NCBI GenBank assembly: GCA_903905655.1 | Contig: CAIVHG010000056.1 | Location: 1-64,000, forward strand | Length of the DNA stretch: 64,000 nucleotides | Origin: an uncultured beta proteobacterium | GTDB taxonomy: Bacteria > Pseudomonadota > Gammaproteobacteria > Burkholderiales > SG8-41 | Direction of reading: 5' to 3' | Part shown: piece after piece, positions 1-64,000 of the stretch | Layout: the number at the start of each line of letters is the position of its first letter | Numbering within the stretch: the first letter of the stretch is position 1 | The notes under the pieces: generated by a model | Databases searched by the model: none | The model's input: the letters and a program-made list of their open reading frames with translations, nothing else | What the model was told of the DNA's origin: nothing | Program-made: the position numbers and the translations under genes

Positions 1-1
1 C

Positions 2-1405
2 GGACTGGTGGGCGGCGGCTACTACCTGCGGCCGCGCTTCGAACAGGATGCGCCGCTGATCAAGCTCACGCCGGACACCGACGCACTGGGCCTGGGCTCC
101 ATCGAAATCGCCGCCAGCGACAAGGGCGCTGGATTGAAGTCCGTCACCGCGACGCTCTCCGCAGGCGGCACCGATTACACGCTGGCTTCAGAACAGTTCG
201 CGCAGGCGGTGGCCGAGAAGAAGATCAGCGTCGCTCTGGCGTCGAAGCTCTCCGGCATCAAGGAAGGCCCCGCGGTCCTGCGCGTCAGCGCGCGGGACGC
301 CTCGCTGTGGCACTTCTTCCACGGCAACGAGACCGTGCTGCAGAAGAACCTCACCATCGACCTGACACCGCCGACCATCGAGCTCATCGCCGATGACCGC
401 TACGTCAACTTCGGCGGCGTCGGCGTGATCGTCTACAAGCCGTCCGCGGATACCGCGACGAGCGGCGTCAAGATCGGCGATTATTTCTTCCCGGGCTACC
501 CGGGGCAGATCAAGGATCACCCGGATCACTACATCGCGCTGTTTGCCCATGCCTATAACGTGGCGCCCGAGGTGAAAGCGCACCTCGTCGCCACCGACAA
601 GGCCGGCAACACCAAGGAGACGGCGCTGGTCTACGAGCTCAAGAACGTCAAATACAAGAAGAGCACCATCCCGCTGTCCGATCCCTTTCTGGAGAAGATC
701 ACGCCCCTGTTGAGCGATGCCGCCGCACGCCAGGGCACGCCGAAAGAAATCTTTGTCCGCATCAACAAAGGGCTCAGGAAGGTGAACGAGGACAAGATCA
801 AGGAAGTCACCTCGAAAGACAGCCCGACGATCCTCTGGAAGGGCGCGTTCAGTCAACTGAGCAACTCCAAAGTCGAAGCCAACTTCGCAGACGAGCGCAC
901 CTATACCTACAACAACGAACCGGTCGACACCGCATTTCACCTCGGCTACGACCTGTCGGTCACCAAGAATTACCCGGTAGAAGCCGCCAACAGCGGCAAG
1001 GTGGCATTCACTGGCGACCTGGGCATCTACGGCAATGCCGTCATCCTCGATCACGGCCTGGGACTCTACACACTATATGGACACCTGAGCGCCATCGACG
1101 TCAAGGCTGGCGATTCGGTCACGCAGCGGCAGATTCTCGGCAAGACCGGCGAGACCGGACTGGCCGCAGGCGATCACTTGCACTTCGGCGTCTATCTGAA
1201 CGGCGTCGCAGTGCTGCCGGTGGAATGGTGGGACCCGAAGTGGATCACCGACAACATCGAGCCCAAGCTCGCAGGCCAGACCGGCGAAGCGATCGCCGAA
1301 TCGCAACAGCACGTGAAACCGTCGCGCAAAGCGGCGAAGGGCAAAGCGGTAGCAAAAGCTACCGGAAAGGCGACGCGCACAGCAGTGCGCAAGCGTCGTC
1401 GCTAA
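2..1405 (+). CDS. M23 family metallopeptidase, 5' truncated by window edge
   Basis: This is a zinc endopeptidase of the lysostaphin/NlpD type, expected to cut peptidoglycan cross-bridges in the envelope. The frame is open to the window edge, so the N-terminus, probably a membrane anchor, is missing; the GTG at base 8 is unlikely to be the true start. The C-terminal third is the M23 domain, with the first zinc motif HLGYD near residue 317 and the HLHFG motif near residue 391. The preceding ~300 residues look like beta-rich Ig-like modules. The last ~30 residues form a Lys/Arg/Ala-rich tail that may bind wall polymers or nucleic acid. It converges on the efflux operon across a strong hairpin. 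Confidence 0.88.
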   Translation, partial: GLVGGGYYLRPRFEQDAPLIKLTPDTDALGLGSIEIAASDKGAGLKSVTATLSAGGTDYTLASEQFAQAVAEKKISVALASKLSGIKEGPAVLRVSARDASLWHFFHGNETVLQKNLTIDLTPPTIELIADDRYVNFGGVGVIVYKPSADTATSGVKIGDYFFPGYPGQIKDHPDHYIALFAHAYNVAPEVKAHLVATDKAGNTKETALVYELKNVKYKKSTIPLSDPFLEKITPLLSDAAARQGTPKEIFVRINKGLRKVNEDKIKEVTSKDSPTILWKGAFSQLSNSKVEANFADERTYTYNNEPVDTAFHLGYDLSVTKNYPVEAANSGKVAFTGDLGIYGNAVILDHGLGLYTLYGHLSAIDVKAGDSVTQRQILGKTGETGLAAGDHLHFGVYLNGVAVLPVEWWDPKWITDNIEPKLAGQTGEAIAESQQHVKPSRKAAKGKAVAKATGKATRTAVRKRRR

Positions 1406-1434
1406 TCCTGGCGCTCAGCATCTGAGGATCGCGC

Positions 1435-1459
1435 GCAGCGCGCTGTTTCAGCGCGCTGC
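1435..1459. terminator. Hairpin between convergent genes
   Basis: A perfect 11-bp inverted repeat (GCAGCGCGCTG, loop TTT) lies between the M23 gene and the convergent outer-membrane factor gene and overlaps the latter's stop codon. There is no clear U-tract, so it is only a candidate bidirectional terminator. Confidence 0.5.
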
Positions 1460-2974
1460 TGCAGGCTGCGCGTTCGTCTGCTCGGCAACCACGTTGCTGC
1501 GGTTCCACCAGCCGCCGCCGAGTGCCTGGAACAGCGCGACGGTGTCGGCATAGCGATTGGCCTGCGCCTGCACGAGTGCTAACGCCGCTTGTCGATATGA
1601 CTGCTCCGAGGTGAGCAGGGCAAAATAACTGATGTCTCCCAACTCGAGCTGCCGGCGCGCGATGGCCAGGCTCTCGGCAGAGGCGCGCTCGGAGGCAGAC
1701 GCGGCTTGCAGCGCCTCTGCATCGTACTGCAGTGCGCGCAGGGTATCGGCCACGTTCTGAAAGGCCGAGATGACCGTGCCCCGATACTGTTCGGCTGCCT
1801 GGTCGTAAGTCGCTTCCGCGGCGCGCTTGCGGGCCACCAGCGCTCCGCCCTGGAAGATCGGCTGCGTCAAGCCTGCAGCGATTCCCCAAAAACCAGTGCC
1901 CGCACTGAACAGCGAACTCAGTTGCGTCGCGATGCTGCCGCCGGTGGCAGTCAGCATGAACTGCGGCAGCAGGTTCGCAGTGGCTACACCGATCTGTGCG
2001 CTCGCCGCATGCAGCTGCGCTTCGGCGGCACGCACGTCGGGCCGCTGCTCGACGAGCTTGGAGGGCAAACTCACCGGCAGGTCGAGCGGCAGTTGCAGCG
2101 TGGACAGATCGAATTTCTCTGCCACCTCCTCGCTCGGAAAGCGCCCCGCGAGTGCGGTCAGCAAATCGCGCTGCATGGCGAGCTGCTTTTGCAGCGGCGG
2201 GAGTGTCGCCTGCGTCTGCGCGAGCAGCGCCCTCTGCACCACCACGTTCGCCTGCGCGATCGCGCCGAGTTCGAACTGCAGCTGCAGCAGTTCGAGCTGC
2301 TCGCCCTCGAGCTTGATCATGTCCTGGGTGGACGCGATCTGTCCGCGCAATGCCGCCTCCTGCACCGCAGCCGCGACCACGTTGGATGTGAGCGTCAGAT
2401 AAGTCGCCTCGAGCTGGAAGCGCTGATAGTCGACCGCGGCGCCGACGGATTCCACCAGCCGGCGGTTGCCGCCGAACACATCGGGCATGTAGAACACGTT
2501 GACCTGCGCAGTGTGCAGGTTGAACAGCGTGGAGTTGTTGTTCAATGCCGGCGACAGCGTGTTGGACGTGCTCTGGCGGTTGGGCGAGTAACCCGCAGAC
2601 ACTGCAGGAAAGAAGATGCCGCGCTGCGCGGTGAGATTTTCCTGCGCCACTCGCAGCGCAGCTTCGGCGGCGCGCACACTCGGATTGGACTTGAGGCTTT
2701 GCTCGACCAGCGTGTTCAACTGTGGCGATCGAAACAGCGTCCACCACTGGCCCGGGATGTCGAGGTCGCGCACGAAGCGCTGCGCTTCGCCGCCGGCCGT
2801 AGGCCCGGCGGCGGTCTGCGACGCCAATGGTTCAGGCGTATAGCCATTCGTCTCGGGGCTACGCGGCCGCAGGAAGTTCGGGCCCACCGCGCAACCCGCG
2901 ACACAGAATGCGAACAGCACTACCAAGCACAGGCGGCGGCGGGTATGAAAGACAAATGCGTCGTTGGTTCGCAT
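1448..2974 (-). CDS. RND efflux outer membrane lipoprotein, NodT/TolC family
   Basis: Outer-membrane channel subunit of a tripartite efflux pump. The 508-residue protein has a signal peptide ending in a lipobox (FCVAGC) followed by AVGPNF, typical of NodT-type factors such as OprM and CusC. The rest shows the two repeated Ala/Gln/Leu-rich helical halves of outer membrane efflux proteins, for example an RPDVRAAEAQL segment. It is the last gene of a three-gene minus-strand operon, 5 nt after the RND permease, so it should work with that pump. The start ATG has a GGGGAA-like ribosome site. The family is clear; the substrate is inferred from the permease. Confidence 0.93.
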   Translation of the reverse strand: MRTNDAFVFHTRRRLCLVVLFAFCVAGCAVGPNFLRPRSPETNGYTPEPLASQTAAGPTAGGEAQRFVRDLDIPGQWWTLFRSPQLNTLVEQSLKSNPSVRAAEAALRVAQENLTAQRGIFFPAVSAGYSPNRQSTSNTLSPALNNNSTLFNLHTAQVNVFYMPDVFGGNRRLVESVGAAVDYQRFQLEATYLTLTSNVVAAAVQEAALRGQIASTQDMIKLEGEQLELLQLQFELGAIAQANVVVQRALLAQTQATLPPLQKQLAMQRDLLTALAGRFPSEEVAEKFDLSTLQLPLDLPVSLPSKLVEQRPDVRAAEAQLHAASAQIGVATANLLPQFMLTATGGSIATQLSSLFSAGTGFWGIAAGLTQPIFQGGALVARKRAAEATYDQAAEQYRGTVISAFQNVADTLRALQYDAEALQAASASERASAESLAIARRQLELGDISYFALLTSEQSYRQAALALVQAQANRYADTVALFQALGGGWWNRSNVVAEQTNAQPAAAR

Positions 2975-2979
2975 GGGCT

Positions 2980-5900
2980 CTATTCCCCGTTCAACGGGAG
3001 GGGCTTGCCCTCGTCGTCCATGATCGGCGCGTGCTGAGAGTACATATCGATCAGCACCGGCAGCACGATCAGGATCAGCACCGGGGCGAGCAGGATGCCG
3101 CCCACCACCACCAGCGCCAGCGGCCGTTGCACCTGCGCCCCGATGCCGGTGGAAATCGCAGCCGGCAGCAGGCCGACGCAGGCAGCGGTGCAGGTCATGA
3201 TCACGGGCCGCATCTGCACTTCGCAGGTGCGGCGGATGGCAGCAGCGCGGGTGAGCCCATCCGAGATCATGAGGTTGTAGTACGAGATCACCAGGATGCC
3301 GTCCATCGCCGCGATGCCAAACAAGGCGACGAAGCCGATCGCCGCTGATACGCTAAATGCCGTGCCGGTGATGTAAAGGGCGAACACGCCGCCGATGAGC
3401 GCCATCGGCATCACGCTCGCCGCGAGCAGCATATCTGTAAACGAAGAGAAGTCCAGATACAGGATCAGGCAGATCAACAGCAGACTCAGCGGCACCATCA
3501 CCGCAAGGCGCTGCGCCGCCTCTTCGAGGTTGCCGAACTCCCCTACCCATTCCAGATGGTAGCCGCCGGGCAGCTTGACGTTCTGCGCGACCTTCTGCTG
3601 CGCTTCCAGCACGGCGCTGCCCAGGTCGCGTCCGCGCACGCTGAACTTGATCGGGATGTAGCGCTGCTGCTGCTCGCGATAGATGAAGGATGCGCCCGAC
3701 ACCAGCCGCACGTCGGCAACCTCGGAAAGCGGGATCTGCGTGAGGCCGTTGCCCGCCGGGTTGGTAGCCGCGACCGTGATGCGCCTGATCGCATCGAGGT
3801 TTTGGCGGTACTCGGGTGCCAGGCGCACGATCATCGGAAAATTGCGATCGCTGCCGTCTTCATAAAGGTTGCCCGCCGCCTGCCCGCCGATCGCCGCCTG
3901 GATCGTCGCATTGATGTCGCCGGGCGCCAGCCCGTAGCGCGCTGCGCGCGAACGGTCGATGTCGATCCTCACAGTGGGCTGCCCCAGAGAATTCAACACC
4001 GCGAGGTCCTCGATGCCGGGCACGGTGCGCAGCGCATCCCTGATCTTGACCGCGGTGCTCTCCAGCGCCTCGAGATCGTTGCCATAAAGCTTGACCGAGT
4101 TCTCGCCCTTCACGCCCGAGGCCGCCTCCTCGACGTTGTCCTCGATGTTCTGCGAGAAGTTGAACTCGACCCCTGAGAACTGCTTCTCCAGCGCGCTGCT
4201 CACCTGCTCGGTGAGCTTTTCCTTGGTGACGCCCGCAGGCCAGGTGTTCGAAGGCGCGAGCGGCACGTAGAACTCGGCGTTGAAGAAGCCGGTGGCGTCG
4301 GTGCCGTCGTCCGGGCGCCCGTTCTGCGAGATTACCGTGACTGCTTCCGGGAAGCTCTTGATCACATTGCGCATGCGGTTGACGTAAGCATTGCTCTCCT
4401 CGAGCGAGATCGACGGCGGCATGCTCGCCCTGATCCAGAGATTGCCCTCTTCGAGCTTGGGCAGAAACTCCAGCCCCAGGCTGCGCACCGCGAGCACGGC
4501 GAGCAGCATGATGAGCCCGGCGCCGCCCAGAGTGATGATGCGGTTGCCCAGCGCGAACTCCAGCGCCGGCGTGTAGATGCGGCGCATCCAGCGCACGATG
4601 AACGTTTCAGTTTCATGCACGTGGTCTTTCAGCAGCAGCGAGCTGAGCGCCGGGGAAATCGTGAAGGTCGCGATCAGACCGCCCATGATCGCATAGGCAT
4701 AGGTGCGCGCCATCGGCCCGAAGATGTGGCCCTCGATCCCGGACATGGTGAAAAGCGGCACGAAGCCGGCGATGATGATGGCTGCCGAAAAGAAGATCGC
4801 CTTGTTGACTTCCACTCCGGCGCGGCCGATGGTGGCGAACTTCCCGTGCAGGCCGGGCAGGATGCTGCGCTCCACCAGCGAGCTGCCTCTCCTGCGTTCC
4901 TCCGGCCCCTCGGCGAGGTGGCGGAAGATGTTTTCGACCATGATCACCGTGGCGTCCACGATGAGGCCGAAATCGATGGCCCCGACCGACAGCAGGTTCG
5001 CGGACTCGCCGCGCAGGTAAATGATGGTGACGGCGAAGAACAGCGCGAACGGAATGGTGGTAGCGACGATCAGCGCGCTGCGCAGGTCACCGAGGAACAG
5101 CCACTGCACCAGGAAGATCAGGATGATGCCGGCGAGCATGTTGTGCAGCACAGTGTTCGTAGTCACGTTGATCAGGTCGGAACGATCGTAGATTCTCTGA
5201 ACGCTCACGCCCGGAGGAAGAATCCCCGAGCTGTTGACCTTCTCGATCTCTGCCTCCACGCGCTTCAGGGTCGGCAGCGTTTCCTCGCCGCGACGCATCA
5301 GCACGATGCCCTCGACGATGTCGTCGTCGGCATCCTGCCCGGCGATGCCCAGCCGCGGCCGGTTGCCCACAGCGATATTCGCCACGTCGCGCAGCAGCAC
5401 CGGCGCACCATTAACCGAAGTCAGCATGGTATTGCGCATGTCGTCCAGAGAACGGATGAGGCCGATGCCGCGCACCACCGCCGACTGCGAGCCGAAATTC
5501 ACGGTCTGCCCGCCGACGTTGATGTTGCTGTTGTTGAGCACCTGCAGCACCTGCGGCAGCGTGAGCCCGTTGTGGGTGAGCTTTTGCAGGTCGACGGTCA
5601 CGTCATAGGTCTTGCTCTTGCCGCCCCAGCCCGTCACGTCGATTACGCCCGGCACAGCCTTGAAGCGGCGCTGCAACACCCAATCCTGGAGAGTCTTGAG
5701 GTCGGTGATCGAATAGCCGGCCGGTCCCACCACGCGATAGCGGTAGATCTCGCCGATCGGGCTGATCGGAGAAATCCCCGGTTGTGCGCCGTTGGGCAGC
5801 GGCGGCAGCTGCGACAGGCGGTTGATCACCCACTGCTCAGCCTCGGCATAAGTAAAGTCATAGGTGAACTGCACCTTGACGTCCGACAGCCCGAACAGCG

Positions 5901-6153
5901 AGATCGTGCGGATGGTTTTGACGTGCGGTATGCCCGCCATCTGCACTTCAATCGGGATCGTGATGTAGCGCTCGATCTCCTCCGCCGACTGGCCGGTGCT
6001 CTGGGTGACGATGTCGACCAGCGGCGGCACCGGATCGGGATAGGCCTCGATGTTGAGCTTGATGAAGCTGCCGATGCCGGCCGCCATCAGGAAAAACAGC
6101 AGGATAACCACCAGCGCCCTCTGCTGGAGGGCGAACGTGATGATGCGGTTCAT
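2980..6153 (-). CDS. Heavy-metal-type RND efflux permease (CusA/CzcA family)
   Basis: Inner-membrane proton-driven pump of 1057 residues, the usual RND length. It shows the twelve-helix RND plan with two large periplasmic loops. Helix 4 carries DFGLIVDATVIMVEN, which keeps the Asp, Asp and Glu residues that define the heavy-metal efflux subclass (CzcA-like). N-terminal IEAYPDPVPP and EIERYITIP motifs also fit this subclass. The start codon overlaps the adaptor stop (TGATG), so the two are translationally coupled. No metal-responsive regulator lies nearby, so Co/Zn/Cd, Cu/Ag or an organic substrate cannot be told apart. Confidence 0.92.
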   Translation of the reverse strand: MNRIITFALQQRALVVILLFFLMAAGIGSFIKLNIEAYPDPVPPLVDIVTQSTGQSAEEIERYITIPIEVQMAGIPHVKTIRTISLFGLSDVKVQFTYDFTYAEAEQWVINRLSQLPPLPNGAQPGISPISPIGEIYRYRVVGPAGYSITDLKTLQDWVLQRRFKAVPGVIDVTGWGGKSKTYDVTVDLQKLTHNGLTLPQVLQVLNNSNINVGGQTVNFGSQSAVVRGIGLIRSLDDMRNTMLTSVNGAPVLLRDVANIAVGNRPRLGIAGQDADDDIVEGIVLMRRGEETLPTLKRVEAEIEKVNSSGILPPGVSVQRIYDRSDLINVTTNTVLHNMLAGIILIFLVQWLFLGDLRSALIVATTIPFALFFAVTIIYLRGESANLLSVGAIDFGLIVDATVIMVENIFRHLAEGPEERRRGSSLVERSILPGLHGKFATIGRAGVEVNKAIFFSAAIIIAGFVPLFTMSGIEGHIFGPMARTYAYAIMGGLIATFTISPALSSLLLKDHVHETETFIVRWMRRIYTPALEFALGNRIITLGGAGLIMLLAVLAVRSLGLEFLPKLEEGNLWIRASMPPSISLEESNAYVNRMRNVIKSFPEAVTVISQNGRPDDGTDATGFFNAEFYVPLAPSNTWPAGVTKEKLTEQVSSALEKQFSGVEFNFSQNIEDNVEEAASGVKGENSVKLYGNDLEALESTAVKIRDALRTVPGIEDLAVLNSLGQPTVRIDIDRSRAARYGLAPGDINATIQAAIGGQAAGNLYEDGSDRNFPMIVRLAPEYRQNLDAIRRITVAATNPAGNGLTQIPLSEVADVRLVSGASFIYREQQQRYIPIKFSVRGRDLGSAVLEAQQKVAQNVKLPGGYHLEWVGEFGNLEEAAQRLAVMVPLSLLLICLILYLDFSSFTDMLLAASVMPMALIGGVFALYITGTAFSVSAAIGFVALFGIAAMDGILVISYYNLMISDGLTRAAAIRRTCEVQMRPVIMTCTAACVGLLPAAISTGIGAQVQRPLALVVVGGILLAPVLILIVLPVLIDMYSQHAPIMDDEGKPLPLNGE

Positions 6154-7436
6154 CAGTCCTGCACCTGGGTTGCGCGATCGATGAACAGCGTGCCGCCAGA
6201 GATGACCTTTTCTCCTGCGGAAACGCCGCTGCTGATCTCCACGATGCCGTTGCTGATGCGCCCGGTGCGCACCGATCGCGACACGACGGTGCCGTCATCG
6301 CGCGCCACCCACACCCGCGCCTGATCGCCTTCATAGATGAGCGCGCTCTGCGGCACTGCAGGCGCCGTCACGTCCTCGCCGGTCATGATGCTGAAGCTCG
6401 CGTACATCATCGGCTTAAGCGCGCCGTCGCGGTTATCCACCTCGGCACGCACCGGCAGCCTGCGGGTTGCGGGATCCATGGCCGGCGCGATCCACGTGAT
6501 GTGCGCCTTGAACACGCGGTCCGGATAGGCGAGCACCCGCACCTTCACCGGCTGCCCGATGCGCACCGAGGGCGCGTCGGTCTCGCGCACGTTCGCGATC
6601 AGCCACACCGTCGATGGATTGCCAATCGAGTACACCGGATTGGCTGCCCCGCCCGCTGCGCTACTGATGTTCTGCCCCACGCCCACCTGCCGCTGCACCA
6701 CGATGCCGGCGATCGGCGCCCGCACGATGGCTTCGGGATTCATCTGTTGTGCGCTGGGCGCGCTCTCGAGCGCGCTCACTTCGGACTCCGACTTGCCGAG
6801 GATGCGCAAACGGTTGCGCACGGCAGCCAGCGCAGTCTCGCCGCTGCGCAGCGTGTTCTGCGCGCTCGACAGTTCGGCCTGGCTCTGCAGCCAGTCCTTG
6901 AGCGCGCCCGACTTCGCGAGATAGAGCTCGTGCTGGCGCTTTTCGTTGTTCTGCGCGAGGGTCAGCTGCGAGCGCGCCGTGTTGAGCGTACCGATCGCAG
7001 CGACCAGATCGTTCTGCGCCTGCACCACTTCCGAGGCTTCGACCGCCATCAGCGGCGCACCCTGCGCGACGCGGTCGCCGAGCTTGGCAATGACGCGGGT
7101 GACTTTTCCTGAATACGGAGAAAAGACCGGGGTCGTCGTATCATCGTTGACCGCGATATTGCCGTCGGTGATCTGCTCGGTCCTGAAGTTCTGGCTTTGC
7201 ACGACCACGGTCTTGAGACCGTCCCACTGCTCCTTGGTCGGCCGGAAGGTGCCGGGAGCATCTTTTTGCTGTGCAGCCGCCGGCTCGCTCTTGCCGGAGA
7301 GAAAATACCTGCCCGAAGCGTAGAGCGCAATCGCAAACGCGATCACCACCGCCGCAATGATGATGATCAGCACCTGCATGCGCCGCGGCAATGCGCGCCC
7401 GTGGCTTGCGTGCGGCGACTTCAACTCTTCAGACAT
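6153..7436 (-). CDS. RND efflux periplasmic adaptor subunit (CusB/HlyD-like)
   Basis: Membrane fusion protein of 427 residues that would bridge the RND pump and the outer-membrane channel. It has an N-terminal membrane segment (about residues 22-42), a lipoyl/barrel-sandwich half (SPYSGKVTRVIAKLGDRVAQG), a coiled-coil hairpin (about residues 140-220), the second lipoyl half (VRAPIAGIVVQRQVGVGQ) and a beta-barrel region. It is the first gene of the efflux operon and overlaps the permease start by one base. I saw no His-rich metal-binding extension, so metal specificity is not supported by this subunit. Confidence 0.92.
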   Translation of the reverse strand: MSEELKSPHASHGRALPRRMQVLIIIIAAVVIAFAIALYASGRYFLSGKSEPAAAQQKDAPGTFRPTKEQWDGLKTVVVQSQNFRTEQITDGNIAVNDDTTTPVFSPYSGKVTRVIAKLGDRVAQGAPLMAVEASEVVQAQNDLVAAIGTLNTARSQLTLAQNNEKRQHELYLAKSGALKDWLQSQAELSSAQNTLRSGETALAAVRNRLRILGKSESEVSALESAPSAQQMNPEAIVRAPIAGIVVQRQVGVGQNISSAAGGAANPVYSIGNPSTVWLIANVRETDAPSVRIGQPVKVRVLAYPDRVFKAHITWIAPAMDPATRRLPVRAEVDNRDGALKPMMYASFSIMTGEDVTAPAVPQSALIYEGDQARVWVARDDGTVVSRSVRTGRISNGIVEISSGVSAGEKVISGGTLFIDRATQVQD

Positions 7437-7750
7437 GGTCCTTCAGCCCCCAGTTACAGATTGAACACCCTGAATGGACAGCGCACCCGCGCAGCAATCG
7501 CCCGAAATCAATCGGCGCTATCGATTCAAGCGGAGGCGACTCTACAGATGAAAGCTTGCACGGAACTTACGCACGCAATAAATAAATTATCGGTAACGCG
7601 CTGAAACTTACGTCAACCTTACGCGCCTCGTCGCGAGAGACATTGCGTGTAGTAAAAAGCAACTACGATACGAGCACGCCGATCATGCGCAACGCCTGCG
7701 CGATGCGCGCCGACGCGTTCCGCAATCGATGAGTAAAACTTGGGAGGAAT
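7437..7750. other. Intergenic region upstream of efflux operon
   Basis: No convincing gene. On the minus strand there is a weak promoter candidate (TTGACG at 7611-7616 and GATAAT at 7586-7591, spacer 19). The motif CTTACG occurs three times, at 7566, 7607 and 7618; the last two are 11 bp apart, about one helical turn, as expected for an operator. Confidence 0.3.
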
Positions 7751-7772
7751 CATTCCGGTGCAAACCGGAATG
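7751..7772 (-). terminator. Hairpin after ABC exporter gene
   Basis: A perfect 9-bp stem (CATTCCGGT) with a 4-nt loop sits 8 nt beyond the exporter stop codon. On the minus strand the nearest T-run (TTTT) lies about 12 nt past the stem, so it is an imperfect intrinsic terminator. Confidence 0.5.
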
Positions 7773-7780
7773 CAGTACGG

Positions 7781-9577
7781 TCAAAGGTCGAGTTGAAGCG
7801 CAGCCAAGCGCGCATAGAGGCCACCCTGGTTGCGCAGATCATCCGGGGTGCCGGTTTCCACGATGCGCCCTCTTTCCATCACCACGATTCGATGGACCTT
7901 TTGCACCGTGGCAAGCCGATGCGCGATGACCAGCGTCGTCCGCCCCTGCATCGCCGCACTGAGGCCTTTTTGCACGAGAATTTCAGATTCGGCATCCAGG
8001 GCGCTGGTGGCTTCATCGAGCAGCAGCAACGGTGCGCCTTTCAGGATGGCGCGTGCGATCGCGATGCGCTGCCGCTGGCCGCCGGACAGCCGGGTGCCAC
8101 GCTCGCCGAGGAACGTCTGGTAGCCATCCGGCAGGCGCTCGATGAATTCATCGACCAGGGCTGCCTTGGCCGCACGCATGACTTCCGCGTCGCTCGCCGC
8201 GGTGCGGCCGTAACGGATGTTCTCCATGGCGTTGGCCGAAAAGATCACCGGGTCCTGAGGAACGATGGCGATGGCGCCGCGCAGATCGCGCAGGCTCATT
8301 AGCCTTATGTCCTGGCCGTTGAGCCGGATGCATCCAGCGGACACTTCGTAATACCGCAGGAGCAGCTGAAACAAGCTGGTCTTGCCGGCGCCGGACGGCC
8401 CGACTAGCGCGACGCTTGCGCCGGCGGCAATGTCGATGGTGATGTCGTCCAGCGCGCGCGTTTCCGGACGCGCAGGATAGCAAAACGTCACGTGATCGAA
8501 GCTGATGGCCGCCTGCTCCGGATGGAGCAGCGCCTGCGGGCTCGTGACTTCACGGATGGCGGATTCGGCGTGCAGCAGATCCAGCAGCCGCTCCGTCGCA
8601 CCCGCTGCGCGCATGATGTCGCCCCACACTTCCGCCATGGTCCCGACGCCGCCGGCCACCAGCGCCGCGTACAGAACGAAGGATGCAAGTTGTCCTCCGG
8701 TGAGGGTGCCATCGTGCACCTGGCGCGCTCCTATCCATAACACGAAGATGATCGTTCCCATCACCGCGCTGATGATCAACGCCGTGAGCGCGGCGCGCAC
8801 CCGCGTGCGCTTGATCGCGGTATCGAAACTCGTTTCAGTGCGGTCGGCGAAGCGCCTCGTTTCCTGAAGTTCCTGCGTATAGGCCTGCACCGTCGGCATG
8901 GCGTTGAGGATTTCTCCGGCCAGCGCCGATGCGTCGGCGATGCGGTCCTGGGATTCCCGCGACAGCTTCTTGACCTTGCGGCCGATGACGAGGATCGGCA
9001 GCGTCAACAATGCCATGAGGCCCAGGTTCAGCGAAAAGAGGTAGAAGCTGGTGACCGCCAGCATGACCATGCCGCCGACGAACTGGAACGCGCTGCGCAG
9101 GCCCATCGAAATGGAACTGCCGACCACCGTCTGGATCAGCGTCGTGTCGCCGGTCAGCCGTGACAGCACTTCCCCCGTCTGCAAGGTCTCGAAGAATTGC
9201 GGCGACTGGGACAGCACGCGCGCATAGACAGCAGTGCGCAGATCCGCCGTCGCCCGCTCCCCCACCCACGACACGGTGTAGTAGCGCCCCGACACCGCAA
9301 GCGCCCAGAACCCTGCCAGTCCGAACAGCGCGATAAAGTGCCCGTTCAGACTCAATGCGCCGAGCAGGCCGCCACTGGGCTGCTCACGTCCGCCGAAGCC
9401 AAAATCGATGAGGTCGCGAAACGCCAGCGGCACCACCAGAATGGTCGCAGAGCCGAGGCACAGCAGTATGAAGGCGAGGAGTAGCCGCGCCCAATAGGGA
9501 CGCAGAAAGGGCCACAGGCCTCTCAACGCAGACAGGCGGCGCGGGCTTGCAGCTAGTATCGGGGTGTCGTTGGGCAT
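7781..9577 (-). CDS. ABC exporter, fused permease/ATPase, MsbA-related
   Basis: Half-transporter of 598 residues that should homodimerise in the inner membrane and export a lipid or another amphipathic substrate. The N-terminal ~320 residues form the six-helix exporter domain. The C-terminal ATPase has Walker A (GPSGAGKTS, about residue 390), the ABC signature LSGGQRQRIAIARA, Walker B (LLLLDEATSALD) and the switch His in VIAHRL. It resembles the MsbA-related exporter subfamily rather than true MsbA. I prefer the ATG at 9577 to the TTG six bases upstream. It follows the glucoamylase gene on the same strand with a 60-nt gap. Confidence 0.9.
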   Translation of the reverse strand: MPNDTPILAASPRRLSALRGLWPFLRPYWARLLLAFILLCLGSATILVVPLAFRDLIDFGFGGREQPSGGLLGALSLNGHFIALFGLAGFWALAVSGRYYTVSWVGERATADLRTAVYARVLSQSPQFFETLQTGEVLSRLTGDTTLIQTVVGSSISMGLRSAFQFVGGMVMLAVTSFYLFSLNLGLMALLTLPILVIGRKVKKLSRESQDRIADASALAGEILNAMPTVQAYTQELQETRRFADRTETSFDTAIKRTRVRAALTALIISAVMGTIIFVLWIGARQVHDGTLTGGQLASFVLYAALVAGGVGTMAEVWGDIMRAAGATERLLDLLHAESAIREVTSPQALLHPEQAAISFDHVTFCYPARPETRALDDITIDIAAGASVALVGPSGAGKTSLFQLLLRYYEVSAGCIRLNGQDIRLMSLRDLRGAIAIVPQDPVIFSANAMENIRYGRTAASDAEVMRAAKAALVDEFIERLPDGYQTFLGERGTRLSGGQRQRIAIARAILKGAPLLLLDEATSALDAESEILVQKGLSAAMQGRTTLVIAHRLATVQKVHRIVVMERGRIVETGTPDDLRNQGGLYARLAALQLDL

Positions 9578-9637
9578 GCGCAATTATTGTTCGTTTCACT
9601 GCTGTGCGTTCAGAAAAAGCTCAGAGACCTGAAGGTT

Positions 9638-12007
9638 CTATCGGGCCACGCTTGGCGCTGCGGAATCCTGTGGCGCATCGACGATAGTGATGGTGTGTTG
9701 CTGCTCGTCCCAAAGGCCGCTCGCCTGATCCTGCAGGGTGAAGCGCACGACCTGCCCTGGCGTCAGGTGATCCGTCTGCAGGTCGGCAATCCGCAGACCC
9801 AGCATCCCGGGACGGGTGACGATGTCGTGCATGTCTGTCCAGTCGTCGATGCCGCTGTGCACGAGCGCGGCAGTGTCGAGCAGCAGGCGCAGCGACTGCC
9901 CATGGACGATAGTCGATACCGGCGCGCGGCGCGTCCAGTGCGCGCGCTTGGGGCGCGGCTTCTCTCCACCATAGCGCAGCCACACGGCATCGGGCCGGTC
10001 GACCGCATGTCCGCGATGAATGCTCGCGGCGAGCTTCACGAATTCGGCATGCGCCCAGACCAGCGGCATCGCCGAGCCCGTGGGCCGACCGGGTTCGAGC
10101 ATATAGCGCGGCACCGCAGGTCGGTCCCATACCTGCTCTGGAATGAGGCCCAGCCGCCCGCTCATGGCGGCCATCGACCGCAAATAGGGAGCAGCGTCCT
10201 CGCCTGCTGCGAGCGCATAATGCCCGCGCTCACCGGCCAGCAGCGGCCACGGCCGGCCCTGCCCGGTGCCGTTGTACGGCTTTCCATTCTCCTGCTCGCC
10301 ATAACCATCGCCGTTATACCGATACCATGCCGTACCAAGCGGCGTAACCGCCTTGAGCAGCGCATCGATGACCGTGATCGTATCGCGCACCACGCGGTCA
10401 TCCGCGCGCCGCAGACCGTAGCGCACGAGCTGCAGAAAATCGGTCGAGACCTGCTCCGCGGCGGCAATGCCCGGGTCCTGAAGGCGGTTCTTGATCGCCA
10501 CGATGTCGGCGAGCGAACCGCGGTCTGCGATCACGCGCGCCGGCGCCGAACGCACATAGTAGCGATCCACGCCCAGGCGCGCTGCAATGCCGGTGGCGCC
10601 CGCCGCGCACCACTCCTCGATGTGCGCATTCCAGTCATCGGCCACCAGCAGCGCATCTCCGCCCTGCGGGTCCTCGATCAGCTCGGCGCCGCATACCAGC
10701 GCTGCGATCGTCGCTGCCATGGTGTAGAGGTTGATGCCGGCATTTTCTTCCCAGCGCTCCTGATCGGTGGCCGGGCCCTGCAGCACGATATAGCGCAGCG
10801 CACGGCTCACCATGTCGCTGATCCTGATGCCGTCCAGCGCATCGCGCTCGCTCAATGCCGAAGCGAGCAGCACCGGGAACGCGAGCTCGTCGAGCTGGAT
10901 GCCGCCCCAGCGCGGCGTGCCGCCCAGCCACTGGTTCTGCGCCCAGCGCCCGTCGTCGACCTGCGTGGCGATGAGGTAGCGCAGCACGTCGCGCGCTTCG
11001 TCCAGCGCCCCGAGCTCGAGCAGCGCACCGGCGGACTGCGCGAGATCGCGCGGCCACACCAGGTGATAGCCGCCGATGTCGTCGCTGCTGTTGCCCCACG
11101 GGATGCTCAGGCTCGCCACCATTGCGCCGGGATAAGTCTTGTCCTGGTGCGCCTTCAGCACCATCGCCGAGACATGCATCTGATCGCGGAACTCGGGAGC
11201 GATGTGCCGCACGTCGACGCTGCGCTCATGCCAATCCTCCCAGGTGTGCACCTGGCGGTGCCACACGCGCTCGAAGGGCTCGATCAGCGCCGAGATCGCG
11301 AGCGTCGCAGCGGATTCCTTGCCGCTCGCGAATCCGAGCGCGAGCACCGACTGGCGCGGCAGCTCGCCCATCAGCGCCACGTTGCCGGGGCCGGCGCGCT
11401 CGTGGGTCCAGGTCATAGCGCCGTTCTTCGAAAAATCCTGCCAGCCGTCGCTGGTGCCCACGTAGCCCGCGGCGCCGCGCAGCCACGCATCGCGCTGTTC
11501 CATGTCGACGGCGGCGAGCGCCAGCGCGAACGGCCCCTGCTCTCCGCACAGCACCATGCGCCCGCGGTTGGTGAACACCTCAGCGCGGTTATCGTGCCCG
11601 GTGCCGCCGAGGTGCGGCGCCAGCAGCACATAAGGTCTGAGATCCTCGTCGCCCGCCAGGCTGACCTCGATCAGCAACACGTCGCGCTCGGCGTGCGGCG
11701 TGATGCGCAGCGCGAGCTCGAAGCGCGGATGGTGATGGACGATCTGCACCGCCGGGATGCCGGGCGCCGGCGTGGACGCGGTGTAGTCGGCATGGCGCTT
11801 GACCTCGCACCAGAAGCCCTTGCCGTCGGCGACGATGAATCCGAGATCTCTGAGCTGCGGGATGTCGACGCGGGGATAGTAGATCTCGTTGATAATACCG
11901 AAGCCCACCGTGAACCACAGCCGCGAAGAGCCGAGCGCGGTGCCGATCATGTCCTTGGCGCTGCTCGTCCAGGTGGGGGCAATGCCTGGGCTGCCGGGTG
12001 CGTCCAC
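9638..12007 (-). CDS. GH15 glucoamylase / glucan 1,4-alpha-glucosidase
   Basis: Exo-acting hydrolase releasing glucose from the ends of alpha-glucans. The 789-residue protein has the bacterial GH15 layout: an N-terminal beta-sandwich (about residues 1-270), the (alpha/alpha)6 catalytic barrel with YHLVWPRDLAQS, the acid region RWEENAGINLYT, the second active-site region PLVWAHAEFVKL, and a C-terminal beta domain. No signal peptide is visible, so it probably acts inside the cell. The GTG start is supported by a strong AAGGAGAGG ribosome site. The neighbouring OprB-like porin on the same strand suggests a sugar-related pair, although 170 nt separate them. Confidence 0.93.
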   Translation of the reverse strand: MDAPGSPGIAPTWTSSAKDMIGTALGSSRLWFTVGFGIINEIYYPRVDIPQLRDLGFIVADGKGFWCEVKRHADYTASTPAPGIPAVQIVHHHPRFELALRITPHAERDVLLIEVSLAGDEDLRPYVLLAPHLGGTGHDNRAEVFTNRGRMVLCGEQGPFALALAAVDMEQRDAWLRGAAGYVGTSDGWQDFSKNGAMTWTHERAGPGNVALMGELPRQSVLALGFASGKESAATLAISALIEPFERVWHRQVHTWEDWHERSVDVRHIAPEFRDQMHVSAMVLKAHQDKTYPGAMVASLSIPWGNSSDDIGGYHLVWPRDLAQSAGALLELGALDEARDVLRYLIATQVDDGRWAQNQWLGGTPRWGGIQLDELAFPVLLASALSERDALDGIRISDMVSRALRYIVLQGPATDQERWEENAGINLYTMAATIAALVCGAELIEDPQGGDALLVADDWNAHIEEWCAAGATGIAARLGVDRYYVRSAPARVIADRGSLADIVAIKNRLQDPGIAAAEQVSTDFLQLVRYGLRRADDRVVRDTITVIDALLKAVTPLGTAWYRYNGDGYGEQENGKPYNGTGQGRPWPLLAGERGHYALAAGEDAAPYLRSMAAMSGRLGLIPEQVWDRPAVPRYMLEPGRPTGSAMPLVWAHAEFVKLAASIHRGHAVDRPDAVWLRYGGEKPRPKRAHWTRRAPVSTIVHGQSLRLLLDTAALVHSGIDDWTDMHDIVTRPGMLGLRIADLQTDHLTPGQVVRFTLQDQASGLWDEQQHTITIVDAPQDSAAPSVAR

Positions 12008-12179
12008 TAACCTCTCCTTGATGCAGTACTTAGGCCGCGGCTAAAGCGCGCTCACTCAGCTGCATTTGTATCAGCACACGGATCAAGGGATATTGATCCT
12101 GCCCAACACCGGATCATACGCCATGGGTAATCGCCGGGACGAAACGGCCTGCCCCGCAGGCAGAACAGTCGCCGGCCGG

Positions 12180-13673
12180 TCAGAATTCTGCGTGCAGGCG
12201 CGCGCCGTAGATGGCTACCGGCCCGCGGTCCGAGTTATAGGCGGGATTCAGTATGCGCTGCGCATCCAGCGTTACCCACAGTGAAGGATTTAGCTTGATG
12301 TTGTAATAGGCTTCGAGCGTCTGCTCAGGCTTATAGTTGATGCGGCCGTCGCCGATGAACCCGTCTATTCCGCCCAGGTTGAGGTATGTGACGTGCGAAC
12401 CCGACAGCCAGTTGCGGGCATACGCGAGGCCCAGCATATCCTGCGCGCGCTGCCAGCGTGTACCCCTGAGGATCGCGCCGAACGACAGCGAGCTATCGGT
12501 CGCGGTGTACGCGTAGACCTCGGTCTGGCCGTCCGATTTCATGCCGCGGAAGAATACGCCCAGATCATCGTTGATGCGCTGCTCCAGATTGACCCCGACA
12601 CCGGTCTTGGCATTGCTGCGGCGTGCCCAGCACAGGTCCGGCGCGCCGGCATTGCCGGAGCCATAGTTGAAGTTTGCGCAAGCGGCTGCATTCTTCGCGG
12701 GATCGGCGCGCAGCGCGCTGACGGCAGCGTCGAAGCGGCCCATCATTTCGACGTTGCGGTAAGCGAGCAGGCGCAGTTTTGCTGGCTGGCCGAACAGCGC
12801 ATGCCGGTGCTCGATCTCGAAGTTGTCCCCGTAATAATTCATGATCGAGTAGTTGAGCTGCAGATCGTTGGGATGGCGCGGCCCGAGGAAGCGCCCCACG
12901 CGCAATGCCCAGTCGTCATGGTAGTACTCGGCAGCCACGCCCCACGAGTAGCCGCGCGCATCTGCGGCAAAGTCATAGGCGGCGTGCGTCAAAAAGTTCA
13001 TGTTGATGAACTGCTCGCGCACGTCACCGGTATAGGCGTTCTTGTCGAAGATGTCGATGACGCTGAGGTTACCCGCGGTGAGCACCAGCCGGCGGCTGTC
13101 GGACTTGCCGGCGAGTTGCATCGGGCCGGAAGCGACCGGCGCCGCATCTCCGCCCAGGCCGAGGGTCTGCCGCAAAAACAAGCGCGACCTGTAAATCGTT
13201 GGCGACACCTTGCCGTTCTTTTCCAGTTCTGCGTTCTGGATGGAGCCGCCCAGCCCATGCAGGTCTGAAAGCGGCATTTCGGAAATCAGTTCAGGAACGA
13301 AATACAGTTCCCCGCCTTGCCAAGCGCGCAGACCGAGGAACGCGGTGGCCGTCGTGGTGAAGCTGCGTTCCCTCTGGGGCAGCAACGAATTGGTTGTGCC
13401 ATTGAGGTTGGTATAGGCGGCCGGGAAAGCTTGTTTGCCCTGCCAGATGTAGGTGAACTGGCCGTGCGCATTCCACGCCTCTTCCTGTGGCGGCAGCTCG
13501 CCGGCAAATGCCCGCGCCATAAGCGCACCGGACGCAACCGCAACCAGCAGCGTGCGCAGCGCACGCCTGAGCCCGCGCTGCAATGGCCGCGCATGCGCCG
13601 CACCCGCAGGTGCCGGCGCTGCAATAAAGCATTCGGGTTCGGACACTGTGAGTCCGGTAATCAACTTCTGCAT
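12180..13673 (-). CDS. Carbohydrate porin, OprB-like
   Basis: Outer-membrane barrel of 497 residues. After an unusually long n-region there is a hydrophobic stretch ending MARAFA before GELPPQEEAWNAHGQFTY, which fits signal-peptide cleavage. The mature part shows the HGQ(F/Y)TYIWQ start, LPQRERSFT segments, alternating beta-strand pattern and C-terminal aromatic residue (HAEF) of OprB-type porins and their alginate/carbohydrate relatives. I chose the ATG at 13673, with AGAGTGGA upstream, over the track start 78 bases earlier, which would add an unlikely polar leader. It probably takes up saccharides for the neighbouring glucoamylase; that link is inference. Confidence 0.8.
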   Translation of the reverse strand: MQKLITGLTVSEPECFIAAPAPAGAAHARPLQRGLRRALRTLLVAVASGALMARAFAGELPPQEEAWNAHGQFTYIWQGKQAFPAAYTNLNGTTNSLLPQRERSFTTTATAFLGLRAWQGGELYFVPELISEMPLSDLHGLGGSIQNAELEKNGKVSPTIYRSRLFLRQTLGLGGDAAPVASGPMQLAGKSDSRRLVLTAGNLSVIDIFDKNAYTGDVREQFINMNFLTHAAYDFAADARGYSWGVAAEYYHDDWALRVGRFLGPRHPNDLQLNYSIMNYYGDNFEIEHRHALFGQPAKLRLLAYRNVEMMGRFDAAVSALRADPAKNAAACANFNYGSGNAGAPDLCWARRSNAKTGVGVNLEQRINDDLGVFFRGMKSDGQTEVYAYTATDSSLSFGAILRGTRWQRAQDMLGLAYARNWLSGSHVTYLNLGGIDGFIGDGRINYKPEQTLEAYYNIKLNPSLWVTLDAQRILNPAYNSDRGPVAIYGARLHAEF

Positions 13674-14514
13674 CGATCCACTCTCATGAGCCCGCCGCGG
13701 GTCGGCCTCCGCGGCGGCCAGGCACCGCGAGCCGCCGTCCGGCGCGATCATTATGATCGAGCCAGGTTACAGAAATGCGGTTCCCTGATTTAATTCTGAG
13801 GAGAAATGCGGTTACTGAGTGCCGCAACAAAGTGACGTCCCTGCCGGAAGCGCACTGCCCCGCTCGATGGCGAGACAGCGGCAAGTGATAAGCTATCTTG
13901 CGATCAGTCTCGCCTGCTTGTGCCGTCATTCGACGGCGAACTGGGACAACTGTCCAAGACAACTCCCCATGTAATGCGAAGCGCGGATTATTTTACTTAA
14001 CGCAGTCGAAGTCAACAGAGATCGGCTGCCTATCCGCAATTTAATGTGCGCGCATGCAAATCCGATGGGGATCATTAGGCAGTGCTCCGGCGCATGCCCC
14101 GCGATGGGTCCGGCGCCGCTTACGCCGGCTCACCAGCTTTGCGACGGCAAGGACATGACTTTTTTGACGATGATGTCGGAAGCCAGCAGGGCTTGCACCT
14201 CGCGGGCCGGGCCCAGCAACAGCACTCCGATCTCACCGGGCTGCAGGGTAGCGTTGATGCGCTCTGCGATGTGCCGGTCGCGCTCGGCAGACGCATCGCG
14301 GCGTGCATGCGCCCGATCGCCGCGAACAATGATACGGCACCAATTCCTGCGGCGCGGTGTGCGCCTCGTCCTCAATTGATTCTCATCAAGAGCATGATGC
14401 GCGCCGGCTACTATGATTCATCTTGATGGAAATTGCGGGATGGAGCACTGAGCATCCGCTTTTGACCCCACGCCTTGAGACAGTCTCCATGGCCGACCTG
14501 CGAGGCCTGATCAA
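13674..14514. other. Long intergenic region with one gene relic
   Basis: These 841 nt hold no intact gene that I can support. The plus-strand ORFs at 14044 and 14082 lack family features, and only the minus-strand remnant annotated separately looks like former coding sequence. Confidence 0.4.
14130..14291 (-). pseudogene. Relic of a hypothetical-protein gene
   Basis: The C-terminal ~54 residues of the minus-strand ORF at 14130-14375 read like the end of a real protein: ERDRHIAERINATLQPGEIG, then VLLLGP and SDIIVKKV. This matches my memory of a small family with an 'RDxxIAxRIxxTLxxGExGxLFxG' core. The part upstream (MRTRRTPRRRNWC...) is low-complexity, and no start or N-terminal domain is found, so I read it as a decayed gene. 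It could instead be chance. Confidence 0.35.
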
Positions 14515-15195
14515 ATGAACATGCACATGATATTTGCGTCCATATACCGGCACCGCAGCGCAGTGCTGGGAGCGGCACTCTTAGCAACCATGCTGGCGCT
14601 CGGCGGCTGTTCGACTACACCACAGGTATTCCCCACGCTACAAACTCAGGGCATTTCGTTGCGTCCCGGTGACCTTGAAGCCTCGGGCATCGCTTTCATC
14701 ACGCCGTCCGCGGTCACTGGCCAGGAAGAGGAAAAGCAGGCGATCGCCCTCATGTTCGCGCAGGTGCTGAAACGCGACCGGCCGCGCGTGGCGGTGGCGT
14801 CGCTCGCCGAAACGCTGGGCGCCATCAACAAGGCGGGGCTCGCCGAAGCCTACAAGAACATGTACGACGATTACCGCGATACCGGCCTGTTCAAGCGCGA
14901 CTTCCTGAAACAGGTCGGCACGCTGACCGGCAAGCGCTACGTCGCGCATATCAAGCTTCAGGCATTCGGGCAGGGTGCTAAAGAACGCTTCGGCATCCTC
15001 GGCTTTCGCATCGTGGAAACGCGCTATGCCAACGTGCGCCTGTTCGTGCAGATATGGGATACCCGCGACGGCTCGGTCGCCTGGGAAGCGATGCAGGAAA
15101 TGCTCTACAGCCAGGAGCGCGTAAGCGAAGAACCGGTGACGCTGACCACCGCCATCACCAACATTGCAACCAACATCGTCGCCAAGCTGCCGTAG
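14515..15195 (+). CDS. Hypothetical lipoprotein
   Basis: A 226-residue predicted lipoprotein. A hydrophobic leader ends in the lipobox LALGGC followed by STTPQVFP. The mature part is mixed alpha/beta, with a region (KRYVAHIKLQAFGQG, YANVRLFVQIWDTRDGSVAWE) resembling outer-membrane-associated lipoproteins that carry curli CsgG-like or TPR-associated folds. I do not recognise a named family. Several ATGs cluster at the start, and GAGG lies about 10 nt upstream of the first. It is monocistronic, convergent with the molybdenum hydroxylase genes, and its function is unknown. Confidence 0.82.
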   Translation: MNMHMIFASIYRHRSAVLGAALLATMLALGGCSTTPQVFPTLQTQGISLRPGDLEASGIAFITPSAVTGQEEEKQAIALMFAQVLKRDRPRVAVASLAETLGAINKAGLAEAYKNMYDDYRDTGLFKRDFLKQVGTLTGKRYVAHIKLQAFGQGAKERFGILGFRIVETRYANVRLFVQIWDTRDGSVAWEAMQEMLYSQERVSEEPVTLTTAITNIATNIVAKLP

Positions 15196-15252
15196 ACGTC
15201 CCCCGCACCGGGATTCGCGTGCAGCGGCATCCTCACCGGCATTTGAATGTGA

Positions 15253-17373
15253 TCAGGCTAGCGCTGCAATCACGCGCTCGCGGGTGATCGGCATATCGCG
15301 CACCCGCGCGCCGAGCGCGTGTGCAACCGCATTGGCGATCGCGGCGGACGTGGGGCCTGCCGCGCCCTCGCCCGCTCCGAGCGACGGCAGATCAGGACGG
15401 TTGATGATCTTCACCTCGACCGGCGGCGCTTCCGCAAAGCTCATGATCGGATAATCCCGCCAACTGCGCGAGGTCACGCGCTCGCGGTCGTACGTCACCT
15501 GCTCCTTGAGCGTCATGCTTGCCGCCTGGATGACGCCGCCTTCGATCTGGTTGCGCACGCCGTCCGGGTTGATGACGAGGCCCGCATCGACCACGGCCCA
15601 CGCGCGCCGCACCCGCACTTCGGACTCGACGTCGACCTCCACCACCACCGCGACATAACAGCCGAGGTTCTTGTAGCGCGCAAAGCCGATGCCGCGACCG
15701 CACGTCGCGGCGCCCGGTGCGCCCGCCTGCCAGGCGGACTGCTGCGCGATCGCTTCGATGACGGCGCGCGCGCGCGGATCTTTGAGATGGCGCAGCCGAA
15801 ACTCGACCGGGTCCGCCCCCGCTACCGCCGCCAGCTCGTCAATGAACGATTCGATGGCGTAGACATTGGCATGCCCGCCGAGCGCGCGCAGCGCGGAGAC
15901 GCGCAGCGGCGACTGCATCACCAAATGGTTGGTGACGCATTGGTTCGGAAAATCGTAAATTGGAATCGCATTGCGGTGACTGCCGCCCGCCGGCAGCGGC
16001 GGATTGTTTGGAGTCGCCGGCGCGTGCGGCTGCGCGAGATGCCACGCCGCAATGAGGTTGACGCCGCCTTTGGAGCCGGGGCGCGAACTGTGCGGGTAAC
16101 TCCAAAGATCGTAACTCCAGTCCACGATATTGCCGCCGGCATCGAGCGCGGCGCACGTCTTCATGAGCATGGCCGGACCGTACGGCTCCCATGCGAACTC
16201 GTCTGCACGCATCCACTGCACCTTTACCGGGCGCCCGGCGACTGCGCGCGCGAGCAGCGCCGCATCGAGTGCCACGTCGTCGGCGCCGTTGTGTCCGTAG
16301 CAGCCCGCGCCCTGCACATGCATCACCGCGACCGCGCTCTCGGCAACACCAAGCGCCCGCGCCAGATCGCTGCGCAGCGGATAGACGCCCTGAGTGTGAC
16401 TCCAGATGCGATAACCACCGCCAGCGAACTGCGCGACTGCGCACGACGGCGCCATCGATGCGTGCGCGGTATAAGGCCGCGTGTAGCTCGCTGCCAGCAC
16501 CTGGGCGCCGCGCTGCTTCGCATGTGTGTCCTGCTTCTCGCTGATCACCTCGTCCTTCGATGGCTGCGACTGCAGATACTCTGCTTCGGTCATTTCCACC
16601 GGCAACTCCGTGCCGCGCTGCCATTGCGCAATGCGTGCGAGCCGGCGCGCCGCGCGCACCGCCTGCTCTTCGCGTGTCGCGACCACGCCGAGAAAGCTGC
16701 CGTCGCGCACGACTGCAACCACGCCCGGCATTGCCTGCACTTCGCTTTCCTCGACTGAGGTGAGCCGCGCCCCGTACGTGGGCGGGCGCACGACGCGGCC
16801 ATAGAGCATGCCCGGCAGTTCCATGTCCTGCACATAGGATGGGGCGCCGCTGAATTTGCCCGGCAGATCCAGACGCCGCACTGCGGCGCCGATGTGCTTG
16901 TGATCTGCAGCCGCTTTGGGCGCGACCTGCGCCAGCGCTGCACGCTCGAGCAAGCCTTCGTCCGCCAGTTCCCAGTAGCTCGCCGAGCGTCCATCGCGCG
17001 CAGTGATCACGCCGTCGGCGGCGCTCAGTTGCTCGAGCGTCACTCCAAGTTTGGCGGCTGCGCGCTGCAGTAGCAGGTCGCGCGCTTCGGCACACGCAAA
17101 ACGCAGCGCTACGCCGCTTTCCTCGATCGAGCGGCTGCCCGAGGTCGTGCCCTCGTCGGGACCATGTACCGTGTCAGCGGTTGCGATCCGCACGCGCTCA
17201 ATCGCGACGTCGAGTTCGTCGGCCACCACCTGCGCTAGCACGGTGAGTATGCCCTGCCCGATCTCGACCTTGCCGGTATGCGCCGTCACCGTGCGATCGC
17301 TGTTGAAGCGCAGCCAGCGCGCGAGCGAGCGGTTGGTTTCAAGGCTGCCAGGCAGCTTGCGCGGGGCGCTCAT
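15253..17373 (-). CDS. Molybdopterin-binding subunit, xanthine dehydrogenase family
   Basis: Large catalytic subunit (706 residues) of a molybdenum hydroxylase of the isoquinoline 1-oxidoreductase/aldehyde oxidase type. It would hydroxylate an N-heterocycle or oxidise an aldehyde using water. GQGILTVLAQVVADEL and EEGTTSGSRS-like segments near the N-terminus, GCYGHNGADD in the middle and LGAGEGAAGP near the C-terminus fit the family; the last contains the active-site Glu. The ATG overlaps the small-subunit stop (ATGA), so I use it instead of the longer track start. No FAD subunit is present, so electrons probably pass to a cytochrome, as in two-subunit isoquinoline-type enzymes. Confidence 0.9.
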   Translation of the reverse strand: MSAPRKLPGSLETNRSLARWLRFNSDRTVTAHTGKVEIGQGILTVLAQVVADELDVAIERVRIATADTVHGPDEGTTSGSRSIEESGVALRFACAEARDLLLQRAAAKLGVTLEQLSAADGVITARDGRSASYWELADEGLLERAALAQVAPKAAADHKHIGAAVRRLDLPGKFSGAPSYVQDMELPGMLYGRVVRPPTYGARLTSVEESEVQAMPGVVAVVRDGSFLGVVATREEQAVRAARRLARIAQWQRGTELPVEMTEAEYLQSQPSKDEVISEKQDTHAKQRGAQVLAASYTRPYTAHASMAPSCAVAQFAGGGYRIWSHTQGVYPLRSDLARALGVAESAVAVMHVQGAGCYGHNGADDVALDAALLARAVAGRPVKVQWMRADEFAWEPYGPAMLMKTCAALDAGGNIVDWSYDLWSYPHSSRPGSKGGVNLIAAWHLAQPHAPATPNNPPLPAGGSHRNAIPIYDFPNQCVTNHLVMQSPLRVSALRALGGHANVYAIESFIDELAAVAGADPVEFRLRHLKDPRARAVIEAIAQQSAWQAGAPGAATCGRGIGFARYKNLGCYVAVVVEVDVESEVRVRRAWAVVDAGLVINPDGVRNQIEGGVIQAASMTLKEQVTYDRERVTSRSWRDYPIMSFAEAPPVEVKIINRPDLPSLGAGEGAAGPTSAAIANAVAHALGARVRDMPITRERVIAALA

Positions 17374-17831
17374 CGCGAAGCCCGTGCTGCGCGCGCGATC
17401 GCGCGCAGGATCCTCATATGCGTGCCGCAGCGGCACAGGTTGCCGGCGAGCGCTGCGCGTATCTCGGCTTCATCTGGATGCGGATTGCGCTCGAGCAACG
17501 CATATGCCGTCATGATGATGCCGCTCGAACAATAACCGCATTGCGCGGCCTGCTCGTCAATGAATGCACTCTGCAGCGGGTGCGGCTGCTCGGTGCTGCC
17601 AATGCCCTCGATGGTGGTGATGCTCCTGCCTGCGGCCGCCGCCAGCGTAATGTCGCACGATTGCACCGCCTTGCCGTCGATCACGACGGTGCACGCACCG
17701 CACTGCCCCTCGCCGCAGCCGAAGCGCGCGCCCTTGAGATTGAGATCGTTGCGCAGCACGTAGAGCAGCGGCGTTTCGCCATCGGCATCCACCGCGTACT
17801 CGCGGCCGTTCACTGTGAGGATCGTCGCCAT
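17370..17831 (-). CDS. (2Fe-2S)-binding small subunit of molybdenum hydroxylase
   Basis: Electron-transfer subunit of 153 residues with two 2Fe-2S clusters. The N-terminal plant-ferredoxin-like domain has GCGEGQCGACTVVIDG (the cluster Cys ligands), and the C-terminal helical domain has CGYCSSGIIM and NLCRCGTH for the second cluster near the molybdenum cofactor. The length and layout are those of CoxS/IorA-type subunits. It is the first gene of a two-gene operon and overlaps the large subunit start by four bases. The substrate cannot be read from the sequence. Confidence 0.95.
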   Translation of the reverse strand: MATILTVNGREYAVDADGETPLLYVLRNDLNLKGARFGCGEGQCGACTVVIDGKAVQSCDITLAAAAGRSITTIEGIGSTEQPHPLQSAFIDEQAAQCGYCSSGIIMTAYALLERNPHPDEAEIRAALAGNLCRCGTHMRILRAIARAARASR

Positions 17832-18151
17832 GACCGTGTCAGGTTTGCTCCGGGTTTCAAGCAGCCGCTAGTGTACATCGGGACGCAGTATCAACTGTGC
17901 AGTTGTTCCTTGCCGATAGCGCAATCATCTGATTGAAATTCCCCCTTCGTTATTGATGGCGGCAGCCTGCCAGCCCCGTCAGCGGGTCCGGGTGCGCGGC
18001 AATCCGTGGTACCCCCTGACGCATGCCCCACGGCCACGCGCATTTCGAACTGCAGCTACCAGCGTGACTACGGCTATCAGCTACGCCCTGATCGTATGCC
18101 GGCCAGGAATCGCGGTCAGCCGCCCCGCTTACGGCTGATAATTCGCACTAC

Positions 18152-18180
18152 CTGACTCTTGCATCCCCCTCACTTATAAT
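18152..18180 (+). promoter_or_regulatory. Sigma-70-type promoter of kinase/pilus operon
   Basis: CTGACT (4 of 6 matches to the -35 consensus), a 17-bp spacer and a perfect TATAAT. The expected transcript start near 18187 lies downstream of the TTG start in the ORF track and supports translation from the ATG at 18231. The upstream 17832-18151 stretch holds no gene that I can support. Confidence 0.6.
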
Positions 18181-18230
18181 TGTTACAATCGCTAGGCAAA
18201 AGCTGCGTAACAATAGGAATAGTAGGCATC

Positions 18231-20075
18231 ATGAAAAATGGTCGGCTCGGATTACTGCTGATTGCCGTCTCGATCCTCGTAATCTCACTGATGGTCTGGC
18301 TGCTGCACGCGCATCAACTGAGAGTGCACCGCGACCAGGTACGCATCCTCGGCGTAACGCTGGTCCGCGCACTGTCGGGTGCTGCACTGGCGCAGCTGGT
18401 TCCGGAGTCAGGCGGCAGCAGCCTGCTCAATACGCTCATCAGCGTTCAGCGCAGCGACGCCTACGCCTATGGGGTGGTGCTAACCAAATCCGGAACAAAG
18501 GTTTTCGAGAACGTGGCCCCGGGCAGCATCGTGCCCGCCGCAGACATTCCGCCTGCGGATCCCTCCGCGTGGTTCGGCGAGCACACGCTGACCTCCCCCG
18601 GAGATGACCGTGAGATCCGCGAATTCTTCGGGCCGGTGCTGCAGCGCGGAGAACTCGCCGGTTTCGTCAGAGTCGGTTTCTACGCGCGCCCTCAAAGCGC
18701 GCTGCTGGGCAGCGATACGCCCTACGCCTCGGCGATGGCTTTGCTGGTCCTACTCTTCACCACGCTGCCCTATCTGCTGTTCCGGCGCGAGCTGCGCCCG
18801 CTGTTTCAGATCACATCGAGGCTCAGCGAAATCGAGCAAAGCTATGGAGGCCTGACAACCGACGTGCTGCCGGGCGGCGGCATGCGTGACTTCATGCAGC
18901 GCTTTGACCAGTTTACGCAGGTCATGCAGACGAAGGTCCGTGACCAGGAGGAGCAGCGCCTGGCAGCGCAGACCACCAGCCAGCTGCTCGCATACAAGCA
19001 GAAGAAGATGGATGCCATCTTCGATGCGATTCCCGAAGCGCTGCTGGTGATCGACGAATCATCCACGCCGAGCTACGCCAACCTGAAAATTGAGTCTTTG
19101 CTCGGCGTCAGCCGCAAGGAAGTGATCGGCATTTCCCCGCAGCAGTGGTGCAGCAACAAGGAAGTGCTGGCGCTGCTGATACGCCTCAGAAGCCATGGCG
19201 GCCCGGTTCTCAATGCCTGCAGCCTTGTGTACGTGCCTGAGGAACATTCCGACCGCAAGATTTCAGCCGTCGCTTATCCATTGTCGTCGCCCAATGCCCA
19301 GACCAAGATGCAGGGCATGCTGATCGTTTTCCGCGACATCAGCGAAGAGCAGCAGGCGCGGCAGGCGGGCGTGGAGTTCGTCGCCCACGTCGCGCACGAA
19401 CTCAAGACACCATTGAGCGGCATCAGCGCGTACAGCGAGCTGCTGTTCGATTACGCGGGGCTCGACGAAAAAACGCGCGTCACGGCGGTGAATGCGATCC
19501 ACGAGGAAGCCGTGCATGCGGCCGCGCTGATCAATAACCTGCTGAACATCTCCAAGCTCGAGACCGGCGCTCTATCGATCCACACCAAGCGCGTGAACAT
19601 GAGCGACCTGCTGCGCGAGGCCGCCGAAAATATGCGCACCAACGCAGCGGCCAGGAATGTTTCCCTGGTGCTGGACATCGCGCCAGACCTCAGTTCCGCA
19701 AAGCTCGACAAGGACATGATCCGCATCGCAATCGACAATCTGCTGGGCAATGCATTCAAGTACAGCAATCCCGGCGGAACCGTAACGCTGCGCGCGGAAA
19801 ACCTGGACGACCTGCAGATGAAAATCAGCGTGCGCGACCAGGGCATCGGCATTTCGCCGGAGGATTGCGCCAAGGTGTTCGACAAATACTACCGCTCGGG
19901 CGACAACGAGGTCGCGACCCGCAGCGGACACGGACTCGGCCTGTTCCTGGTCAAGCAAATCGTCGAAATGCACTACGGAACGATTTCAGTGAGCAGCGAA
20001 CTGGGTAAGTGGACCGAATTCACGATACAGTTCCACACCCAGACCCAGGAATTGGACGCTTCGGCCACTGCATGA
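18231..20075 (+). CDS. Membrane sensor histidine kinase with PAS domain
   Basis: A 614-residue inner-membrane kinase. It has an N-terminal membrane helix (about residues 5-25), a periplasmic sensor (about 30-175), a second helix (LLVLLFTTLPYLLF), a linker with coiled-coil character, a PAS domain (MDAIFDAIPEALLVIDESS), a HisKA box with the phosphoacceptor His in AHELKTPLSG, and HATPase N and G boxes (NLLGNAFKYSN, GHGLGLFLVKQI). It begins a five-gene operon whose stop/start overlaps (ATGA with the receiver gene) suggest co-regulation with pilus ATPase and platform genes. The start is supported by the promoter and an AGGAAT site. The signal is unknown. Confidence 0.92.
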   Translation: MKNGRLGLLLIAVSILVISLMVWLLHAHQLRVHRDQVRILGVTLVRALSGAALAQLVPESGGSSLLNTLISVQRSDAYAYGVVLTKSGTKVFENVAPGSIVPAADIPPADPSAWFGEHTLTSPGDDREIREFFGPVLQRGELAGFVRVGFYARPQSALLGSDTPYASAMALLVLLFTTLPYLLFRRELRPLFQITSRLSEIEQSYGGLTTDVLPGGGMRDFMQRFDQFTQVMQTKVRDQEEQRLAAQTTSQLLAYKQKKMDAIFDAIPEALLVIDESSTPSYANLKIESLLGVSRKEVIGISPQQWCSNKEVLALLIRLRSHGGPVLNACSLVYVPEEHSDRKISAVAYPLSSPNAQTKMQGMLIVFRDISEEQQARQAGVEFVAHVAHELKTPLSGISAYSELLFDYAGLDEKTRVTAVNAIHEEAVHAAALINNLLNISKLETGALSIHTKRVNMSDLLREAAENMRTNAAARNVSLVLDIAPDLSSAKLDKDMIRIAIDNLLGNAFKYSNPGGTVTLRAENLDDLQMKISVRDQGIGISPEDCAKVFDKYYRSGDNEVATRSGHGLGLFLVKQIVEMHYGTISVSSELGKWTEFTIQFHTQTQELDASATA

Positions 20076-20473
20076 ACGCAAAGCGCATCCTGATCGCGGA
20101 CGACGAACCGCACGTCCTGCGAGTGATCGAGCTGTTCCTGCGGCGCGAGGGATACGAGATCGAGGCGGTACGCGACGGACAGCAGGCGCTCGAATCCATC
20201 CTGCGCCGTCCCCCGGACCTGCTGATCACCGACGTCAACATGCCGCGCATGACCGGCACCGCGCTTTGCCTGGAACTGAAAAAGCAATTGCCCGGGCGCG
20301 AGTTCAGGATCATCGTCATCACCTCCATGGCGGAAAGCGAGCCGCGGGAGCTGGTGGCGGACATGCCCGGCGTTTCGTTCATAGAGAAGCCCCTCAGCAT
20401 GCGCTCGCTGGTTGCCATGCTCGCAAAACTCTTCGCCACCAGCCCTGCTAAAGGAACATCAAGCGATGCCTGA
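20072..20473 (+). CDS. Single-domain response regulator (CheY-like receiver)
   Basis: A 133-residue receiver domain with no output domain. The acidic pocket is ADDEP, the phosphoacceptor Asp lies in LLITDVNMPRM, the conserved Ser/Thr position is in IIVITS, and the Lys is in FIEKPLS. It starts at the ATG overlapping the kinase stop and ends eight bases inside the HD-GYP gene, so it is the likely partner of the kinase. With no DNA-binding or enzymatic domain, it must act by protein contact, possibly on the HD-GYP protein or the pilus ATPase; that is inference. Confidence 0.93.
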   Translation: MNAKRILIADDEPHVLRVIELFLRREGYEIEAVRDGQQALESILRRPPDLLITDVNMPRMTGTALCLELKKQLPGREFRIIVITSMAESEPRELVADMPGVSFIEKPLSMRSLVAMLAKLFATSPAKGTSSDA

Positions 20474-21977
20474 CGGGCTGCTGAACAAAATCGATTTCGC
20501 GCGTTACGAGCGCTGGATCGCGCGCACCTCTGATCGTGCCTGCACGATTTCGGTGTACGACGCAGCGGGCGTGCAGGTCTGGGGCGAGCAAGACCCGGCC
20601 GCGGCCGAGCATGCGCGCCTGCTTCTGCAGGCGCCGCAGCGCGACGAGACCGCGGTGCAGCGCCTCGATTTGGCCGACGGCAAGACCATGCTCTATCGGC
20701 CGCTGCAGGTCGAGCATTCCGTCACCACTGGCTGGGTAACGCTCATCGCAGACGCCCAGGAAATGGCAGCCGCGCCTCTGCAGTTCGACCGTTTTGCGGA
20801 AGCGCTCGACGACGCAGCTGCCGGGATCGAAGGCGAGGCAGTCGCTAACAACGATCTCAACAAGATGGCAGAAGAGCTGGCGCAGTGCTACGAGGAACTG
20901 CATCTCGTTTATGCCACGGACGGGTATGTCAGGACGCGCGCCGGACCGCATGAAGATTCGCTGCGCGAGCTGCTGCAGTCTACGGCCGAGCACATGCATG
21001 CCGACGTCGCGGCCTTCCTGCGGCCCGACGAAAACCTTTGCGTATACGCGACCTGCCTCAGCAAGGAGATTCACAATCTCGATCTGGTGCTGGTCGAGAT
21101 GCGCGGTGACCTGTTCCGGTTCATCCAGTCTTCCAAAGAACCGCTGGTGCTCAATGCCGCGGAGGATCCGCACCGCGCGTACGTGTTCACCAACATGCCA
21201 TACCGCATACTTGCATGTCCGGTCCAGATCACGCGCAGCGTCGACGGCATCGTCGTGCTGCTAAGACACATGCAGCGCACCCCTTTCACCAACAACGACC
21301 GCCGCCTGCTGGAAGTCCTGGGAAATCAGTTGTCCAGCCTGGGCAAGAGTTTCCTGCTGGTGCGCAGCCTCAATAATTTCACCGAGCAGCTCGCGGAAGC
21401 GATGGTGCAGGCAGTAGAGGCCAAAGATCCGTACACGCGCGGCCACAGCGAGCGCGTCAACTTCCTGTCGATGGAAATCGGCCGCGCGCTGGACTTGCCA
21501 AGCGTAGAGCTCGCTGACCTGCACTGGGGATCGCTGCTGCACGACGTCGGCAAGATCGGTATTCCCGACGCGGTCCTGTGCAAGCCGGCGCGGCTGACCA
21601 AGGGTGAATACACCTTTATCAAGGTGCACCCGGAACGCAGCTACGAGATACTGCGCAATGTCGAGCAGCTGAAGAGCGCGCTGCCGGGAGCGCGGCATCA
21701 CCAGGAAATGTGGGACGGTACCGGCTATCCGCACGGTCTCAAAGGCGAGAGAATCCCGCTGCACGCGCGCATCATCGCGGTGGCCGACACCTATGACTCG
21801 ATCACCAGTTCCCGCGCCTACCGCGCAGGAAAAAGCCACGAATTCGCCATGCGCGAAATTATGCGCGTCTGCGGAACCCAGCTCGACCCCAAGATCGTGG
21901 AGGTCTTCAACACGCTGTGCGCTGCCGAGCCGGAGTGGCTGAAGCGCTTCAGCATCAGGCGCGAAGAGGTGCAGTAG
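20466..21977 (+). CDS. GAF/HD-GYP domain protein, probable c-di-GMP phosphodiesterase
   Basis: A 503-residue cytoplasmic protein. Residues 1-150 are unassigned, about 165-310 look like a GAF sensor domain, and about 325-490 are an HD-GYP domain. The HD motif is LLHDVGKIG, and the HHQEMWDGTGYP segment with the following GLKGERIPL gives the extended GYP signature, so hydrolysis of cyclic-di-GMP is expected. The ATG lies inside the receiver gene end and is preceded by AAAGGAAC; the longer track start is unnecessary. Its position between the two-component pair and the pilus ATPase points to local control of cyclic-di-GMP. Confidence 0.92.
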   Translation: MPDGLLNKIDFARYERWIARTSDRACTISVYDAAGVQVWGEQDPAAAEHARLLLQAPQRDETAVQRLDLADGKTMLYRPLQVEHSVTTGWVTLIADAQEMAAAPLQFDRFAEALDDAAAGIEGEAVANNDLNKMAEELAQCYEELHLVYATDGYVRTRAGPHEDSLRELLQSTAEHMHADVAAFLRPDENLCVYATCLSKEIHNLDLVLVEMRGDLFRFIQSSKEPLVLNAAEDPHRAYVFTNMPYRILACPVQITRSVDGIVVLLRHMQRTPFTNNDRRLLEVLGNQLSSLGKSFLLVRSLNNFTEQLAEAMVQAVEAKDPYTRGHSERVNFLSMEIGRALDLPSVELADLHWGSLLHDVGKIGIPDAVLCKPARLTKGEYTFIKVHPERSYEILRNVEQLKSALPGARHHQEMWDGTGYPHGLKGERIPLHARIIAVADTYDSITSSRAYRAGKSHEFAMREIMRVCGTQLDPKIVEVFNTLCAAEPEWLKRFSIRREEVQ

Positions 21978-21983
21978 ACCAGT

Positions 21984-24017
21984 ATGGCTGAATTCGTCGC
22001 ACGTACCGTCCTCGGCGGCATCACCTATCTCGCCCCCGTCGACTCGCTTGCAAACGAGCCGATCCAGGCGGCGTTGGCGGACTCGATAAAGTCCTGCATC
22101 GCGGCCAACCGCGTTCAGCTGGTGGTGGATTTCGACCGCGTGCGGCTGGTCAACAGCAAGGCGCTGGAGATTATCCTGGATGCGAGTAACCAGCTCACGC
22201 ACCGCGGCGGCTCGCTGCGCTACGTCAATCTGTCGCACCTGCTGACGGATATCTTCATTGCAAACGGCATCATCGCTGCCGACGCCGCGCACCAGGCGGG
22301 AGCGAACGTGCTGCAACTGGCAGACCAGCACCAGCTGGGCACGAGCACTGCAAAGTTCGGCGATCTTGCGCTCGAGATGGGAGTGATCACCGGCAAGCAG
22401 CTGACCGAGGCCCTGCAGCTGCAGTCCAGATCCGGGAAGCAACTCGGCCAGATCATGCTCGAGCGCTCGATGCTCCCCGAGGTCGACCTGTTCCGCGTGC
22501 TCGGGCGCCAGATGGGCATTCCACACCTGCAGTTGCGCCCCGGCCTCTACGACCCGGCGGCAGTGTCCCTGATTTCGAAGGAGACCGCGCAACGGCTGCT
22601 GGTGCTTCCGATGTTCAAGATCTACGACACGCTGACTCTGGCGACCGCTGATCCGCAGGCGATCCCCGCACTCGATCAGATCCGGGACGCCACCCGCTGC
22701 AAGCTGCGCCTGGTGCTGTCCAGCCGCGACAACATCGCCAAGAACCTTGCCGACGCCTATGACAAGCCTGCGCATATCGTAGGCCTGGTGGATGACGTGC
22801 AAAGCGACATCGAGGTCGTCGATCAGGAGCTGCCCGCGCAATCGGTCATCGACGAAATGGCGGTAGCGAGCCCGATCATCAACCTGGTCAACGGATTGCT
22901 GCAGCGCGCGGTGCGCGAGCGCGCAAGCGACATCCACATCGAATGCTTGCGCGACAAGTCGCTGGTGCGTTTTCGCATCGACGGCGTTCTCTATGAGATT
23001 CTGACGCTGCGCACCGACATGCATCCGGCGATTGTCTCGCGCCTCAAGGTGATGGCGAAGCTCGATATCGCGGAGCGGCGCATGCCGCAGGACGGGCGCA
23101 TCCAGGTGATCACACAGGGGCGCCCGATCGACCTCAGGTTCAGTTCGCTGCCGGGCATTTTCGGCGAGAAGGTGGTGCTGCGGGTGCTCGACAAGGGGCA
23201 GTCGATCCTCGACGTCGAGAAGATCGGCATGAGCACTCCCAATCTCGAATTGTTCAAGAAGCTGCTGGGGCGCAGCTATGGCCTGATACTCGTCACCGGC
23301 CCCACCGGCAGCGGCAAGACGAGTACGCTCTACGCCGCGGTCAACTTTCTCAAGAGCATCGAGAAGAACATCGTCACCATCGAGGACCCGGTCGAATACC
23401 AGCTCGACATCATCAACCAGAACCAGGTCAACGAGGCGATCGGGCTCGGCTTCGCACGCATGTTGAGGCACGTGCTGCGTCAGGATCCTGACATCATCAT
23501 GGTGGGCGAAGTGCGCGACCGCGAGACAGCGGAAATTGCGGTGCAGGCGGCACTGACCGGGCACCTGGTGCTGTCCACGCTGCATACCAACGATTCCGTT
23601 GGCGCGCTGTCGCGCATGATCGAAATGGGAATCCCGCCCTATCTCCTGTCCTCTGCACTGGCGGGTGTAGTGGCGCAGCGCCTGGTGCGGCAGGTGTGCG
23701 ATGCGTGCCGCACCACCTTCCTTCCGCAGCCCGAACTCGCAGCCACCTATGGCTGGGGACCCTCGTTGCGGCTCGCGCGGGGACGCGGCTGCCCGGCGTG
23801 CTTCGACTCCGGCTACAAGGGGCGTTTGGGCATCTACGAGATTCTGGAGTCGACCGAGCACCTGCAGCGGCTGATGATCAAGAACCCCTCGAAAGACGAG
23901 CTGCATTCATTTGTGACGGAGAGCGGCCTCAAGACGCTGTTCGCCGACGGCCTGCAGGCCGTGGAAAAAGGGCGCACCACCCTCGAAGAGCTGTTGCGCG
24001 TCGTGAACGCCGTCTAA
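21984..24017 (+). CDS. Pilus assembly ATPase (MshE/GspE-like) with N-terminal STAS domain
   Basis: Hexameric motor ATPase for pilus extension, 677 residues. Residues ~1-105 match a STAS (anti-sigma antagonist-like) fold: LVVDFDRVRLVNSKALEIIL then RGGSLRYVNLS. About 113-180 resemble the tandem MshEN cyclic-di-GMP-binding motifs (FGDLALEMGVITGKQLTEAL and QLGQIMLERSMLPE). The ATPase core has Walker A GPTGSGKTS, an EDPVE Asp box, GEVRDRETAEIA, the STLHTND His box and a CxxC...CxxC zinc site. The STAS extension is unusual for this family. It lies 6 nt after the HD-GYP gene and 9 nt before the platform protein. Confidence 0.9.
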   Translation: MAEFVARTVLGGITYLAPVDSLANEPIQAALADSIKSCIAANRVQLVVDFDRVRLVNSKALEIILDASNQLTHRGGSLRYVNLSHLLTDIFIANGIIAADAAHQAGANVLQLADQHQLGTSTAKFGDLALEMGVITGKQLTEALQLQSRSGKQLGQIMLERSMLPEVDLFRVLGRQMGIPHLQLRPGLYDPAAVSLISKETAQRLLVLPMFKIYDTLTLATADPQAIPALDQIRDATRCKLRLVLSSRDNIAKNLADAYDKPAHIVGLVDDVQSDIEVVDQELPAQSVIDEMAVASPIINLVNGLLQRAVRERASDIHIECLRDKSLVRFRIDGVLYEILTLRTDMHPAIVSRLKVMAKLDIAERRMPQDGRIQVITQGRPIDLRFSSLPGIFGEKVVLRVLDKGQSILDVEKIGMSTPNLELFKKLLGRSYGLILVTGPTGSGKTSTLYAAVNFLKSIEKNIVTIEDPVEYQLDIINQNQVNEAIGLGFARMLRHVLRQDPDIIMVGEVRDRETAEIAVQAALTGHLVLSTLHTNDSVGALSRMIEMGIPPYLLSSALAGVVAQRLVRQVCDACRTTFLPQPELAATYGWGPSLRLARGRGCPACFDSGYKGRLGIYEILESTEHLQRLMIKNPSKDELHSFVTESGLKTLFADGLQAVEKGRTTLEELLRVVNAV

Positions 24018-24026
24018 GGATCTGAA

Positions 24027-25160
24027 GTGGCAATCGAGTTCGGCTCGGCGCAGAGCGCGCCCCTGCAAGACAAATCGCAGCGCTCCCTATGGTCGCGCAT
24101 GAACAGCGACATCGGCTTCATGTCGCGCGGGCCGGGCGTCAACGAGCGCATGATGTTCACGGAACGCATCGAGCTGCTGCTGGAAACCGGCGTCAGCCTG
24201 CCGGAAGCCCTCAAGGTGATGCGGGCGCAGACCGAGGAGCAAAAGCTCGCGATCATCATCGACTCCCTGATCAAGACGGTGGATGACGGCAAGTCCTTCT
24301 CGGTGGCGCTCGCGCGTCATCCCGAGATGTTTCCGCAAACCTACGTCACCCTGGTCGCGGCGGCGGAGGAAGGAAGCTTTCTGCCCCAGGTGCTCCAGCA
24401 ACTGCGCGAGATGGATGAGCGCAACGCCGCCATGCGCAGCGTGATCATCTCGGCGCTTTCCTATCCTGCGTTCCTCGTCCTGTTTTCATTTTCGGTGGTC
24501 ATATTCGTGCTGGTCGTGATCTTTCCCAAGTTCACTGACCTGTTCAAGTCGATCCACGACCAGCTTCCTATCACAACCATCGTCCTCATGTACCTCTCCG
24601 ATGTGCTGCGCGACCATTGGCTGCTGGTGCTCGTGGTGTCGGGAGGCGGTTTGACTGGGCTAGTCTTCTGGCTAAGGACGCCGCAGGGCGTGCAGTTGCT
24701 CGACCAACTCAAGATGCGCACGCCCATCATCAAGGATGTTTTTATCCAGACCTACCTCATTCAGACGCTGAGCGTGCTTGGCATGTCGCTCGCCAACGGG
24801 GTCCCGATCAGCATTGCGCTCACGGCGACGCAGGACATCGTGCGCAACTCCCGCTTTTCACGTTTCCTGAAAGAGGTGCTCGACAACGTCGAGCAGGGCA
24901 AAGGTATCGCCCTCGGCTTCGAGCAGGCGGACTTCATCCCGCCGATGGTGCGCCAGATGATCTCCACGGGGGAACACACCGGAAACCTCGCCAAGGTCAT
25001 GAAGCGGGTTTGCGATTTCTATACGCGCGAGCTCCATAAACGCATCGCCACGTTCGCCAAAGCGATCGAGCCGGTCATGCTGATCGTGATGGGCGTCGTG
25101 GTCGGGGTCATCGTGTCTGCGCTGATCCTGCCGATCTTCAAACTTTCACGAGTGCATTAG
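24027..25160 (+). CDS. Type IV pilus / type II secretion platform protein (GspF/PilC family)
   Basis: Inner-membrane platform of 377 residues that couples the motor ATPase to pilin addition. Two homologous cytoplasmic helical domains (about residues 40-165 and 245-345) alternate with membrane helices: FLVLFSFSVVIFVLVVIF, a middle hydrophobic segment (LLVLVVSGGGLTGLVF) and the C-terminal VMLIVMGVVVGVIVSALILP. The family motif ALSYPAFL is present. The start is GTG, supported by AAGGA 7 nt upstream. It ends the plus-strand operon and converges on the secretin gene. Equivalent to MshG in MSHA systems. Confidence 0.93.
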   Translation: MAIEFGSAQSAPLQDKSQRSLWSRMNSDIGFMSRGPGVNERMMFTERIELLLETGVSLPEALKVMRAQTEEQKLAIIIDSLIKTVDDGKSFSVALARHPEMFPQTYVTLVAAAEEGSFLPQVLQQLREMDERNAAMRSVIISALSYPAFLVLFSFSVVIFVLVVIFPKFTDLFKSIHDQLPITTIVLMYLSDVLRDHWLLVLVVSGGGLTGLVFWLRTPQGVQLLDQLKMRTPIIKDVFIQTYLIQTLSVLGMSLANGVPISIALTATQDIVRNSRFSRFLKEVLDNVEQGKGIALGFEQADFIPPMVRQMISTGEHTGNLAKVMKRVCDFYTRELHKRIATFAKAIEPVMLIVMGVVVGVIVSALILPIFKLSRVH

Positions 25161-25172
25161 AGGCGACCGACC

Positions 25173-25193
25173 CCGTCCGGAGCGCTCGGACGG
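25173..25193. terminator. Hairpin between convergent pilus operons
   Basis: A 7-bp inverted repeat (CCGTCCG and CGGACGG) with a 7-nt loop lies in the 49-nt gap between the convergent platform and secretin genes. Without a U-tract it is a modest terminator candidate. Confidence 0.4.
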
Positions 25194-25209
25194 TCCGGAA
25201 CGGACGCTG

Positions 25210-26646
25210 TCAGTTACCGGGCTTGATTTCAGCCGGCGTCCCCTCGGTCGGAAAGCTCCCCGGCACGCGCTGCAGTGCTTTTTCGCGCTCGTTGATCAAA
25301 CTGGAAGCGCGCTCGGTTTGCCGCAGCTTTTCCTCGGCAAATCGCTCTGCGTCCTTCGCATCCTTGATCACATACGGCGTGATGATCACCACGGTTTCCT
25401 TCGAATTGACGGTTTCATTCTTGCTCGAGAAGAAATTTCCCAGGATCGGCATTTCGCCCAGGATTGGAATGCCGTTTCTCTGGTTGGAGCTCTGGGCGTT
25501 GATCAGACCGCCGATGAAGATCGACTGGCCATCCTCGCACAGCAAAGACGTAGTCACTTCCGTGCTCTTTTTAGACGGAACACCCGCGGCACTGAGCGTG
25601 GCGGAACTCACCTCCGGATGCACCTTCAGCAGCACCCGCCCCTGCTCGTCGACTGAGGGAGTGACCTTGAGAATGACGCCGGAATCCAGAAACTGGATGG
25701 TCTGCGACGTCACGAGGTTGATGGTCGTGGTCACCGAATAACCGGTGTGCTCGCCGATCACCGCGGTCGCTTCCTCGTTCTCCATCGCCAGCAGTTTCGG
25801 CGTGGCCAGCGTGCGCACCAGCCCTTTGCTCGCCAACGCGCTGAAATAAACCTCCAGATTCTGGTTCAGCAGGCTGAAGAAGAAACCCGTGGCCGGCGCG
25901 GCCGCAGTGCCGGTCGCCAGCCCCGCATTCCCGAAACTGCCGTTCAAGTTAGTGTTGCTAGGCGAACCGAATACCCGCCTCCAGTCGACGCCGTACTGCT
26001 CGCCCGCATCCAGGGTGACCTCGAGGATGCGCGCCTCGATCATGATCTGCTTGGGCTGCACGTCGAGCGACTGCAGTATGGTTTGAATGCGATCCATGTA
26101 GCCGGGGAGGTCTTCCACGACGATGAGTTTTCTTCCGATCAGCGGCGTGATCTTGCCGTAGCGGGAGATGTATTTGGCCAGCAGATCGGAGACCTGCTTG
26201 GGATCGGAATACTGCACCTTGAAGCTCTTCACCACGGTATTTGCTCCGGGATAGTCGACGCTCGACTCCTTGCCCAGGATGACGTAGCTGCCGTTGCGGA
26301 CCTCGACCCAATACCCTGCGGCTTCGGCGATGCTGTAGATCGCCTCCTTCACCGTCGTGTTGTACAGGTTTACGGTGATCGGTCCGGTCACGCCGCGCGT
26401 CAGCACGATGTTGAGCTTGTCCTTTTGCGACAGCATGTCGAACACTTCCTCGATCGGCGCCGCGCGGAAACTGTAGTTTGCCCGCTGTTCGACCGCCGCT
26501 GGGGCCGGCGCTACCGCCGATGCCTGCGCGGATGCGGGCGCAGATGCTGGTCGAGTGCCCCCGATCTGCTCGGCCGCGCGCGCCAGCGGTGCTGCGATCA
26601 GCACGCAGCCCAGGATGAAGGAAACGATTACCTGACCACAATTCAT
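25210..26646 (-). CDS. Pilus secretin (MshL/PilQ-like)
   Basis: Outer-membrane channel for the pilus, 478 residues. A signal peptide (ends APLARA) is followed by a Pro/Ala-rich linker, an STN/secretin N0-like domain (YSFRAAPIEEVFDMLSQ), an N1/NolW-like region (VVKSFKVQYSDPKQVSDLL) and the secretin barrel with VPSKKSTEVTTSLLCEDGQS and PILGEMPILGNFF. The C-terminus ends in a charged helical tail. I start it at the ATG overlapping the upstream gene stop (ATGA), which has a perfect GGAGGT site; the track ORF runs 531 bases further upstream into shadow sequence. It is the last gene of the minus-strand pilus operon. Confidence 0.92.
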   Translation of the reverse strand: MNCGQVIVSFILGCVLIAAPLARAAEQIGGTRPASAPASAQASAVAPAPAAVEQRANYSFRAAPIEEVFDMLSQKDKLNIVLTRGVTGPITVNLYNTTVKEAIYSIAEAAGYWVEVRNGSYVILGKESSVDYPGANTVVKSFKVQYSDPKQVSDLLAKYISRYGKITPLIGRKLIVVEDLPGYMDRIQTILQSLDVQPKQIMIEARILEVTLDAGEQYGVDWRRVFGSPSNTNLNGSFGNAGLATGTAAAPATGFFFSLLNQNLEVYFSALASKGLVRTLATPKLLAMENEEATAVIGEHTGYSVTTTINLVTSQTIQFLDSGVILKVTPSVDEQGRVLLKVHPEVSSATLSAAGVPSKKSTEVTTSLLCEDGQSIFIGGLINAQSSNQRNGIPILGEMPILGNFFSSKNETVNSKETVVIITPYVIKDAKDAERFAEEKLRQTERASSLINEREKALQRVPGSFPTEGTPAEIKPGN

Positions 26647-27137
26647 TGCGACCTCCCTAGTACTGCATCCAGGCCCAGCAGGTTGCCGGCGCCCGGAGCC
26701 TCCGGTGTACTCGCTGGCGCACTCGCCGGCACGCCCGCCGGCTTGTTTGCGCTTGCCGGCTCGGGCACTGCCTGTGCCGCCTGCACCGCGCGCAGAGGCA
26801 GCGTATAACGCTTCTTGTTTTTCACGAACACCACCTCCTGCTGCCGCACTTCGACCAGGCGATAGCCGTCGATTTCTCCACCGATGCGCAGCACGACGCC
26901 ATCGACGTTGGCAAACGAATCGCTGCCTGCAACGAGCACCGCCTTCACTTCCGGCTTCCATACGGGCGCCGCCGTTTGCGCCACACCTGATCCCTGTCCC
27001 GGCCGCACGAGCTGCGCGGTCGCGGGCCTGGCAAACAGATCGTGCTGAATACCCTGCGCCTGCGCCCAGGCTATGCAGCAATAGCCTGCGACAGCGGCTG
27101 CGCTCATGCGCAATAGCATCCCATGGACGACGGTCAT
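26643..27137 (-). CDS. PilP/MshK-like pilus biogenesis protein
   Basis: A 164-residue exported protein with an N-terminal hydrophobic segment (MLLRMSAAAVAGYCCIAWAQA) and a compact beta domain: KAVLVAGSDSFANVDGVVLRIGG, then YRLVEVRQQEVVFVKNKKRYTLPL. This fits the small-domain pattern of MshK and GspC/PilP-type proteins that bind the secretin. The C-terminus is Pro/Ala-rich. The start overlaps the PilO-like gene stop (ATGA), and the stop overlaps the secretin start. Assignment rests on position and this motif, not on strong sequence identity. Confidence 0.72.
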   Translation of the reverse strand: MTVVHGMLLRMSAAAVAGYCCIAWAQAQGIQHDLFARPATAQLVRPGQGSGVAQTAAPVWKPEVKAVLVAGSDSFANVDGVVLRIGGEIDGYRLVEVRQQEVVFVKNKKRYTLPLRAVQAAQAVPEPASANKPAGVPASAPASTPEAPGAGNLLGLDAVLGRSQ

Positions 27138-27715
27138 TTGCGCGCTCCCGCGATCTCTGCCTGCCGGTACAGCGCAACGGTCAATGCCATTGAGACCTGG
27201 CGGCCGTCGTCGGCAGATTCCATACGGAACTCCGTCACCGCCGCATTCTGTCCAAGCACATTCTCGAAATCCGTCAGCCACCGGCACAGCATGAGGTACT
27301 TCCCCTGTGCACTGACTTCGAATGCGAGTTCCTCGAATCCTTGCACTTGCCTGCGCCCACTTGGCTTGACCGCAGTCAGCACCACGCCGTTCTTCGCTGC
27401 GGCGCGGTCTAACTCCGACATCAGCACAGCCGCCATCTCATCGTCCGAACCCAGCGCGTGCAAACCGCCTGCCAAATGCTCAGAGCGTTGCCCGAGTTCA
27501 GTGGCCAACCCGCGCAATTGAGCCTGATGGCCGGGCAGATCCCTGAGGGTCGCTGCCGTGGACGATCTTGCTGACGCAAGCTGCCGGTATTGGATGACCG
27601 GCTTGGCAAGAAACAGAATCCAGCCTTCAGCCGCCACCAGGCACAGGATGCAAACCATCGACAGCAGCATCAGGCGCGGATCGAACCTTACAAGTGCGAC
27701 CATCAGCTTATCCAT
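27134..27715 (-). CDS. PilO/MshJ-like inner membrane protein
   Basis: A 193-residue protein of the PilO/GspM type that belongs to the pilus alignment complex. A short cytoplasmic N-terminus precedes a membrane helix (LLSMVCILCLVAAEGWILFL), then a coiled-coil stretch with Leu/Gln/Arg heptads (about residues 50-95) and a ferredoxin-like periplasmic domain (GVVLTAVKPSGRRQV and LMLCRWLTDFENV). It lies between the PilN-like and PilP-like genes with one-base and four-base overlaps, matching the N-O-P order of type IV pilus operons. Confidence 0.8.
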   Translation of the reverse strand: MDKLMVALVRFDPRLMLLSMVCILCLVAAEGWILFLAKPVIQYRQLASARSSTAATLRDLPGHQAQLRGLATELGQRSEHLAGGLHALGSDDEMAAVLMSELDRAAAKNGVVLTAVKPSGRRQVQGFEELAFEVSAQGKYLMLCRWLTDFENVLGQNAAVTEFRMESADDGRQVSMALTVALYRQAEIAGARK

Positions 27716-28374
27716 CAGGGCTGCCTCACCGGTTGCTCATCGCACAGCAGCGAAACCCTGAAATCGACCATCTGCGCGTTGGCAGAAGTCCGCAGGTTGG
27801 TGGAAAGCAAACGCACGTCCGTAACCCCCGGCTGCCGCCCCAGCGCACGAATGTATTCCGCTACCAGCAAATGACTGAGCGCGTGACCGCTCAACTCCAC
27901 ACGCTGTTCGAATCCGCGGCTTTGCCCGGGCGCGCCGGGAGCCACAGCGTTCGTGGACGCCGCAGCTGCCGCACCTGGAGCCCCTTCGGAATTGCCTGCG
28001 ACGCCCACCTCGCTGCGGTAATAGCGGATCGCATCGAACCAGACCCCGCTCTGATATGCCGCGTCGAGAGCGTTGAACAGCCGGGGCAGGCGATTGCGCC
28101 CCCGCAGGTCCTCCAGCGCCTTCAACTTCCTCTCGACCGTCTGTATCTGCTGCCGGTAATCGTCGGCACTGGATTTCGCCTGCACCAGCGTCCGGCTTTC
28201 GGTCTCGAGGCGCTGTGCTGCGCGGCTCTCGGTCTGAATGCCCCACCCCACGAGCAGGCGCGCCAATGCCACGAGGCACACCAGCGCGGCCACGGCGATG
28301 CCGAACCACTTCATGCGGCGCCTGAGAATCTGGGCGCGCAGGTAGCTCTCAGGAATCAGGTTGAAATCGGCCAT
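27715..28374 (-). CDS. PilN-like inner membrane protein
   Basis: A 219-residue protein starting with the typical PilN N-terminus (MADFNLIPESYLRAQ), which in known systems docks into PilM. One membrane helix (WFGIAVAALVCLVALARLLVGW) follows, then a coiled coil (about residues 50-95) and a periplasmic domain containing an Ala/Pro-rich insert. The start overlaps the PilM-like gene by 19 bases, and the stop overlaps the PilO-like start (TGATG). It corresponds to the second MshI-type gene in MSHA loci. Confidence 0.85.
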   Translation of the reverse strand: MADFNLIPESYLRAQILRRRMKWFGIAVAALVCLVALARLLVGWGIQTESRAAQRLETESRTLVQAKSSADDYRQQIQTVERKLKALEDLRGRNRLPRLFNALDAAYQSGVWFDAIRYYRSEVGVAGNSEGAPGAAAAASTNAVAPGAPGQSRGFEQRVELSGHALSHLLVAEYIRALGRQPGVTDVRLLSTNLRTSANAQMVDFRVSLLCDEQPVRQP

Positions 28375-29504
28375 ATGTCCAGTGTGTTGCGCAAGGCGAG
28401 CCCAGTCGCCAGAACAATACCCGAAACTGACGCGACTTTCGAGAATTTATCCTTTTGGTCCTGCCGATGCGGAAATACCTTGAACGGATCGAGCACCTCG
28501 ACCGGAATCGAAAGCAGATTGCCGAGCATTTCGGCGAGGCCCGGGCAGCGCGCGATGCTGCCGATGAGATAGATCGCGTCCACGGTACGGCCGCGTGTCT
28601 TGGACCCGACATAGATCAGCGTCTTGCGGATCTCGGCCGCCAACGCCGTGAATTCAGGATGCAGCACCTCGCGCAGCGCCTGCGTAATGTCGTGCTCGGC
28701 GTCATTCGCGTTATCCGCTGCGAATCCGTACTTGAACAGCAATTGCCGCGCCTCGTTATCAGCCATCTCCAGCAGCGTCGACACTCGCGAGACCAGGCGT
28801 TGCTGCGAAAATTCGATGCCGCGGTCGAGCATCAGGCGCCGCCCCCACACGACCGTCAGATAGCTGGCTGACGTGCCGAAATTGATCAGTAGCTGGCTGG
28901 GAGGAAACTGCACATTGTCACGAATGACCCACGACATCAGGCGCGTCAGCGCAATCGGCCCGATGTCGAGCACGTCTATGCGCAATCCAGCGCCCGACAA
29001 GAGATCGAGATACGCCGTTACCTGCTTGCGGTCGGCCATTGCTACGATCGCTTCTTTCTGCTGATCGCGCACATTCTCCTGCCGCACCTGCAGCCAATCG
29101 ACCAGCACTCCGTCGGGACTGGCATTCATGCGCTCGCGCATTTCGCGCATGATGGCCTCCGCGTCAGACTCGCCCTTGGTCACACTGTAATTCACCAGCT
29201 GGATCTTGACCTGGTTACCGGGCATGCACGCGACCACGCGCTTGCCCTTGAACGGCTGCCCGTCCAGAGCGCGCTGCACTAGTGTCTTTAGTTCCTGGGG
29301 ACGTTCTTGCAAATCTGCCAGCGGACAACCATATTCGAGCGCAACGGCGGCACGGATTGCAGGCGTGCGTCCAGCGCTGCGCTGCATTTGCACCATGGAC
29401 AGGTGATGCGTCCCCATGTGCAAGCCAATGGGAAAGGTCTCTGCCCGGCCGGCGGATACCCAGCCGCGGATGCGGTTAAGTAGCTGCAAGGGTAACTTCA
29501 TCAT
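28356..29504 (-). CDS. PilM/MshI-like actin-fold pilus assembly protein
   Basis: Cytoplasmic 382-residue protein with the actin/FtsA-like fold, which would form the inner ring linking the ATPase to PilN. Recognisable segments include IGLHMGTHHLSMVQM (phosphate-1-like), LLINFGTSASYLTVVWG (phosphate-2-like) and IYLIGSIARCPGLAEML (adenosine-like). It overlaps the GGDEF gene by 29 bases at its start and the PilN-like gene by 19 at its end, suggesting tight translational coupling. Confidence 0.86.
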   Translation of the reverse strand: MMKLPLQLLNRIRGWVSAGRAETFPIGLHMGTHHLSMVQMQRSAGRTPAIRAAVALEYGCPLADLQERPQELKTLVQRALDGQPFKGKRVVACMPGNQVKIQLVNYSVTKGESDAEAIMREMRERMNASPDGVLVDWLQVRQENVRDQQKEAIVAMADRKQVTAYLDLLSGAGLRIDVLDIGPIALTRLMSWVIRDNVQFPPSQLLINFGTSASYLTVVWGRRLMLDRGIEFSQQRLVSRVSTLLEMADNEARQLLFKYGFAADNANDAEHDITQALREVLHPEFTALAAEIRKTLIYVGSKTRGRTVDAIYLIGSIARCPGLAEMLGNLLSIPVEVLDPFKVFPHRQDQKDKFSKVASVSGIVLATGLALRNTLDIWPIST

Positions 29505-30699
29505 TCTTGTCCTTCCGGGCCGCGCTCATCTCGACCACTGAGCCGGGGCCCTTTGCCTTTGCCGTCTGCAATGCCTGGTCCGCAAGCGCGTATGCGTCCC
29601 TCAGCGAAACCTCTAACCCCGGCGGCACGCGCCCTACGCCTATGCTGACGCTCGCCAACTCGGGCGCATCCGGGCGCTTCTCGTGGCGCCGATCGAGTGC
29701 GCCGGACACTCGATTCGTGCGCTGCGAAGCATCCTCCCCCAGCAGCAGCATGACAAACTCGTCCCCGCCGACACGAACCACGTAGTCATCGGGACCGCAC
29801 GCCGCTTCCAACACCTCCACCAGTCGTTTCAGCACGCGGTCTCCGTGCAGGTGGCCGAAAGTGTCGTTGAAGTGCTTGAACTTATCCACGTCCACATTGC
29901 ACACACAATACCCCTGCCCGGCAAGCTGGTAACGCGCAAGGACATCGTTGCAGCGTTCCTCGAAGAAACGGCGGTTCCACGCACCGGTCAGCCCATCCTG
30001 CATGGCGCTGAGGTCGAGCTTCTCGTTCGAGCGCGTCAGTTGAAAGCGCGCCTCCAGATGCTCTTTGCGCACGGCGGTGGCGCGCCACACCAAAGCCAGC
30101 GCGACCGACGCTGCGCTCACCATCAGGAACTGCAGCGTCCACAGTGCCTCAGTGGTGAACGGCCGCGCCGCGCGCAGTGTCGAGACAGTGAAGATCACGT
30201 ATACGACGCCGATGGTGATCAGCGCCTCGCGCACTCCCCAGGGGACCAGCGGCACCACCATGATCAGCAACACCAGGCTGCTGAAGAGTGTTGTGTTAAA
30301 ACTGCCAGAACGAAGTGCGAGCAGCGCAAAGGCAAGCGCGCCCACCGACAGCAGCACCATGCCCAGCACGTAGAACAACTGGGTGTCCGCGGTCTTCCTC
30401 AGCATTTTCGCCGACAGCGCCACGTGCAGCGCAAGCAACGCCAGCACCGCAAAGGTATACAAATAGCCTACGCCCAAGCCCAGCGCGAGTTGCAGCAGCG
30501 CGAATCCCGCCATCAGCAACATGCTCAGGATACCCAGCGTAAAGATCCCGTCCTCGGCTTCCTTGCGCATGACCAAACGCGCGAAGCGCGTCAGGTCTTC
30601 CGCGTCGAAGTCGGAGGACGACCAAATCTTGCGCAGCAATTTCAAGTCAGCCACCCACCGCATTGCGGGCAGCCCGCGAAAGCGCTCTGGCAGTTGCAT
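29476..30699 (-). CDS. Membrane diguanylate cyclase (GGDEF domain)
   Basis: A 407-residue protein that should make cyclic-di-GMP from GTP. The N-terminal half has five or six membrane helices (about residues 50-215) and no periplasmic sensor loop. The C-terminal domain begins DGLTGAWNRRFFEE, has DVDKFKHFNDTFGH for metal/substrate binding, and RVGGDEFVMLL as an intact active site; the RxxD inhibitory motif is not evident. Its end overlaps the PilM-like gene by 29 nt, so it is part of the pilus operon. A GGDEF gene here is not standard in MSHA loci and may feed the MshEN domain of the ATPase. Confidence 0.93.
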   Translation of the reverse strand: MQLPERFRGLPAMRWVADLKLLRKIWSSSDFDAEDLTRFARLVMRKEAEDGIFTLGILSMLLMAGFALLQLALGLGVGYLYTFAVLALLALHVALSAKMLRKTADTQLFYVLGMVLLSVGALAFALLALRSGSFNTTLFSSLVLLIMVVPLVPWGVREALITIGVVYVIFTVSTLRAARPFTTEALWTLQFLMVSAASVALALVWRATAVRKEHLEARFQLTRSNEKLDLSAMQDGLTGAWNRRFFEERCNDVLARYQLAGQGYCVCNVDVDKFKHFNDTFGHLHGDRVLKRLVEVLEAACGPDDYVVRVGGDEFVMLLLGEDASQRTNRVSGALDRRHEKRPDAPELASVSIGVGRVPPGLEVSLRDAYALADQALQTAKAKGPGSVVEMSAARKDKNDEVTLAAT

Positions 30700-30915
30700 A
30701 ACATGTGCATTGCAGCATCGGTCCTGATATCCGATTCATGGTTGCGCTTCCTGCTAAGCGCCGAAAGCGCCAAGTATTTTAACCCACCTGCCCGCAAGTC
30801 CGCCTGCGCGCCGTTTGGAACCACCATTTGCGGGACGGGACCATATGCCTCCGGCATCGACTCCATGAATCGCACGGTCGGAAACGTCGGTTCGGCAGCC
30901 ATTCTGGCAGCCCCT

Positions 30916-32496
30916 CTACTGATAGGTGATCACGAGTTGAGGCTGGTTTGCCGCAGTTGCATTTTCCCTGCTGGGTAGCGTCGGCTGGTCGCTCACGGTG
31001 GAGATCAGGATCACGCCGTAGTTGTTAGTGCTGCCTGCCACCCAGGATTTCACCAGCGCCGTCAGGTCCCAATAAATCCAGCCGGTGCTGAAGTTGGAGG
31101 CCGGCGGCGAGTTTCCGCTGGCCTCATCGGTCGCCATCGCTATGCTGGGAGTACTGTAGGTGCCGCCCGCGGTGGTCCACGCCGAAAAGCCGTTGCGTGT
31201 ATTGTAAGTGACGGCATTGCCGGGACTGCTGCCATTGGCCGTACCCTCGACCCAGGACTGGGTAATCGTATATGCGGAGATCGTCTTCGTATTGCCTGAG
31301 GGAGTGCCCATCGCGGTCGAATCCAGCCGCAGCTTCGCACTTTGTATGGTCGAGCCCGGCGGCACGCTGCTGAAGTCGAACTGTAGCAGCGTGCGGGTCT
31401 GTCGCACCCCGGAGTTATAGACGGACAGCGGCGTCGTCCCGCCAAAATTCTGCGTCACCGCCCCGCTGTCGATGTAGCTGTCGGCGCTCGGCGTCAGAGT
31501 CTGGGTGCAGGGCGCGAGATAGTTGAGCGCGAATGTAGGATGCAGCCCCCCAGAGCCGTCATCACTACTTGCATAATGGAGACTGTTGATGCTGCCGGTC
31601 GAAACACGCAGCCGCACGCCATAATTGGAATAGAGGGTGCCCATCCACGCCGCCGCTACATTCGTGAGATCCCAGCTGTTCCAGTTACTGAGCTGCGAAT
31701 AGTTGACGGTGACCAATGGCGCAGAATTGTAGCCAGTGCCCGACCAGGCGTTGACGCCATCGTAGGTGTTCCACGTCACGCCATCCGCCGTCCCGAATCC
31801 GGTTTTCGTCCCTTCCACCCAGTTGCTGGTGAGCAGATAAGCGCTGACCTTGACGCCCGCCCCCCCGGAATTCGTGGTCTGATACAGGGACAGGTTGGCA
31901 CCGGGCTGCAGCGCCGTCCCGTTGTACCAACCGACGATGCGGCTGCCTGCCGCGAGGCTGGATAGATCGAATCTCAGCAGCGCCTCGCTCCCGCTATCCA
32001 GCACCAGCCGATCGTCGGCACCGTAATTCCTGGTGGGCCTTGATGGGTCGACAGTGGCATCCTGACTGCTTCCCGGCCCGGGTTGCAGCGTGGCAGACTT
32101 TCTAGAAGACTGGAACACCAGCACGTTGGAGCGCGTGAGCGTGACTGCGGTGCCGTTGTATGTGCCGGTAGAGGTCAGCGTCAGCGTGGTGCCGGTCGCC
32201 TGATTGGCATATGCCGAATACGATGCGCCACCGAAATTGTTGTTTATGACTGGCGAACCCGAAACGGGAAACCCTCCCCCGCAGCCCTTCTGCTGCACTT
32301 GATAGTTTGCGGCCTGCAAACCGGCCTCGGCCGCATAACGCGCGCGGTCCACGTCGGACTGATTGGCAGTGATCGCGGCATTGGTGGCGCTGTCTCGGTT
32401 GAGCAGATACGCGATGGCGGCGATCATGCTCATCGCGAACACGACCGGCAGCAGCGTAAAGCCAAGCTGTCTCACGCGGCGTGCAGCGCCGTTCAC
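30916..32496 (-). CDS. Prepilin-like protein with two DNRLRE domains
   Basis: A 526-residue protein in the position of MshP/PilX. The N-terminus (RQLG/FTLLPVVFAMSMIAA) resembles a class III signal and pilin helix, but position 5 of the mature part is Pro instead of the usual Glu. Residues ~135-325 and ~330-526 are two beta-rich modules with SxDATVDPSRPTRNYG / SADSYIDSGAVTQNFGG openings, LLRFDLSS / LLQFDFSS and NYGVRL / NYGVIL features of DNRLRE repeats, which occur on extracellular proteins. This could be a pilus-tip adhesin. The start is GTG, overlapping the preceding prepilin stop (GTGA). Confidence 0.8.
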   Translation of the reverse strand: MNGAARRVRQLGFTLLPVVFAMSMIAAIAYLLNRDSATNAAITANQSDVDRARYAAEAGLQAANYQVQQKGCGGGFPVSGSPVINNNFGGASYSAYANQATGTTLTLTSTGTYNGTAVTLTRSNVLVFQSSRKSATLQPGPGSSQDATVDPSRPTRNYGADDRLVLDSGSEALLRFDLSSLAAGSRIVGWYNGTALQPGANLSLYQTTNSGGAGVKVSAYLLTSNWVEGTKTGFGTADGVTWNTYDGVNAWSGTGYNSAPLVTVNYSQLSNWNSWDLTNVAAAWMGTLYSNYGVRLRVSTGSINSLHYASSDDGSGGLHPTFALNYLAPCTQTLTPSADSYIDSGAVTQNFGGTTPLSVYNSGVRQTRTLLQFDFSSVPPGSTIQSAKLRLDSTAMGTPSGNTKTISAYTITQSWVEGTANGSSPGNAVTYNTRNGFSAWTTAGGTYSTPSIAMATDEASGNSPPASNFSTGWIYWDLTALVKSWVAGSTNNYGVILISTVSDQPTLPSRENATAANQPQLVITYQ

Positions 32497-33002
32497 TGCG
32501 TGCCCCCGCCGAGCCGCGTGCTCAGCGCCAGCGTCACCGTGTTCTTGCTAGTTGGGTCAGTCATGCTCAGCGTGAGATTCAGCGTGGGATCGTCGACCGC
32601 GCCTGTGTTAGACGGCGCCTGCACCGTAAACGAGGTCACATTGTTCGCGATGACTGTCGTTCCCGTGCAGGTGCTGTCGGCAGTGGTGGTTTCGATCAGC
32701 AGATTTCCAGACTTGAGGCAATACATTGTCGGCGCCAGCCAGTCGCCGCTGGTATTGGCGGCAGGAGTCGTGGACAACAGCTTTGGCGCGAGGCTGCTTG
32801 CCTTCGTCGCCATCCGCTGCAGCGCGAACGTGCCTTGATACGTAATCTCGTTCGTGCCACGCCCCGAAGTGTACGCGTCCAGTCCGAGCTTGACCAATGA
32901 GTTGAGCGCAGCGAGGATGATGGCGCCGATCACGACCGCGAACATGACTTCGATCAGCATCAGCCCACTTTGTTTAACCCGCGCCACCATCGTCACCACC
33001 AT
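32493..33002 (-). CDS. Minor prepilin, MshO-like
   Basis: A 169-residue type IV prepilin-like protein. The class III cleavage site is QSG/LMLIEVMFAVVIG, with Glu at mature position 5, followed by a hydrophobic helix. The rest is a small beta domain with one Cys pair (MYCLKSG and DSTCTGT). The track start at 33002 has no clear ribosome site; the ATG at 32990 leaves a 2-nt gap to the previous gene and gives a shorter leader, and it is equally plausible. It lies in a run of four prepilins. Confidence 0.85.
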   Translation of the reverse strand: MVVTMVARVKQSGLMLIEVMFAVVIGAIILAALNSLVKLGLDAYTSGRGTNEITYQGTFALQRMATKASSLAPKLLSTTPAANTSGDWLAPTMYCLKSGNLLIETTTADSTCTGTTVIANNVTSFTVQAPSNTGAVDDPTLNLTLSMTDPTSKNTVTLALSTRLGGGTQ

Positions 33003-33430
33003 TGACCGATCAGCGTGCTGAGCGCATTCGCGCTGCCGTCGGACTCGTAATACACCTGCACGTAGAGCAGTCCGGTATCATTGTTGCTGAGGCCATTGCT
33101 ACCCGTATCGAAGCGGTAGAGCACCACCACGCGGCGATTGGCGCTCCCCGCGGCATCGGAAAAAGTCGTGCTCACCGCGCTCGTCGTGTTGCCGCCGGCG
33201 GCATAGGTTTCCTTGTAGAGGTCGTAGAAAGGTTTGGCGAGCACCTCTTCCATCTTGGCGCGCAGCCCCACCTGCTGCGTCGCGATGGCACTCGAACTGC
33301 CCGCGACCCCCGACTGCAGCGCCTGCAGTGCCGGCACCAGCAATATGCCCAACAGCACGACGGAAAGCAACACCTCGACGTAGGCATAGCCGCTGCGGGC
33401 CAGGCTGCATTTTGAATCGGCGTACAACAT
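32993..33430 (-). CDS. Minor prepilin, MshD/PilV-like
   Basis: A 145-residue prepilin with cleavage site RSG/YAYVEVLLSVVLLGILLVPAL. The Glu5 and the PAL end of the hydrophobic helix match PilV/GspI-type minor pilins. The globular part contains a conserved-looking FYDLYKETYAAGG region, typical of type IV minor pilins in the MshD position. It sits between the MshC-like and MshO-like genes and slightly overlaps the latter if the longer start is used. Confidence 0.86.
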   Translation of the reverse strand: MLYADSKCSLARSGYAYVEVLLSVVLLGILLVPALQALQSGVAGSSSAIATQQVGLRAKMEEVLAKPFYDLYKETYAAGGNTTSAVSTTFSDAAGSANRRVVVLYRFDTGSNGLSNNDTGLLYVQVYYESDGSANALSTLIGQWW

Positions 33431-33439
33431 GAAGTGTGG

Positions 33440-34006
33440 TTAGGGCAGCGTGACGAGCCCGGTCACCTCGTTGAATAAAACCGTGGAACTCTGAGATCCG
33501 AGAGTCAACACCACGCCGCTGCCTGACTGCAGCACGCCCTCGAATCCGCCGTCCGAATACGCGTTGAACCGGTTCGGCTGGTTAACAGGACCGATGAGCA
33601 GCTGGTTGCGCGCGGAGCCGCCGGCCATGAACTTCGGCGTGACGGTCACTCCGCTGGAAAATGCTGAACCGTTGATGTTGAGATCGAGCGCGCGTTTGGT
33701 GAGCGGATCGGTCACGGCGCCCTGCGTGTTACCTGAAGAATTCGCCGTATATATCTTGAGGTGGCCGCTCGTGCTGCCGTCGATTAGGATATAGCCGCCG
33801 GTGCGGTTCGCCTCGGCGAGCGCAAAGCGCATCGCGTTCGCGACCTCCTCCGCCGCAGCATCGACCTTTTTCGAATCCGCCGTTGAAAAACGCGGCGCCG
33901 CCACTGCGGCGACGAGCGCGATGACTACCAGAGTGAAGAGAATTTCAACGAGCGCGTATCCCCGCGCCCGCTGCGACTGAACGCCCACGTCCCGCCGGAT
34001 TCCCAC
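33440..34006 (-). CDS. Minor prepilin, MshC/GspH-like
   Basis: A 188-residue prepilin with the site ARG/YALVEILFTLVVIALVAAVAAPRF. A beta-rich GspH-like body with NAMRFALAEANRTGGYILID follows, typical of MshC. The track start is a GTG 6 nt after the pilin stop; a second GTG 18 bases downstream is possible. No strong ribosome site separates the two. It is probably co-translated with the upstream pilin gene. Confidence 0.85.
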   Translation of the reverse strand: MGIRRDVGVQSQRARGYALVEILFTLVVIALVAAVAAPRFSTADSKKVDAAAEEVANAMRFALAEANRTGGYILIDGSTSGHLKIYTANSSGNTQGAVTDPLTKRALDLNINGSAFSSGVTVTPKFMAGGSARNQLLIGPVNQPNRFNAYSDGGFEGVLQSGSGVVLTLGSQSSTVLFNEVTGLVTLP

Positions 34007-34012
34007 GCGGGA

Positions 34013-34579
34013 TCAATGCGTGGAGTAGGCCTTGCCCTTGCTGTCGTTGGCGTTGCTGTTAATGACGATCTGGCCCGACTTCGTGTCGTAGGCCCAGCCG
34101 CCGGTGGCGGCAGCCGGCGTGATCGGCGCGCCAGTCGTGGTGATGGCGATCTCACTCGATGCCGATCCCTTGTTGTAGATGGGGTCGTTGGGTATGCCCT
34201 TGCGCAGGTAAGGCCCGTACTTGAATGTAGCCGTGTCGCCGATGCTGCATGTATTGCCGCTCGCATCGGATGCCATCAGCAGATGATCCATGAAGGCCTG
34301 GGCAGAGTTGATTGCCCCCGTGCCCTTGGTTGCGGCACAGCTGCCGCCATTGCTCGCGACGCTCCCAGGGTAAATGCTTCCGTGCTGCGCTTTGAACAGC
34401 TCGATTGCAGAACGCATCGCTGTGGAATTCGCATCCAGCGCCGCTTCCTGTGCATCCGTGGTCGAGGCTGTAAACTGAGGCACCACGATGGCTGCAAGGA
34501 TTGCAAGAATGACAACGACGACCAGCAACTCAACCAGCGTGAAACCGGCGCTTTTACTTTTCAGTATCCGTGAAAACAC
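34013..34579 (-). CDS. Type IV pilin, MSHA major-pilin-like
   Basis: Probable major pilin, 188 residues from the preferred start. The class III leader is followed by SAG/FTLVELLVVVVILAILAAIVVPQF, a canonical pilin/GspG N-terminus with Glu5. The body has SAIELFKAQHGSIYPG, as in MSHA pilins, and two Cys (GGSCAATK, GNTCSIGD) that could form a disulfide. There is no in-frame ATG. GTG at 34594 (track) has no ribosome site, while GTG at 34579 has GGGG 9 nt upstream and yields a normal 12-residue leader. It is first in the minus-strand operon, behind a sigma-70-like promoter. Confidence 0.85.
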   Translation of the reverse strand: MFSRILKSKSAGFTLVELLVVVVILAILAAIVVPQFTASTTDAQEAALDANSTAMRSAIELFKAQHGSIYPGSVASNGGSCAATKGTGAINSAQAFMDHLLMASDASGNTCSIGDTATFKYGPYLRKGIPNDPIYNKGSASSEIAITTTGAPITPAAATGGWAYDTKSGQIVINSNANDSKGKAYSTH

Positions 34580-34615
34580 AATCGCATACCCCACTGGTTT
34601 AAAAAGGTAATTTAA

Positions 34616-34644
34616 ATTCTAGGCGGTATTGAACCCGAATGCAA
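34616..34644 (-). promoter_or_regulatory. Candidate sigma-70 promoter of pilin operon
   Basis: On the minus strand TTGCAT, a 17-bp spacer and TAGAAT (5 of 6 to consensus) lie immediately upstream of the pilin gene, giving a predicted 5' leader of about 30 nt to the GTG at 34579. Confidence 0.45.
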
Positions 34645-34697
34645 CCACGGCCAGTGTCTTGCCGGCCCCCCCTCACCCTACTTCCAATCCCATCCCC

Positions 34698-34711
34698 GTG
34701 AAATATTTCAC
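34698..34711. promoter_or_regulatory. Perfect 14-bp palindrome, operator-like
   Basis: GTGAAATATTTCAC is a perfect palindrome in the 297-nt gap between the divergent pilin and pirin genes, about 55 bp upstream of the pilin -35 candidate. The arrangement fits a dimeric repressor or activator site. The rest of the gap shows no gene. Confidence 0.35.
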
Positions 34712-34876
34712 ATTAGGCGAAGGTTACCGATGATTCGGTGCTTGCCAGTATCAACCAGCACATGTTCACGGCATATGCAGGTGCAGCCCTCGCAAGGATA
34801 GGCGCGCGCGCACCGGCGCAGAGCGTTTTCGATGGCACGCCAGCACCACTGCGATCGCTCAATGGTATGCTTTCAC

Positions 34877-35896
34877 ATGGCCTCCAATCCCGTCATTTCT
34901 GTCAGCAAGCTCGACTTTCCCTGGGAAACCGCGGACCCTTTCCTGTTCTGCGTACACCACGACGATGCATACCCCCGGGGCAACGCGCAACTGGGGCCGG
35001 CGGCGGCGCTCGATGGCCGCGAACTCGGAAATGATTTCGCGGGCAAGGACGGCTGGCGCATGTATCACGGCATGACGGTGCCGGGTTTTCCCGCGCACCC
35101 GCACCGCGGCTTCGAAACCGTCACCATCGTGCGGCGCGGCCTGATCGATCATTCGGACTCTCTGGGCGCGACCGCGCGCTTCGGCGGCGGCGATGTGCAG
35201 TGGCTGACCGCCGGACGCGGCATCATGCATTCCGAGATGTTCCCGCTGCTCGACCAGGTGCATCCAAATCCGCTGGAGCTGTTTCAGATCTGGCTCAACC
35301 TGCCGGCGCTCGACAAGATGGCCGCGCCACATTTCACGATGTTCTGGTCAGAGAATATTCCGCGCCTGCTGTCCTCTGACACGCAGGGCCGCGCCACCGA
35401 GGTTGTATGCATCGCAGGACGCTTGGGCGAACTCACACCGTTGCCACCGCCGCCCAACTCGCGCGCCGCGCAGGCCGACTCCGATCTCGCGATCTGGACC
35501 ATCAGAATGAGTCCGCGGGCGCGCTGGACGCTCGCCGCTGCCAATAGCGCCGCAACACATCGGCGGCTTTATTTCTTCAACGGCAGCAACCTCACCATCG
35601 GCGGCACGCTGGTGCCGCTGTCATCGATGATCGACGTGCGTGCCGATGCTGGAATCGAATTGGTCAATGGCGACGGCATAGGCGAACTCCTGATGCTGCA
35701 GGGCAGGCCGCTCAACGAACCGGTCGCTCAATACGGGCCGTTCGTCATGAACACCGAAGCCGAGATAAAACAGGCGTTCGCCGATTTCCACGACACTCAG
35801 TTCGGCGGCTGGCCCTGGAATCGCAACGACCCAGTGCTGCCGCGCGAACAGCAGCGCTATGCGAAACACGCTGACGGCCGCGTCGAAACGCCGTAA
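34877..35896 (+). CDS. Pirin family cupin protein
   Basis: A 339-residue bicupin of the pirin family. The N-terminal cupin has FPAHPHRGFETVTIV and, further on, GRGIMHSEM, which together supply the His/His/His/Glu metal site expected for pirins (iron or other metal); some bacterial pirins show quercetinase activity. The opening PWETADPFLFCVHHDD is typical of a long proteobacterial pirin subgroup. I start at the ATG of MASNPVIS; an ATG 15 bases upstream is also in frame. It stands alone, divergent from the pilin operon. The physiological role is uncertain. Confidence 0.9.
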   Translation: MASNPVISVSKLDFPWETADPFLFCVHHDDAYPRGNAQLGPAAALDGRELGNDFAGKDGWRMYHGMTVPGFPAHPHRGFETVTIVRRGLIDHSDSLGATARFGGGDVQWLTAGRGIMHSEMFPLLDQVHPNPLELFQIWLNLPALDKMAAPHFTMFWSENIPRLLSSDTQGRATEVVCIAGRLGELTPLPPPPNSRAAQADSDLAIWTIRMSPRARWTLAAANSAATHRRLYFFNGSNLTIGGTLVPLSSMIDVRADAGIELVNGDGIGELLMLQGRPLNEPVAQYGPFVMNTEAEIKQAFADFHDTQFGGWPWNRNDPVLPREQQRYAKHADGRVETP

Positions 35897-35900
35897 CGGT

Positions 35901-35917
35901 CCGCCGCTCGTCGGCGG
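35901..35917. terminator. Small hairpin after pirin gene
   Basis: A 6-bp GC stem (CCGCCG / CGGCGG, loop CTCGT) starts 4 nt after the pirin stop codon. There is no U-tract, so it is weak. Confidence 0.25.
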
Positions 35918-36087
35918 CGAGTGAAATCACCGTGTCATAGTAGCTTCAACCCATGAGATATCTGCGCTCTGCTTGCTGAGGACAGCGGACAGCGTGATTA
36001 CTTGCATTGATTGACCCTATACCGGCTTGCGCTTCCTCAGAAACGGTATAATCTACGCGTCTAGCTTTGCCGGAACCTGGCGCCACG

Positions 36088-36831
36088 ATGCGGATACGAC
36101 CTCCATCGGGATACAGCGACATCATCCCGTTGCACAAAACCCATCGCGTGCTGCTCCCCACGGAGCGCAGGCTACCTGTGGGTTTTCAGCGCATGAACAC
36201 CATCCCGGTCAGCCAGTCCGAATTCCGTATCGCGAGCCGCGATTACGCCCTGGTCTTCGTCAGCGCAGATGAAGGCAAGACCTATAGCGCCGCGCTGATC
36301 CTGGGTGTTGCAGCACGGCAGAACCTCTACATGACGCCGCAGCATGCCTGGGACGCCCATGTCTATTTTCCCGCCTACGCGCGGCGCTATCCCTTCTGCA
36401 TGACGCGCGTGATGTCCGAGGGCGCGGAATTGCCCGAGCGCGTTGCCTGCGTGGAGCGCAGCGCGATCAATGACGAAGGCATCGCCTTGTTCGACGGGCA
36501 GGGCGCCCCCCTGCCCGACTGGGCGCAGCGTCAGAAGCTGCTGGTGGAGTTCGAAACCGACCTCACGCGCACCGAGGCGATGTGCACCCGGATCGCGGAA
36601 CTTCAATTGCTGGAGCCCTTCGTGATGCAGGCGATGCGCAAAGGGCAGGAAACCCTGCGCCTCACGCAGATGTTTCGCATTGATGAAGCCAAGGTTGCCG
36701 ATCTGCCGGTCGACATCCTCAAGGAGTTCGCAGACAAGGACATCATGGGCTGCATCTATGCGCACCTGCTATCGCTTACAAATTTCAACCGCCTCGTGAT
36801 GCGCCAGTCGCCACCGGGATACGCAGCATGA
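36088..36831 (+). CDS. SapC family protein
   Basis: A 247-residue protein matching the SapC family (named after a Campylobacter S-layer-associated protein, function unclear). Typical segments are IIPLHKTHRVLL at the N-terminus, PVSQSEFRIASRDYALVFV, LILGVAARQNLY, and AHVYFPAYARRYPFCM. I chose the ATG at 36088 because the track start 21 bases earlier is TTG. It has no signal peptide and no operon partner, and is followed by a strong palindrome. A TATAAT element lies about 40 nt upstream, but no good -35 accompanies it. Confidence 0.82.
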   Translation: MRIRPPSGYSDIIPLHKTHRVLLPTERRLPVGFQRMNTIPVSQSEFRIASRDYALVFVSADEGKTYSAALILGVAARQNLYMTPQHAWDAHVYFPAYARRYPFCMTRVMSEGAELPERVACVERSAINDEGIALFDGQGAPLPDWAQRQKLLVEFETDLTRTEAMCTRIAELQLLEPFVMQAMRKGQETLRLTQMFRIDEAKVADLPVDILKEFADKDIMGCIYAHLLSLTNFNRLVMRQSPPGYAA

Positions 36832-36914
36832 AAACAGCCTCGAAACGGGCGTCGCCTGTTTCTCAGATCAGCGCGCACCCGCCGTCAGCCCTCTTCCCGA
36901 AGGCAAGGTGAGCA

Positions 36915-36953
36915 TGGAGCGCCACCGGCGCGTTACGCCGGTGGCGCTCCATA
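36915..36953. terminator. 17-bp perfect inverted repeat between convergent genes
   Basis: A perfect 17-bp stem with a 5-nt loop (CGTTA) lies between the convergent SapC and MsrA genes. It is far stronger than the other hairpins in the window but has no U-tract on either side. It may be a bidirectional terminator or a REP-like repeat unit. Confidence 0.6.
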
Positions 36954-36962
36954 TGGACTGCT

Positions 36963-37637
36963 TCAACCGCCTACGTAGAGCGCAGGAAACTGGCGCTGCA
37001 GGTTCGCCACTTTCGGCAGATCGTGGATGACGATATACGGCTGGTTGGGATGATGCGCCGCATAGTCCTGGTGGTACGCCTCGGCCTCGTAGAACGCTGC
37101 GAGTTGCTTCGCCTCCGTGACGATGGGACGCCCGTACACGCGCGCCGCCTGTAGTTGAGCAATATACGCGTCGGCCACTCTCCGCTGCTCGTCATTGGCA
37201 AAAAATATCGCCGAGCGGTATTGCGTACCGATGTCCGGGCCCTGCCGGTTCAACTGCGTCGGGTCGTGCGCAACCGAAAAGAATACCTTCAGCAGTTGGC
37301 CGTAGCTGATGCGCGAGGGATCGTATGTAACGCGCACCGACTCCGCGTGCCCTGTGCTGCCCGAGCTCACGCGATCGTAATTTGCCGTCGCAGCCGCGCC
37401 GCCCGAGTATCCGGACACCACGTTGGTGACGCCTTTGACGTGCTCGAACACCGCTTCGATGCCCCAAAAGCAGCCGCCGGCGAACACCGCAGTCTGCGTG
37501 CCCGGCGCAGTTGCCCGCGGCGCATCGACCTTGGGATCGGGCAGCTGCACCGCGGCGTGCGACATCGTATACAGCGCCAACAACACAGCCGCGGCGCCGG
37601 CCATCACAGCGATTTTTCCTGAGATCAGACGATACAT
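36963..37637 (-). CDS. msrA: Periplasmic peptide-methionine (S)-S-oxide reductase
   Basis: Reduces methionine S-sulfoxide in proteins back to methionine. The 224-residue protein has an N-terminal signal/anchor (IAVMAGAAAVLLALYTMSHA) and then the MsrA domain with the catalytic GGCFWG, GYSGG, GHAESVRV and the AYHQDY motif. The export signal places it in the periplasm, unlike ordinary cytoplasmic MsrA. It lies 46 nt downstream of the Met-rich MXKDX gene on the same strand with a good AGGAGAA site, so both are probably transcribed from the ECF-type promoter near 38090-38112. Confidence 0.94.
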   Translation of the reverse strand: MYRLISGKIAVMAGAAAVLLALYTMSHAAVQLPDPKVDAPRATAPGTQTAVFAGGCFWGIEAVFEHVKGVTNVVSGYSGGAAATANYDRVSSGSTGHAESVRVTYDPSRISYGQLLKVFFSVAHDPTQLNRQGPDIGTQYRSAIFFANDEQRRVADAYIAQLQAARVYGRPIVTEAKQLAAFYEAEAYHQDYAAHHPNQPYIVIHDLPKVANLQRQFPALYVGG

Positions 37638-37683
37638 GACTCGTTCTCCTGGTAATTAGGCGCCATACAGTACAGTGCGCACC

Positions 37684-37974
37684 CTACTTCTTCATCGCAT
37701 CGTGCGCCATGTCCTTCGCCGACATGGCGTTCTTGGCCATGCCGTCCTTGGCCATCGCTTCTTTCTTCATGCCGTCCTTCGCCGTCGCGCCTTTGGCCAT
37801 CGCATCCTTTTTCATTCCATCTTTAACCATCGACCCCATCGCATCTTTCTTCATGGTGTCATTGGCCATGGCGCCTTTGGCCATTCCGTCCTTGCTCATG
37901 GCTTCCATCGCCAGCGCGCTGCCGCTGGCCACCATAACTCCGATTGCAAACGCGGCTGCAGTGATCTTGCTCAT
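37684..37974 (-). CDS. Pentapeptide MXKDX repeat protein, exported and Met-rich
   Basis: A 96-residue protein made of a signal peptide (ends SGSALA) and about 14 tandem five-residue repeats such as MKKDA, MAKDG and MVKDG. About 15 of the 74 mature residues are Met. It matches the MXKDX repeat family, whose role is unknown. An AAGGAG ribosome site precedes the ATG. Upstream on the minus strand is a perfect GTAACC-N16-CGAA motif, and MsrA follows downstream, so a role as a sacrificial oxidant trap or metal binder in the periplasm is plausible; this is inference. Confidence 0.9.
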   Translation of the reverse strand: MSKITAAAFAIGVMVASGSALAMEAMSKDGMAKGAMANDTMKKDAMGSMVKDGMKKDAMAKGATAKDGMKKEAMAKDGMAKNAMSAKDMAHDAMKK

Positions 37975-38086
37975 GGCTACTCCTTCAGTGGTGGTTGAAA
38001 AAACTCATTTGTCGAATTACCCTTGGCACAGACTTCGCGGACCCGGTGCCGTGAGCTGCAAGCGCTCGCGCCGTCCTGACCTCTAG

Positions 38087-38112
38087 TTCGACCAAAGGTG
38101 GCATCCGGTTAC
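38087..38112 (-). promoter_or_regulatory. ECF (sigma-F-type) promoter of MXKDX-msrA unit
   Basis: On the minus strand GTAACC, exactly 16 nt, then CGAA. This equals the promoter consensus I recall for NrsF-associated ECF sigma factors (described for Caulobacter SigF). It points at the MXKDX gene, with a predicted leader of about 105 nt. Confidence 0.7.
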
Positions 38113-38135
38113 ACCCTCAGGCACAATTTGTGTCC

Positions 38136-38153
38136 GGCCGCTGAGTAGCGGCC
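38136..38153. other. Small hairpin between divergent ECF promoters
   Basis: A perfect 7-bp inverted repeat (GGCCGCT, loop GAGT, AGCGGCC) lies midway between the two divergent promoters. It may be an operator or insulate the two units; no direct evidence for either. Confidence 0.3.
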
Positions 38154-38196
38154 CCGGCGCCCTCTTTCAACCGCCGGAATTTCTTTTGCGGTGGCT

Positions 38197-38222
38197 GTAA
38201 CCGGATGCATCCATGCAGCGAA
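38197..38222 (+). promoter_or_regulatory. ECF (sigma-F-type) promoter of the sigma/NrsF operon
   Basis: GTAACC, exactly 16 nt, then CGAA on the plus strand. Its -35 region is part of a 13-bp inverted repeat (GCATCCGGTTACA at 38101-38113 and TGTAACCGGATGC at 38196-38208). The -10 element lies inside the annotated first codons of the sigma gene, which suggests autoregulation and questions the start codon. Confidence 0.7.
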
Positions 38223-38773
38223 CTACAATAGTAGATAGCGAAGAGCGCCTCAGGGCACTGCTGGTGCGCGGGCTCGCCGGAGACGCGCCCACCTATCGCG
38301 AGTTCCTGAAGGAGCTAAGCGCGCGGCTGCGGGCTTTCCTGAGGAAGCATCTCGCCCGCCTGCCGGACGAAGTCGAGGACTTGGTACAGGAATCCATGCT
38401 TGCCGTGCACAACCAGCGCCATACATACGATCCCAGCCAGCCGCTAACCGCGTGGGTCCATGCCATCGCCAGGTACAAGCTGGTCGACCTGCTGCGCCGG
38501 CGTGCGCGGCGCGATCTGCTGACCGATCCGCTCGACGATGAACTCGATTTGCTGTCGTCCGCGGACGCCGATGCCGCGGAAGCGCACTGCGATCTGGATA
38601 AGCTGCTCGCGCAGTTGCCCGACCGCCAGCGCCTGCCGATCGTCCACGTGAAGCTGGAGGGATTGTCGGTCGCTGAAGCCGCTCGCCTCACCGGCATGTC
38701 CGAGTCAGCAGTCAAGATCGGGGTGCACCGGGGCCTGAAGGCGCTTGCGGCAAAGATCCGGAGCGACGAATGA
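38213..38773 (+). CDS. ECF RNA polymerase sigma factor, NrsF-associated (SigF-like)
   Basis: A 186-residue sigma-70 family factor. The sigma2 region has [24 protein letters not shown] and [20 protein letters not shown]; the sigma4 region has [23 protein letters not shown] and [14 protein letters not shown]. The next gene, overlapping by four bases (ATGA), encodes the cognate NrsF-type anti-sigma. The ATG at 38213 lies upstream of the transcript start predicted from the promoter at 38197-38222, so translation may begin at the GTG at 38264, which has AGGG 8 nt upstream, or on a leaderless message from another codon. Likely responds to oxidative or heavy-metal stress, as known relatives do. Confidence 0.92.
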
Positions 38774-39411
38774 AGACCGAAGATCTGATCACGCTGCTCG
38801 CCGCGGGCGAAAGCAAGGTTGACCGGGGAATAGCCGCGCGCCGTTATGCGCTCGCACTCGGATGGGGAACCTGCGGCGCACTGCTGCTGATGGCAGCGCT
38901 GCTCGGCATGCGCGCCGACCTGGCAGACGCAGCGCACCTGACTATGTTCTGGGTAAAGCTTGCGTATGTCGCGGGTCTCGCGGTGGCAAGCCTGCTTGCG
39001 GCAGCGCGGCTGTCGCGCCCGGGCATGCCGCTCGCCTGGACCAAGGGCGCGCTCGCGGCGCCGGTGCTCGCGATGTGGCTGCTTGCACTGTTCGTGCTCT
39101 GGCGCGCAGATGCGTCCGCGCGCACGGCGCTGTTTTTTGGACAGACCTGGACCTCGTGCCCACTGCTCGTCGCCATGCTGTCGGTGCCGATTTTTGCGGC
39201 GGTGGTGTGGGCCATGCGCGGGCTCGCCCCGACCCGACTGCGTTTGGCGGGCGCCGCGGCGGGCCTGCTGTCCGGCGCCAGCGGCGCACTCGTCTACTGC
39301 CTGCATTGCCCTGAGATGGATGCGCCGTTCCTGGGATTCTGGTATCTGCTCGGCATACTGATTCCAACCGCGTTCGGAGCCTTGCTGGGGCCGCGTCTGC
39401 TGCGCTGGTAG
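38770..39411 (+). CDS. NrsF family anti-sigma factor (DUF1109)
   Basis: Six-helix inner-membrane protein of 213 residues that in known pairs holds the ECF sigma factor inactive until a signal is sensed. The N-terminal cytoplasmic stretch ([18 protein letters not shown]) should bind sigma. Two Cys positions characteristic of the family are visible, in [12 protein letters not shown] and [13 protein letters not shown], and could be the redox or metal sensor. The ATG overlaps the sigma stop. Family assignment is firm from the loop motifs and context; the signal is inferred. Confidence 0.9.
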
Positions 39412-39532
39412 CAGCGCGGGGAATTGCCATGCTGCACTCCGATAACGTAGACTGCGCAACATCGGAGTGGATATCAGGCGAGGCTGGGATGACGGCATTG
39501 ACCAGAGTTCTCTGCAGGCATAAGGCTCAGCG

Positions 39533-40609
39533 ATGACGTTCCTCTACCCGCAACTGCTGTGGCTGCTGCTGGTCCTGCCCCTGCTCATCGCCGCCTACAT
39601 CCTGCTGCTGCGGCGCAGGAGCAAAGCCGCCGTCCGCTACGCAGATCTCAGCCTGGTGGCCGAAGCGATCGGCAGCCGCCGGCAGCTGCGGCGCCATATT
39701 CCGCCGCTGCTGTTGCTGCTTGCGCTCGCCGCGCTCGCGCTCGCCATCACCCGCCCCAGCGCGACCATCACGCTTCCTACCGAGCACCGCACCATCATCC
39801 TGGCGATGGATGTTTCGCGCAGCATGCGCGCCACCGACGTCCAGCCCAACCGCATCGTCGCATCGCAGACCGCTGCCAAGGGTTTCATCAAAGACCTGCC
39901 GTCGGACATACACGTGGGCATCGTGACGTTCGCCGTGAGCGCATCCGCCGTTCAACAGCCCACCCCTGACCACGACGCGCTGCTGCAGGCGATCGATGCT
40001 TTCAAGCTGCAGTTCGGAACCGCCACCGGCAGCGGGCTCATCGTCTCGCTGGCGATGATGTTTCCGGACGCCGGCATCGATGTGGAGGCGCTCACGCTGG
40101 GACCGCGCAGCAGGTTCGGTTGGCGCAGCCGGGACGAACCGGAAGCAAACGCCCCCATCAACCGTCCGCGCGCGCCGGCCAAAGCATTCACGCCGGTAGC
40201 GCCCGGCTCTTATCCGTACGGCGCAATCATCCTGCTTTCCGATGGCCGCCGGACCACCGGGCCGGATCCGATCGACGCTGCGCGCATGGCAGCGGACCGC
40301 GGCGTGCGCGTCTACACCGTGGGCTTCGGCACGAAGGACGGCACGGCCAACTTCGGAGAATTCGGCGGGTCATCCGCCTATTTTCGACTCGATGAAGAAG
40401 CGCTCAAGACCATCGCCGGCATCACGAAGGGCGAATATTTCTACGCCGGCACCGCCGAAGACCTGAAGAAGGTCTACGAAAAGGTGAATAACCGGCTGGC
40501 GATGGAAAAGAAACAGACCGAGATCACGGCGCTGCTCGCCGCATTGGCGGCCCTGCTGCTGATCGCCGCCATCGCGCTCTCGCTCGCGTGGTCGCATCGC
40601 TCCGTATAA
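39533..40609 (+). CDS. VWA domain membrane protein, BatA-like
   Basis: A 358-residue membrane protein with two N-terminal helices (about residues 5-25 and 57-78), a von Willebrand A domain (about residues 90-325) and a C-terminal helix (ITALLAALAALLLIAAIALSLAW). The MIDAS starts AMDVSRSMRATD, and the second metal region contains TGSGLIVSL. A long Pro/Arg-rich insertion lies between the two halves of the fold (about residues 185-225). It resembles BatA-type proteins, but no MoxR ATPase or other Bat gene is in the window, so it is an orphan here. The ATG has an AAGG site. Confidence 0.85.
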   Translation: MTFLYPQLLWLLLVLPLLIAAYILLLRRRSKAAVRYADLSLVAEAIGSRRQLRRHIPPLLLLLALAALALAITRPSATITLPTEHRTIILAMDVSRSMRATDVQPNRIVASQTAAKGFIKDLPSDIHVGIVTFAVSASAVQQPTPDHDALLQAIDAFKLQFGTATGSGLIVSLAMMFPDAGIDVEALTLGPRSRFGWRSRDEPEANAPINRPRAPAKAFTPVAPGSYPYGAIILLSDGRRTTGPDPIDAARMAADRGVRVYTVGFGTKDGTANFGEFGGSSAYFRLDEEALKTIAGITKGEYFYAGTAEDLKKVYEKVNNRLAMEKKQTEITALLAALAALLLIAAIALSLAWSHRSV

Positions 40610-40703
40610 TTCGCGTGGCTGCACCGCGGCCGCCTCGTAATTCGCGCAATAGCAACACTTCCTTTCAGCATTTCGCGTAGTTCCGCCGCGTCCAGTAAAA
40701 CAA

Positions 40704-40722
40704 CGCCGCCGCTAGGGCGGCG
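40704..40722. terminator. Hairpin downstream of VWA gene
   Basis: A 7-bp GC stem (CGCCGCC / GGCGGCG, loop GCTAG) about 95 nt past the VWA stop. On the minus strand it is followed by TTGTTTT, but no minus-strand gene leads into it. The rest of 40610-40872 holds two TATAAT elements (40757, 40829) without clear -35 partners. Confidence 0.3.
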
Positions 40723-40872
40723 CACACCCTCGCGCTGAATTCCGCCCCGTCGGAGATATAATAGACGCCTATAGGGCTTTCGGTACGCAGGCGGCATGCG
40801 CGTTAAGCGCGAACCGCTGGATGCAAAATATAATCGCGCCCGATCGCCGCCAAACTTTAAGCGGGATATACC

Positions 40873-42363
40873 ATGACTGAGAAGTCCTACGATGTGATCG
40901 TCGTCGGCGCCGGCAATGCCGCGCTGTGCGCCGCGCTGTCCGCCCGAGAACACGGCGCCAAGGTGCTGGTGCTGGAGCGCGCCCCCTTCGAACAGCGCGG
41001 CGGCAACAGCGCCTACTCCGGCGGCGGCATGCGCATCGTGCACAACGGCGTCGCAGACATCAAAGAATTCGTGCCGGACTTGAGCGCGGAGGACATCGCC
41101 GCCACCGATTTCGGCGTCTACACCGCGGAACAGTTCTACGACGACCTGGGCAAGATCACCGAGTACCGCATCGACCCCGATCTCGCCGAAGTGCTCGTCA
41201 AGCGCAGCACCGACACCGCGCGCTGGATCCGCGACAAGGGCGTGCGCTTCGCGCCCATGTACGGAGCCAAGACCTTCAAGCACGAAGGTCGCTACAAGTT
41301 CTCCACCGGTTCCGTGATCGCAGTGGTGGGCGGCGGACGCGGACTGATTGATGCACACATCAAGTCCGCCGAGAAAATGGGCATCGAGATCCGCTACGGT
41401 ACGCGCGCGATCGCATTGCTGCAGGGAGCCTCCGGCATCGAGGGCGTGCGCGTGGTTGCGAACCGCGTCGAGCAGGAGATCCGCGCGCGCGCCATCGTGC
41501 TCGCCTGCGGCGGCTTCCAGGCAAACCGTGAAATGCGCACCCGCTATCTGGGGCCGGGCTGGGATCTCGCCAAGGTGCGCGGCACGCGCTACAACACCGG
41601 GGACGGCGCCAACATGGCGCTCGCCGCCGGTGCCCAACCGTGCGGCCAGTGGTCGGGCGCCAACGCCTGCGAATGGGACATGAACGCTCCCGATTACGGC
41701 GACATCAATATCGGCGACGCCTATAGCAAGCACAGCTATTATTTCGGCATCGTGCTCAATGCCGATGGCGATCGTTTTCTCGACGAAGGCGCAGACGTCG
41801 GCAATTCCACGTACGCGAAGTACGGCCGCATCATCCTGCAGCAGCCCGGGCAGTACGCATGGCAGATATTCGACTCCAAGGTGCTGCACCTCTTGCGCAG
41901 TTCGTACCGCATCAAGAAGGTGACCAAGGTCACGGCCAATACGCTGGAGGAGCTGTTCGCGAAGATCGAGGGCGTGAACAAAGAGCAGGCGCTCAAGACC
42001 ATCAGCGCATACAACGCCGCCGTGAAACAGGACGTGCGCTTCGATCCCAACGTCAAGGACGGGCGCGGCACCAGCGGTCTCGTGATTCCGAAATCGAATT
42101 GGGCGAACACCATCGACACGCCGCCTTATGAAGCATACGGCGTGACCTGCGGCATCACCTTCACCTACGGGGGGCCGAAGATCACGCCCAACGCCGAAGT
42201 CGTCGACGTCGAGGAGCAGCCGATCTCAGGGCTCTACGCCGCGGGCGAACTGGTCGGCGGCATTTTCTACTTCAACATCCCCGGCGGCTGCGGTCTCATG
42301 AACGGCGCGGTGTTCGGGCGCGTGGCGGGTGAGAACGCCGCGCGGCACGCCCTTGGGCTATAA
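40873..42363 (+). CDS. FAD-dependent dehydrogenase, tricarballylate dehydrogenase (TcuA) family
   Basis: A 496-residue flavoprotein of the fumarate reductase/succinate dehydrogenase type. The dinucleotide-binding N-terminus is DVIVVGAGNAALCAALSARE; GGNSAYSGGGMRI, ACGGFQANREM and the C-terminal GLYAAGELVGGIFYFNIPGG complete the FAD site. It most resembles TcuA, which oxidises tricarballylate to cis-aconitate, but related enzymes use other dicarboxylates or ketosteroids. It converges with an SDR gene with a 6-base overlap at the stops. No TcuB electron-transfer partner is present. Confidence 0.85.
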   Translation: MTEKSYDVIVVGAGNAALCAALSAREHGAKVLVLERAPFEQRGGNSAYSGGGMRIVHNGVADIKEFVPDLSAEDIAATDFGVYTAEQFYDDLGKITEYRIDPDLAEVLVKRSTDTARWIRDKGVRFAPMYGAKTFKHEGRYKFSTGSVIAVVGGGRGLIDAHIKSAEKMGIEIRYGTRAIALLQGASGIEGVRVVANRVEQEIRARAIVLACGGFQANREMRTRYLGPGWDLAKVRGTRYNTGDGANMALAAGAQPCGQWSGANACEWDMNAPDYGDINIGDAYSKHSYYFGIVLNADGDRFLDEGADVGNSTYAKYGRIILQQPGQYAWQIFDSKVLHLLRSSYRIKKVTKVTANTLEELFAKIEGVNKEQALKTISAYNAAVKQDVRFDPNVKDGRGTSGLVIPKSNWANTIDTPPYEAYGVTCGITFTYGGPKITPNAEVVDVEEQPISGLYAAGELVGGIFYFNIPGGCGLMNGAVFGRVAGENAARHALGL

Positions 42364-43119
42364 CAGCGTCGCGTTCATCCCGCCGTCCACCACCAAGCTC
42401 TGGCCAGTGATGAATCCGGCATTCTGAGAGGCGAGGAAGGCGACCGATGCCGCAAACTCCTCGGGGCTCGCCAGCCGGCCCATCGGCACCCGCGTGCGGC
42501 GCGCCTGGAGTTCGGAGTCGCTTCTGAATGTAGGCGTGTTGATGTTGGCGGGGCACACCGAATTCACCGTGATTCCGCTCGCGGCGATCTCGGTCGAGAG
42601 GTGCTTCATGTAAGCGGTGACGCCGACGCGGAAGATCGTCGATAGCCCCTTGCGCGGCGTCGGCTGCTTGACGGAGGCCGAGGTAATCGCGATCACGCGC
42701 CCCCAGCCGCGGGGAAGCATCAGTGGCACCACCTTCTGCGTGACTTGGATCGCACCCCACAACTGCGTGCGGTAGGCGTCCTCCCAGCGCTCGTCCTCGG
42801 TTTCGTCCAGCACTTCGCGCAGCGTAAGCGGCGGGCGCCCGGTGTTGACCACCAGAATGTCGGGCGCGCCGCATTCCTGTTTCAGCGTCGCAATCAGGCG
42901 CTCGATGTCGTCCTTGGAGCGCAGATCTCCCGGAACCGCGAGCGCGCGCACCCCATGCCGCTGCTCGATCGCGGCCGCCACCGCCCGCAGCTTATCGGCC
43001 GAGCGCGCGAACAGGATGGGCTTCACCCCTTCAGCGGCGAGCGCGTGCGCCACCGCCTCGCCCAATCCGGAACTCGATGCGGTAACGAGCGCTACCTTTC
43101 CTGCAATTCCGAAATCCAT
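42358..43119 (-). CDS. SDR family protein lacking the YxxxK motif
   Basis: A 253-residue Rossmann-fold protein of the short-chain dehydrogenase/reductase family. The nucleotide-binding motif is TASSSGLGEAVA. The active-site Ser lies in AITSASVKQ, but the usual YxxxK is replaced (STIFR in GLSTIFRVGVTAY), as in some FabG-like SDRs. The C-terminal ITVNSVCPANINT motif is normal. It is third in a Bug-SDR-SDR run (35 nt after the upstream SDR). Catalysis may be altered or absent; NAD(P) binding is still expected. Confidence 0.88.
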   Translation of the reverse strand: MDFGIAGKVALVTASSSGLGEAVAHALAAEGVKPILFARSADKLRAVAAAIEQRHGVRALAVPGDLRSKDDIERLIATLKQECGAPDILVVNTGRPPLTLREVLDETEDERWEDAYRTQLWGAIQVTQKVVPLMLPRGWGRVIAITSASVKQPTPRKGLSTIFRVGVTAYMKHLSTEIAASGITVNSVCPANINTPTFRSDSELQARRTRVPMGRLASPEEFAASVAFLASQNAGFITGQSLVVDGGMNATLL

Positions 43120-43154
43120 GAGGCGTTTTCCCTTACTCGATGCGTTATTCGATG

Positions 43155-43940
43155 CTAGCGACTTTTGTCGTAACCTTCATAAGTGCCCTGCGTGATGCCC
43201 GTCCGGCCGCCGTCGACCACCAGATTGGCTCCATTGACGAATGACGCCAAGTCGGACGCAAAGAACAGCGCAACATAGGCGACTTCCTCGGGCGTGCCGC
43301 GGCGCGCGAGCGGCGTCAATGCGATGCGCGACTGGTATTCGGACTCGGGTCTGCCCTCTCCCTCTTTGCGGGTCCGCGCAATGCCTCCTGAGGACAGGCA
43401 ATTGACGCGAATATTGTACTTGCCCAGGTCATGCGCCATGACGTGGGTGAGCGGAATCAGGCCACCCTTCGCCGCGGAATACGCGGCGATATAGGGATTG
43501 CCGAGGATGCCATCGACCGAAGCGTGATTGATGATGGAACCCGCAACGGATTTTTTGAGCAAAGGCAGAAAATGCCTGGAACAGAGGAACGCCCCGGTCA
43601 GGTGCGTATCCATCATCTGCTGCCAGGCTTCCTCGGTGGTTGCCTCGAACTCCTGCCTGACCGAAAAGCCCGCGTTGTTGAACAGGATGTCGACCTTGCC
43701 CACCGTTTCCCCGCAGGCGCGCGCCACCGCCTGCACCTGCGCGGAATCCGTGACGTCCATGTGGTAGTAGGCCGCGTCCAGATGCTCGCTGCGAATCGAT
43801 GCCACCGTCTGCTCGCCATTCTTGTCGTGAATGTCGGTGCAGATGACCTTCGCTCCCTGGCGCGCGAACAGGAGCGCCGTGGCTGCTCCGATGCCGCGGG
43901 CAGCGCCTGTGATCACCGCAACCTTATCCTTCAGCAGCAT
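43155..43940 (-). CDS. SDR family NAD(P)-dependent oxidoreductase
   Basis: A 261-residue classical SDR. TGAARGIGAATA binds the dinucleotide, NNAG is intact, and the catalytic Ser (HASVDG) and YSAAK motif are present. CTDIHDKNG after strand 2 suggests NAD(H) preference because an acidic residue follows the strand. It lies between a Bug receptor gene (42 nt upstream) and the YxxxK-less SDR, so it probably acts on the compound the receptor binds. The substrate is unknown. Confidence 0.92.
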   Translation of the reverse strand: MLLKDKVAVITGAARGIGAATALLFARQGAKVICTDIHDKNGEQTVASIRSEHLDAAYYHMDVTDSAQVQAVARACGETVGKVDILFNNAGFSVRQEFEATTEEAWQQMMDTHLTGAFLCSRHFLPLLKKSVAGSIINHASVDGILGNPYIAAYSAAKGGLIPLTHVMAHDLGKYNIRVNCLSSGGIARTRKEGEGRPESEYQSRIALTPLARRGTPEEVAYVALFFASDLASFVNGANLVVDGGRTGITQGTYEGYDKSR

Positions 43941-43982
43941 GGCAACGCTCCTTTACACTTCGATGGAATTTTCGAACTGCGC

Positions 43983-44933
43983 CTATTTCTCGCGCATGCC
44001 GGCTTCTTCGATCACCTTGCCCAGGCGCGCCATCTCGGATTTCAACGCGGCCGCGAACTCCTGCGGCGAGCTCGCGATCACTTCGACGCCGGCGCTCAGG
44101 AATTTTTCCTTCACTTCTGGCTGATTCAGAAACTTCACCACTTCGCGGTTCAGCCGGTTGACGATCGCCGCCGGCGTGCGCGCCGGCGCGAGCACCGAGG
44201 TCGCGCTGCCGATCTGAAAGCCGGGCACGGTCGCTGCCATCGTCGGCAGACCGGGCGCGAGCGCAGAGGGCTTGGTGCTGGTGATGGCCAGCGCGCGCAG
44301 GCGCCCCGACTTCACGAATGGCGCCACCACTGCAGGCGACGAGAAGGTCAGCTGCACCTCGCCGCCGAGGATGGCGATGTTGGCGGGTCCCTGGCCTTTG
44401 TATGGAATGTGCACGATGTTGATCTTCGCCAGGGATTTCAGCAGCTCACCGGCGAGATGCGCCGCGGAACCAGTTGCCGAGGATGCAAAGTTGAGCGTCC
44501 CGGGCTTGGCCTTGGCCAGTTCGACCAGCTCCGCGACCGTATTCACCGGCACCGAGGGATGCACCACCAGGATGTTGGGCGCGGTCGTGGTGAACGAGAC
44601 CGGCGCGAAATCCTTGATGGGGTCCCACGCCGCCTTGCGGATCAGCGGCCCGATCCACATGCTGCTGCCCGCCACCAGCAGCGTGTAGCCGTCGGGCGCC
44701 GCCTTGGAAACGATCTCCGGCGCCAGCTCTCCGCCGCGGTTGTCCACGATCACCTGTTGTCCCAGGAGTCCTGCAATCCCCACCGCGATGATGCGCGCCG
44801 CGTAGTCGTTGCCGCCGCCCGGCGTCGAGGTGACGATGCGTATCGGCTTGTTCGGATATTCTTGTCCCTGGGCTGCGGCCGCAGCGAGCGTGCCTGCCAC
44901 AAACACCCCCATCACGGTGCGTACTGTCGACAT
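43983..44933 (-). CDS. Bug/TctC family tripartite tricarboxylate receptor
   Basis: Periplasmic solute-binding protein, 316 residues, first gene of a Bug-SDR-SDR operon. A signal peptide (MGVFVAGTLAAAAAQG) precedes the Bug core YPNKPIRIVTSTPGGGNDYAARI, QQVIVDNRGG, and the LAGELLKSLAKINIVHIPYKGQGPA segment that lines the ligand pocket. Bug proteins bind carboxylates or aromatic acids for TctAB-type transporters, but no TctA or TctB is nearby, so the receptor relies on a distant transporter or serves as a sensor component. Confidence 0.92.
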   Translation of the reverse strand: MSTVRTVMGVFVAGTLAAAAAQGQEYPNKPIRIVTSTPGGGNDYAARIIAVGIAGLLGQQVIVDNRGGELAPEIVSKAAPDGYTLLVAGSSMWIGPLIRKAAWDPIKDFAPVSFTTTAPNILVVHPSVPVNTVAELVELAKAKPGTLNFASSATGSAAHLAGELLKSLAKINIVHIPYKGQGPANIAILGGEVQLTFSSPAVVAPFVKSGRLRALAITSTKPSALAPGLPTMAATVPGFQIGSATSVLAPARTPAAIVNRLNREVVKFLNQPEVKEKFLSAGVEVIASSPQEFAAALKSEMARLGKVIEEAGMREK

Positions 44934-45189
44934 GATTCCCCCTCAGTCAGATGCGAGCCAGGCGATGCCGGTCTTTTGCTTTGCCGGAAGCTTGGCTGTG
45001 GATTAGCGGATTCGGATGCGCATCCCTGAAGTTTAGCGCGACTCGTTGATGGCGGCCAGCGTCCAGACACGCAGCGCTGAAAAACAACAGGCGGTTAGAT
45101 AGAGTAAGATAGCGGCTTCGACCGACACGTTGCCGCCTTGCATCATCCGCGCGCTCGCCAACCGTCCACGGCCAAACACAGACCACATC

Positions 45190-45903
45190 ATGAGCAACCG
45201 ATCGCAAGCACCCAAGGATGGCGCGACCCTGCCGGTTTCGGCAAAAATCCGCGCGCGCATCCAGCAGGCCAAACGCCGCTTCCACGCCAACGACAATATT
45301 GCCGAGTTCATTGCCCCGGGAGACATGGAGGCGCTGCTGGACGAAGTCGAAAGCAAAATGAAGGGTGTGCTCGAAAGCCTGGTCATCGACACCCACAACG
45401 ATCACAACACCCAGGATACCGCGCGCCGCGTGGCCAAGATGTATCTGACCGAGGTGTTCCGCGGGCGCTATGTGGAAGCGCCGCCGGTCACCGAGTTTCC
45501 GAACGCGGAGAACTTGAGCGAGCTGATGATCGTCGGGCCGATCACAGTGCGCAGCGCGTGCAGCCACCACTTCTGCCCGATCATGGGACGCCTGTGGATC
45601 GGGATCATGCCCAATGAGCATTCCAACCTGATCGGTTTGTCCAAGTACTCGCGGCTCGCCGAATGGATCATGGTGCGCCCGCAGATCCAGGAGGAAGCGA
45701 TCACCCAGCTCGCCGACCTGCTGATGAACAAGGTGAGCCCAGACGGGCTGGCGGTCATCATGGAGGCCGATCACTTCTGCATGCACTGGCGCGGCGTCAA
45801 AGACGCCGACACGCGGATGATCAACAGCGTCATGCGCGGCTCGTTCCTCAAGGACGCGGCGCTGCGCCGGGAATTGCTTTCTCTCATCAATCTGAAGAAC
45901 TGA
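45190..45903 (+). CDS. folE: GTP cyclohydrolase I
   Basis: Opens the GTP ring to form dihydroneopterin triphosphate, the first step to folate or tetrahydropterin. The 237-residue protein has NLSELMIVGPITVRSACSHHFCP with the zinc ligands Cys and His, and the third Cys ligand in ADHFCMHWRGV. Compared with E. coli FolE (CEHHLLP), the CSHHFCP variant is of the bacterial form seen next to BLUF genes. I start at the ATG at 45190 rather than the longer track ORF. The BLUF gene follows after 8 nt, so both are probably one transcript. Confidence 0.9.
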   Translation: MSNRSQAPKDGATLPVSAKIRARIQQAKRRFHANDNIAEFIAPGDMEALLDEVESKMKGVLESLVIDTHNDHNTQDTARRVAKMYLTEVFRGRYVEAPPVTEFPNAENLSELMIVGPITVRSACSHHFCPIMGRLWIGIMPNEHSNLIGLSKYSRLAEWIMVRPQIQEEAITQLADLLMNKVSPDGLAVIMEADHFCMHWRGVKDADTRMINSVMRGSFLKDAALRRELLSLINLKN

Positions 45904-45911
45904 GGCCTGCC

Positions 45912-46340
45912 ATGCTCGTCCGCCTGCTTTACGCCAGCCGCGCCGCCAAACCCTCTACCGCATCGGTCGTGGATTCCATCCTCACGCAGTCGCGCAAAAA
46001 CAATCCCGCGCAGGGCATCACCGGAATCCTCTGCTACAGCGATGACCTGTTCGTCCAGGTGCTCGAAGGCGGACGCGACGCTGTATGCGAACTGTACAAT
46101 GCGATCGTGCGCGACGCGCGCCATCTCAGCGTGCGCCTGCTGAGCTATGAAGAGATCTCGGAACGCCGCTTCTGCGGCTGGACCATGGGCCAGGTGAACA
46201 TCTCCAAGGTCAATCCCGCGCTGCTGCTCAAGCACGCCAAGACAGCGGCGCTCGACCCCTTCTCCTGTTCAGGCAGCGGCACGCTGGCCCTGCTCGACGA
46301 GCTGATCGCCACCGCCTCCGTCGTTAACCGCGAGGGATAA
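45912..46340 (+). CDS. BLUF domain blue-light sensor protein
   Basis: A 142-residue flavin-binding photoreceptor. The BLUF residues are present: Tyr in LLYASRA, Asn in RKNNPAQGITGILCYSD, Gln in VQVLEGGRD, and the Trp in FCGWTMG. The domain takes up most of the protein, and the C-terminal ~45 residues form helices without a known output domain, so it is a short BLUF that signals by protein contact. The start lies 8 nt after folE; the track ORF is longer because it runs through the folE shadow frame. Photolyase is encoded ~0.7 kb downstream. Confidence 0.93.
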   Translation: MLVRLLYASRAAKPSTASVVDSILTQSRKNNPAQGITGILCYSDDLFVQVLEGGRDAVCELYNAIVRDARHLSVRLLSYEEISERRFCGWTMGQVNISKVNPALLLKHAKTAALDPFSCSGSGTLALLDELIATASVVNREG

Positions 46341-46448
46341 TGCGCAAGCGCCACGCGCGCGCTTGCTGCATCCATTCTAAAAACTGCGCACGCCTCACCG
46401 GGATTAGCCGATGACGTACCCGCAAGCGTATTCCAGATCAGAGCCGAC

Positions 46449-47087
46449 ATGAAAGTCGCCATCATCCCCGTCACCCCGTACCAGCAGAATTGCTCGGTGC
46501 TGATGTGCGAGGAGACCAACAAAGCCGCCATCGTCGACCCCGGCGGCGACCTCGATGAGATCGTGTCCAACATCAAGCGCATGGGCGCCACGCCCGAGAG
46601 GATACTAATCACCCATGGCCACATGGATCACTGCGCGGGCACCGCGGAGCTCGCCGCACGCCTCGAGGTGCCGATCGAAGGGCCGCACGCAGACGACCAG
46701 TTCCTGATCGAGCTGCTGCCACAGAAGACCGGGCGCTCCGGTTTTCCGCATGCCGAGGCATTCACGCCCGAGCGCTGGCTCGCCTCCGGCGACAGCGTGC
46801 GCTTCGGCAATGTGACGCTCGAAGTGCGGCACTGCCCGGGCCACACGCCGGGCCACATCATATTCTTCATTCGCGCAGTGCAGCTCGCGCTGGTGGGCGA
46901 CGTGCTGTTCCAGGGCTCGATCGGACGCACCGACCTGCCGCGCGGCGATCACGCCACGCTGATACGCTCCATCCGCAATGAGCTGTGGCCGCTGGGCGAC
47001 GATGTCACCTTCATTCCGGGCCACGGCCCAACCTCGACCTTCGGCGAGGAACGGCGCACCAATCCGTACGTCGCAGATGACCGCTAG
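46449..47087 (+). CDS. MBL-fold metallo-hydrolase, glyoxalase II-like
   Basis: A 212-residue metallo-beta-lactamase fold hydrolase. The first metal motif is ITHGHMDHCAG, followed by CPGHTPGHI and the Asp in ALVGDVLFQGSIGRTDLPRGD, and the last His in FIPGHGPTSTFGEER. This pattern is that of the YcbL/glyoxalase II-like branch. The gene's stop overlaps the stop of the convergent photolyase gene by four bases. The exact substrate is not shown by the sequence. Confidence 0.9.
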   Translation: MKVAIIPVTPYQQNCSVLMCEETNKAAIVDPGGDLDEIVSNIKRMGATPERILITHGHMDHCAGTAELAARLEVPIEGPHADDQFLIELLPQKTGRSGFPHAEAFTPERWLASGDSVRFGNVTLEVRHCPGHTPGHIIFFIRAVQLALVGDVLFQGSIGRTDLPRGDHATLIRSIRNELWPLGDDVTFIPGHGPTSTFGEERRTNPYVADDR

Positions 47088-48535
47088 CCGCGGCTAGCGG
47101 CCTGATATGCGTCCCTCGCGGCCGCGTATAACTCCAGCGTCACCTGCCGCGCCTCAGCGTGATCGACGATCGGCCCAGGATAATCGCGCCCGATGAGAAC
47201 GCCGCAGCGCTGCTGCTGTTCTGCATTCATCAGCCACGGCGCATGTATATTTTTATCGCCGCAGGCGGCGAGCTGCGGCAGGTACTTGCGGATGAACGCA
47301 CCCTCAGGATCAAATTTTTCCGACTGCACCACCGGATTGAAGATGCGAAAATAAGGCTGCGCATCGCAGCCGGTCGAGGCCGCCCACTGCCAGCCGCCGT
47401 TATTGGCGGCGAGATCGTAGTCGTTGAGCTTTTGCGCGAAGTAACGCTCGCCCAACAACCAGGAGACGTGCAGATCCTTGACCAGGAACGAAGCGGCGAT
47501 CATGCGCAGGCGGTTATGCATGTAGCCCGTGCTGTTCAACTGCAGCATCGCCGCGTCGACCAGCGGATAACCGGTCCTGCCCTCACACCACGCGGTAAAG
47601 CGCTGCGGGTCGTTGGCGAAGCGCAGCGCGTCGTACTCAGGGCGGAATGCGTGCTCGACAACGTGCGGATGGTGATGCAGGATCATGAAATAGAAGTCGC
47701 GCCAGATCAGCTCGTTGAGCCAGGTCTCGGCGCCGCGGTCGTCGCGCTCCCAGGCGGCACGCGCCAGCTCGCGTACCGAGATCGTGCCGAAGCGCAGGTG
47801 CACCGAAAGATACGACGGCCCTTTCACGGCTGGATAGTTGCGCGTCTCGTGATAACGCTCGATGCGCCCCAGAAAATCCTGAAACGCCGCCGCGGCGCCT
47901 GAGTTTCCGGCCTCAATAGACAACGCCTTCAGGTTAGTGCGTTTGAAGCCCAGGGCTGCGAGTTCCGGCATCACGCTATCCTCCGGACGGCCGAGATTCC
48001 CCAAGTGCAGCTCCACCGGATAAGCGGCGAGATCCTCAACGGTGATGCGCTTCATCCAGGCATTCTTGTAAGCGGTATACACCGAGTACGGCCGCCCCTC
48101 CTTGGTGAGGACCTCATCCACTTCGAATACGACCTGGTCCTTGCAGCTGATGAATTCGATGCCGCGCGCAGCGAGCGCTGCGCGCACCGCAGCGTCACGG
48201 CTGACGGCGGCCGGCTCGTAGTCGCGGTTCGCATAGACCGCATCCACCTTGAGTGCCGCGGCGAGCTGCGGAATTTCCTCACGGGCGTGGCCATGCAGCA
48301 CGATCAGCCCGCCGCCTGCCCGCGTCAGCTTCTCCCGCAGCTCGGCGACGCTTTCCCAGATGAACTCGACGCGGCGGTCGGCGCGGTCCTCGATCGCATC
48401 GAGGATTTCACGGTCGAACACGAACACCAGGTACACGCGCTGCGCGGAAGCGAGCGCGCGAAACAGTGCGGCGTTGTCCTGGACGCGCAGATCTCTGCGC
48501 AGCCAGACCAGCGCCGATTCATCTGCTGCAGTCAC
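47084..48535 (-). CDS. phrB: Deoxyribodipyrimidine photolyase (class I CPD)
   Basis: Light-driven DNA repair enzyme that splits pyrimidine dimers, 483 residues. The N-terminal Rossmann domain (LVWLRRDLRVQDNAAL) would hold the antenna cofactor; the C-terminal FAD domain has LNELIWRDFYFMILHHHP, NSTGYMHNRLRMIAASF and the class I signature GWQWAASTGCDAQPYFRIFNP region. The start is GTG; its upstream sequence (TAGGGGCTCTGAGAC) comes from the edge of the palindromic element at 48541-48918, which thus supplies the promoter region and ribosome site. folE and the BLUF gene lie ~0.7 kb away on the other strand. Confidence 0.95.
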   Translation of the reverse strand: MTAADESALVWLRRDLRVQDNAALFRALASAQRVYLVFVFDREILDAIEDRADRRVEFIWESVAELREKLTRAGGGLIVLHGHAREEIPQLAAALKVDAVYANRDYEPAAVSRDAAVRAALAARGIEFISCKDQVVFEVDEVLTKEGRPYSVYTAYKNAWMKRITVEDLAAYPVELHLGNLGRPEDSVMPELAALGFKRTNLKALSIEAGNSGAAAAFQDFLGRIERYHETRNYPAVKGPSYLSVHLRFGTISVRELARAAWERDDRGAETWLNELIWRDFYFMILHHHPHVVEHAFRPEYDALRFANDPQRFTAWCEGRTGYPLVDAAMLQLNSTGYMHNRLRMIAASFLVKDLHVSWLLGERYFAQKLNDYDLAANNGGWQWAASTGCDAQPYFRIFNPVVQSEKFDPEGAFIRKYLPQLAACGDKNIHAPWLMNAEQQQRCGVLIGRDYPGPIVDHAEARQVTLELYAAARDAYQAASRG

Positions 48536-48540
48536 GTCTC

Positions 48541-48918
48541 AGAGCCCCTAACAGAATGAAACACATGGTGCGCTGTCACGATTTTGGCTCAGCACGCGAA
48601 GCAAGGCGCGCCGCTTAGTCATTCTAAGCAAGCGACTTGCGACAACGTTATGAGCCAAAATTCGCGCCAGCCCGAAGGGTTACAGCCAGAATTGCCGGCG
48701 CACCGCAGCGCGGAGCAGGGGCCCCGCTTGCGGGGATGCGACCGCGAAGGTGCGCATGAGTCGCGTGGAATCGGTGCGCCGAGTGTCGCGCTCCGGGGTC
48801 GTATCCAAGCGCGATGCGCCTGGAACCTGCTCCGCCCTCCACGCGACGCCGCGTTGCTCGCCTTGCCATCGACAATTCTGGCTGTAACGCACACGCGTTT
48901 CATCCTGTTAGGGACTCT
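48541..48918. repeat. 378-bp nested palindromic element (MITE-like)
   Basis: An intergenic block bounded by imperfect terminal inverted repeats of 22 bp (20 of 22 match, for example CCCTAACAG then ATGAAAC at 48541-48562 and its complement at 48897-48918). Inside are further inverted repeats: a perfect 16-bp pair (48679-48694 with 48873-48888), an 11-bp pair (ATTTTGGCTCA at 48581-48591, TGAGCCAAAAT at 48651-48661), and small hairpins (GCTTAGTCATTCTAAGC). The plus-strand ORF at 48584 has no recognisable domain. No transposase and no clear target-site duplication are visible, so it is a MITE-like or structured-RNA repeat candidate. Confidence 0.6.
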
Positions 48919-48940
48919 TAGAATTACGAATTACGCGGCG

Positions 48941-49891
48941 TCATTTCCGGGGAAGCGCAAGGCCAGCTGCCCGCGCCTGCTCCTCGATTTCAGGCAAACC
49001 GAGGCGCAGCAATCCGTTGGCAAACTTCTGGACTTCAGCATCAGGAGGCATGTAATAGGGCTCGCGCAGCCCGCCTTCCCCGCCTGGAAGCTTTAAAACC
49101 TTCATCGTCATCTTGAGCCAGCGCGGTGCCGAAGAGTGCCAGGGACGCATGTAGCGGATGAAGCGGCTGATGTCCGCGTAGATCGATGCCATTTCCTTGA
49201 ACTGCTGCTGCTCGTAACAATCGAGGTAGCGCCGGAAGGTCTTGGGAATGATATTGCCTTCCATCGACACCAGCCCGGTTGCCCCCAGTTGCAGCATATT
49301 GAAGGAATCGGGAAAGGGAGCGTAGATTTCGATATCCGGCCGCGGCATCAGTTTCTTCAGCTCTATGAAATAGTCGATACCCACACCGCTCAGATTGACG
49401 GCCACGATCTGCCGGTGCTTGCGGCAGACATCCGTGATCGCCGTCGGCGTGGGCGTATAGCCGATGATCGGATTGGGCGCGATCGCGATTGGATGACTGA
49501 TGCCTGTCAGCACATTATCGTAATAGGCCATGTACTCCTGGTCGGTCGGCCTGAAGCCATGCCACGACGCCGGGCCGTAGACATTTACGACGTCAACCTT
49601 GGACTCCACGGCGAGCAGCGTGTGCTCGCGTGCCAGCCTGGCCGTCTGCTGCTCGGGCGGGTTGGCATTGACCTGCACCTTGCCCTTGCAGACCTCGACG
49701 CCGATCTCGTAAACGCGCCTGAGCTCATCCCATTTCAGCGCATGGCCCTCGCCGGACCCGGCGCTCGCGAGATAGACGCCGAGTCCCGCATCGACAAAGC
49801 GCTGCAGGAATTGGCGGAACGCATCCTCATCAAGTGCACCCGCTTTGGTGAAAGTCGTCGCGTTCCTGCACAGGCAGGTCAAGTCTGGCAT
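48941..49891 (-). CDS. DapA/NAL superfamily protein lacking the Schiff-base lysine
   Basis: A 316-residue TIM-barrel protein of the dihydrodipicolinate synthase/N-acetylneuraminate lyase superfamily. SAGSGEGHALKWDE matches the substrate-carboxylate loop. The catalytic Lys that forms the imine in relatives (IIGIKEATG) aligns with Asn in IVAVNLSGVGID, and the catalytic Tyr region (YNVPSRTG) reads APNPIIGY. It therefore may not work by imine chemistry. It lies 2 nt after a Bug receptor gene on the same strand, so it likely acts on the same ligand or as an allied binding protein. Confidence 0.85.
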   Translation of the reverse strand: MPDLTCLCRNATTFTKAGALDEDAFRQFLQRFVDAGLGVYLASAGSGEGHALKWDELRRVYEIGVEVCKGKVQVNANPPEQQTARLAREHTLLAVESKVDVVNVYGPASWHGFRPTDQEYMAYYDNVLTGISHPIAIAPNPIIGYTPTPTAITDVCRKHRQIVAVNLSGVGIDYFIELKKLMPRPDIEIYAPFPDSFNMLQLGATGLVSMEGNIIPKTFRRYLDCYEQQQFKEMASIYADISRFIRYMRPWHSSAPRWLKMTMKVLKLPGGEGGLREPYYMPPDAEVQKFANGLLRLGLPEIEEQARAAGLALPRK

Positions 49892-49893
49892 GC

Positions 49894-50889
49894 TTAATCC
49901 TCCACCAGCGGTATGTTGGCCTTCCTGACAACCTCCTTCCAGCGCGCGATTTCGCTGCGGTAAAACGCATCGGCCTGCGGCTGCGTCAGTTTGGAGGGAA
50001 CGAAGTCGAGATCATTGAAGCGCTGCAGCACTTCAGGCGAGGCGAGCGCGCGCATTGCGGCGCTGTGCAACTTGCTCACGATTTCCGCTGGCATGCCGAC
50101 AGGCGCGTAAAGACCGATATAGGACGAATCGACATACTCGGGAAATCCCAATTCCGGGGTCGTCGGCACTTCGGGAAATGCCTTCAGGCGATTGACGCTC
50201 GTCACCGCGAGTAATCTTATCCTTCCGCTGCGCACGCCGGCGCCCAGCGTGGGCACGTTGTTGAGCTGAGCGTCGATCTCGCCGCTCATCATGGCGGTCG
50301 CGGCATCAGCAGCGCTTTTATAATTGATAATTTCCATTTTCAGGCCGAGCTGCATCATGAACTGCTCCATCGTCATGCGCTGTCCGCCCGCGCCCCCCAG
50401 ATGGTATTTTCCCGGGTTCTTCTTGACGAGATCCATGAATTCCCGCAGGGTCTTCGCCTGTATGTTCGCGGCGCTGACCGCCACCAGATTCGGCGATTCA
50501 GCCAAAATCGCCACCGCCATGAGATCCTTCAGCGGATCGTAGGGCAAGGTCTTGTAGGTCGCGGGATTCTGAGTAGTCGCGATGGAACAATAGAGCAGTG
50601 TATAGCCGTCTGGTTTTGAGCTGGTAACCATCGCGATCCCGGTGTTGCCGCCGGCACCCGGCTTGTTCAGCATGACGATGTTCTTGCCGAGTTCCCTGCT
50701 CATGGCGGTGGCGACGATGCGGGAGATGACGTCGGAGGGCCCGCCGGTGCCGAACGGAATTACGCCGTTGATGATGTGATCCGGGTATTCCGCGCCTGCG
50801 GCTGGCGCGCCGAGCATACACGAAAGCAGTGCGATCGAAGCCCATACCCAATTGCGCGCGCGGCGCGCCTGACCTGAAAATCCGTTCAT
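49894..50889 (-). CDS. Bug/TctC family tripartite tricarboxylate receptor
   Basis: Periplasmic receptor of 331 residues. The leader (WVWASIALLSCMLGAPAAGA) precedes YPDHIINGVIPFGTGGPSDVISRI and KNIVMLNKPGAGGNTGIAMV, the standard Bug core. It lies directly upstream of, and is probably co-translated with, the DapA-like gene. A strong AGGAGGTAG site precedes the ATG. It is divergent from another Bug gene across a 294-nt gap (50890-51183) in which I see no gene or clear regulatory element. Confidence 0.93.
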   Translation of the reverse strand: MNGFSGQARRARNWVWASIALLSCMLGAPAAGAEYPDHIINGVIPFGTGGPSDVISRIVATAMSRELGKNIVMLNKPGAGGNTGIAMVTSSKPDGYTLLYCSIATTQNPATYKTLPYDPLKDLMAVAILAESPNLVAVSAANIQAKTLREFMDLVKKNPGKYHLGGAGGQRMTMEQFMMQLGLKMEIINYKSAADAATAMMSGEIDAQLNNVPTLGAGVRSGRIRLLAVTSVNRLKAFPEVPTTPELGFPEYVDSSYIGLYAPVGMPAEIVSKLHSAAMRALASPEVLQRFNDLDFVPSKLTQPQADAFYRSEIARWKEVVRKANIPLVED

Positions 50890-51183
50890 GACTACCTCCT
50901 CTTTCGTGGACGCTTCATTTCAGGAGAACTTCGAAAGTGCAAAGCCCGGGTTGCGGGGTCATGCTACCAGCAAAAACGGCGGCATGGCGAGAATGCCTAA
51001 AGCCATTCGAATTTTTTCCGCAAGCACCGCCTGATCGCACGCGGCGGCGACCCTTGACACCTGTGGTCGAGCGGTGCATCCTGCCAGCCACAGAATAAAA
51101 ATCGCGTGACCTGGAACCGGAATCGCACAGGCACATCCGGTGCGCTGTTCCGGACTGCATACGATCCTCAGGAGGAAATAAGC

Positions 51184-52155
51184 ATGCACAATATCTCGCG
51201 AGCCCTCGCGCTCGGGCTGTTTGTCTTTACGCTGATGTCCGCTGCGCAGCAGGCGCTCGCGCAGCAGTACCCCGTCAAGTCCATCCGCCTGGTGGTCGGG
51301 TCGCCTGCAGGCGGCGGCACGGACCTCATCGCACGCCTGACCGCAGAGAAGCTGCGCGATGCGCTGAAGCAGCCGGTGGTCATCGACAACCGGCCGGGCG
51401 CGGGCAACATGATCGCGTCGAAGCTTGTCGCGGAGGCCCCGGCTGACGGATACACACTCGTGGTGCAGGGCATGAGCTCGACCGTCACCCCGAGCCTCTA
51501 CCGCTCCGTGCCGTACAATCCCAATGACCTGCAGGGGGTCTCCCCGCTCATGTCCTTTCCGTTCGTCATCGTGGTCAACCCCAAGGTGCCCGCCGCCAAC
51601 CTTAAAGAATTCACCGACTATCTGAAGACCAATGCAGCCAAGCTCAACGTCGCGAGCGCGGGCGGAACGACGACGGTGACCGCGGAACTGTTCTCACAGA
51701 TGGTGGGCGCCAAGCTGCGCTACATCCCCTACAACGGAAGCGCACCGGCGCTGCTCTCGGTGATCGGCGGCGAGACCCAGGTGCTGTTCAGCGATCTGCC
51801 GTCCGCGTTCCAGCACGTCAAGAGCGGTGCGCTGCGCGGCATCGTGATCAGCGGTGACAAGCGCTCGCCACAGGCCCCTGAGATTCCCACCGCGAAGGAG
51901 TCTGGCATGCCGGAATTCGTGGTGCTGTCCTGGTACGGGCTGTTCGCCCCAACCAAGACGCCCGCCGCCGCCGTCAACCTGCTCAACGCGACGCTCAAAT
52001 CAAGCATGGTGCAGCCGGACGTCGTGAAGCGGCTCGCGAGCATGGGCGGTGAACCATTCACCGACACCGTGAAGAACTTCAACGACATGTACCACGCGGA
52101 TCTCGACCGCTGGAAGCGCGTCATCAAGCAGGGCAATATGCCGCTAGTGGACTAA
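51184..52155 (+). CDS. Bug/TctC family tripartite tricarboxylate receptor
   Basis: Periplasmic receptor of 323 residues beginning at an ATG with AGGAGG upstream; the track ORF adds 26 residues of shadow sequence. The signal peptide ends AQQALA. The core QYPVKSIRLVVGSPAGGGTD, VVIDNRPGAGNMIASKLV and LRYIPYNGSAPALLSVIGGE is typical. It is followed after 13 nt by a flavin dehydrogenase, so the two probably act on the same carboxylate. Confidence 0.94.
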   Translation: MHNISRALALGLFVFTLMSAAQQALAQQYPVKSIRLVVGSPAGGGTDLIARLTAEKLRDALKQPVVIDNRPGAGNMIASKLVAEAPADGYTLVVQGMSSTVTPSLYRSVPYNPNDLQGVSPLMSFPFVIVVNPKVPAANLKEFTDYLKTNAAKLNVASAGGTTTVTAELFSQMVGAKLRYIPYNGSAPALLSVIGGETQVLFSDLPSAFQHVKSGALRGIVISGDKRSPQAPEIPTAKESGMPEFVVLSWYGLFAPTKTPAAAVNLLNATLKSSMVQPDVVKRLASMGGEPFTDTVKNFNDMYHADLDRWKRVIKQGNMPLVD

Positions 52156-52168
52156 CTAGGCCGCATCG

Positions 52169-53563
52169 ATGTCAGAACAGAAGGTAGATGTAGCGATCAT
52201 AGGCGGAGGCATCGCGGGCTTGATCGCTGCAAACCGCCTCGCCCAGCGCGGCCTGAGCTCAGTGGTGCTGGAACAGGGCGCCGACGAACAATATCCCTGC
52301 AACACTCGTTACACGGGCGGCACGTTCCACCTCTGCCTGCACAACATAATGACCGAAGAGCGGGCGTTGAGCGCGGAGATCGTCGCCCTGACCGGTGGTT
52401 TCGTCGAGCAGAAGCTCGCCGACATGCTCGCGCTCGACGGCAGGAGATCGGTGCGCTGGCTGCAGGACGAGGGCATACGCTTCATGAAGGCGAGCGGCGC
52501 CGACGTCCACAACTGGGTCCTCGCTCCGCCTTCACGCAATCATCCGGGACTCGACTGGAAAGGCCGTGCCGGCGACGTGCTGCTACGGCGGCTCGAGGCC
52601 AACCTCGTCCCGCGCGGCGGCAGCGTGGTGCGCAAAACGCGCGCCCGCGCACTGCTCGTCGATCAGGGGCGGTGCACGGGCGTCATCGCGGATCAGGACG
52701 GGCGCGAAGTGCACTACCAAAGCCGGGCAACGATCATCGCCGATGGCGGCTTTCAGGGAAATCCGTATCTCGTCAGGCAATACGTATGCCACCATCCCGA
52801 ACGCATGAAACAGCGCGGCGCGGGCACCGGACGCGGCGACGGACTGCAGATGGCACTCGCGGCAGGCGCGAAGCTGGTCGGCATGGAGACCTTCTTCGGC
52901 CACGTCATGTCGCGCGATTCGATGACCAATGACAAGCTGTGGCCGTATCCCTACGGAGACGCCCTCGCGACCGCGGGCATCGTGGTCGGCCCCGCAGGCG
53001 AGCGTTTTACCGACGAGGGACGCGGAGGCGTCTACCTCGCCAATCACATCGCAAAGCTCGAAGATCCCTTTTCCGCCGCGATCGTGTTCGATCACGCGAT
53101 CTGGGAAGGGCCGGGGCGCAAGGGTTTCATACCCGCCAATCCGCATCTGCCCGAAGTGGGCGGCACGCTGCTGCGCGCCGCCAGCCTGGCTGAACTCGCA
53201 ACATTGATGCAAGTGCCGGCGGCAGCACTCGCGGCCACGGTGCGCGCCTACAACGAAGCCATCGGCAGCAGCAAGCTCGCTTCGCTTTCACCTCTGCGCA
53301 CTGCGACGCGCTACACGCCGCTACCTGTCGCGCAGCCCCCGTTCTACGCCCTGCCCGTCTGCCCCGGCATCACCAACACCATGGGCGGCATCGCCATCAA
53401 CGAGCATGCGCAAGTGCTGCGCGAGGACGGCTCCGCGATTCCCGGAATGTATGCCGCGGGATGCGCGGCCGGCGGCCTCACCGGAGGCCCCGAGATCGGC
53501 TATGTCGGCGGGCTCGCGATTGCAGCGGTCACCGCCCTCAGAGCAGCCGAGCACATCGCCTAG
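52169..53563 (+). CDS. FAD-dependent oxidoreductase, TcuA/fumarate reductase flavoprotein-like
   Basis: A 464-residue flavoprotein, 13 nt downstream of a Bug receptor. VAIIGGGIAGLIAANRLAQ binds the ADP part of FAD; IIADGGFQGNP and the C-terminal GMYAAGCAAGGLTGGPEIGYVGG complete the site. It resembles the TcuA-like protein at 40873 but differs considerably, so it is a paralogue with different specificity. It probably oxidises or desaturates the imported acid. Confidence 0.88.
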   Translation: MSEQKVDVAIIGGGIAGLIAANRLAQRGLSSVVLEQGADEQYPCNTRYTGGTFHLCLHNIMTEERALSAEIVALTGGFVEQKLADMLALDGRRSVRWLQDEGIRFMKASGADVHNWVLAPPSRNHPGLDWKGRAGDVLLRRLEANLVPRGGSVVRKTRARALLVDQGRCTGVIADQDGREVHYQSRATIIADGGFQGNPYLVRQYVCHHPERMKQRGAGTGRGDGLQMALAAGAKLVGMETFFGHVMSRDSMTNDKLWPYPYGDALATAGIVVGPAGERFTDEGRGGVYLANHIAKLEDPFSAAIVFDHAIWEGPGRKGFIPANPHLPEVGGTLLRAASLAELATLMQVPAAALAATVRAYNEAIGSSKLASLSPLRTATRYTPLPVAQPPFYALPVCPGITNTMGGIAINEHAQVLREDGSAIPGMYAAGCAAGGLTGGPEIGYVGGLAIAAVTALRAAEHIA

Positions 53564-53573
53564 CGCACACCGC

Positions 53574-54545
53574 TCACTGTGGCTGAAAGCCAATCGAGCG
53601 CACGATCTCGCCGTACTTCGCGTACTCGCTCTTGATGAAGTCCGCGTAGTACTCGGGCGATTCAGCGACGATGATAAGTCCGGCATCGACGAGTTTGGCG
53701 GCCACGTCCGGCTGCTGGATCGCGCGATTGATTTCCGCGTTGAGACGTCGCACGATCTCGCGCGGCGTGGCGGCAGGAGCCACGTAGCCGAACCATCCGC
53801 GCATGTCGTACTTGGGCACCGCATCCGCGAACAGCGGCAGCTCGGGCTTGTTGGGCACGCGCAGCGGGTTGGTCACGGCGATCAGGCGCAGGCGGCCGGA
53901 CTGGATCTGCTGCACGAAGCCGGTATAAGCGCCCATCCCTACGTGCACCTGGCCGGAGATGACATCGGTGGTGATCTGCGCAGCGCCCTTGTACGGCACG
54001 TGCAGGAATTTGAAACCGCCCATGGAAGCCAGCATTTCGAATGCGAGGTGATTGAAGCCGCCCTCGCCGTTGGTTGCGACCGAGAGCTTTCCGGGATTGG
54101 TTTTCGCCCACGCGATCATGTCGGCCGCATCCTTGAACGGAGCCGCGGGATAGGCGACGACGGCGACATAATTCGTGACATTGAGCGCGACTGCCGCGAA
54201 GTCCTTGAGCGGATCGTAGGAGAGCTTCTTGTAGGTGTGAGGTGCGACCACCAGATTACCGCCTTGCCCGACGGCGATGGAATAGCCGTCGGCCGGCGCG
54301 TTCTTCAGGGCCTCGAGCCCGAGCTGGCCGCTGGCGCCGGCGCGGTTTTCCACGATGAATTGCTGGCCCATGCTCTCGCTCATGAGCGGGCTGATGAGGC
54401 GCGCGATGATATCGGGTGTCTCACCGGGCGGAAACGGCACGATGACGCGCACGGGTTTCGCGGGATAGGACTGGGCGCCGGCGAATTGAGCGCACGCGAG
54501 CGCGCAGGCGATCATTGCAAGCAAGTGCAGCACGAACCTGGTCAT
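53574..54545 (-). CDS. Bug/TctC family tripartite tricarboxylate receptor
   Basis: Periplasmic receptor of 323 residues, monocistronic here. The signal peptide ends CAQFAGAQS; SYPAKPVRVIVPFPPGETPDI and QQFIVENRAGASGQLGLEAL are Bug motifs, and FLHVPYKGAAQITTDVISG lines the binding site. It converges on the flavin dehydrogenase gene across 10 nt. The ligand is unknown. Confidence 0.93.
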   Translation of the reverse strand: MTRFVLHLLAMIACALACAQFAGAQSYPAKPVRVIVPFPPGETPDIIARLISPLMSESMGQQFIVENRAGASGQLGLEALKNAPADGYSIAVGQGGNLVVAPHTYKKLSYDPLKDFAAVALNVTNYVAVVAYPAAPFKDAADMIAWAKTNPGKLSVATNGEGGFNHLAFEMLASMGGFKFLHVPYKGAAQITTDVISGQVHVGMGAYTGFVQQIQSGRLRLIAVTNPLRVPNKPELPLFADAVPKYDMRGWFGYVAPAATPREIVRRLNAEINRAIQQPDVAAKLVDAGLIIVAESPEYYADFIKSEYAKYGEIVRSIGFQPQ

Positions 54546-54672
54546 GTCTGTCCCCTTATTCAGCGCAATTGAGATGATGCCGGGAACAGTATAACCCGCT
54601 GCCTGCGCGGCAGCAGTAATTCATCGCCCCGGCGAACGCCGGGATGCAGAGATCTACAAAAGGAAAATCGCG

Positions 54673-54921
54673 CTAGTGCGGCAGCAGCAACAGCCCGATG
54701 GCGGTCTTGCCGGCGTCGGCGTTGTAGGTCGCGAGGGCCGCTTGCCGCTTGGCGCTGTAGGCGCGCAGCGTGCATGCGCGATACGCGGGGCTGCCGAGCG
54801 GCGTTGCCTGGGTCGTGCACTCGCGGCCGAACAATTCGTCCAGCTGCGCCACCTTCTGCTCGGGCGTCGGGGCCGCACAGGCGGCCAGGAACAGGACGGT
54901 CAATAAGACTAGCGCGCGCAT
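54673..54921 (-). CDS. Small hypothetical lipoprotein
   Basis: An 82-residue protein with a lipoprotein signal (MRALVLLTVLFLAAC) followed by about 65 residues containing two Cys (GRECTTQ and YRACTLRA) that could form a disulfide. The ATG at 54921 has GGAG upstream; the track ORF starts 42 bases earlier. It has no partner genes. Three successive hairpins and a FNR-like box lie about 65-115 nt upstream. Confidence 0.7.
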   Translation of the reverse strand: MRALVLLTVLFLAACAAPTPEQKVAQLDELFGRECTTQATPLGSPAYRACTLRAYSAKRQAALATYNADAGKTAIGLLLLPH

Positions 54922-54985
54922 ATTGATCAGCTCCGCATTGCCAAAGATTACGAAAAACCGCACCTACAAATGCCGCGCGATCGAG

Positions 54986-55034
54986 CCTCAGTTATTCTGA
55001 GGGGGCACCAGCTTTGGTGCTTGACCTACGTCAA
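54986..55034. promoter_or_regulatory. Three adjacent hairpins ending in a FNR/FixK-like box
   Basis: Within 49 nt are three perfect inverted repeats: CCTCAG-TTATT-CTGAGG, GCACCA-GCTT-TGGTGC and TTGAC-CTAC-GTCAA. The last matches the TTGA-N6-TCAA core of FNR/FixK-family sites. It lies upstream of the small lipoprotein gene (minus strand) and far upstream of the lactonase gene (plus strand). The rest of 54922-55426 shows no gene; the ORF at 55071 has no recognisable features. Confidence 0.4.
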
Positions 55035-55426
55035 GCGAACTCTACCAACTAAAGAAAAACTTGTCGAGCTTTGGATCGACTTCAGAGACCGATTCCTGGT
55101 GAGCACTATCCGCGGCTAATGTTCAAGCTGCCCTTCAAGCCGGGCCGCCTAGGCCTGGCATCGGGGCAAGGTATAATCTCAGGGCGGCAGATGCAACGGT
55201 TCCGCGAATCGCCAATCGCGGCGGTCGTCAAAGAGCCAGACTGCGCAGAGTAGCCAGAACTCTGAGCGAATTTGACAAAGCGAACGGTGGTAGGCTCTGG
55301 CCGTTATCCAGATCGATATCAGCACCGGCACAGGCCGTCGATTCGGTTTCATCACATCATATCCCGTAAGGAAACGTGATGGTCACCAATATTGCTGTTG
55401 CGGCGCGGAATAAGGAGACTAAGGAT

Positions 55427-56602
55427 ATGCGTGAGCGGGTGGTGCTCTACGCCGGCATCGGGTCGGAGCTTGCGCAGTTTGATTTGGACGTAACGAACGC
55501 CGCGCTCATCAGGCGCGCGTCGGTGCATCTACCGGCGGGCGTCCAATACGCATGGCCGCATGCGTCCAGGCAGTATCTCTACGTAGCCTCCAGCGACCGG
55601 GGCCCCGGGCGGGCATCCGCGTCGACCGGCAATACGCACCATCTGAGCGCGTTTCGCATCGATAATGCCACCGGCGCGCTAGAGCCCCATGGAAGGTCAG
55701 TACAGCTGCCGCATCGGCCGATCCACTTGACCACCGACGTACCCTCCACGCACGCGTTGATTGCCTATTGCGACCCCAGCAATTTCTCCGTGCATTGCAT
55801 AAACAGCGATGGCACGATCGGCTCACAAGTTGAGCAGCCTGGGCCGGTGGATACCGGGATCTATGCGCATCAGATACGCGTAGCACCTTCCAATGCCATG
55901 GCGATCCTGGCCACACGCGGTCACGACGCCGCCGACGGAATGCCTGAAGAGCCGGGCGCGCTCAAGGTGTTCAATTACCAGGACGGGGCGCTCAGCACGG
56001 AAGTCTCGATCGCGCCCGCAGGAGGATATGGCTTCGGGCCGCGCCACCTCGACTTCCATCCCTTGCAGCCGTGGGTCTACATCTCGCTGGAGCGCCAGCA
56101 CCAGCTGTGCCTCTACACCATGGAGGGTGATGCGCTGAGCAGCGCAGCACTCTACAGCAAGGACACGCTAGCTGAGCCCGACAACGTTCGCCCTAGACAA
56201 CTTGCGGGGACCGTGCACGTGCATCCGAATGGCCGCTTCGTATACGGCGCTGAACGCGCTGACATGTCCATTGCGGCGGACGGGGTGCAGGTCTACGGCG
56301 GCGGGGAAAATACCATTCTGGTCTACGCGATCAACCAGCGTAGCGGCGAACCCACTTTAATTCAGCGCATGCCTACGCGCGGCCTGCATCCGCGCACCTT
56401 CGCGATCGATCCGAGCGGCCGCATACTGATCGCCGCCAACAAGTCGCCAATCACAGTAAGGGAAGACGGCGCTCTGCGCACCGTGCCTGCAAGCCTGGAC
56501 CTGTTCCGCATAGGCGCAGACGGCACGCTGACCTACATCCGCAAGTACGACATCAATGTGGGCAACGGCTCGTTGTTCTGGATGGGCATGATCGGGCTGT
56601 GA
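55427..56602 (+). CDS. Lactonase family beta-propeller protein (Pgl-like)
   Basis: A 391-residue seven-bladed propeller of the lactonase/6-phosphogluconolactonase (YbhE-type) family. Repeating blades are visible, such as PRHLDFHPLQPWVYISLE, VHVHPNGRFVYGAERA and PRTFAIDPSGRILIAAN, each starting with a (H/F)P..RF(V/I)Y pattern. The ATG at 55427 has GGAG about 9 nt upstream; an ATG at 55379 also has AAGGA, so 16 more residues are possible. In the neighbouring organic-acid context it could open a lactone intermediate. Confidence 0.85.
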   Translation: MRERVVLYAGIGSELAQFDLDVTNAALIRRASVHLPAGVQYAWPHASRQYLYVASSDRGPGRASASTGNTHHLSAFRIDNATGALEPHGRSVQLPHRPIHLTTDVPSTHALIAYCDPSNFSVHCINSDGTIGSQVEQPGPVDTGIYAHQIRVAPSNAMAILATRGHDAADGMPEEPGALKVFNYQDGALSTEVSIAPAGGYGFGPRHLDFHPLQPWVYISLERQHQLCLYTMEGDALSSAALYSKDTLAEPDNVRPRQLAGTVHVHPNGRFVYGAERADMSIAADGVQVYGGGENTILVYAINQRSGEPTLIQRMPTRGLHPRTFAIDPSGRILIAANKSPITVREDGALRTVPASLDLFRIGADGTLTYIRKYDINVGNGSLFWMGMIGL

Positions 56603-56675
56603 GATCAACCAGAGCCGCGTAGCCGCCACGCTGGCTCTGCTCTTAGAAACGCAGGCTGCCACCCGCGGCGCGCTT

Positions 56676-57242
56676 TCACTTGAGCGGCGGCAGCGGATCA
56701 GGCACGCCCGGAGGCAGCGGCGACTGGTTGACGTTGAGCGCCATCGAGATCATTCCGTAGTAGCCGGCGATGCCGATCAGGTCCATGATTCCAGTCTCGC
56801 CGAAATGCCGGAGCGCGGCGCCGAAGGTCGCATCGCTCACTTTCTTGTCGCGCTGCAGTTCGGTGCAAAACTCATAGGCGGCTGCCTCGTCGAGTTTCAT
56901 GCACGCGGGACGCTTGCCCTGCGCAAGCTCCGCGATCAGCTTCGCATCGAGGCCCGACTTGAGCGCGACCTCATAATGCGCGTACCACTCGTACTGTGCG
57001 CTCCAGTGGCGCGCCGTCATCAATATCGCCAGTTCCTTGATGTGCTCCGGAAGCGTGCTGGCGTAGCGCACGTAGGCGCCGATCCTCTGGGCGTTGCGCG
57101 CAAGCTCGGGACAGCGCAGAAGCAAATCGGTGCCGCGGTGGGCCGGCGGACCGCTGCGCTTGCGCGGGCCGGTAGAGGTCTCCTGATAGACTGCCCGCTG
57201 CTCCTCCGTCATCTCGCTTTCAACCAAAGGCTTGAACCGCAA
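56676..57242 (-). CDS. Carboxymuconolactone decarboxylase family protein
   Basis: A 188-residue all-helical protein of the CMD/AhpD-like fold. The family pattern is recognisable in LPEHIKELAILMTARHWSAQYEWYAHYEVAL, followed by ALRHFGETGIMDLIGIAGYYGMISMALN. The CxxC peroxidase motif of AhpD is absent (HWSAQYEWYAH), so ring-opened lactone decarboxylation or binding is more likely than peroxide reduction. The start is TTG with AAAGGGG upstream. It is the second gene after a Bug receptor (27-nt gap). Confidence 0.85.
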   Translation of the reverse strand: MRFKPLVESEMTEEQRAVYQETSTGPRKRSGPPAHRGTDLLLRCPELARNAQRIGAYVRYASTLPEHIKELAILMTARHWSAQYEWYAHYEVALKSGLDAKLIAELAQGKRPACMKLDEAAAYEFCTELQRDKKVSDATFGAALRHFGETGIMDLIGIAGYYGMISMALNVNQSPLPPGVPDPLPPLK

Positions 57243-57269
57243 TTCATTCCCCTTTCATGGCCAGCGCCA

Positions 57270-58238
57270 TCATTGATCGCGTATCTTGGCGTCCCTGATC
57301 ACTTTACCCATCTGCCCCATGTCGGCTTTCATGGTAGCCGCAAGCTGTTCCGGCGTGCTAGCGACGACCTGTATTCCAGCCCTGAGCAATTGATCCTTCA
57401 CATCCGCCTGGTTAAGAATGCGCACGGTTTCCTGGTTCAGGCGGCTGAGGATCGCCGCCGGGGTTTTGGCCGGCGCAAAAAACACCAGCGTCGACGACGA
57501 TTCAAACCCGGGCACGCCTGAAGCAGCCACGGTCGGTACGCCGGGCGCGAGTGAAGTGGGCTCGGCGCTCGTCACCGCCAGCAGCCGCATCCGGCCCACT
57601 TTGGAATAGGGCAGTATCGCAGTCACCGTGGTAAACATCAGTTGCACCTCGCCGCTGATGATCGCTGAAAGCGCCTCCGCATTGCCCCGGTACGCGACAT
57701 TGACGATATTGGTGCCCGTCATGAACTTGAACAATTCCGCGGCGAGATGAGAGGAAGTGCCGGTACCGATCGAGGCGTTGTTGATCTGCCCGGGTTTGGC
57801 TTTAGCGAGTGCGATCAGGTCCTTGACCGATTTCACCGGCAACGAAGGATGCACGGCGATCGCACCAGGAGAGCTGGTCGCCAATGTGATCGGCGCAAAA
57901 TCCCTGACCGGATCAAAGGGCGATGTGTCCCGCATAAATGGCACGAGCCAAATCCCGGCGCCGTAGAACAGCAGCGTGTACCCGTCGGCCGGCGCTTTGG
58001 CAAGCGCATCACCCGCAATCACCCCGCTTCCGCCGCGGTTTTCCACGATCACCTGTTGGCCCCAACTGGCGGAGAGCTTGGTGGCGATCAGGCGCGCCAC
58101 GAGATCAACCGCGCCCCCAGGGGAAGCGGTGATGATGCGTATGGGCCTGCTCGGATAATCCTGGCCCAATGCCATGCCCGCGGCCGTCAACATCACTGCC
58201 GTCAGAAACGGTCGTGCAAAACGACTTGCGATCAGCAT
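57270..58238 (-). CDS. Bug/TctC family tripartite tricarboxylate receptor
   Basis: Periplasmic receptor of 322 residues starting at an ATG with GGAGGGG upstream; the track ORF is 20 residues longer. The signal peptide is SRFARPFLTAVMLTAAGMALG. DYPSRPIRIITASPGGAVDLVA and GQQVIVENRGGSGVIAGDAL form the Bug core, and NIVNVAYRGNAEALSAIISGE the pocket region. It leads a two-gene unit with the CMD-family gene. Confidence 0.93.
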   Translation of the reverse strand: MLIASRFARPFLTAVMLTAAGMALGQDYPSRPIRIITASPGGAVDLVARLIATKLSASWGQQVIVENRGGSGVIAGDALAKAPADGYTLLFYGAGIWLVPFMRDTSPFDPVRDFAPITLATSSPGAIAVHPSLPVKSVKDLIALAKAKPGQINNASIGTGTSSHLAAELFKFMTGTNIVNVAYRGNAEALSAIISGEVQLMFTTVTAILPYSKVGRMRLLAVTSAEPTSLAPGVPTVAASGVPGFESSSTLVFFAPAKTPAAILSRLNQETVRILNQADVKDQLLRAGIQVVASTPEQLAATMKADMGQMGKVIRDAKIRDQ

Positions 58239-58554
58239 AATTCCCCTCCGTGAGTTCCGACCCGGCGCTGTGGCAGCGTGCCAGCGCACTGACGGCATTT
58301 ACTTAACTATTCCTGCAACTTGCCCCAGCACGCATTCGTTTGGTGTGACTTATAGAATCGCTTATCTCTCTCGACTAACCGAAGCCTTTTAGATGCAAAT
58401 AATTCTACACTCATATAGCAATCGCAGGGACAGCAAGTGCCGCGCTGCCAGGCATGCAACTGCGCTACTCTTAAGAACGCGGACGCAGGACTGATTTTCT
58501 TTGCAGCTTTCTTCGCGACGCGACCTGTGGCGACTCAGCACCACGCGCCTGCGA
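58239..58554. other. Intergenic region, nothing recognised
   Basis: Apart from the ribosome site of the receptor gene, I see no gene, repeat or clear promoter in these 316 nt. Confidence 0.35.
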
Positions 58555-59061
58555 TCAGCGCTCGACTGCGCCCTTCAGCGCCGCAGGCAGCGGATAGTCG
58601 GCGTAGCGCTTCCTGAATTCGGCGAAGCTTGCCGCGGCCTCATCGGGCCGGCCGTCTGCACGCAATGCTTCAATGCGTGCGAGCCACTGCTCCGGCGGCA
58701 GCGGCGCATTGGCACGCCTGACTTCAACCTCCCGGCGCAACGGCGCGAGCGACGAGACCGAATCCGTATCTCTGCGCAGTCCCAGCCCCGACGGCGCCCC
58801 GGGCTGCGGCGGCTTGAGGCCCAAGCCCTGCGGCCTGCTCTCAGCGGGCACCAACATCTTCGGCACTGCAGGCAAGTCGCCTTCCTTTGCCGCGCCAGTC
58901 GCAACACCTGAAGTCAGGGACGATGCAGTGTCCGGCTGAAATGCGCTTTGCGGTTTGCTCTCAAACACCACTTGCAGCGCAGCGAAAATACCGAACGCCA
59001 GCACCGCCAAAATCGACAGCACCGTGAACCACACCCGTTTTGATTTACTCTGCGCTGCCAT
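58555..59061 (-). CDS. Hypothetical membrane-anchored protein
   Basis: A 168-residue protein with one membrane helix near the N-terminus (VWFTVLSILAVLAFGIFAAL), a long Pro/Gly/Ala-rich periplasmic linker, and a C-terminal helical motif PEQWLARIEALRADGRPDEA with FAEFRKRYADYPLP. That C-terminal pattern recurs in anti-sigma-like and other small membrane proteins of proteobacteria, but I cannot assign a function. I prefer the ATG at 59061, which has GAGG about 9 nt upstream. It lies 23 nt after a methyltransferase gene. Confidence 0.75.
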   Translation of the reverse strand: MAAQSKSKRVWFTVLSILAVLAFGIFAALQVVFESKPQSAFQPDTASSLTSGVATGAAKEGDLPAVPKMLVPAESRPQGLGLKPPQPGAPSGLGLRRDTDSVSSLAPLRREVEVRRANAPLPPEQWLARIEALRADGRPDEAAASFAEFRKRYADYPLPAALKGAVER

Positions 59062-59084
59062 GGCTAATGCCTCATGCATCCCTG

Positions 59085-59678
59085 TCATTGGGCATGAATG
59101 GATAGATTGAACAGCTTTTGAGCATACTCGCACGGCTCATGCGTAAATGCCACAGCGCGAATCTCCAGATGACCTGCGCCCACAAATACCCAGGGAAATC
59201 CCGCCGCCGTCAGGAATGACTTCAGCGATTTCGGCGTAAATCCCGTCTTATGAGCATAAAAATCATTCCCGCTGCGCTCGATCTCCACGCCGTAACCATA
59301 GATCACGTCGCGAACCGTGATCGACCCTTCCGGGGACTGGTAAAGAAAGTCGTCGATATCAAGGCTTTTCGCAACTACGGTTTGCATGACTGCACCCATA
59401 TCTGGAACCCTAATAAACGCAAAGCCATCCGTTTTGAGAACATGGATGAATCCGGCCAAAACCATCAGCCCATCGTGCCGATGGTAGTGCTCCAGATTGT
59501 GCGAGCAATATACCGAGTCAAAGGCCGCGGCAGGCAGCTTTGTCAGTTCGCGCGCATCGCAGACGATATCCGGCTTGACCTTGGAATCGATATCCAACAA
59601 GACGTGCTCCCACCCATCGTATTGCGCAGGCAGGGATACGGTCTTGCTGTTGCCGCCCACATTCAGAACTTTTCTCAT
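59085..59678 (-). CDS. Class I SAM-dependent methyltransferase
   Basis: A 197-residue Methyltransf_11-type protein. The SAM site starts KVLNVGGNSKTV, with the acidic residue after strand 2 in LLDIDSKVKPDIVCDA, and AFDSVYCSHNLEHYHRHD as post-I/II motifs. Its C-terminal half (FTPKSLKSFLTAAGFPWVFVG) is common in methyltransferases acting on small molecules or surface sugars. The neighbour downstream is the hypothetical membrane protein. The substrate is unknown. Confidence 0.85.
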   Translation of the reverse strand: MRKVLNVGGNSKTVSLPAQYDGWEHVLLDIDSKVKPDIVCDARELTKLPAAAFDSVYCSHNLEHYHRHDGLMVLAGFIHVLKTDGFAFIRVPDMGAVMQTVVAKSLDIDDFLYQSPEGSITVRDVIYGYGVEIERSGNDFYAHKTGFTPKSLKSFLTAAGFPWVFVGAGHLEIRAVAFTHEPCEYAQKLFNLSIHAQ

Positions 59679-59811
59679 TCAGTCATTCTACCTGAGCGCC
59701 ATCAAAGCCATGCGTAACTGCGGAACCCGGCCCGAGCACCTTCGAATGCGCAAGCACTACAACAGAATTCGCGTTCCCCAGATATTATGGGTCAAACCCG
59801 GTGACGCGGGA

Positions 59812-60384
59812 CTACTGGATGGCCTTGCTTCTCCCGATCAGCGTGTTTGCGTAATCCCCGCATGCTAAGGGTAGCGTGATGTCTTTCTGGGAGTAGGCGG
59901 AATAACCCGCCTGCGGATCGAAGCACTGTGGCCGTCCGCCGAGCCAGAACAAGTCGGGATTGTGCGTGTGTGCCTCGTCCTGACAGCCATTGCCCAATTT
60001 ACAAACTCCAAAATGAAGGTGTTGATAGTCAAACCTGCCATAATTATTTGACGCCCCTGAAAGGCCAATCAACTGCCCCCTTCTTACCATTTGATCTTTA
60101 GCCACGAACACCCGGCTCAAGTGGGCATAGTTCGATTGAAAGTGCATGCCATGCACGATGGCTAATTCATCACCATCGTCAGACGTGTGTCTAAAGTACA
60201 CGACCCTGCCGCCTGAAATGGCAACAACGGGCGTGCCCGTGCTGATGATGAAATCGATCCCCGGGTGGAAACCATAGGGCGCCCTGTCGCCCCAACGATA
60301 CCCAACGTTAAATGGCCCCACTGTCTGAGCTTCGCAGAGCGTTACGCACACGGCCAGCATCAGAAAGAACGCAGCGCTTTTCAC
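59812..60384 (-). CDS. Exported M23 family metallopeptidase
   Basis: A 190-residue protein, mostly one M23 domain. The signal peptide is KSAAFFLMLAVCVTLCEA. The zinc motif is YGFHPGIDF, followed by GHxGVD-type context, SNYAHLSRVFVAKDQMVRRG and the catalytic DYQHLHFGV. A CxxxxxxC pair (GVCKLGNGCQD) may form a disulfide. I start at GTG 60384, which has GGAG 6 nt upstream; the track TTG start is 12 bases earlier. It would cut peptidoglycan or act as a LytM-type regulator, and is distinct from the one at the window start. Confidence 0.85.
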   Translation of the reverse strand: MKSAAFFLMLAVCVTLCEAQTVGPFNVGYRWGDRAPYGFHPGIDFIISTGTPVVAISGGRVVYFRHTSDDGDELAIVHGMHFQSNYAHLSRVFVAKDQMVRRGQLIGLSGASNNYGRFDYQHLHFGVCKLGNGCQDEAHTHNPDLFWLGGRPQCFDPQAGYSAYSQKDITLPLACGDYANTLIGRSKAIQ

Positions 60385-60423
60385 GCTTGTCTCCAATCTG
60401 AGAAATGCACATCCCTTCCAATA

Positions 60424-60600
60424 TTAAATGTCTAGCCCGCGCCCGAAAGTCTGCATGCAGGCTTCAGCCGCGTTCCAGTTCGCCTCTGGGGCCAGCAGCT
60501 TGGCGAGGTTCGCCTCGGTGCCGCACGACATCATGGCGTCGAACAGCGCCGCCTTGAGCCCATCAGATCTGCCGCTACGATCTGCCCTGGAGGTGCTCAC
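60424..60600 (-). pseudogene. C-terminal relic of an acyl-CoA dehydrogenase
   Basis: A 58-codon minus-strand frame too short for the ORF track. It begins GTG, overlapping the MmgE/PrpD stop (GTGA). ALFDAMMSCGTEANLAKLLA then EANWNAAEACMQTFG matches the last helices of acyl-CoA dehydrogenases (typically ...CGxEANMAKLLASEAxWxAAxACxQTHGG), but the GGxG loop and the FAD-binding tail are lost (TFGRGLDI then stop). It is a decayed gene that may still be translated as a short coupled peptide. Confidence 0.6.
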
Positions 60601-61973
60601 CTGCGCTCCACGACCATCATCGTGAACAGCTTGCCCATATCTCCGACCTGTTCAAGATTCCAGAGGCAGTCGAGCAGCGCGCGCGCCTGCCCATCGCTCA
60701 GCAGATGGCCGGCCTGCTTTTGAAACTTGCACTCGATTTCCTCGTCGCTCATCGGATTGGCCGGATGTCCCTTGGGATTGGACTCGCGCACGGTCACCAG
60801 TTCGCCCGACTTCAACCGCGCTTCAAGGCGACAGTGCAGAGCGCGCGGACGGGCCGCGGTATATTCCGCATCTTCCTGCACGCGAAGCTTTTTGATCAGC
60901 GCAAGGATGACGGGATCGCGGTAGCGCTGCGGGGTCATGGATTCTTCGGTGATCTCGCCGTCGACCAGTGCCGCCCCGATCAGGTACGGGCCGCTGTGAT
61001 CCGCGGTCTCGCGGGAATTTGGATCCCAGCGCCCGGCACTGAAAATATCGTTGCGCGCCACGTGCGCATCCGCGTAGAGAACGATGGACTCGATTTCCTC
61101 CAGCTGTACTTTCTTCCGCAGCTCGAGAGCCGCGAATACCGGAAGCTGCGCCGAGTAGACGATCGGCAGATACTTGAAGAAGGTACCCTCGATCTTGTAC
61201 GGACGGCCCTGCCCGCCCAGTGCGCCGAGCTCGAACGGCGCATTGAGCTGCTTCATGAAGCCCGCTTCACCCTCGAACGGCGCAGCGGGTCCGGTGATGC
61301 CGACCCGCGCGAGCAGCGCGGCAAACAACCCGTTGCGGCTGCCGTTGGGCCCCGCCAGTCCCTTCCAGACCGAGAGCTCGCCCTTGCGGGTTTCGCGCAG
61401 GCATATGTTGGGAACGACGGCGAGGCCGAGCGCATGGTGCAACTGCTCGCGCGTGAGACCCAGAACCCTGCCCGCCCCCAGCGCAGTGGCCGCCGAGTGC
61501 ATGGTGGGATAGTCCCATCCATGTGGCCCCAGCGTCAGGTGGTCCACCAACTGGTTGCACACCTCATAGGCGAGCACGGTCCCCAGGATGAATGCCTTGC
61601 CATCTCCGCCGCTGGACTCGGTAGCCGCCAGTATGCTGCCGATGTTATCGCTGGGATGCGGCCCTGCCTGCATGCCCTTGCCGCCGAAGTAATCATCGCT
61701 GAAATCGAGATAGCGAATCATCGTGCCGTTCACGAATCCGGCGAGCTCGGCTGAGCTTCTGAGTTGCGTTCCAATCAGGGTCGCGGGCCGCGTGGAGATA
61801 ATCTCAGAAGCCAGCACGCGCAGGGCTGCCACCGGCTCAGCATCGAAGGCCGCGAGCGCACAACCCAGCGCATCGATGATGGAGCGCTTGGCGCTATGAA
61901 TGGCCGCATGCGTTAAGTCGCCATAGGAGAGGCCGGCAGCATAGGCGGCAAATTTTTCAGTGGTCGCGTCCAT
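60597..61973 (-). CDS. MmgE/PrpD family protein
   Basis: A 458-residue protein of the 2-methylcitrate dehydratase / cis-aconitate decarboxylase / iminodisuccinate epimerase superfamily. It has the all-helical domain 1 (IHSAKRSIIDALGCALAA, NGTMIRYLDFSDDYFG, PHPSDNIGSILAATES) and domain 2 (LPIVYSAQLPVFAALELR, DHSGPYLIGAALVDGEI). In known members the DH..GG/HP region lines the active site. It lies 24 nt after a Bug receptor and pairs with a second family member upstream. It likely dehydrates or decarboxylates the imported acid. Confidence 0.9.
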   Translation of the reverse strand: MDATTEKFAAYAAGLSYGDLTHAAIHSAKRSIIDALGCALAAFDAEPVAALRVLASEIISTRPATLIGTQLRSSAELAGFVNGTMIRYLDFSDDYFGGKGMQAGPHPSDNIGSILAATESSGGDGKAFILGTVLAYEVCNQLVDHLTLGPHGWDYPTMHSAATALGAGRVLGLTREQLHHALGLAVVPNICLRETRKGELSVWKGLAGPNGSRNGLFAALLARVGITGPAAPFEGEAGFMKQLNAPFELGALGGQGRPYKIEGTFFKYLPIVYSAQLPVFAALELRKKVQLEEIESIVLYADAHVARNDIFSAGRWDPNSRETADHSGPYLIGAALVDGEITEESMTPQRYRDPVILALIKKLRVQEDAEYTAARPRALHCRLEARLKSGELVTVRESNPKGHPANPMSDEEIECKFQKQAGHLLSDGQARALLDCLWNLEQVGDMGKLFTMMVVERR

Positions 61974-61997
61974 ACAGGTTCTTGTAGCCTCTACTCT

Positions 61998-62981
61998 CTA
62001 TTCGGCCTTTGCACCAGACAGCTTGATCAACTTGACGTTGACGGCGATCTCGCGCTTGATGAGGTCCGCGAACTGTTCCGGTGTGCTCGACTGCGGATCC
62101 AGGCCCTGCTTCTTGAACGGCTCCTTCATCTCCGGCAGGTTGACGGCCTTGACGATCAGGCCATTGAGCCGCGCGATGATGTCCTTGGGAACGCGTGCCG
62201 GAGCCATGATGCCGTTCCATGCGGTGCGATCGTATCCTTTAAGACCGGACTCATCGATCGTCGGCAAGTCCGGCACGAGCGCGGAGCGCTTGATGCCGGT
62301 CACCGCGAGCGGCCGCAGTTTCCCGGTGCCGAGCAGCGGCAGCACCGAAGTCACATCCGGAAACCCCATGTCGATCTGGCCGCCCGCGGTAGCGATGGCA
62401 CTTTCCGACGAACCCTTGTAGGGTACATGGATGATGTCGACCTTGGCCATCAGGTTGAACAGCGCGCCCGCGAGATGCCCTGAGCCGCCGATGCCGGACG
62501 AGCCGAACGTAAGCTTGCCCGGCCTCTTGCGCGCAAGCGCGATCAGTTCCTGAACGCTGTGCACCGGCACCGACGGATGCACCGTAAGAATGAAGGTTCC
62601 GGTCGTCGTCATCGACACTGGAGCGAGATCGCGTTCGAGGTCATAAGGCAGCTTGGCTTGCAGCGCCGACTGCACGGGGCCCGAGGCCGTGATCATCAGC
62701 AGCGTGTAGCCGTCTGCAGGGGAAGTCGCGACCCGCTCGATCGCGATCGCGCTCCCGGCGCCGAGACGGTTTTCGATCAGCACCGGCTGCCCCAACGCTT
62801 CGGTTAATTTCTGCCCCACCATGCGCGCGGCGGTGTCGGCCGATCCGCCGGCGGCCAGGCCGACGACGATGTGTATCGGTTTCACCGGATAGGTCTGCGC
62901 TGAACCATCTATGGCCACCAGACCGGCGACTACCGACAATGCCGCAGACAATCGCAACGCTGCACTTGCTCGCTTACTCAT
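61998..62981 (-). CDS. Bug/TctC family tripartite tricarboxylate receptor
   Basis: Periplasmic receptor of 327 residues between two MmgE/PrpD genes. The signal peptide is LRLSAALSVVAGLVAIDGSAQ. TYPVKPIHIVVGLAAGGSADTAARM and GQPVLIENRLGAGSAIAIE are the Bug core, and KVDIIHVPYKGSSESAIATAG the pocket region. It should collect the substrate of the flanking enzymes. A good GAGGAAA site precedes the ATG. Gaps to both neighbours are under 25 nt. Confidence 0.94.
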   Translation of the reverse strand: MSKRASAALRLSAALSVVAGLVAIDGSAQTYPVKPIHIVVGLAAGGSADTAARMVGQKLTEALGQPVLIENRLGAGSAIAIERVATSPADGYTLLMITASGPVQSALQAKLPYDLERDLAPVSMTTTGTFILTVHPSVPVHSVQELIALARKRPGKLTFGSSGIGGSGHLAGALFNLMAKVDIIHVPYKGSSESAIATAGGQIDMGFPDVTSVLPLLGTGKLRPLAVTGIKRSALVPDLPTIDESGLKGYDRTAWNGIMAPARVPKDIIARLNGLIVKAVNLPEMKEPFKKQGLDPQSSTPEQFADLIKREIAVNVKLIKLSGAKAE

Positions 62982-63000
62982 GATTTCGTTTCCTCTGGTT

Positions 63001-64000
63001 TCAATCGATTACAAAAGCACTCAGGATTTCATCGACCGCAGTCAGTTCTTCCAGCCGCAACAGTCGCTCCAAAATGGCATCGGTACGCTTTGCCCCCAGC
63101 GCGTCTGCGCTCAGGCCGCGGAACTTGTCCGCGATCAACGCCTCGGGATTCGCTGAGCCGTCCTTGCCGAACCGCGCCTCGGCCACTCGCTTGTCGCCAC
63201 CGCTCGTCATCAGCGTCACACGCGCCCATTGCTCCACCGGCAGCCGCTGGTAGGCCTGGGTGTACTCGGGGTTCTCAACGACCTCTATTTTTTGCATCAG
63301 TGCGCGCAACTCCGGATTCCAGAGATGGGCTTCGTCGTAGGAATGCGGCGTGACCGTGCCATCGATCAGTGCTGCCGCAACGACGTACGGGATGCTGTGA
63401 TCGGCAGTTTCGGCGGATTCCGGGTTCCAGTGCTCCGCGCCGGTACCCGATGCGATCTTCGCCCGCCCATACACTTCGACGGTGATGCGCTGCACCGCCT
63501 CCGCGCTTGTCACCGGCGCCAGTTTCTCGGCCGCGAGTATGGATGCGATGGTAAGCCCGACCGCGGGCCGCGTCTTGATCACCGAACTCTCGACCCTGAA
63601 TGGCACGCCGTTGCCGCCCATTTCGGCTAGGGTAAAGCGCTCGCGCGCCACGTGCTCGCACCAACCCGCCTTGCCCTCGAACGGCAGATGCGGACCTTCC
63701 ATCCCCGAGCGCGCAAGCAGCGCGGCGAACACCCCGGCACGGCCCGCCTGCCCCGATGCCACCGCCTTCCACATGGTCAGGTGGCCCGTTCTCACCTGCC
63801 GCAGTATGTTGTTCGGCACCACCGCCATCGAAATGCAGTGCGCAAGTTCGATCGGCGTCAGGCCGAACAGCTTGCCCGCGCCCACCGCGGAAGCGAGGCA
63901 GATCAGGGTCGTATAGTCGTAGCCCTTGTTGTGAAACACATCGGAGAAACGCGAGAACACCTCATAAGCGAGGACCACGGCAACGATGAACTCACGGCCG
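63001..64000 (-). CDS. MmgE/PrpD family protein, 5' truncated by window edge
   Basis: C-terminal ~330 residues of a second MmgE/PrpD protein; the frame is open through base 64000 (GREFIVAVVLAYEV is family-typical). The track start at 63978 is an internal GTG. Segments TTLICLASAVGAGKLFGLT, GLTIASILAAEKLAP and DHSIPYVVAAALIDGTVTPH match the family. It is upstream in the same operon as the Bug receptor and the other MmgE/PrpD gene, so the two enzymes may act in series or as a heteromer. Confidence 0.9.
   Translation of the reverse strand, partial: GREFIVAVVLAYEVFSRFSDVFHNKGYDYTTLICLASAVGAGKLFGLTPIELAHCISMAVVPNNILRQVRTGHLTMWKAVASGQAGRAGVFAALLARSGMEGPHLPFEGKAGWCEHVARERFTLAEMGGNGVPFRVESSVIKTRPAVGLTIASILAAEKLAPVTSAEAVQRITVEVYGRAKIASGTGAEHWNPESAETADHSIPYVVAAALIDGTVTPHSYDEAHLWNPELRALMQKIEVVENPEYTQAYQRLPVEQWARVTLMTSGGDKRVAEARFGKDGSANPEALIADKFRGLSADALGAKRTDAILERLLRLEELTAVDEILSAFVID

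Follow-up and report, generated by a model that had tools for sequence, protein, structure and literature searches.

Divergent SigF-type promoters between a sigma factor–nrsF operon and an MXKDX–msrA gene pair: a probable envelope-stress switch with a variant payload

In the 64,000-nucleotide stretch of DNA analysed here (the window), an operon for an ECF sigma factor and its NrsF partner is transcribed away from genes for a methionine-rich MXKDX protein and a methionine sulfoxide reductase, MsrA. The question raised by this locus is whether paired promoters in the intervening stretch join the two gene sets into one circuit, and what that circuit would do. The features concerned are the following.

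36963-37637, minus strand: msrA, peptide methionine-(S)-sulfoxide reductase (PF01625, E=3.7e-61; TIGR00401 above cut-off)
37684-37974, minus strand: MXKDX repeat protein of 96 residues (TIGR02953, 84.4 bits against a cut-off of 41)
38087-38112, minus strand: divergent SigF-type promoter of MXKDX-msrA, GTAACCGGATGCCACCTTTGGTCGAA, with GTAACC at 38107-38112 and CGAA at 38087-38090
38098-38127, plus strand: candidate housekeeping (sigma70-like) promoter toward the sigma gene, with GTGGCA at 38098-38103, N18 and CACAAT at 38122-38127
38197-38222, plus strand: autoregulatory SigF-type promoter of sigma-nrsF, GTAACCGGATGCATCCATGCAGCGAA, with CGAA at 38219-38222
38213-38773, plus strand: ECF16/SigF-type sigma factor (PF04542, PF08281; NF009188 above cut-off)
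38770-39411, plus strand: nrsF, anti-sigma factor of a six-transmembrane family (PF06532, E=1.3e-69)

The gene identities given in an earlier note on this DNA are confirmed by profile matches (PF01625 for MsrA, TIGR02953 for MXKDX, PF04542/PF08281 for the sigma factor and PF06532 for NrsF). The sigma factor consists of a sigma2 (PF04542, residues 34-100) and a sigma4 domain (PF08281, 128-178) only. The nrsF gene overlaps its end (38770-38773), and the product covers the whole PF06532 profile (former DUF1109; 1-204 of 204), with a match to NF042994 that lies below the strict equivalog cut-off (147.7 against 300 bits). NrsF has cysteines at 35, 130, 177 and 180, of which the last three compare, by position only, with C129/C179 and C131/C181 (PMC3511200, PMC3420878). 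Judged by sequence, the pair is of the ECF16 (SigF-NrsF) kind. Directly downstream of nrsF, 39533-40609 encodes a VWA-domain BatA-like protein with an N-terminal aerotolerance-regulator domain. On the other side of the locus, the MXKDX protein contains 17 methionines and no cysteine, with a methionine about every five residues after an N-terminus that, by eye, resembles a signal peptide. The 224-residue MsrA has a hydrophobic N-terminus and is predicted to be of exported type; its single cysteine is the catalytic one in GCFWG.

The two promoter sites reported in the earlier note are correct in position and sequence to the base, and their motif is the published sigF consensus, GTAACC-N16-CGAA (PMC3511200), as that note had proposed. 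These are the only two matches in the 64-kb window on either strand, against 0.07 expected from shuffles (two or more matches in 0/100 shuffles). The computed probability per position is 7.5e-7, in line with the one in a million estimated before. Together the two -35 regions form a 13-bp inverted repeat, TGTAACCGGATGC.

To assess conservation, we compared orthologous sigma genes at 62-79% identity, from 80 species' loci on 80 contigs; the best-matching relatives are Betaproteobacteria of the Burkholderiales. A strict site is present at the sigma gene in 77/80 loci, at the divergent gene in 56/80 and on both sides in 54/80, while the promoter spacer sequences vary freely. Both sites are kept in 26 of 29 loci whose divergent operon is of the methionine-repair type and in 26 of 35 of the bufferin type. 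Conservation on both sides with freely differing spacers is good evidence, at the level of sequence comparison, that the promoters are functional, and they almost certainly switch on the sigma operon and MXKDX with MsrA. The proposal of an ECF16/SigF-type pair linking these genes thus holds, in motif and in conservation across species. A special meaning of the 13-bp inverted repeat pointed out in the earlier note is not supported, although the repeat itself is present: in 31 of the 54 both-site loci nothing beyond GTAACC is common to the two promoters, and the extension GTAACCGGATG recurs in 1/77 sigma promoters and 0/56 divergent promoters. As the extension is not conserved, the repeat should not be taken as an operator.

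The promoters are 84 nt apart in the window, against the usual 55-60 in repair-type loci. Between them, at 38136-38153, is a perfect 7-bp GC-rich inverted repeat (GGCCGCT-4 nt-AGCGGCC) with no T run after it, and the gap, about 27 nt above the usual repair-type gap, may include this repeat.

A search for further members of the regulon, suggested in the earlier note, covered the 2.55-Mb assembly of the organism (69.7% complete) and returned three more perfect matches, equal to the three found for a reversed control pattern. Long open frames enclose two of them; the third sits inside an opposite-strand ORF, with about 360 bp between it and the nearest long frame on its own strand. With one mismatch allowed, the motif gave 91 matches and the reversed control 120, so that no genome-wide SigF regulon is visible. 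Because the extra matches equal the control and do not resemble promoters, the visible regulon is the sigma/MXKDX locus alone.

Two further details emerged in the promoter region, the first being the position of the sigma start codon. ATG 38213, the sole ATG near the start of the sigma ORF, lies between the -35 and -10 elements of the gene's own promoter, and the next canonical start is GTG 38264. A reading frame could be assigned to 75 sigma promoters. In 40 of them positions 17-19 of the 26-mer read ATG or GTG, in frame with sigma every time, and 26 of these 40 loci have no other ATG, GTG or TTG ahead of an invariant Glu. A downstream start is present in 34 of the remaining 35 (Fisher p=5e-9, on rows that are not independent). 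The embedded ATG is in frame and none of the 56 divergent promoters has one at positions 17-19, and it therefore looks, from this comparison, like a start codon rather than part of the promoter; its Shine-Dalgarno motif is weak (a purine triplet, p=0.04). A transcript from the predicted SigF site cannot include ATG 38213. The closest precedent is Bradyrhizobium ecfF, where the mapped transcription start overlaps the annotated ATG (PMC3420878).

The second detail, noticed post hoc during inspection, is the sigma70-like element at 38098-38127, which overlaps the divergent SigF-type promoter (38087-38112). A -10-like hexamer toward sigma occurs in 41/50 loci, against 9.4 in shuffles (maximum 18 in 500 shuffles), most often at a fixed distance of 9 nt from the divergent GGTTAC and with a TGGC(G/A) element 18 nt upstream. 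A generic promoter scan with a strict consensus did not list the 38098-38127 element. It is a candidate housekeeping promoter that would supply sigma mRNA containing the ATG; it could instead be an activator or repressor site. Taken as a promoter, its overlap with the divergent SigF promoter means that resting polymerase may shut the target operon while supplying basal sigF-nrsF. On the same reading, since the SigF-dependent promoter lies inside the sigF start, stress mRNA would lack the ATG and yield a shorter sigma factor. Such a three-promoter switch, combining the housekeeping promoter, the SigF pair and an ATG-less stress mRNA with interchangeable payloads, is a tentative idea that we would not yet favour. 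Neither the embedded sigma ATG nor the third promoter is reported in the papers cited here on related systems.

The payload varies between lineages. Bufferin genes (BufA/DUF2282, BufB/DUF692, BufC/DUF2063, DoxX) make up the divergent operon in 35/80 loci, and methionine-sulfoxide repair genes do so in 29/80; 15/80 carry something else or nothing recognised, and 1/80 is too short. Because the labels were assigned from phmmer matches by simple cut-offs, a few of them may be wrong, for example those of L206 and L208, filed as other despite BufC and DoxX. Repair operons mostly run cytochrome b, MsrP, MXKDX, often followed by MsrA, with variants that include MsrB, a two-cysteine MsrA and a gene that we take to be DUF1223-like. 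The order MXKDX then MsrA is also seen in L147, L150, L157, L161, L205 and L224 (the repair-type locus of Propionivibrio soli), and among the 80 loci only the window has the pair without cytochrome b and MsrP. The window locus is not a bufferin operon, as judged by a DUF2282 precursor with MNIO (DUF692) and DUF2063, and PF05114 (bufferin MNIO/DUF692) is absent from the 2.55-Mb, 69.7%-complete assembly.

Mapping the bufferin/repair label onto the sigma tree takes 4 changes, against about 23 in shuffles, and at least 3 of the 4 are forced by well-supported branches. The window sigma falls among the repair-type rows, its exact place fixed by no starred branch. The first relatives compared had suggested that the locus was recently swapped from a bufferin one, an idea rejected on this placement. 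The window MsrA is closest to the MsrA that ends the SigF-linked CytB-MsrP-MXKDX-MsrA operon of L161, with 79% identity in the core (the MXKDX proteins match at 51%), and therefore the simplest reading of the sequences is that the window operon was reduced by loss of cytochrome b and MsrP. These two genes could instead have been gained in the other loci. Neither gene content nor tblastn with the L161 CytB and MsrP revealed an MsrP or cytochrome b at the window locus, and no remnants of them were detected by tblastn. In other families of the order, three distant sigma/NrsF loci at about 35% identity (L088, L089 and L090) also have an MXKDX gene adjoining a GTAACC-N16-CGAA site, a hint that a separate lineage shares this pairing.

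Other methionine sulfoxide reductases are encoded in the same genome. A cytochrome b and MsrP-like pair (L145 1465-2935, G000:C113) has neither an MXKDX gene nor a SigF site. Its MsrP shares 76-80% identity with those from CytB-MsrP-MXKDX loci of the same family that lack a nearby sigma gene, and at most 67% with SigF-linked ones; relocation of a SigF-linked CytB-MsrP to C113 is thus not supported. An exported-type MsrB elsewhere in the genome has no recognisable SigF site. Finally, MsrA matches on Cupriavidus/Caballeronia plasmids were rejected as the same operon, with no MXKDX, sigma gene or SigF site nearby.

The reading that we consider probable is an ECF16 (SigF-NrsF) envelope-stress switch, in which two divergent promoters control an exported MXKDX sink and MsrA repair. 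It is built on the motif, the gene families, the conservation of both promoters and the operon comparison, and from these we infer sigma dependence, sensing, export and a sink-and-repair cycle. NrsF would keep the sigma factor at the membrane until an oxidant or metal signal at its periplasmic cysteines frees it, whereupon sigma-RNA polymerase would fire both promoters. One would amplify sigma-nrsF, and the other would produce the exported Met-rich MXKDX protein and the exported single-cysteine MsrA. The MXKDX methionines would absorb oxidant, to which Cu(I) binding may add, and MsrA would reduce the resulting S-sulfoxides back; MsrA reduces the S-form only. As no other locus has MXKDX-MsrA without MsrP and cytochrome b, the Brucella and Azospira mechanism is carried over by analogy. 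Periplasmic methionine cycling by the window pair is plausible on that analogy, the published model being for the MsrP version (PMC4623255, PMC8315932). Bufferin operons occupy the slot in other lineages, which makes metal stress another good candidate for the inducing signal.

Three alternatives were weighed. The SigF switch may hold while MXKDX and MsrA are independent members of the regulon, MsrA serving general envelope repair with MXKDX not among its substrates. In many repair-type loci MXKDX does accompany MsrP while MsrA is absent, and others have MsrA-MsrB without MXKDX. A second exported-type MsrA with one catalytic cysteine, 76% identical to that of the window, is moreover encoded on another contig of the same genome (L078 7539-8225, G000:C39), where it is divergent from the gene for a cytoplasmic-type MsrA and has neither MXKDX nor a SigF site nearby. 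However, MXKDX and msrA are adjacent on the same strand, 46 nt apart, and follow in the same order in the six loci named above, which leaves this alternative doubtful.

The circuit could also be the same with MXKDX acting mainly as a metal-induced periplasmic buffer for copper or other metals, its evenly spaced methionines binding Cu(I), and MsrA repairing collateral methionine oxidation. This deserves weight because bufferins, which are copper-chelating RiPPs, fill the same divergent slot in the 35 loci and because Caulobacter SigF answers to copper: copper induced it under every condition tested, a sigF mutant is sensitive to copper, and the regulon takes in an MsrPQ-like pair as well as both bufferin clusters (PMC8224329). 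We nevertheless regard it as unlikely, given that the Brucella MXKDX operon is induced by HOCl and protects against it (PMC8315932) and that, in the loci compared, MXKDX genes adjoin methionine sulfoxide reductases and not bufferin genes. It is very improbable that only the sigma-nrsF promoter is SigF-dependent, with the minus-strand site a chance match or fossil and MXKDX-msrA driven by another promoter: 24/80 loci lack a strict divergent site, many of them without a recognised target operon there, and the 84-nt spacing is above the usual range, but a perfect site in the sigma/MXKDX intergenic stretch has a chance of about 0.0004 and 26/29 repair-type loci keep both sites.

The circuit of the sink-and-repair reading is already known from relatives in Brucella, Azospira and Caulobacter; in the window it carries a variant payload. 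Brucella melitensis bcrXQP/bcrS-abcS, with both promoters mapped and autoregulation, sigma dependence and HOCl induction established, likewise has an ECF16 sigma factor (BcrS) and an NrsF-family anti-sigma factor (AbcS) divergent from a Met-rich MXKDX operon, with TGTAAC/CGAA promoters on both sides; its operon contains MsrQ/MsrP, whereas the window has a single-cysteine MsrA and no MsrPQ (PMC8315932). Azospira suillum sigF-nrsF with mrpX-yedYZ (Melnyk et al. 2015, as summarised in PMC4623255 and PMC8315932) provides the model in which, under SigF/NrsF control, a Met-rich peptide takes up hypochlorite and a reductase regenerates it, which the window cycle would resemble; the reductase there is of the MsrP type, and the window locus has none. 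Exported msrA/msrB genes have been noted in related perchlorate islands (PMC4623255).

Caulobacter crescentus shares the GTAACC-N16-CGAA promoters, a consensus derived from primer extension and RACE (PMC3511200), including one at sigF itself; its NrsF has two important cysteines and its SigF inducers are chromate, cadmium and copper, but the sigF-adjacent operon is of the bufferin type (DUF2282/DUF692/DUF2063/DoxX) and the MsrPQ-like pair lies elsewhere (PMC3511200, PMC8224329). That sigma/NrsF genes occur together with bufferin clusters is itself known (PMC12452194). Bradyrhizobium japonicum EcfF-OsrA is also ECF16, with conserved OsrA cysteines that matter and peptide methionine sulfoxide reductases in the regulon; in contrast to the window, the reductase genes are at distant loci and the promoter spacing differs slightly, and the accessible part of the paper describes no MXKDX gene beside the sigma gene (PMC3420878). 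In Neisseria and Haemophilus an ECF sigma factor controls an exported MsrA-type reductase (MsrAB) and an HOCl response; the system belongs to another ECF group and has a small cytoplasmic anti-sigma factor and no MXKDX protein (PMC7907618).

Set against these systems, the interpretation in the earlier note is mostly right and largely known already; it had missed the sigma ATG upstream of the -10, the third conserved promoter-like element, and the MsrP/cytochrome b and bufferin operons in the slot of relatives. What is new here is the stripped-down target set, MXKDX-MsrA, and the two promoter-region details. A promoter call made from raw sequence was confirmed by comparison. Automatic annotation of such sigma genes, and constructs, may begin at a codon missing from the stress-induced transcript.

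The single-cysteine exported-type MsrA raises a concrete question, namely its periplasmic reductant. Two SigF-type loci (L220 2825-4958 and L196 2884-4847) have a divergent operon that opens with MsrB, a two-cysteine MsrA and a thioredoxin-like (DUF1223-like) protein, the last a possible periplasmic reductant for MsrA. If the three-promoter reading is true, one switch would serve either a bufferin or a repair payload, represented in the window by a minimal MXKDX-MsrA. For the Betaproteobacteria, the comparison shows SigF-NrsF switches with exchangeable protective payloads, either copper-binding bufferins or methionine repair.
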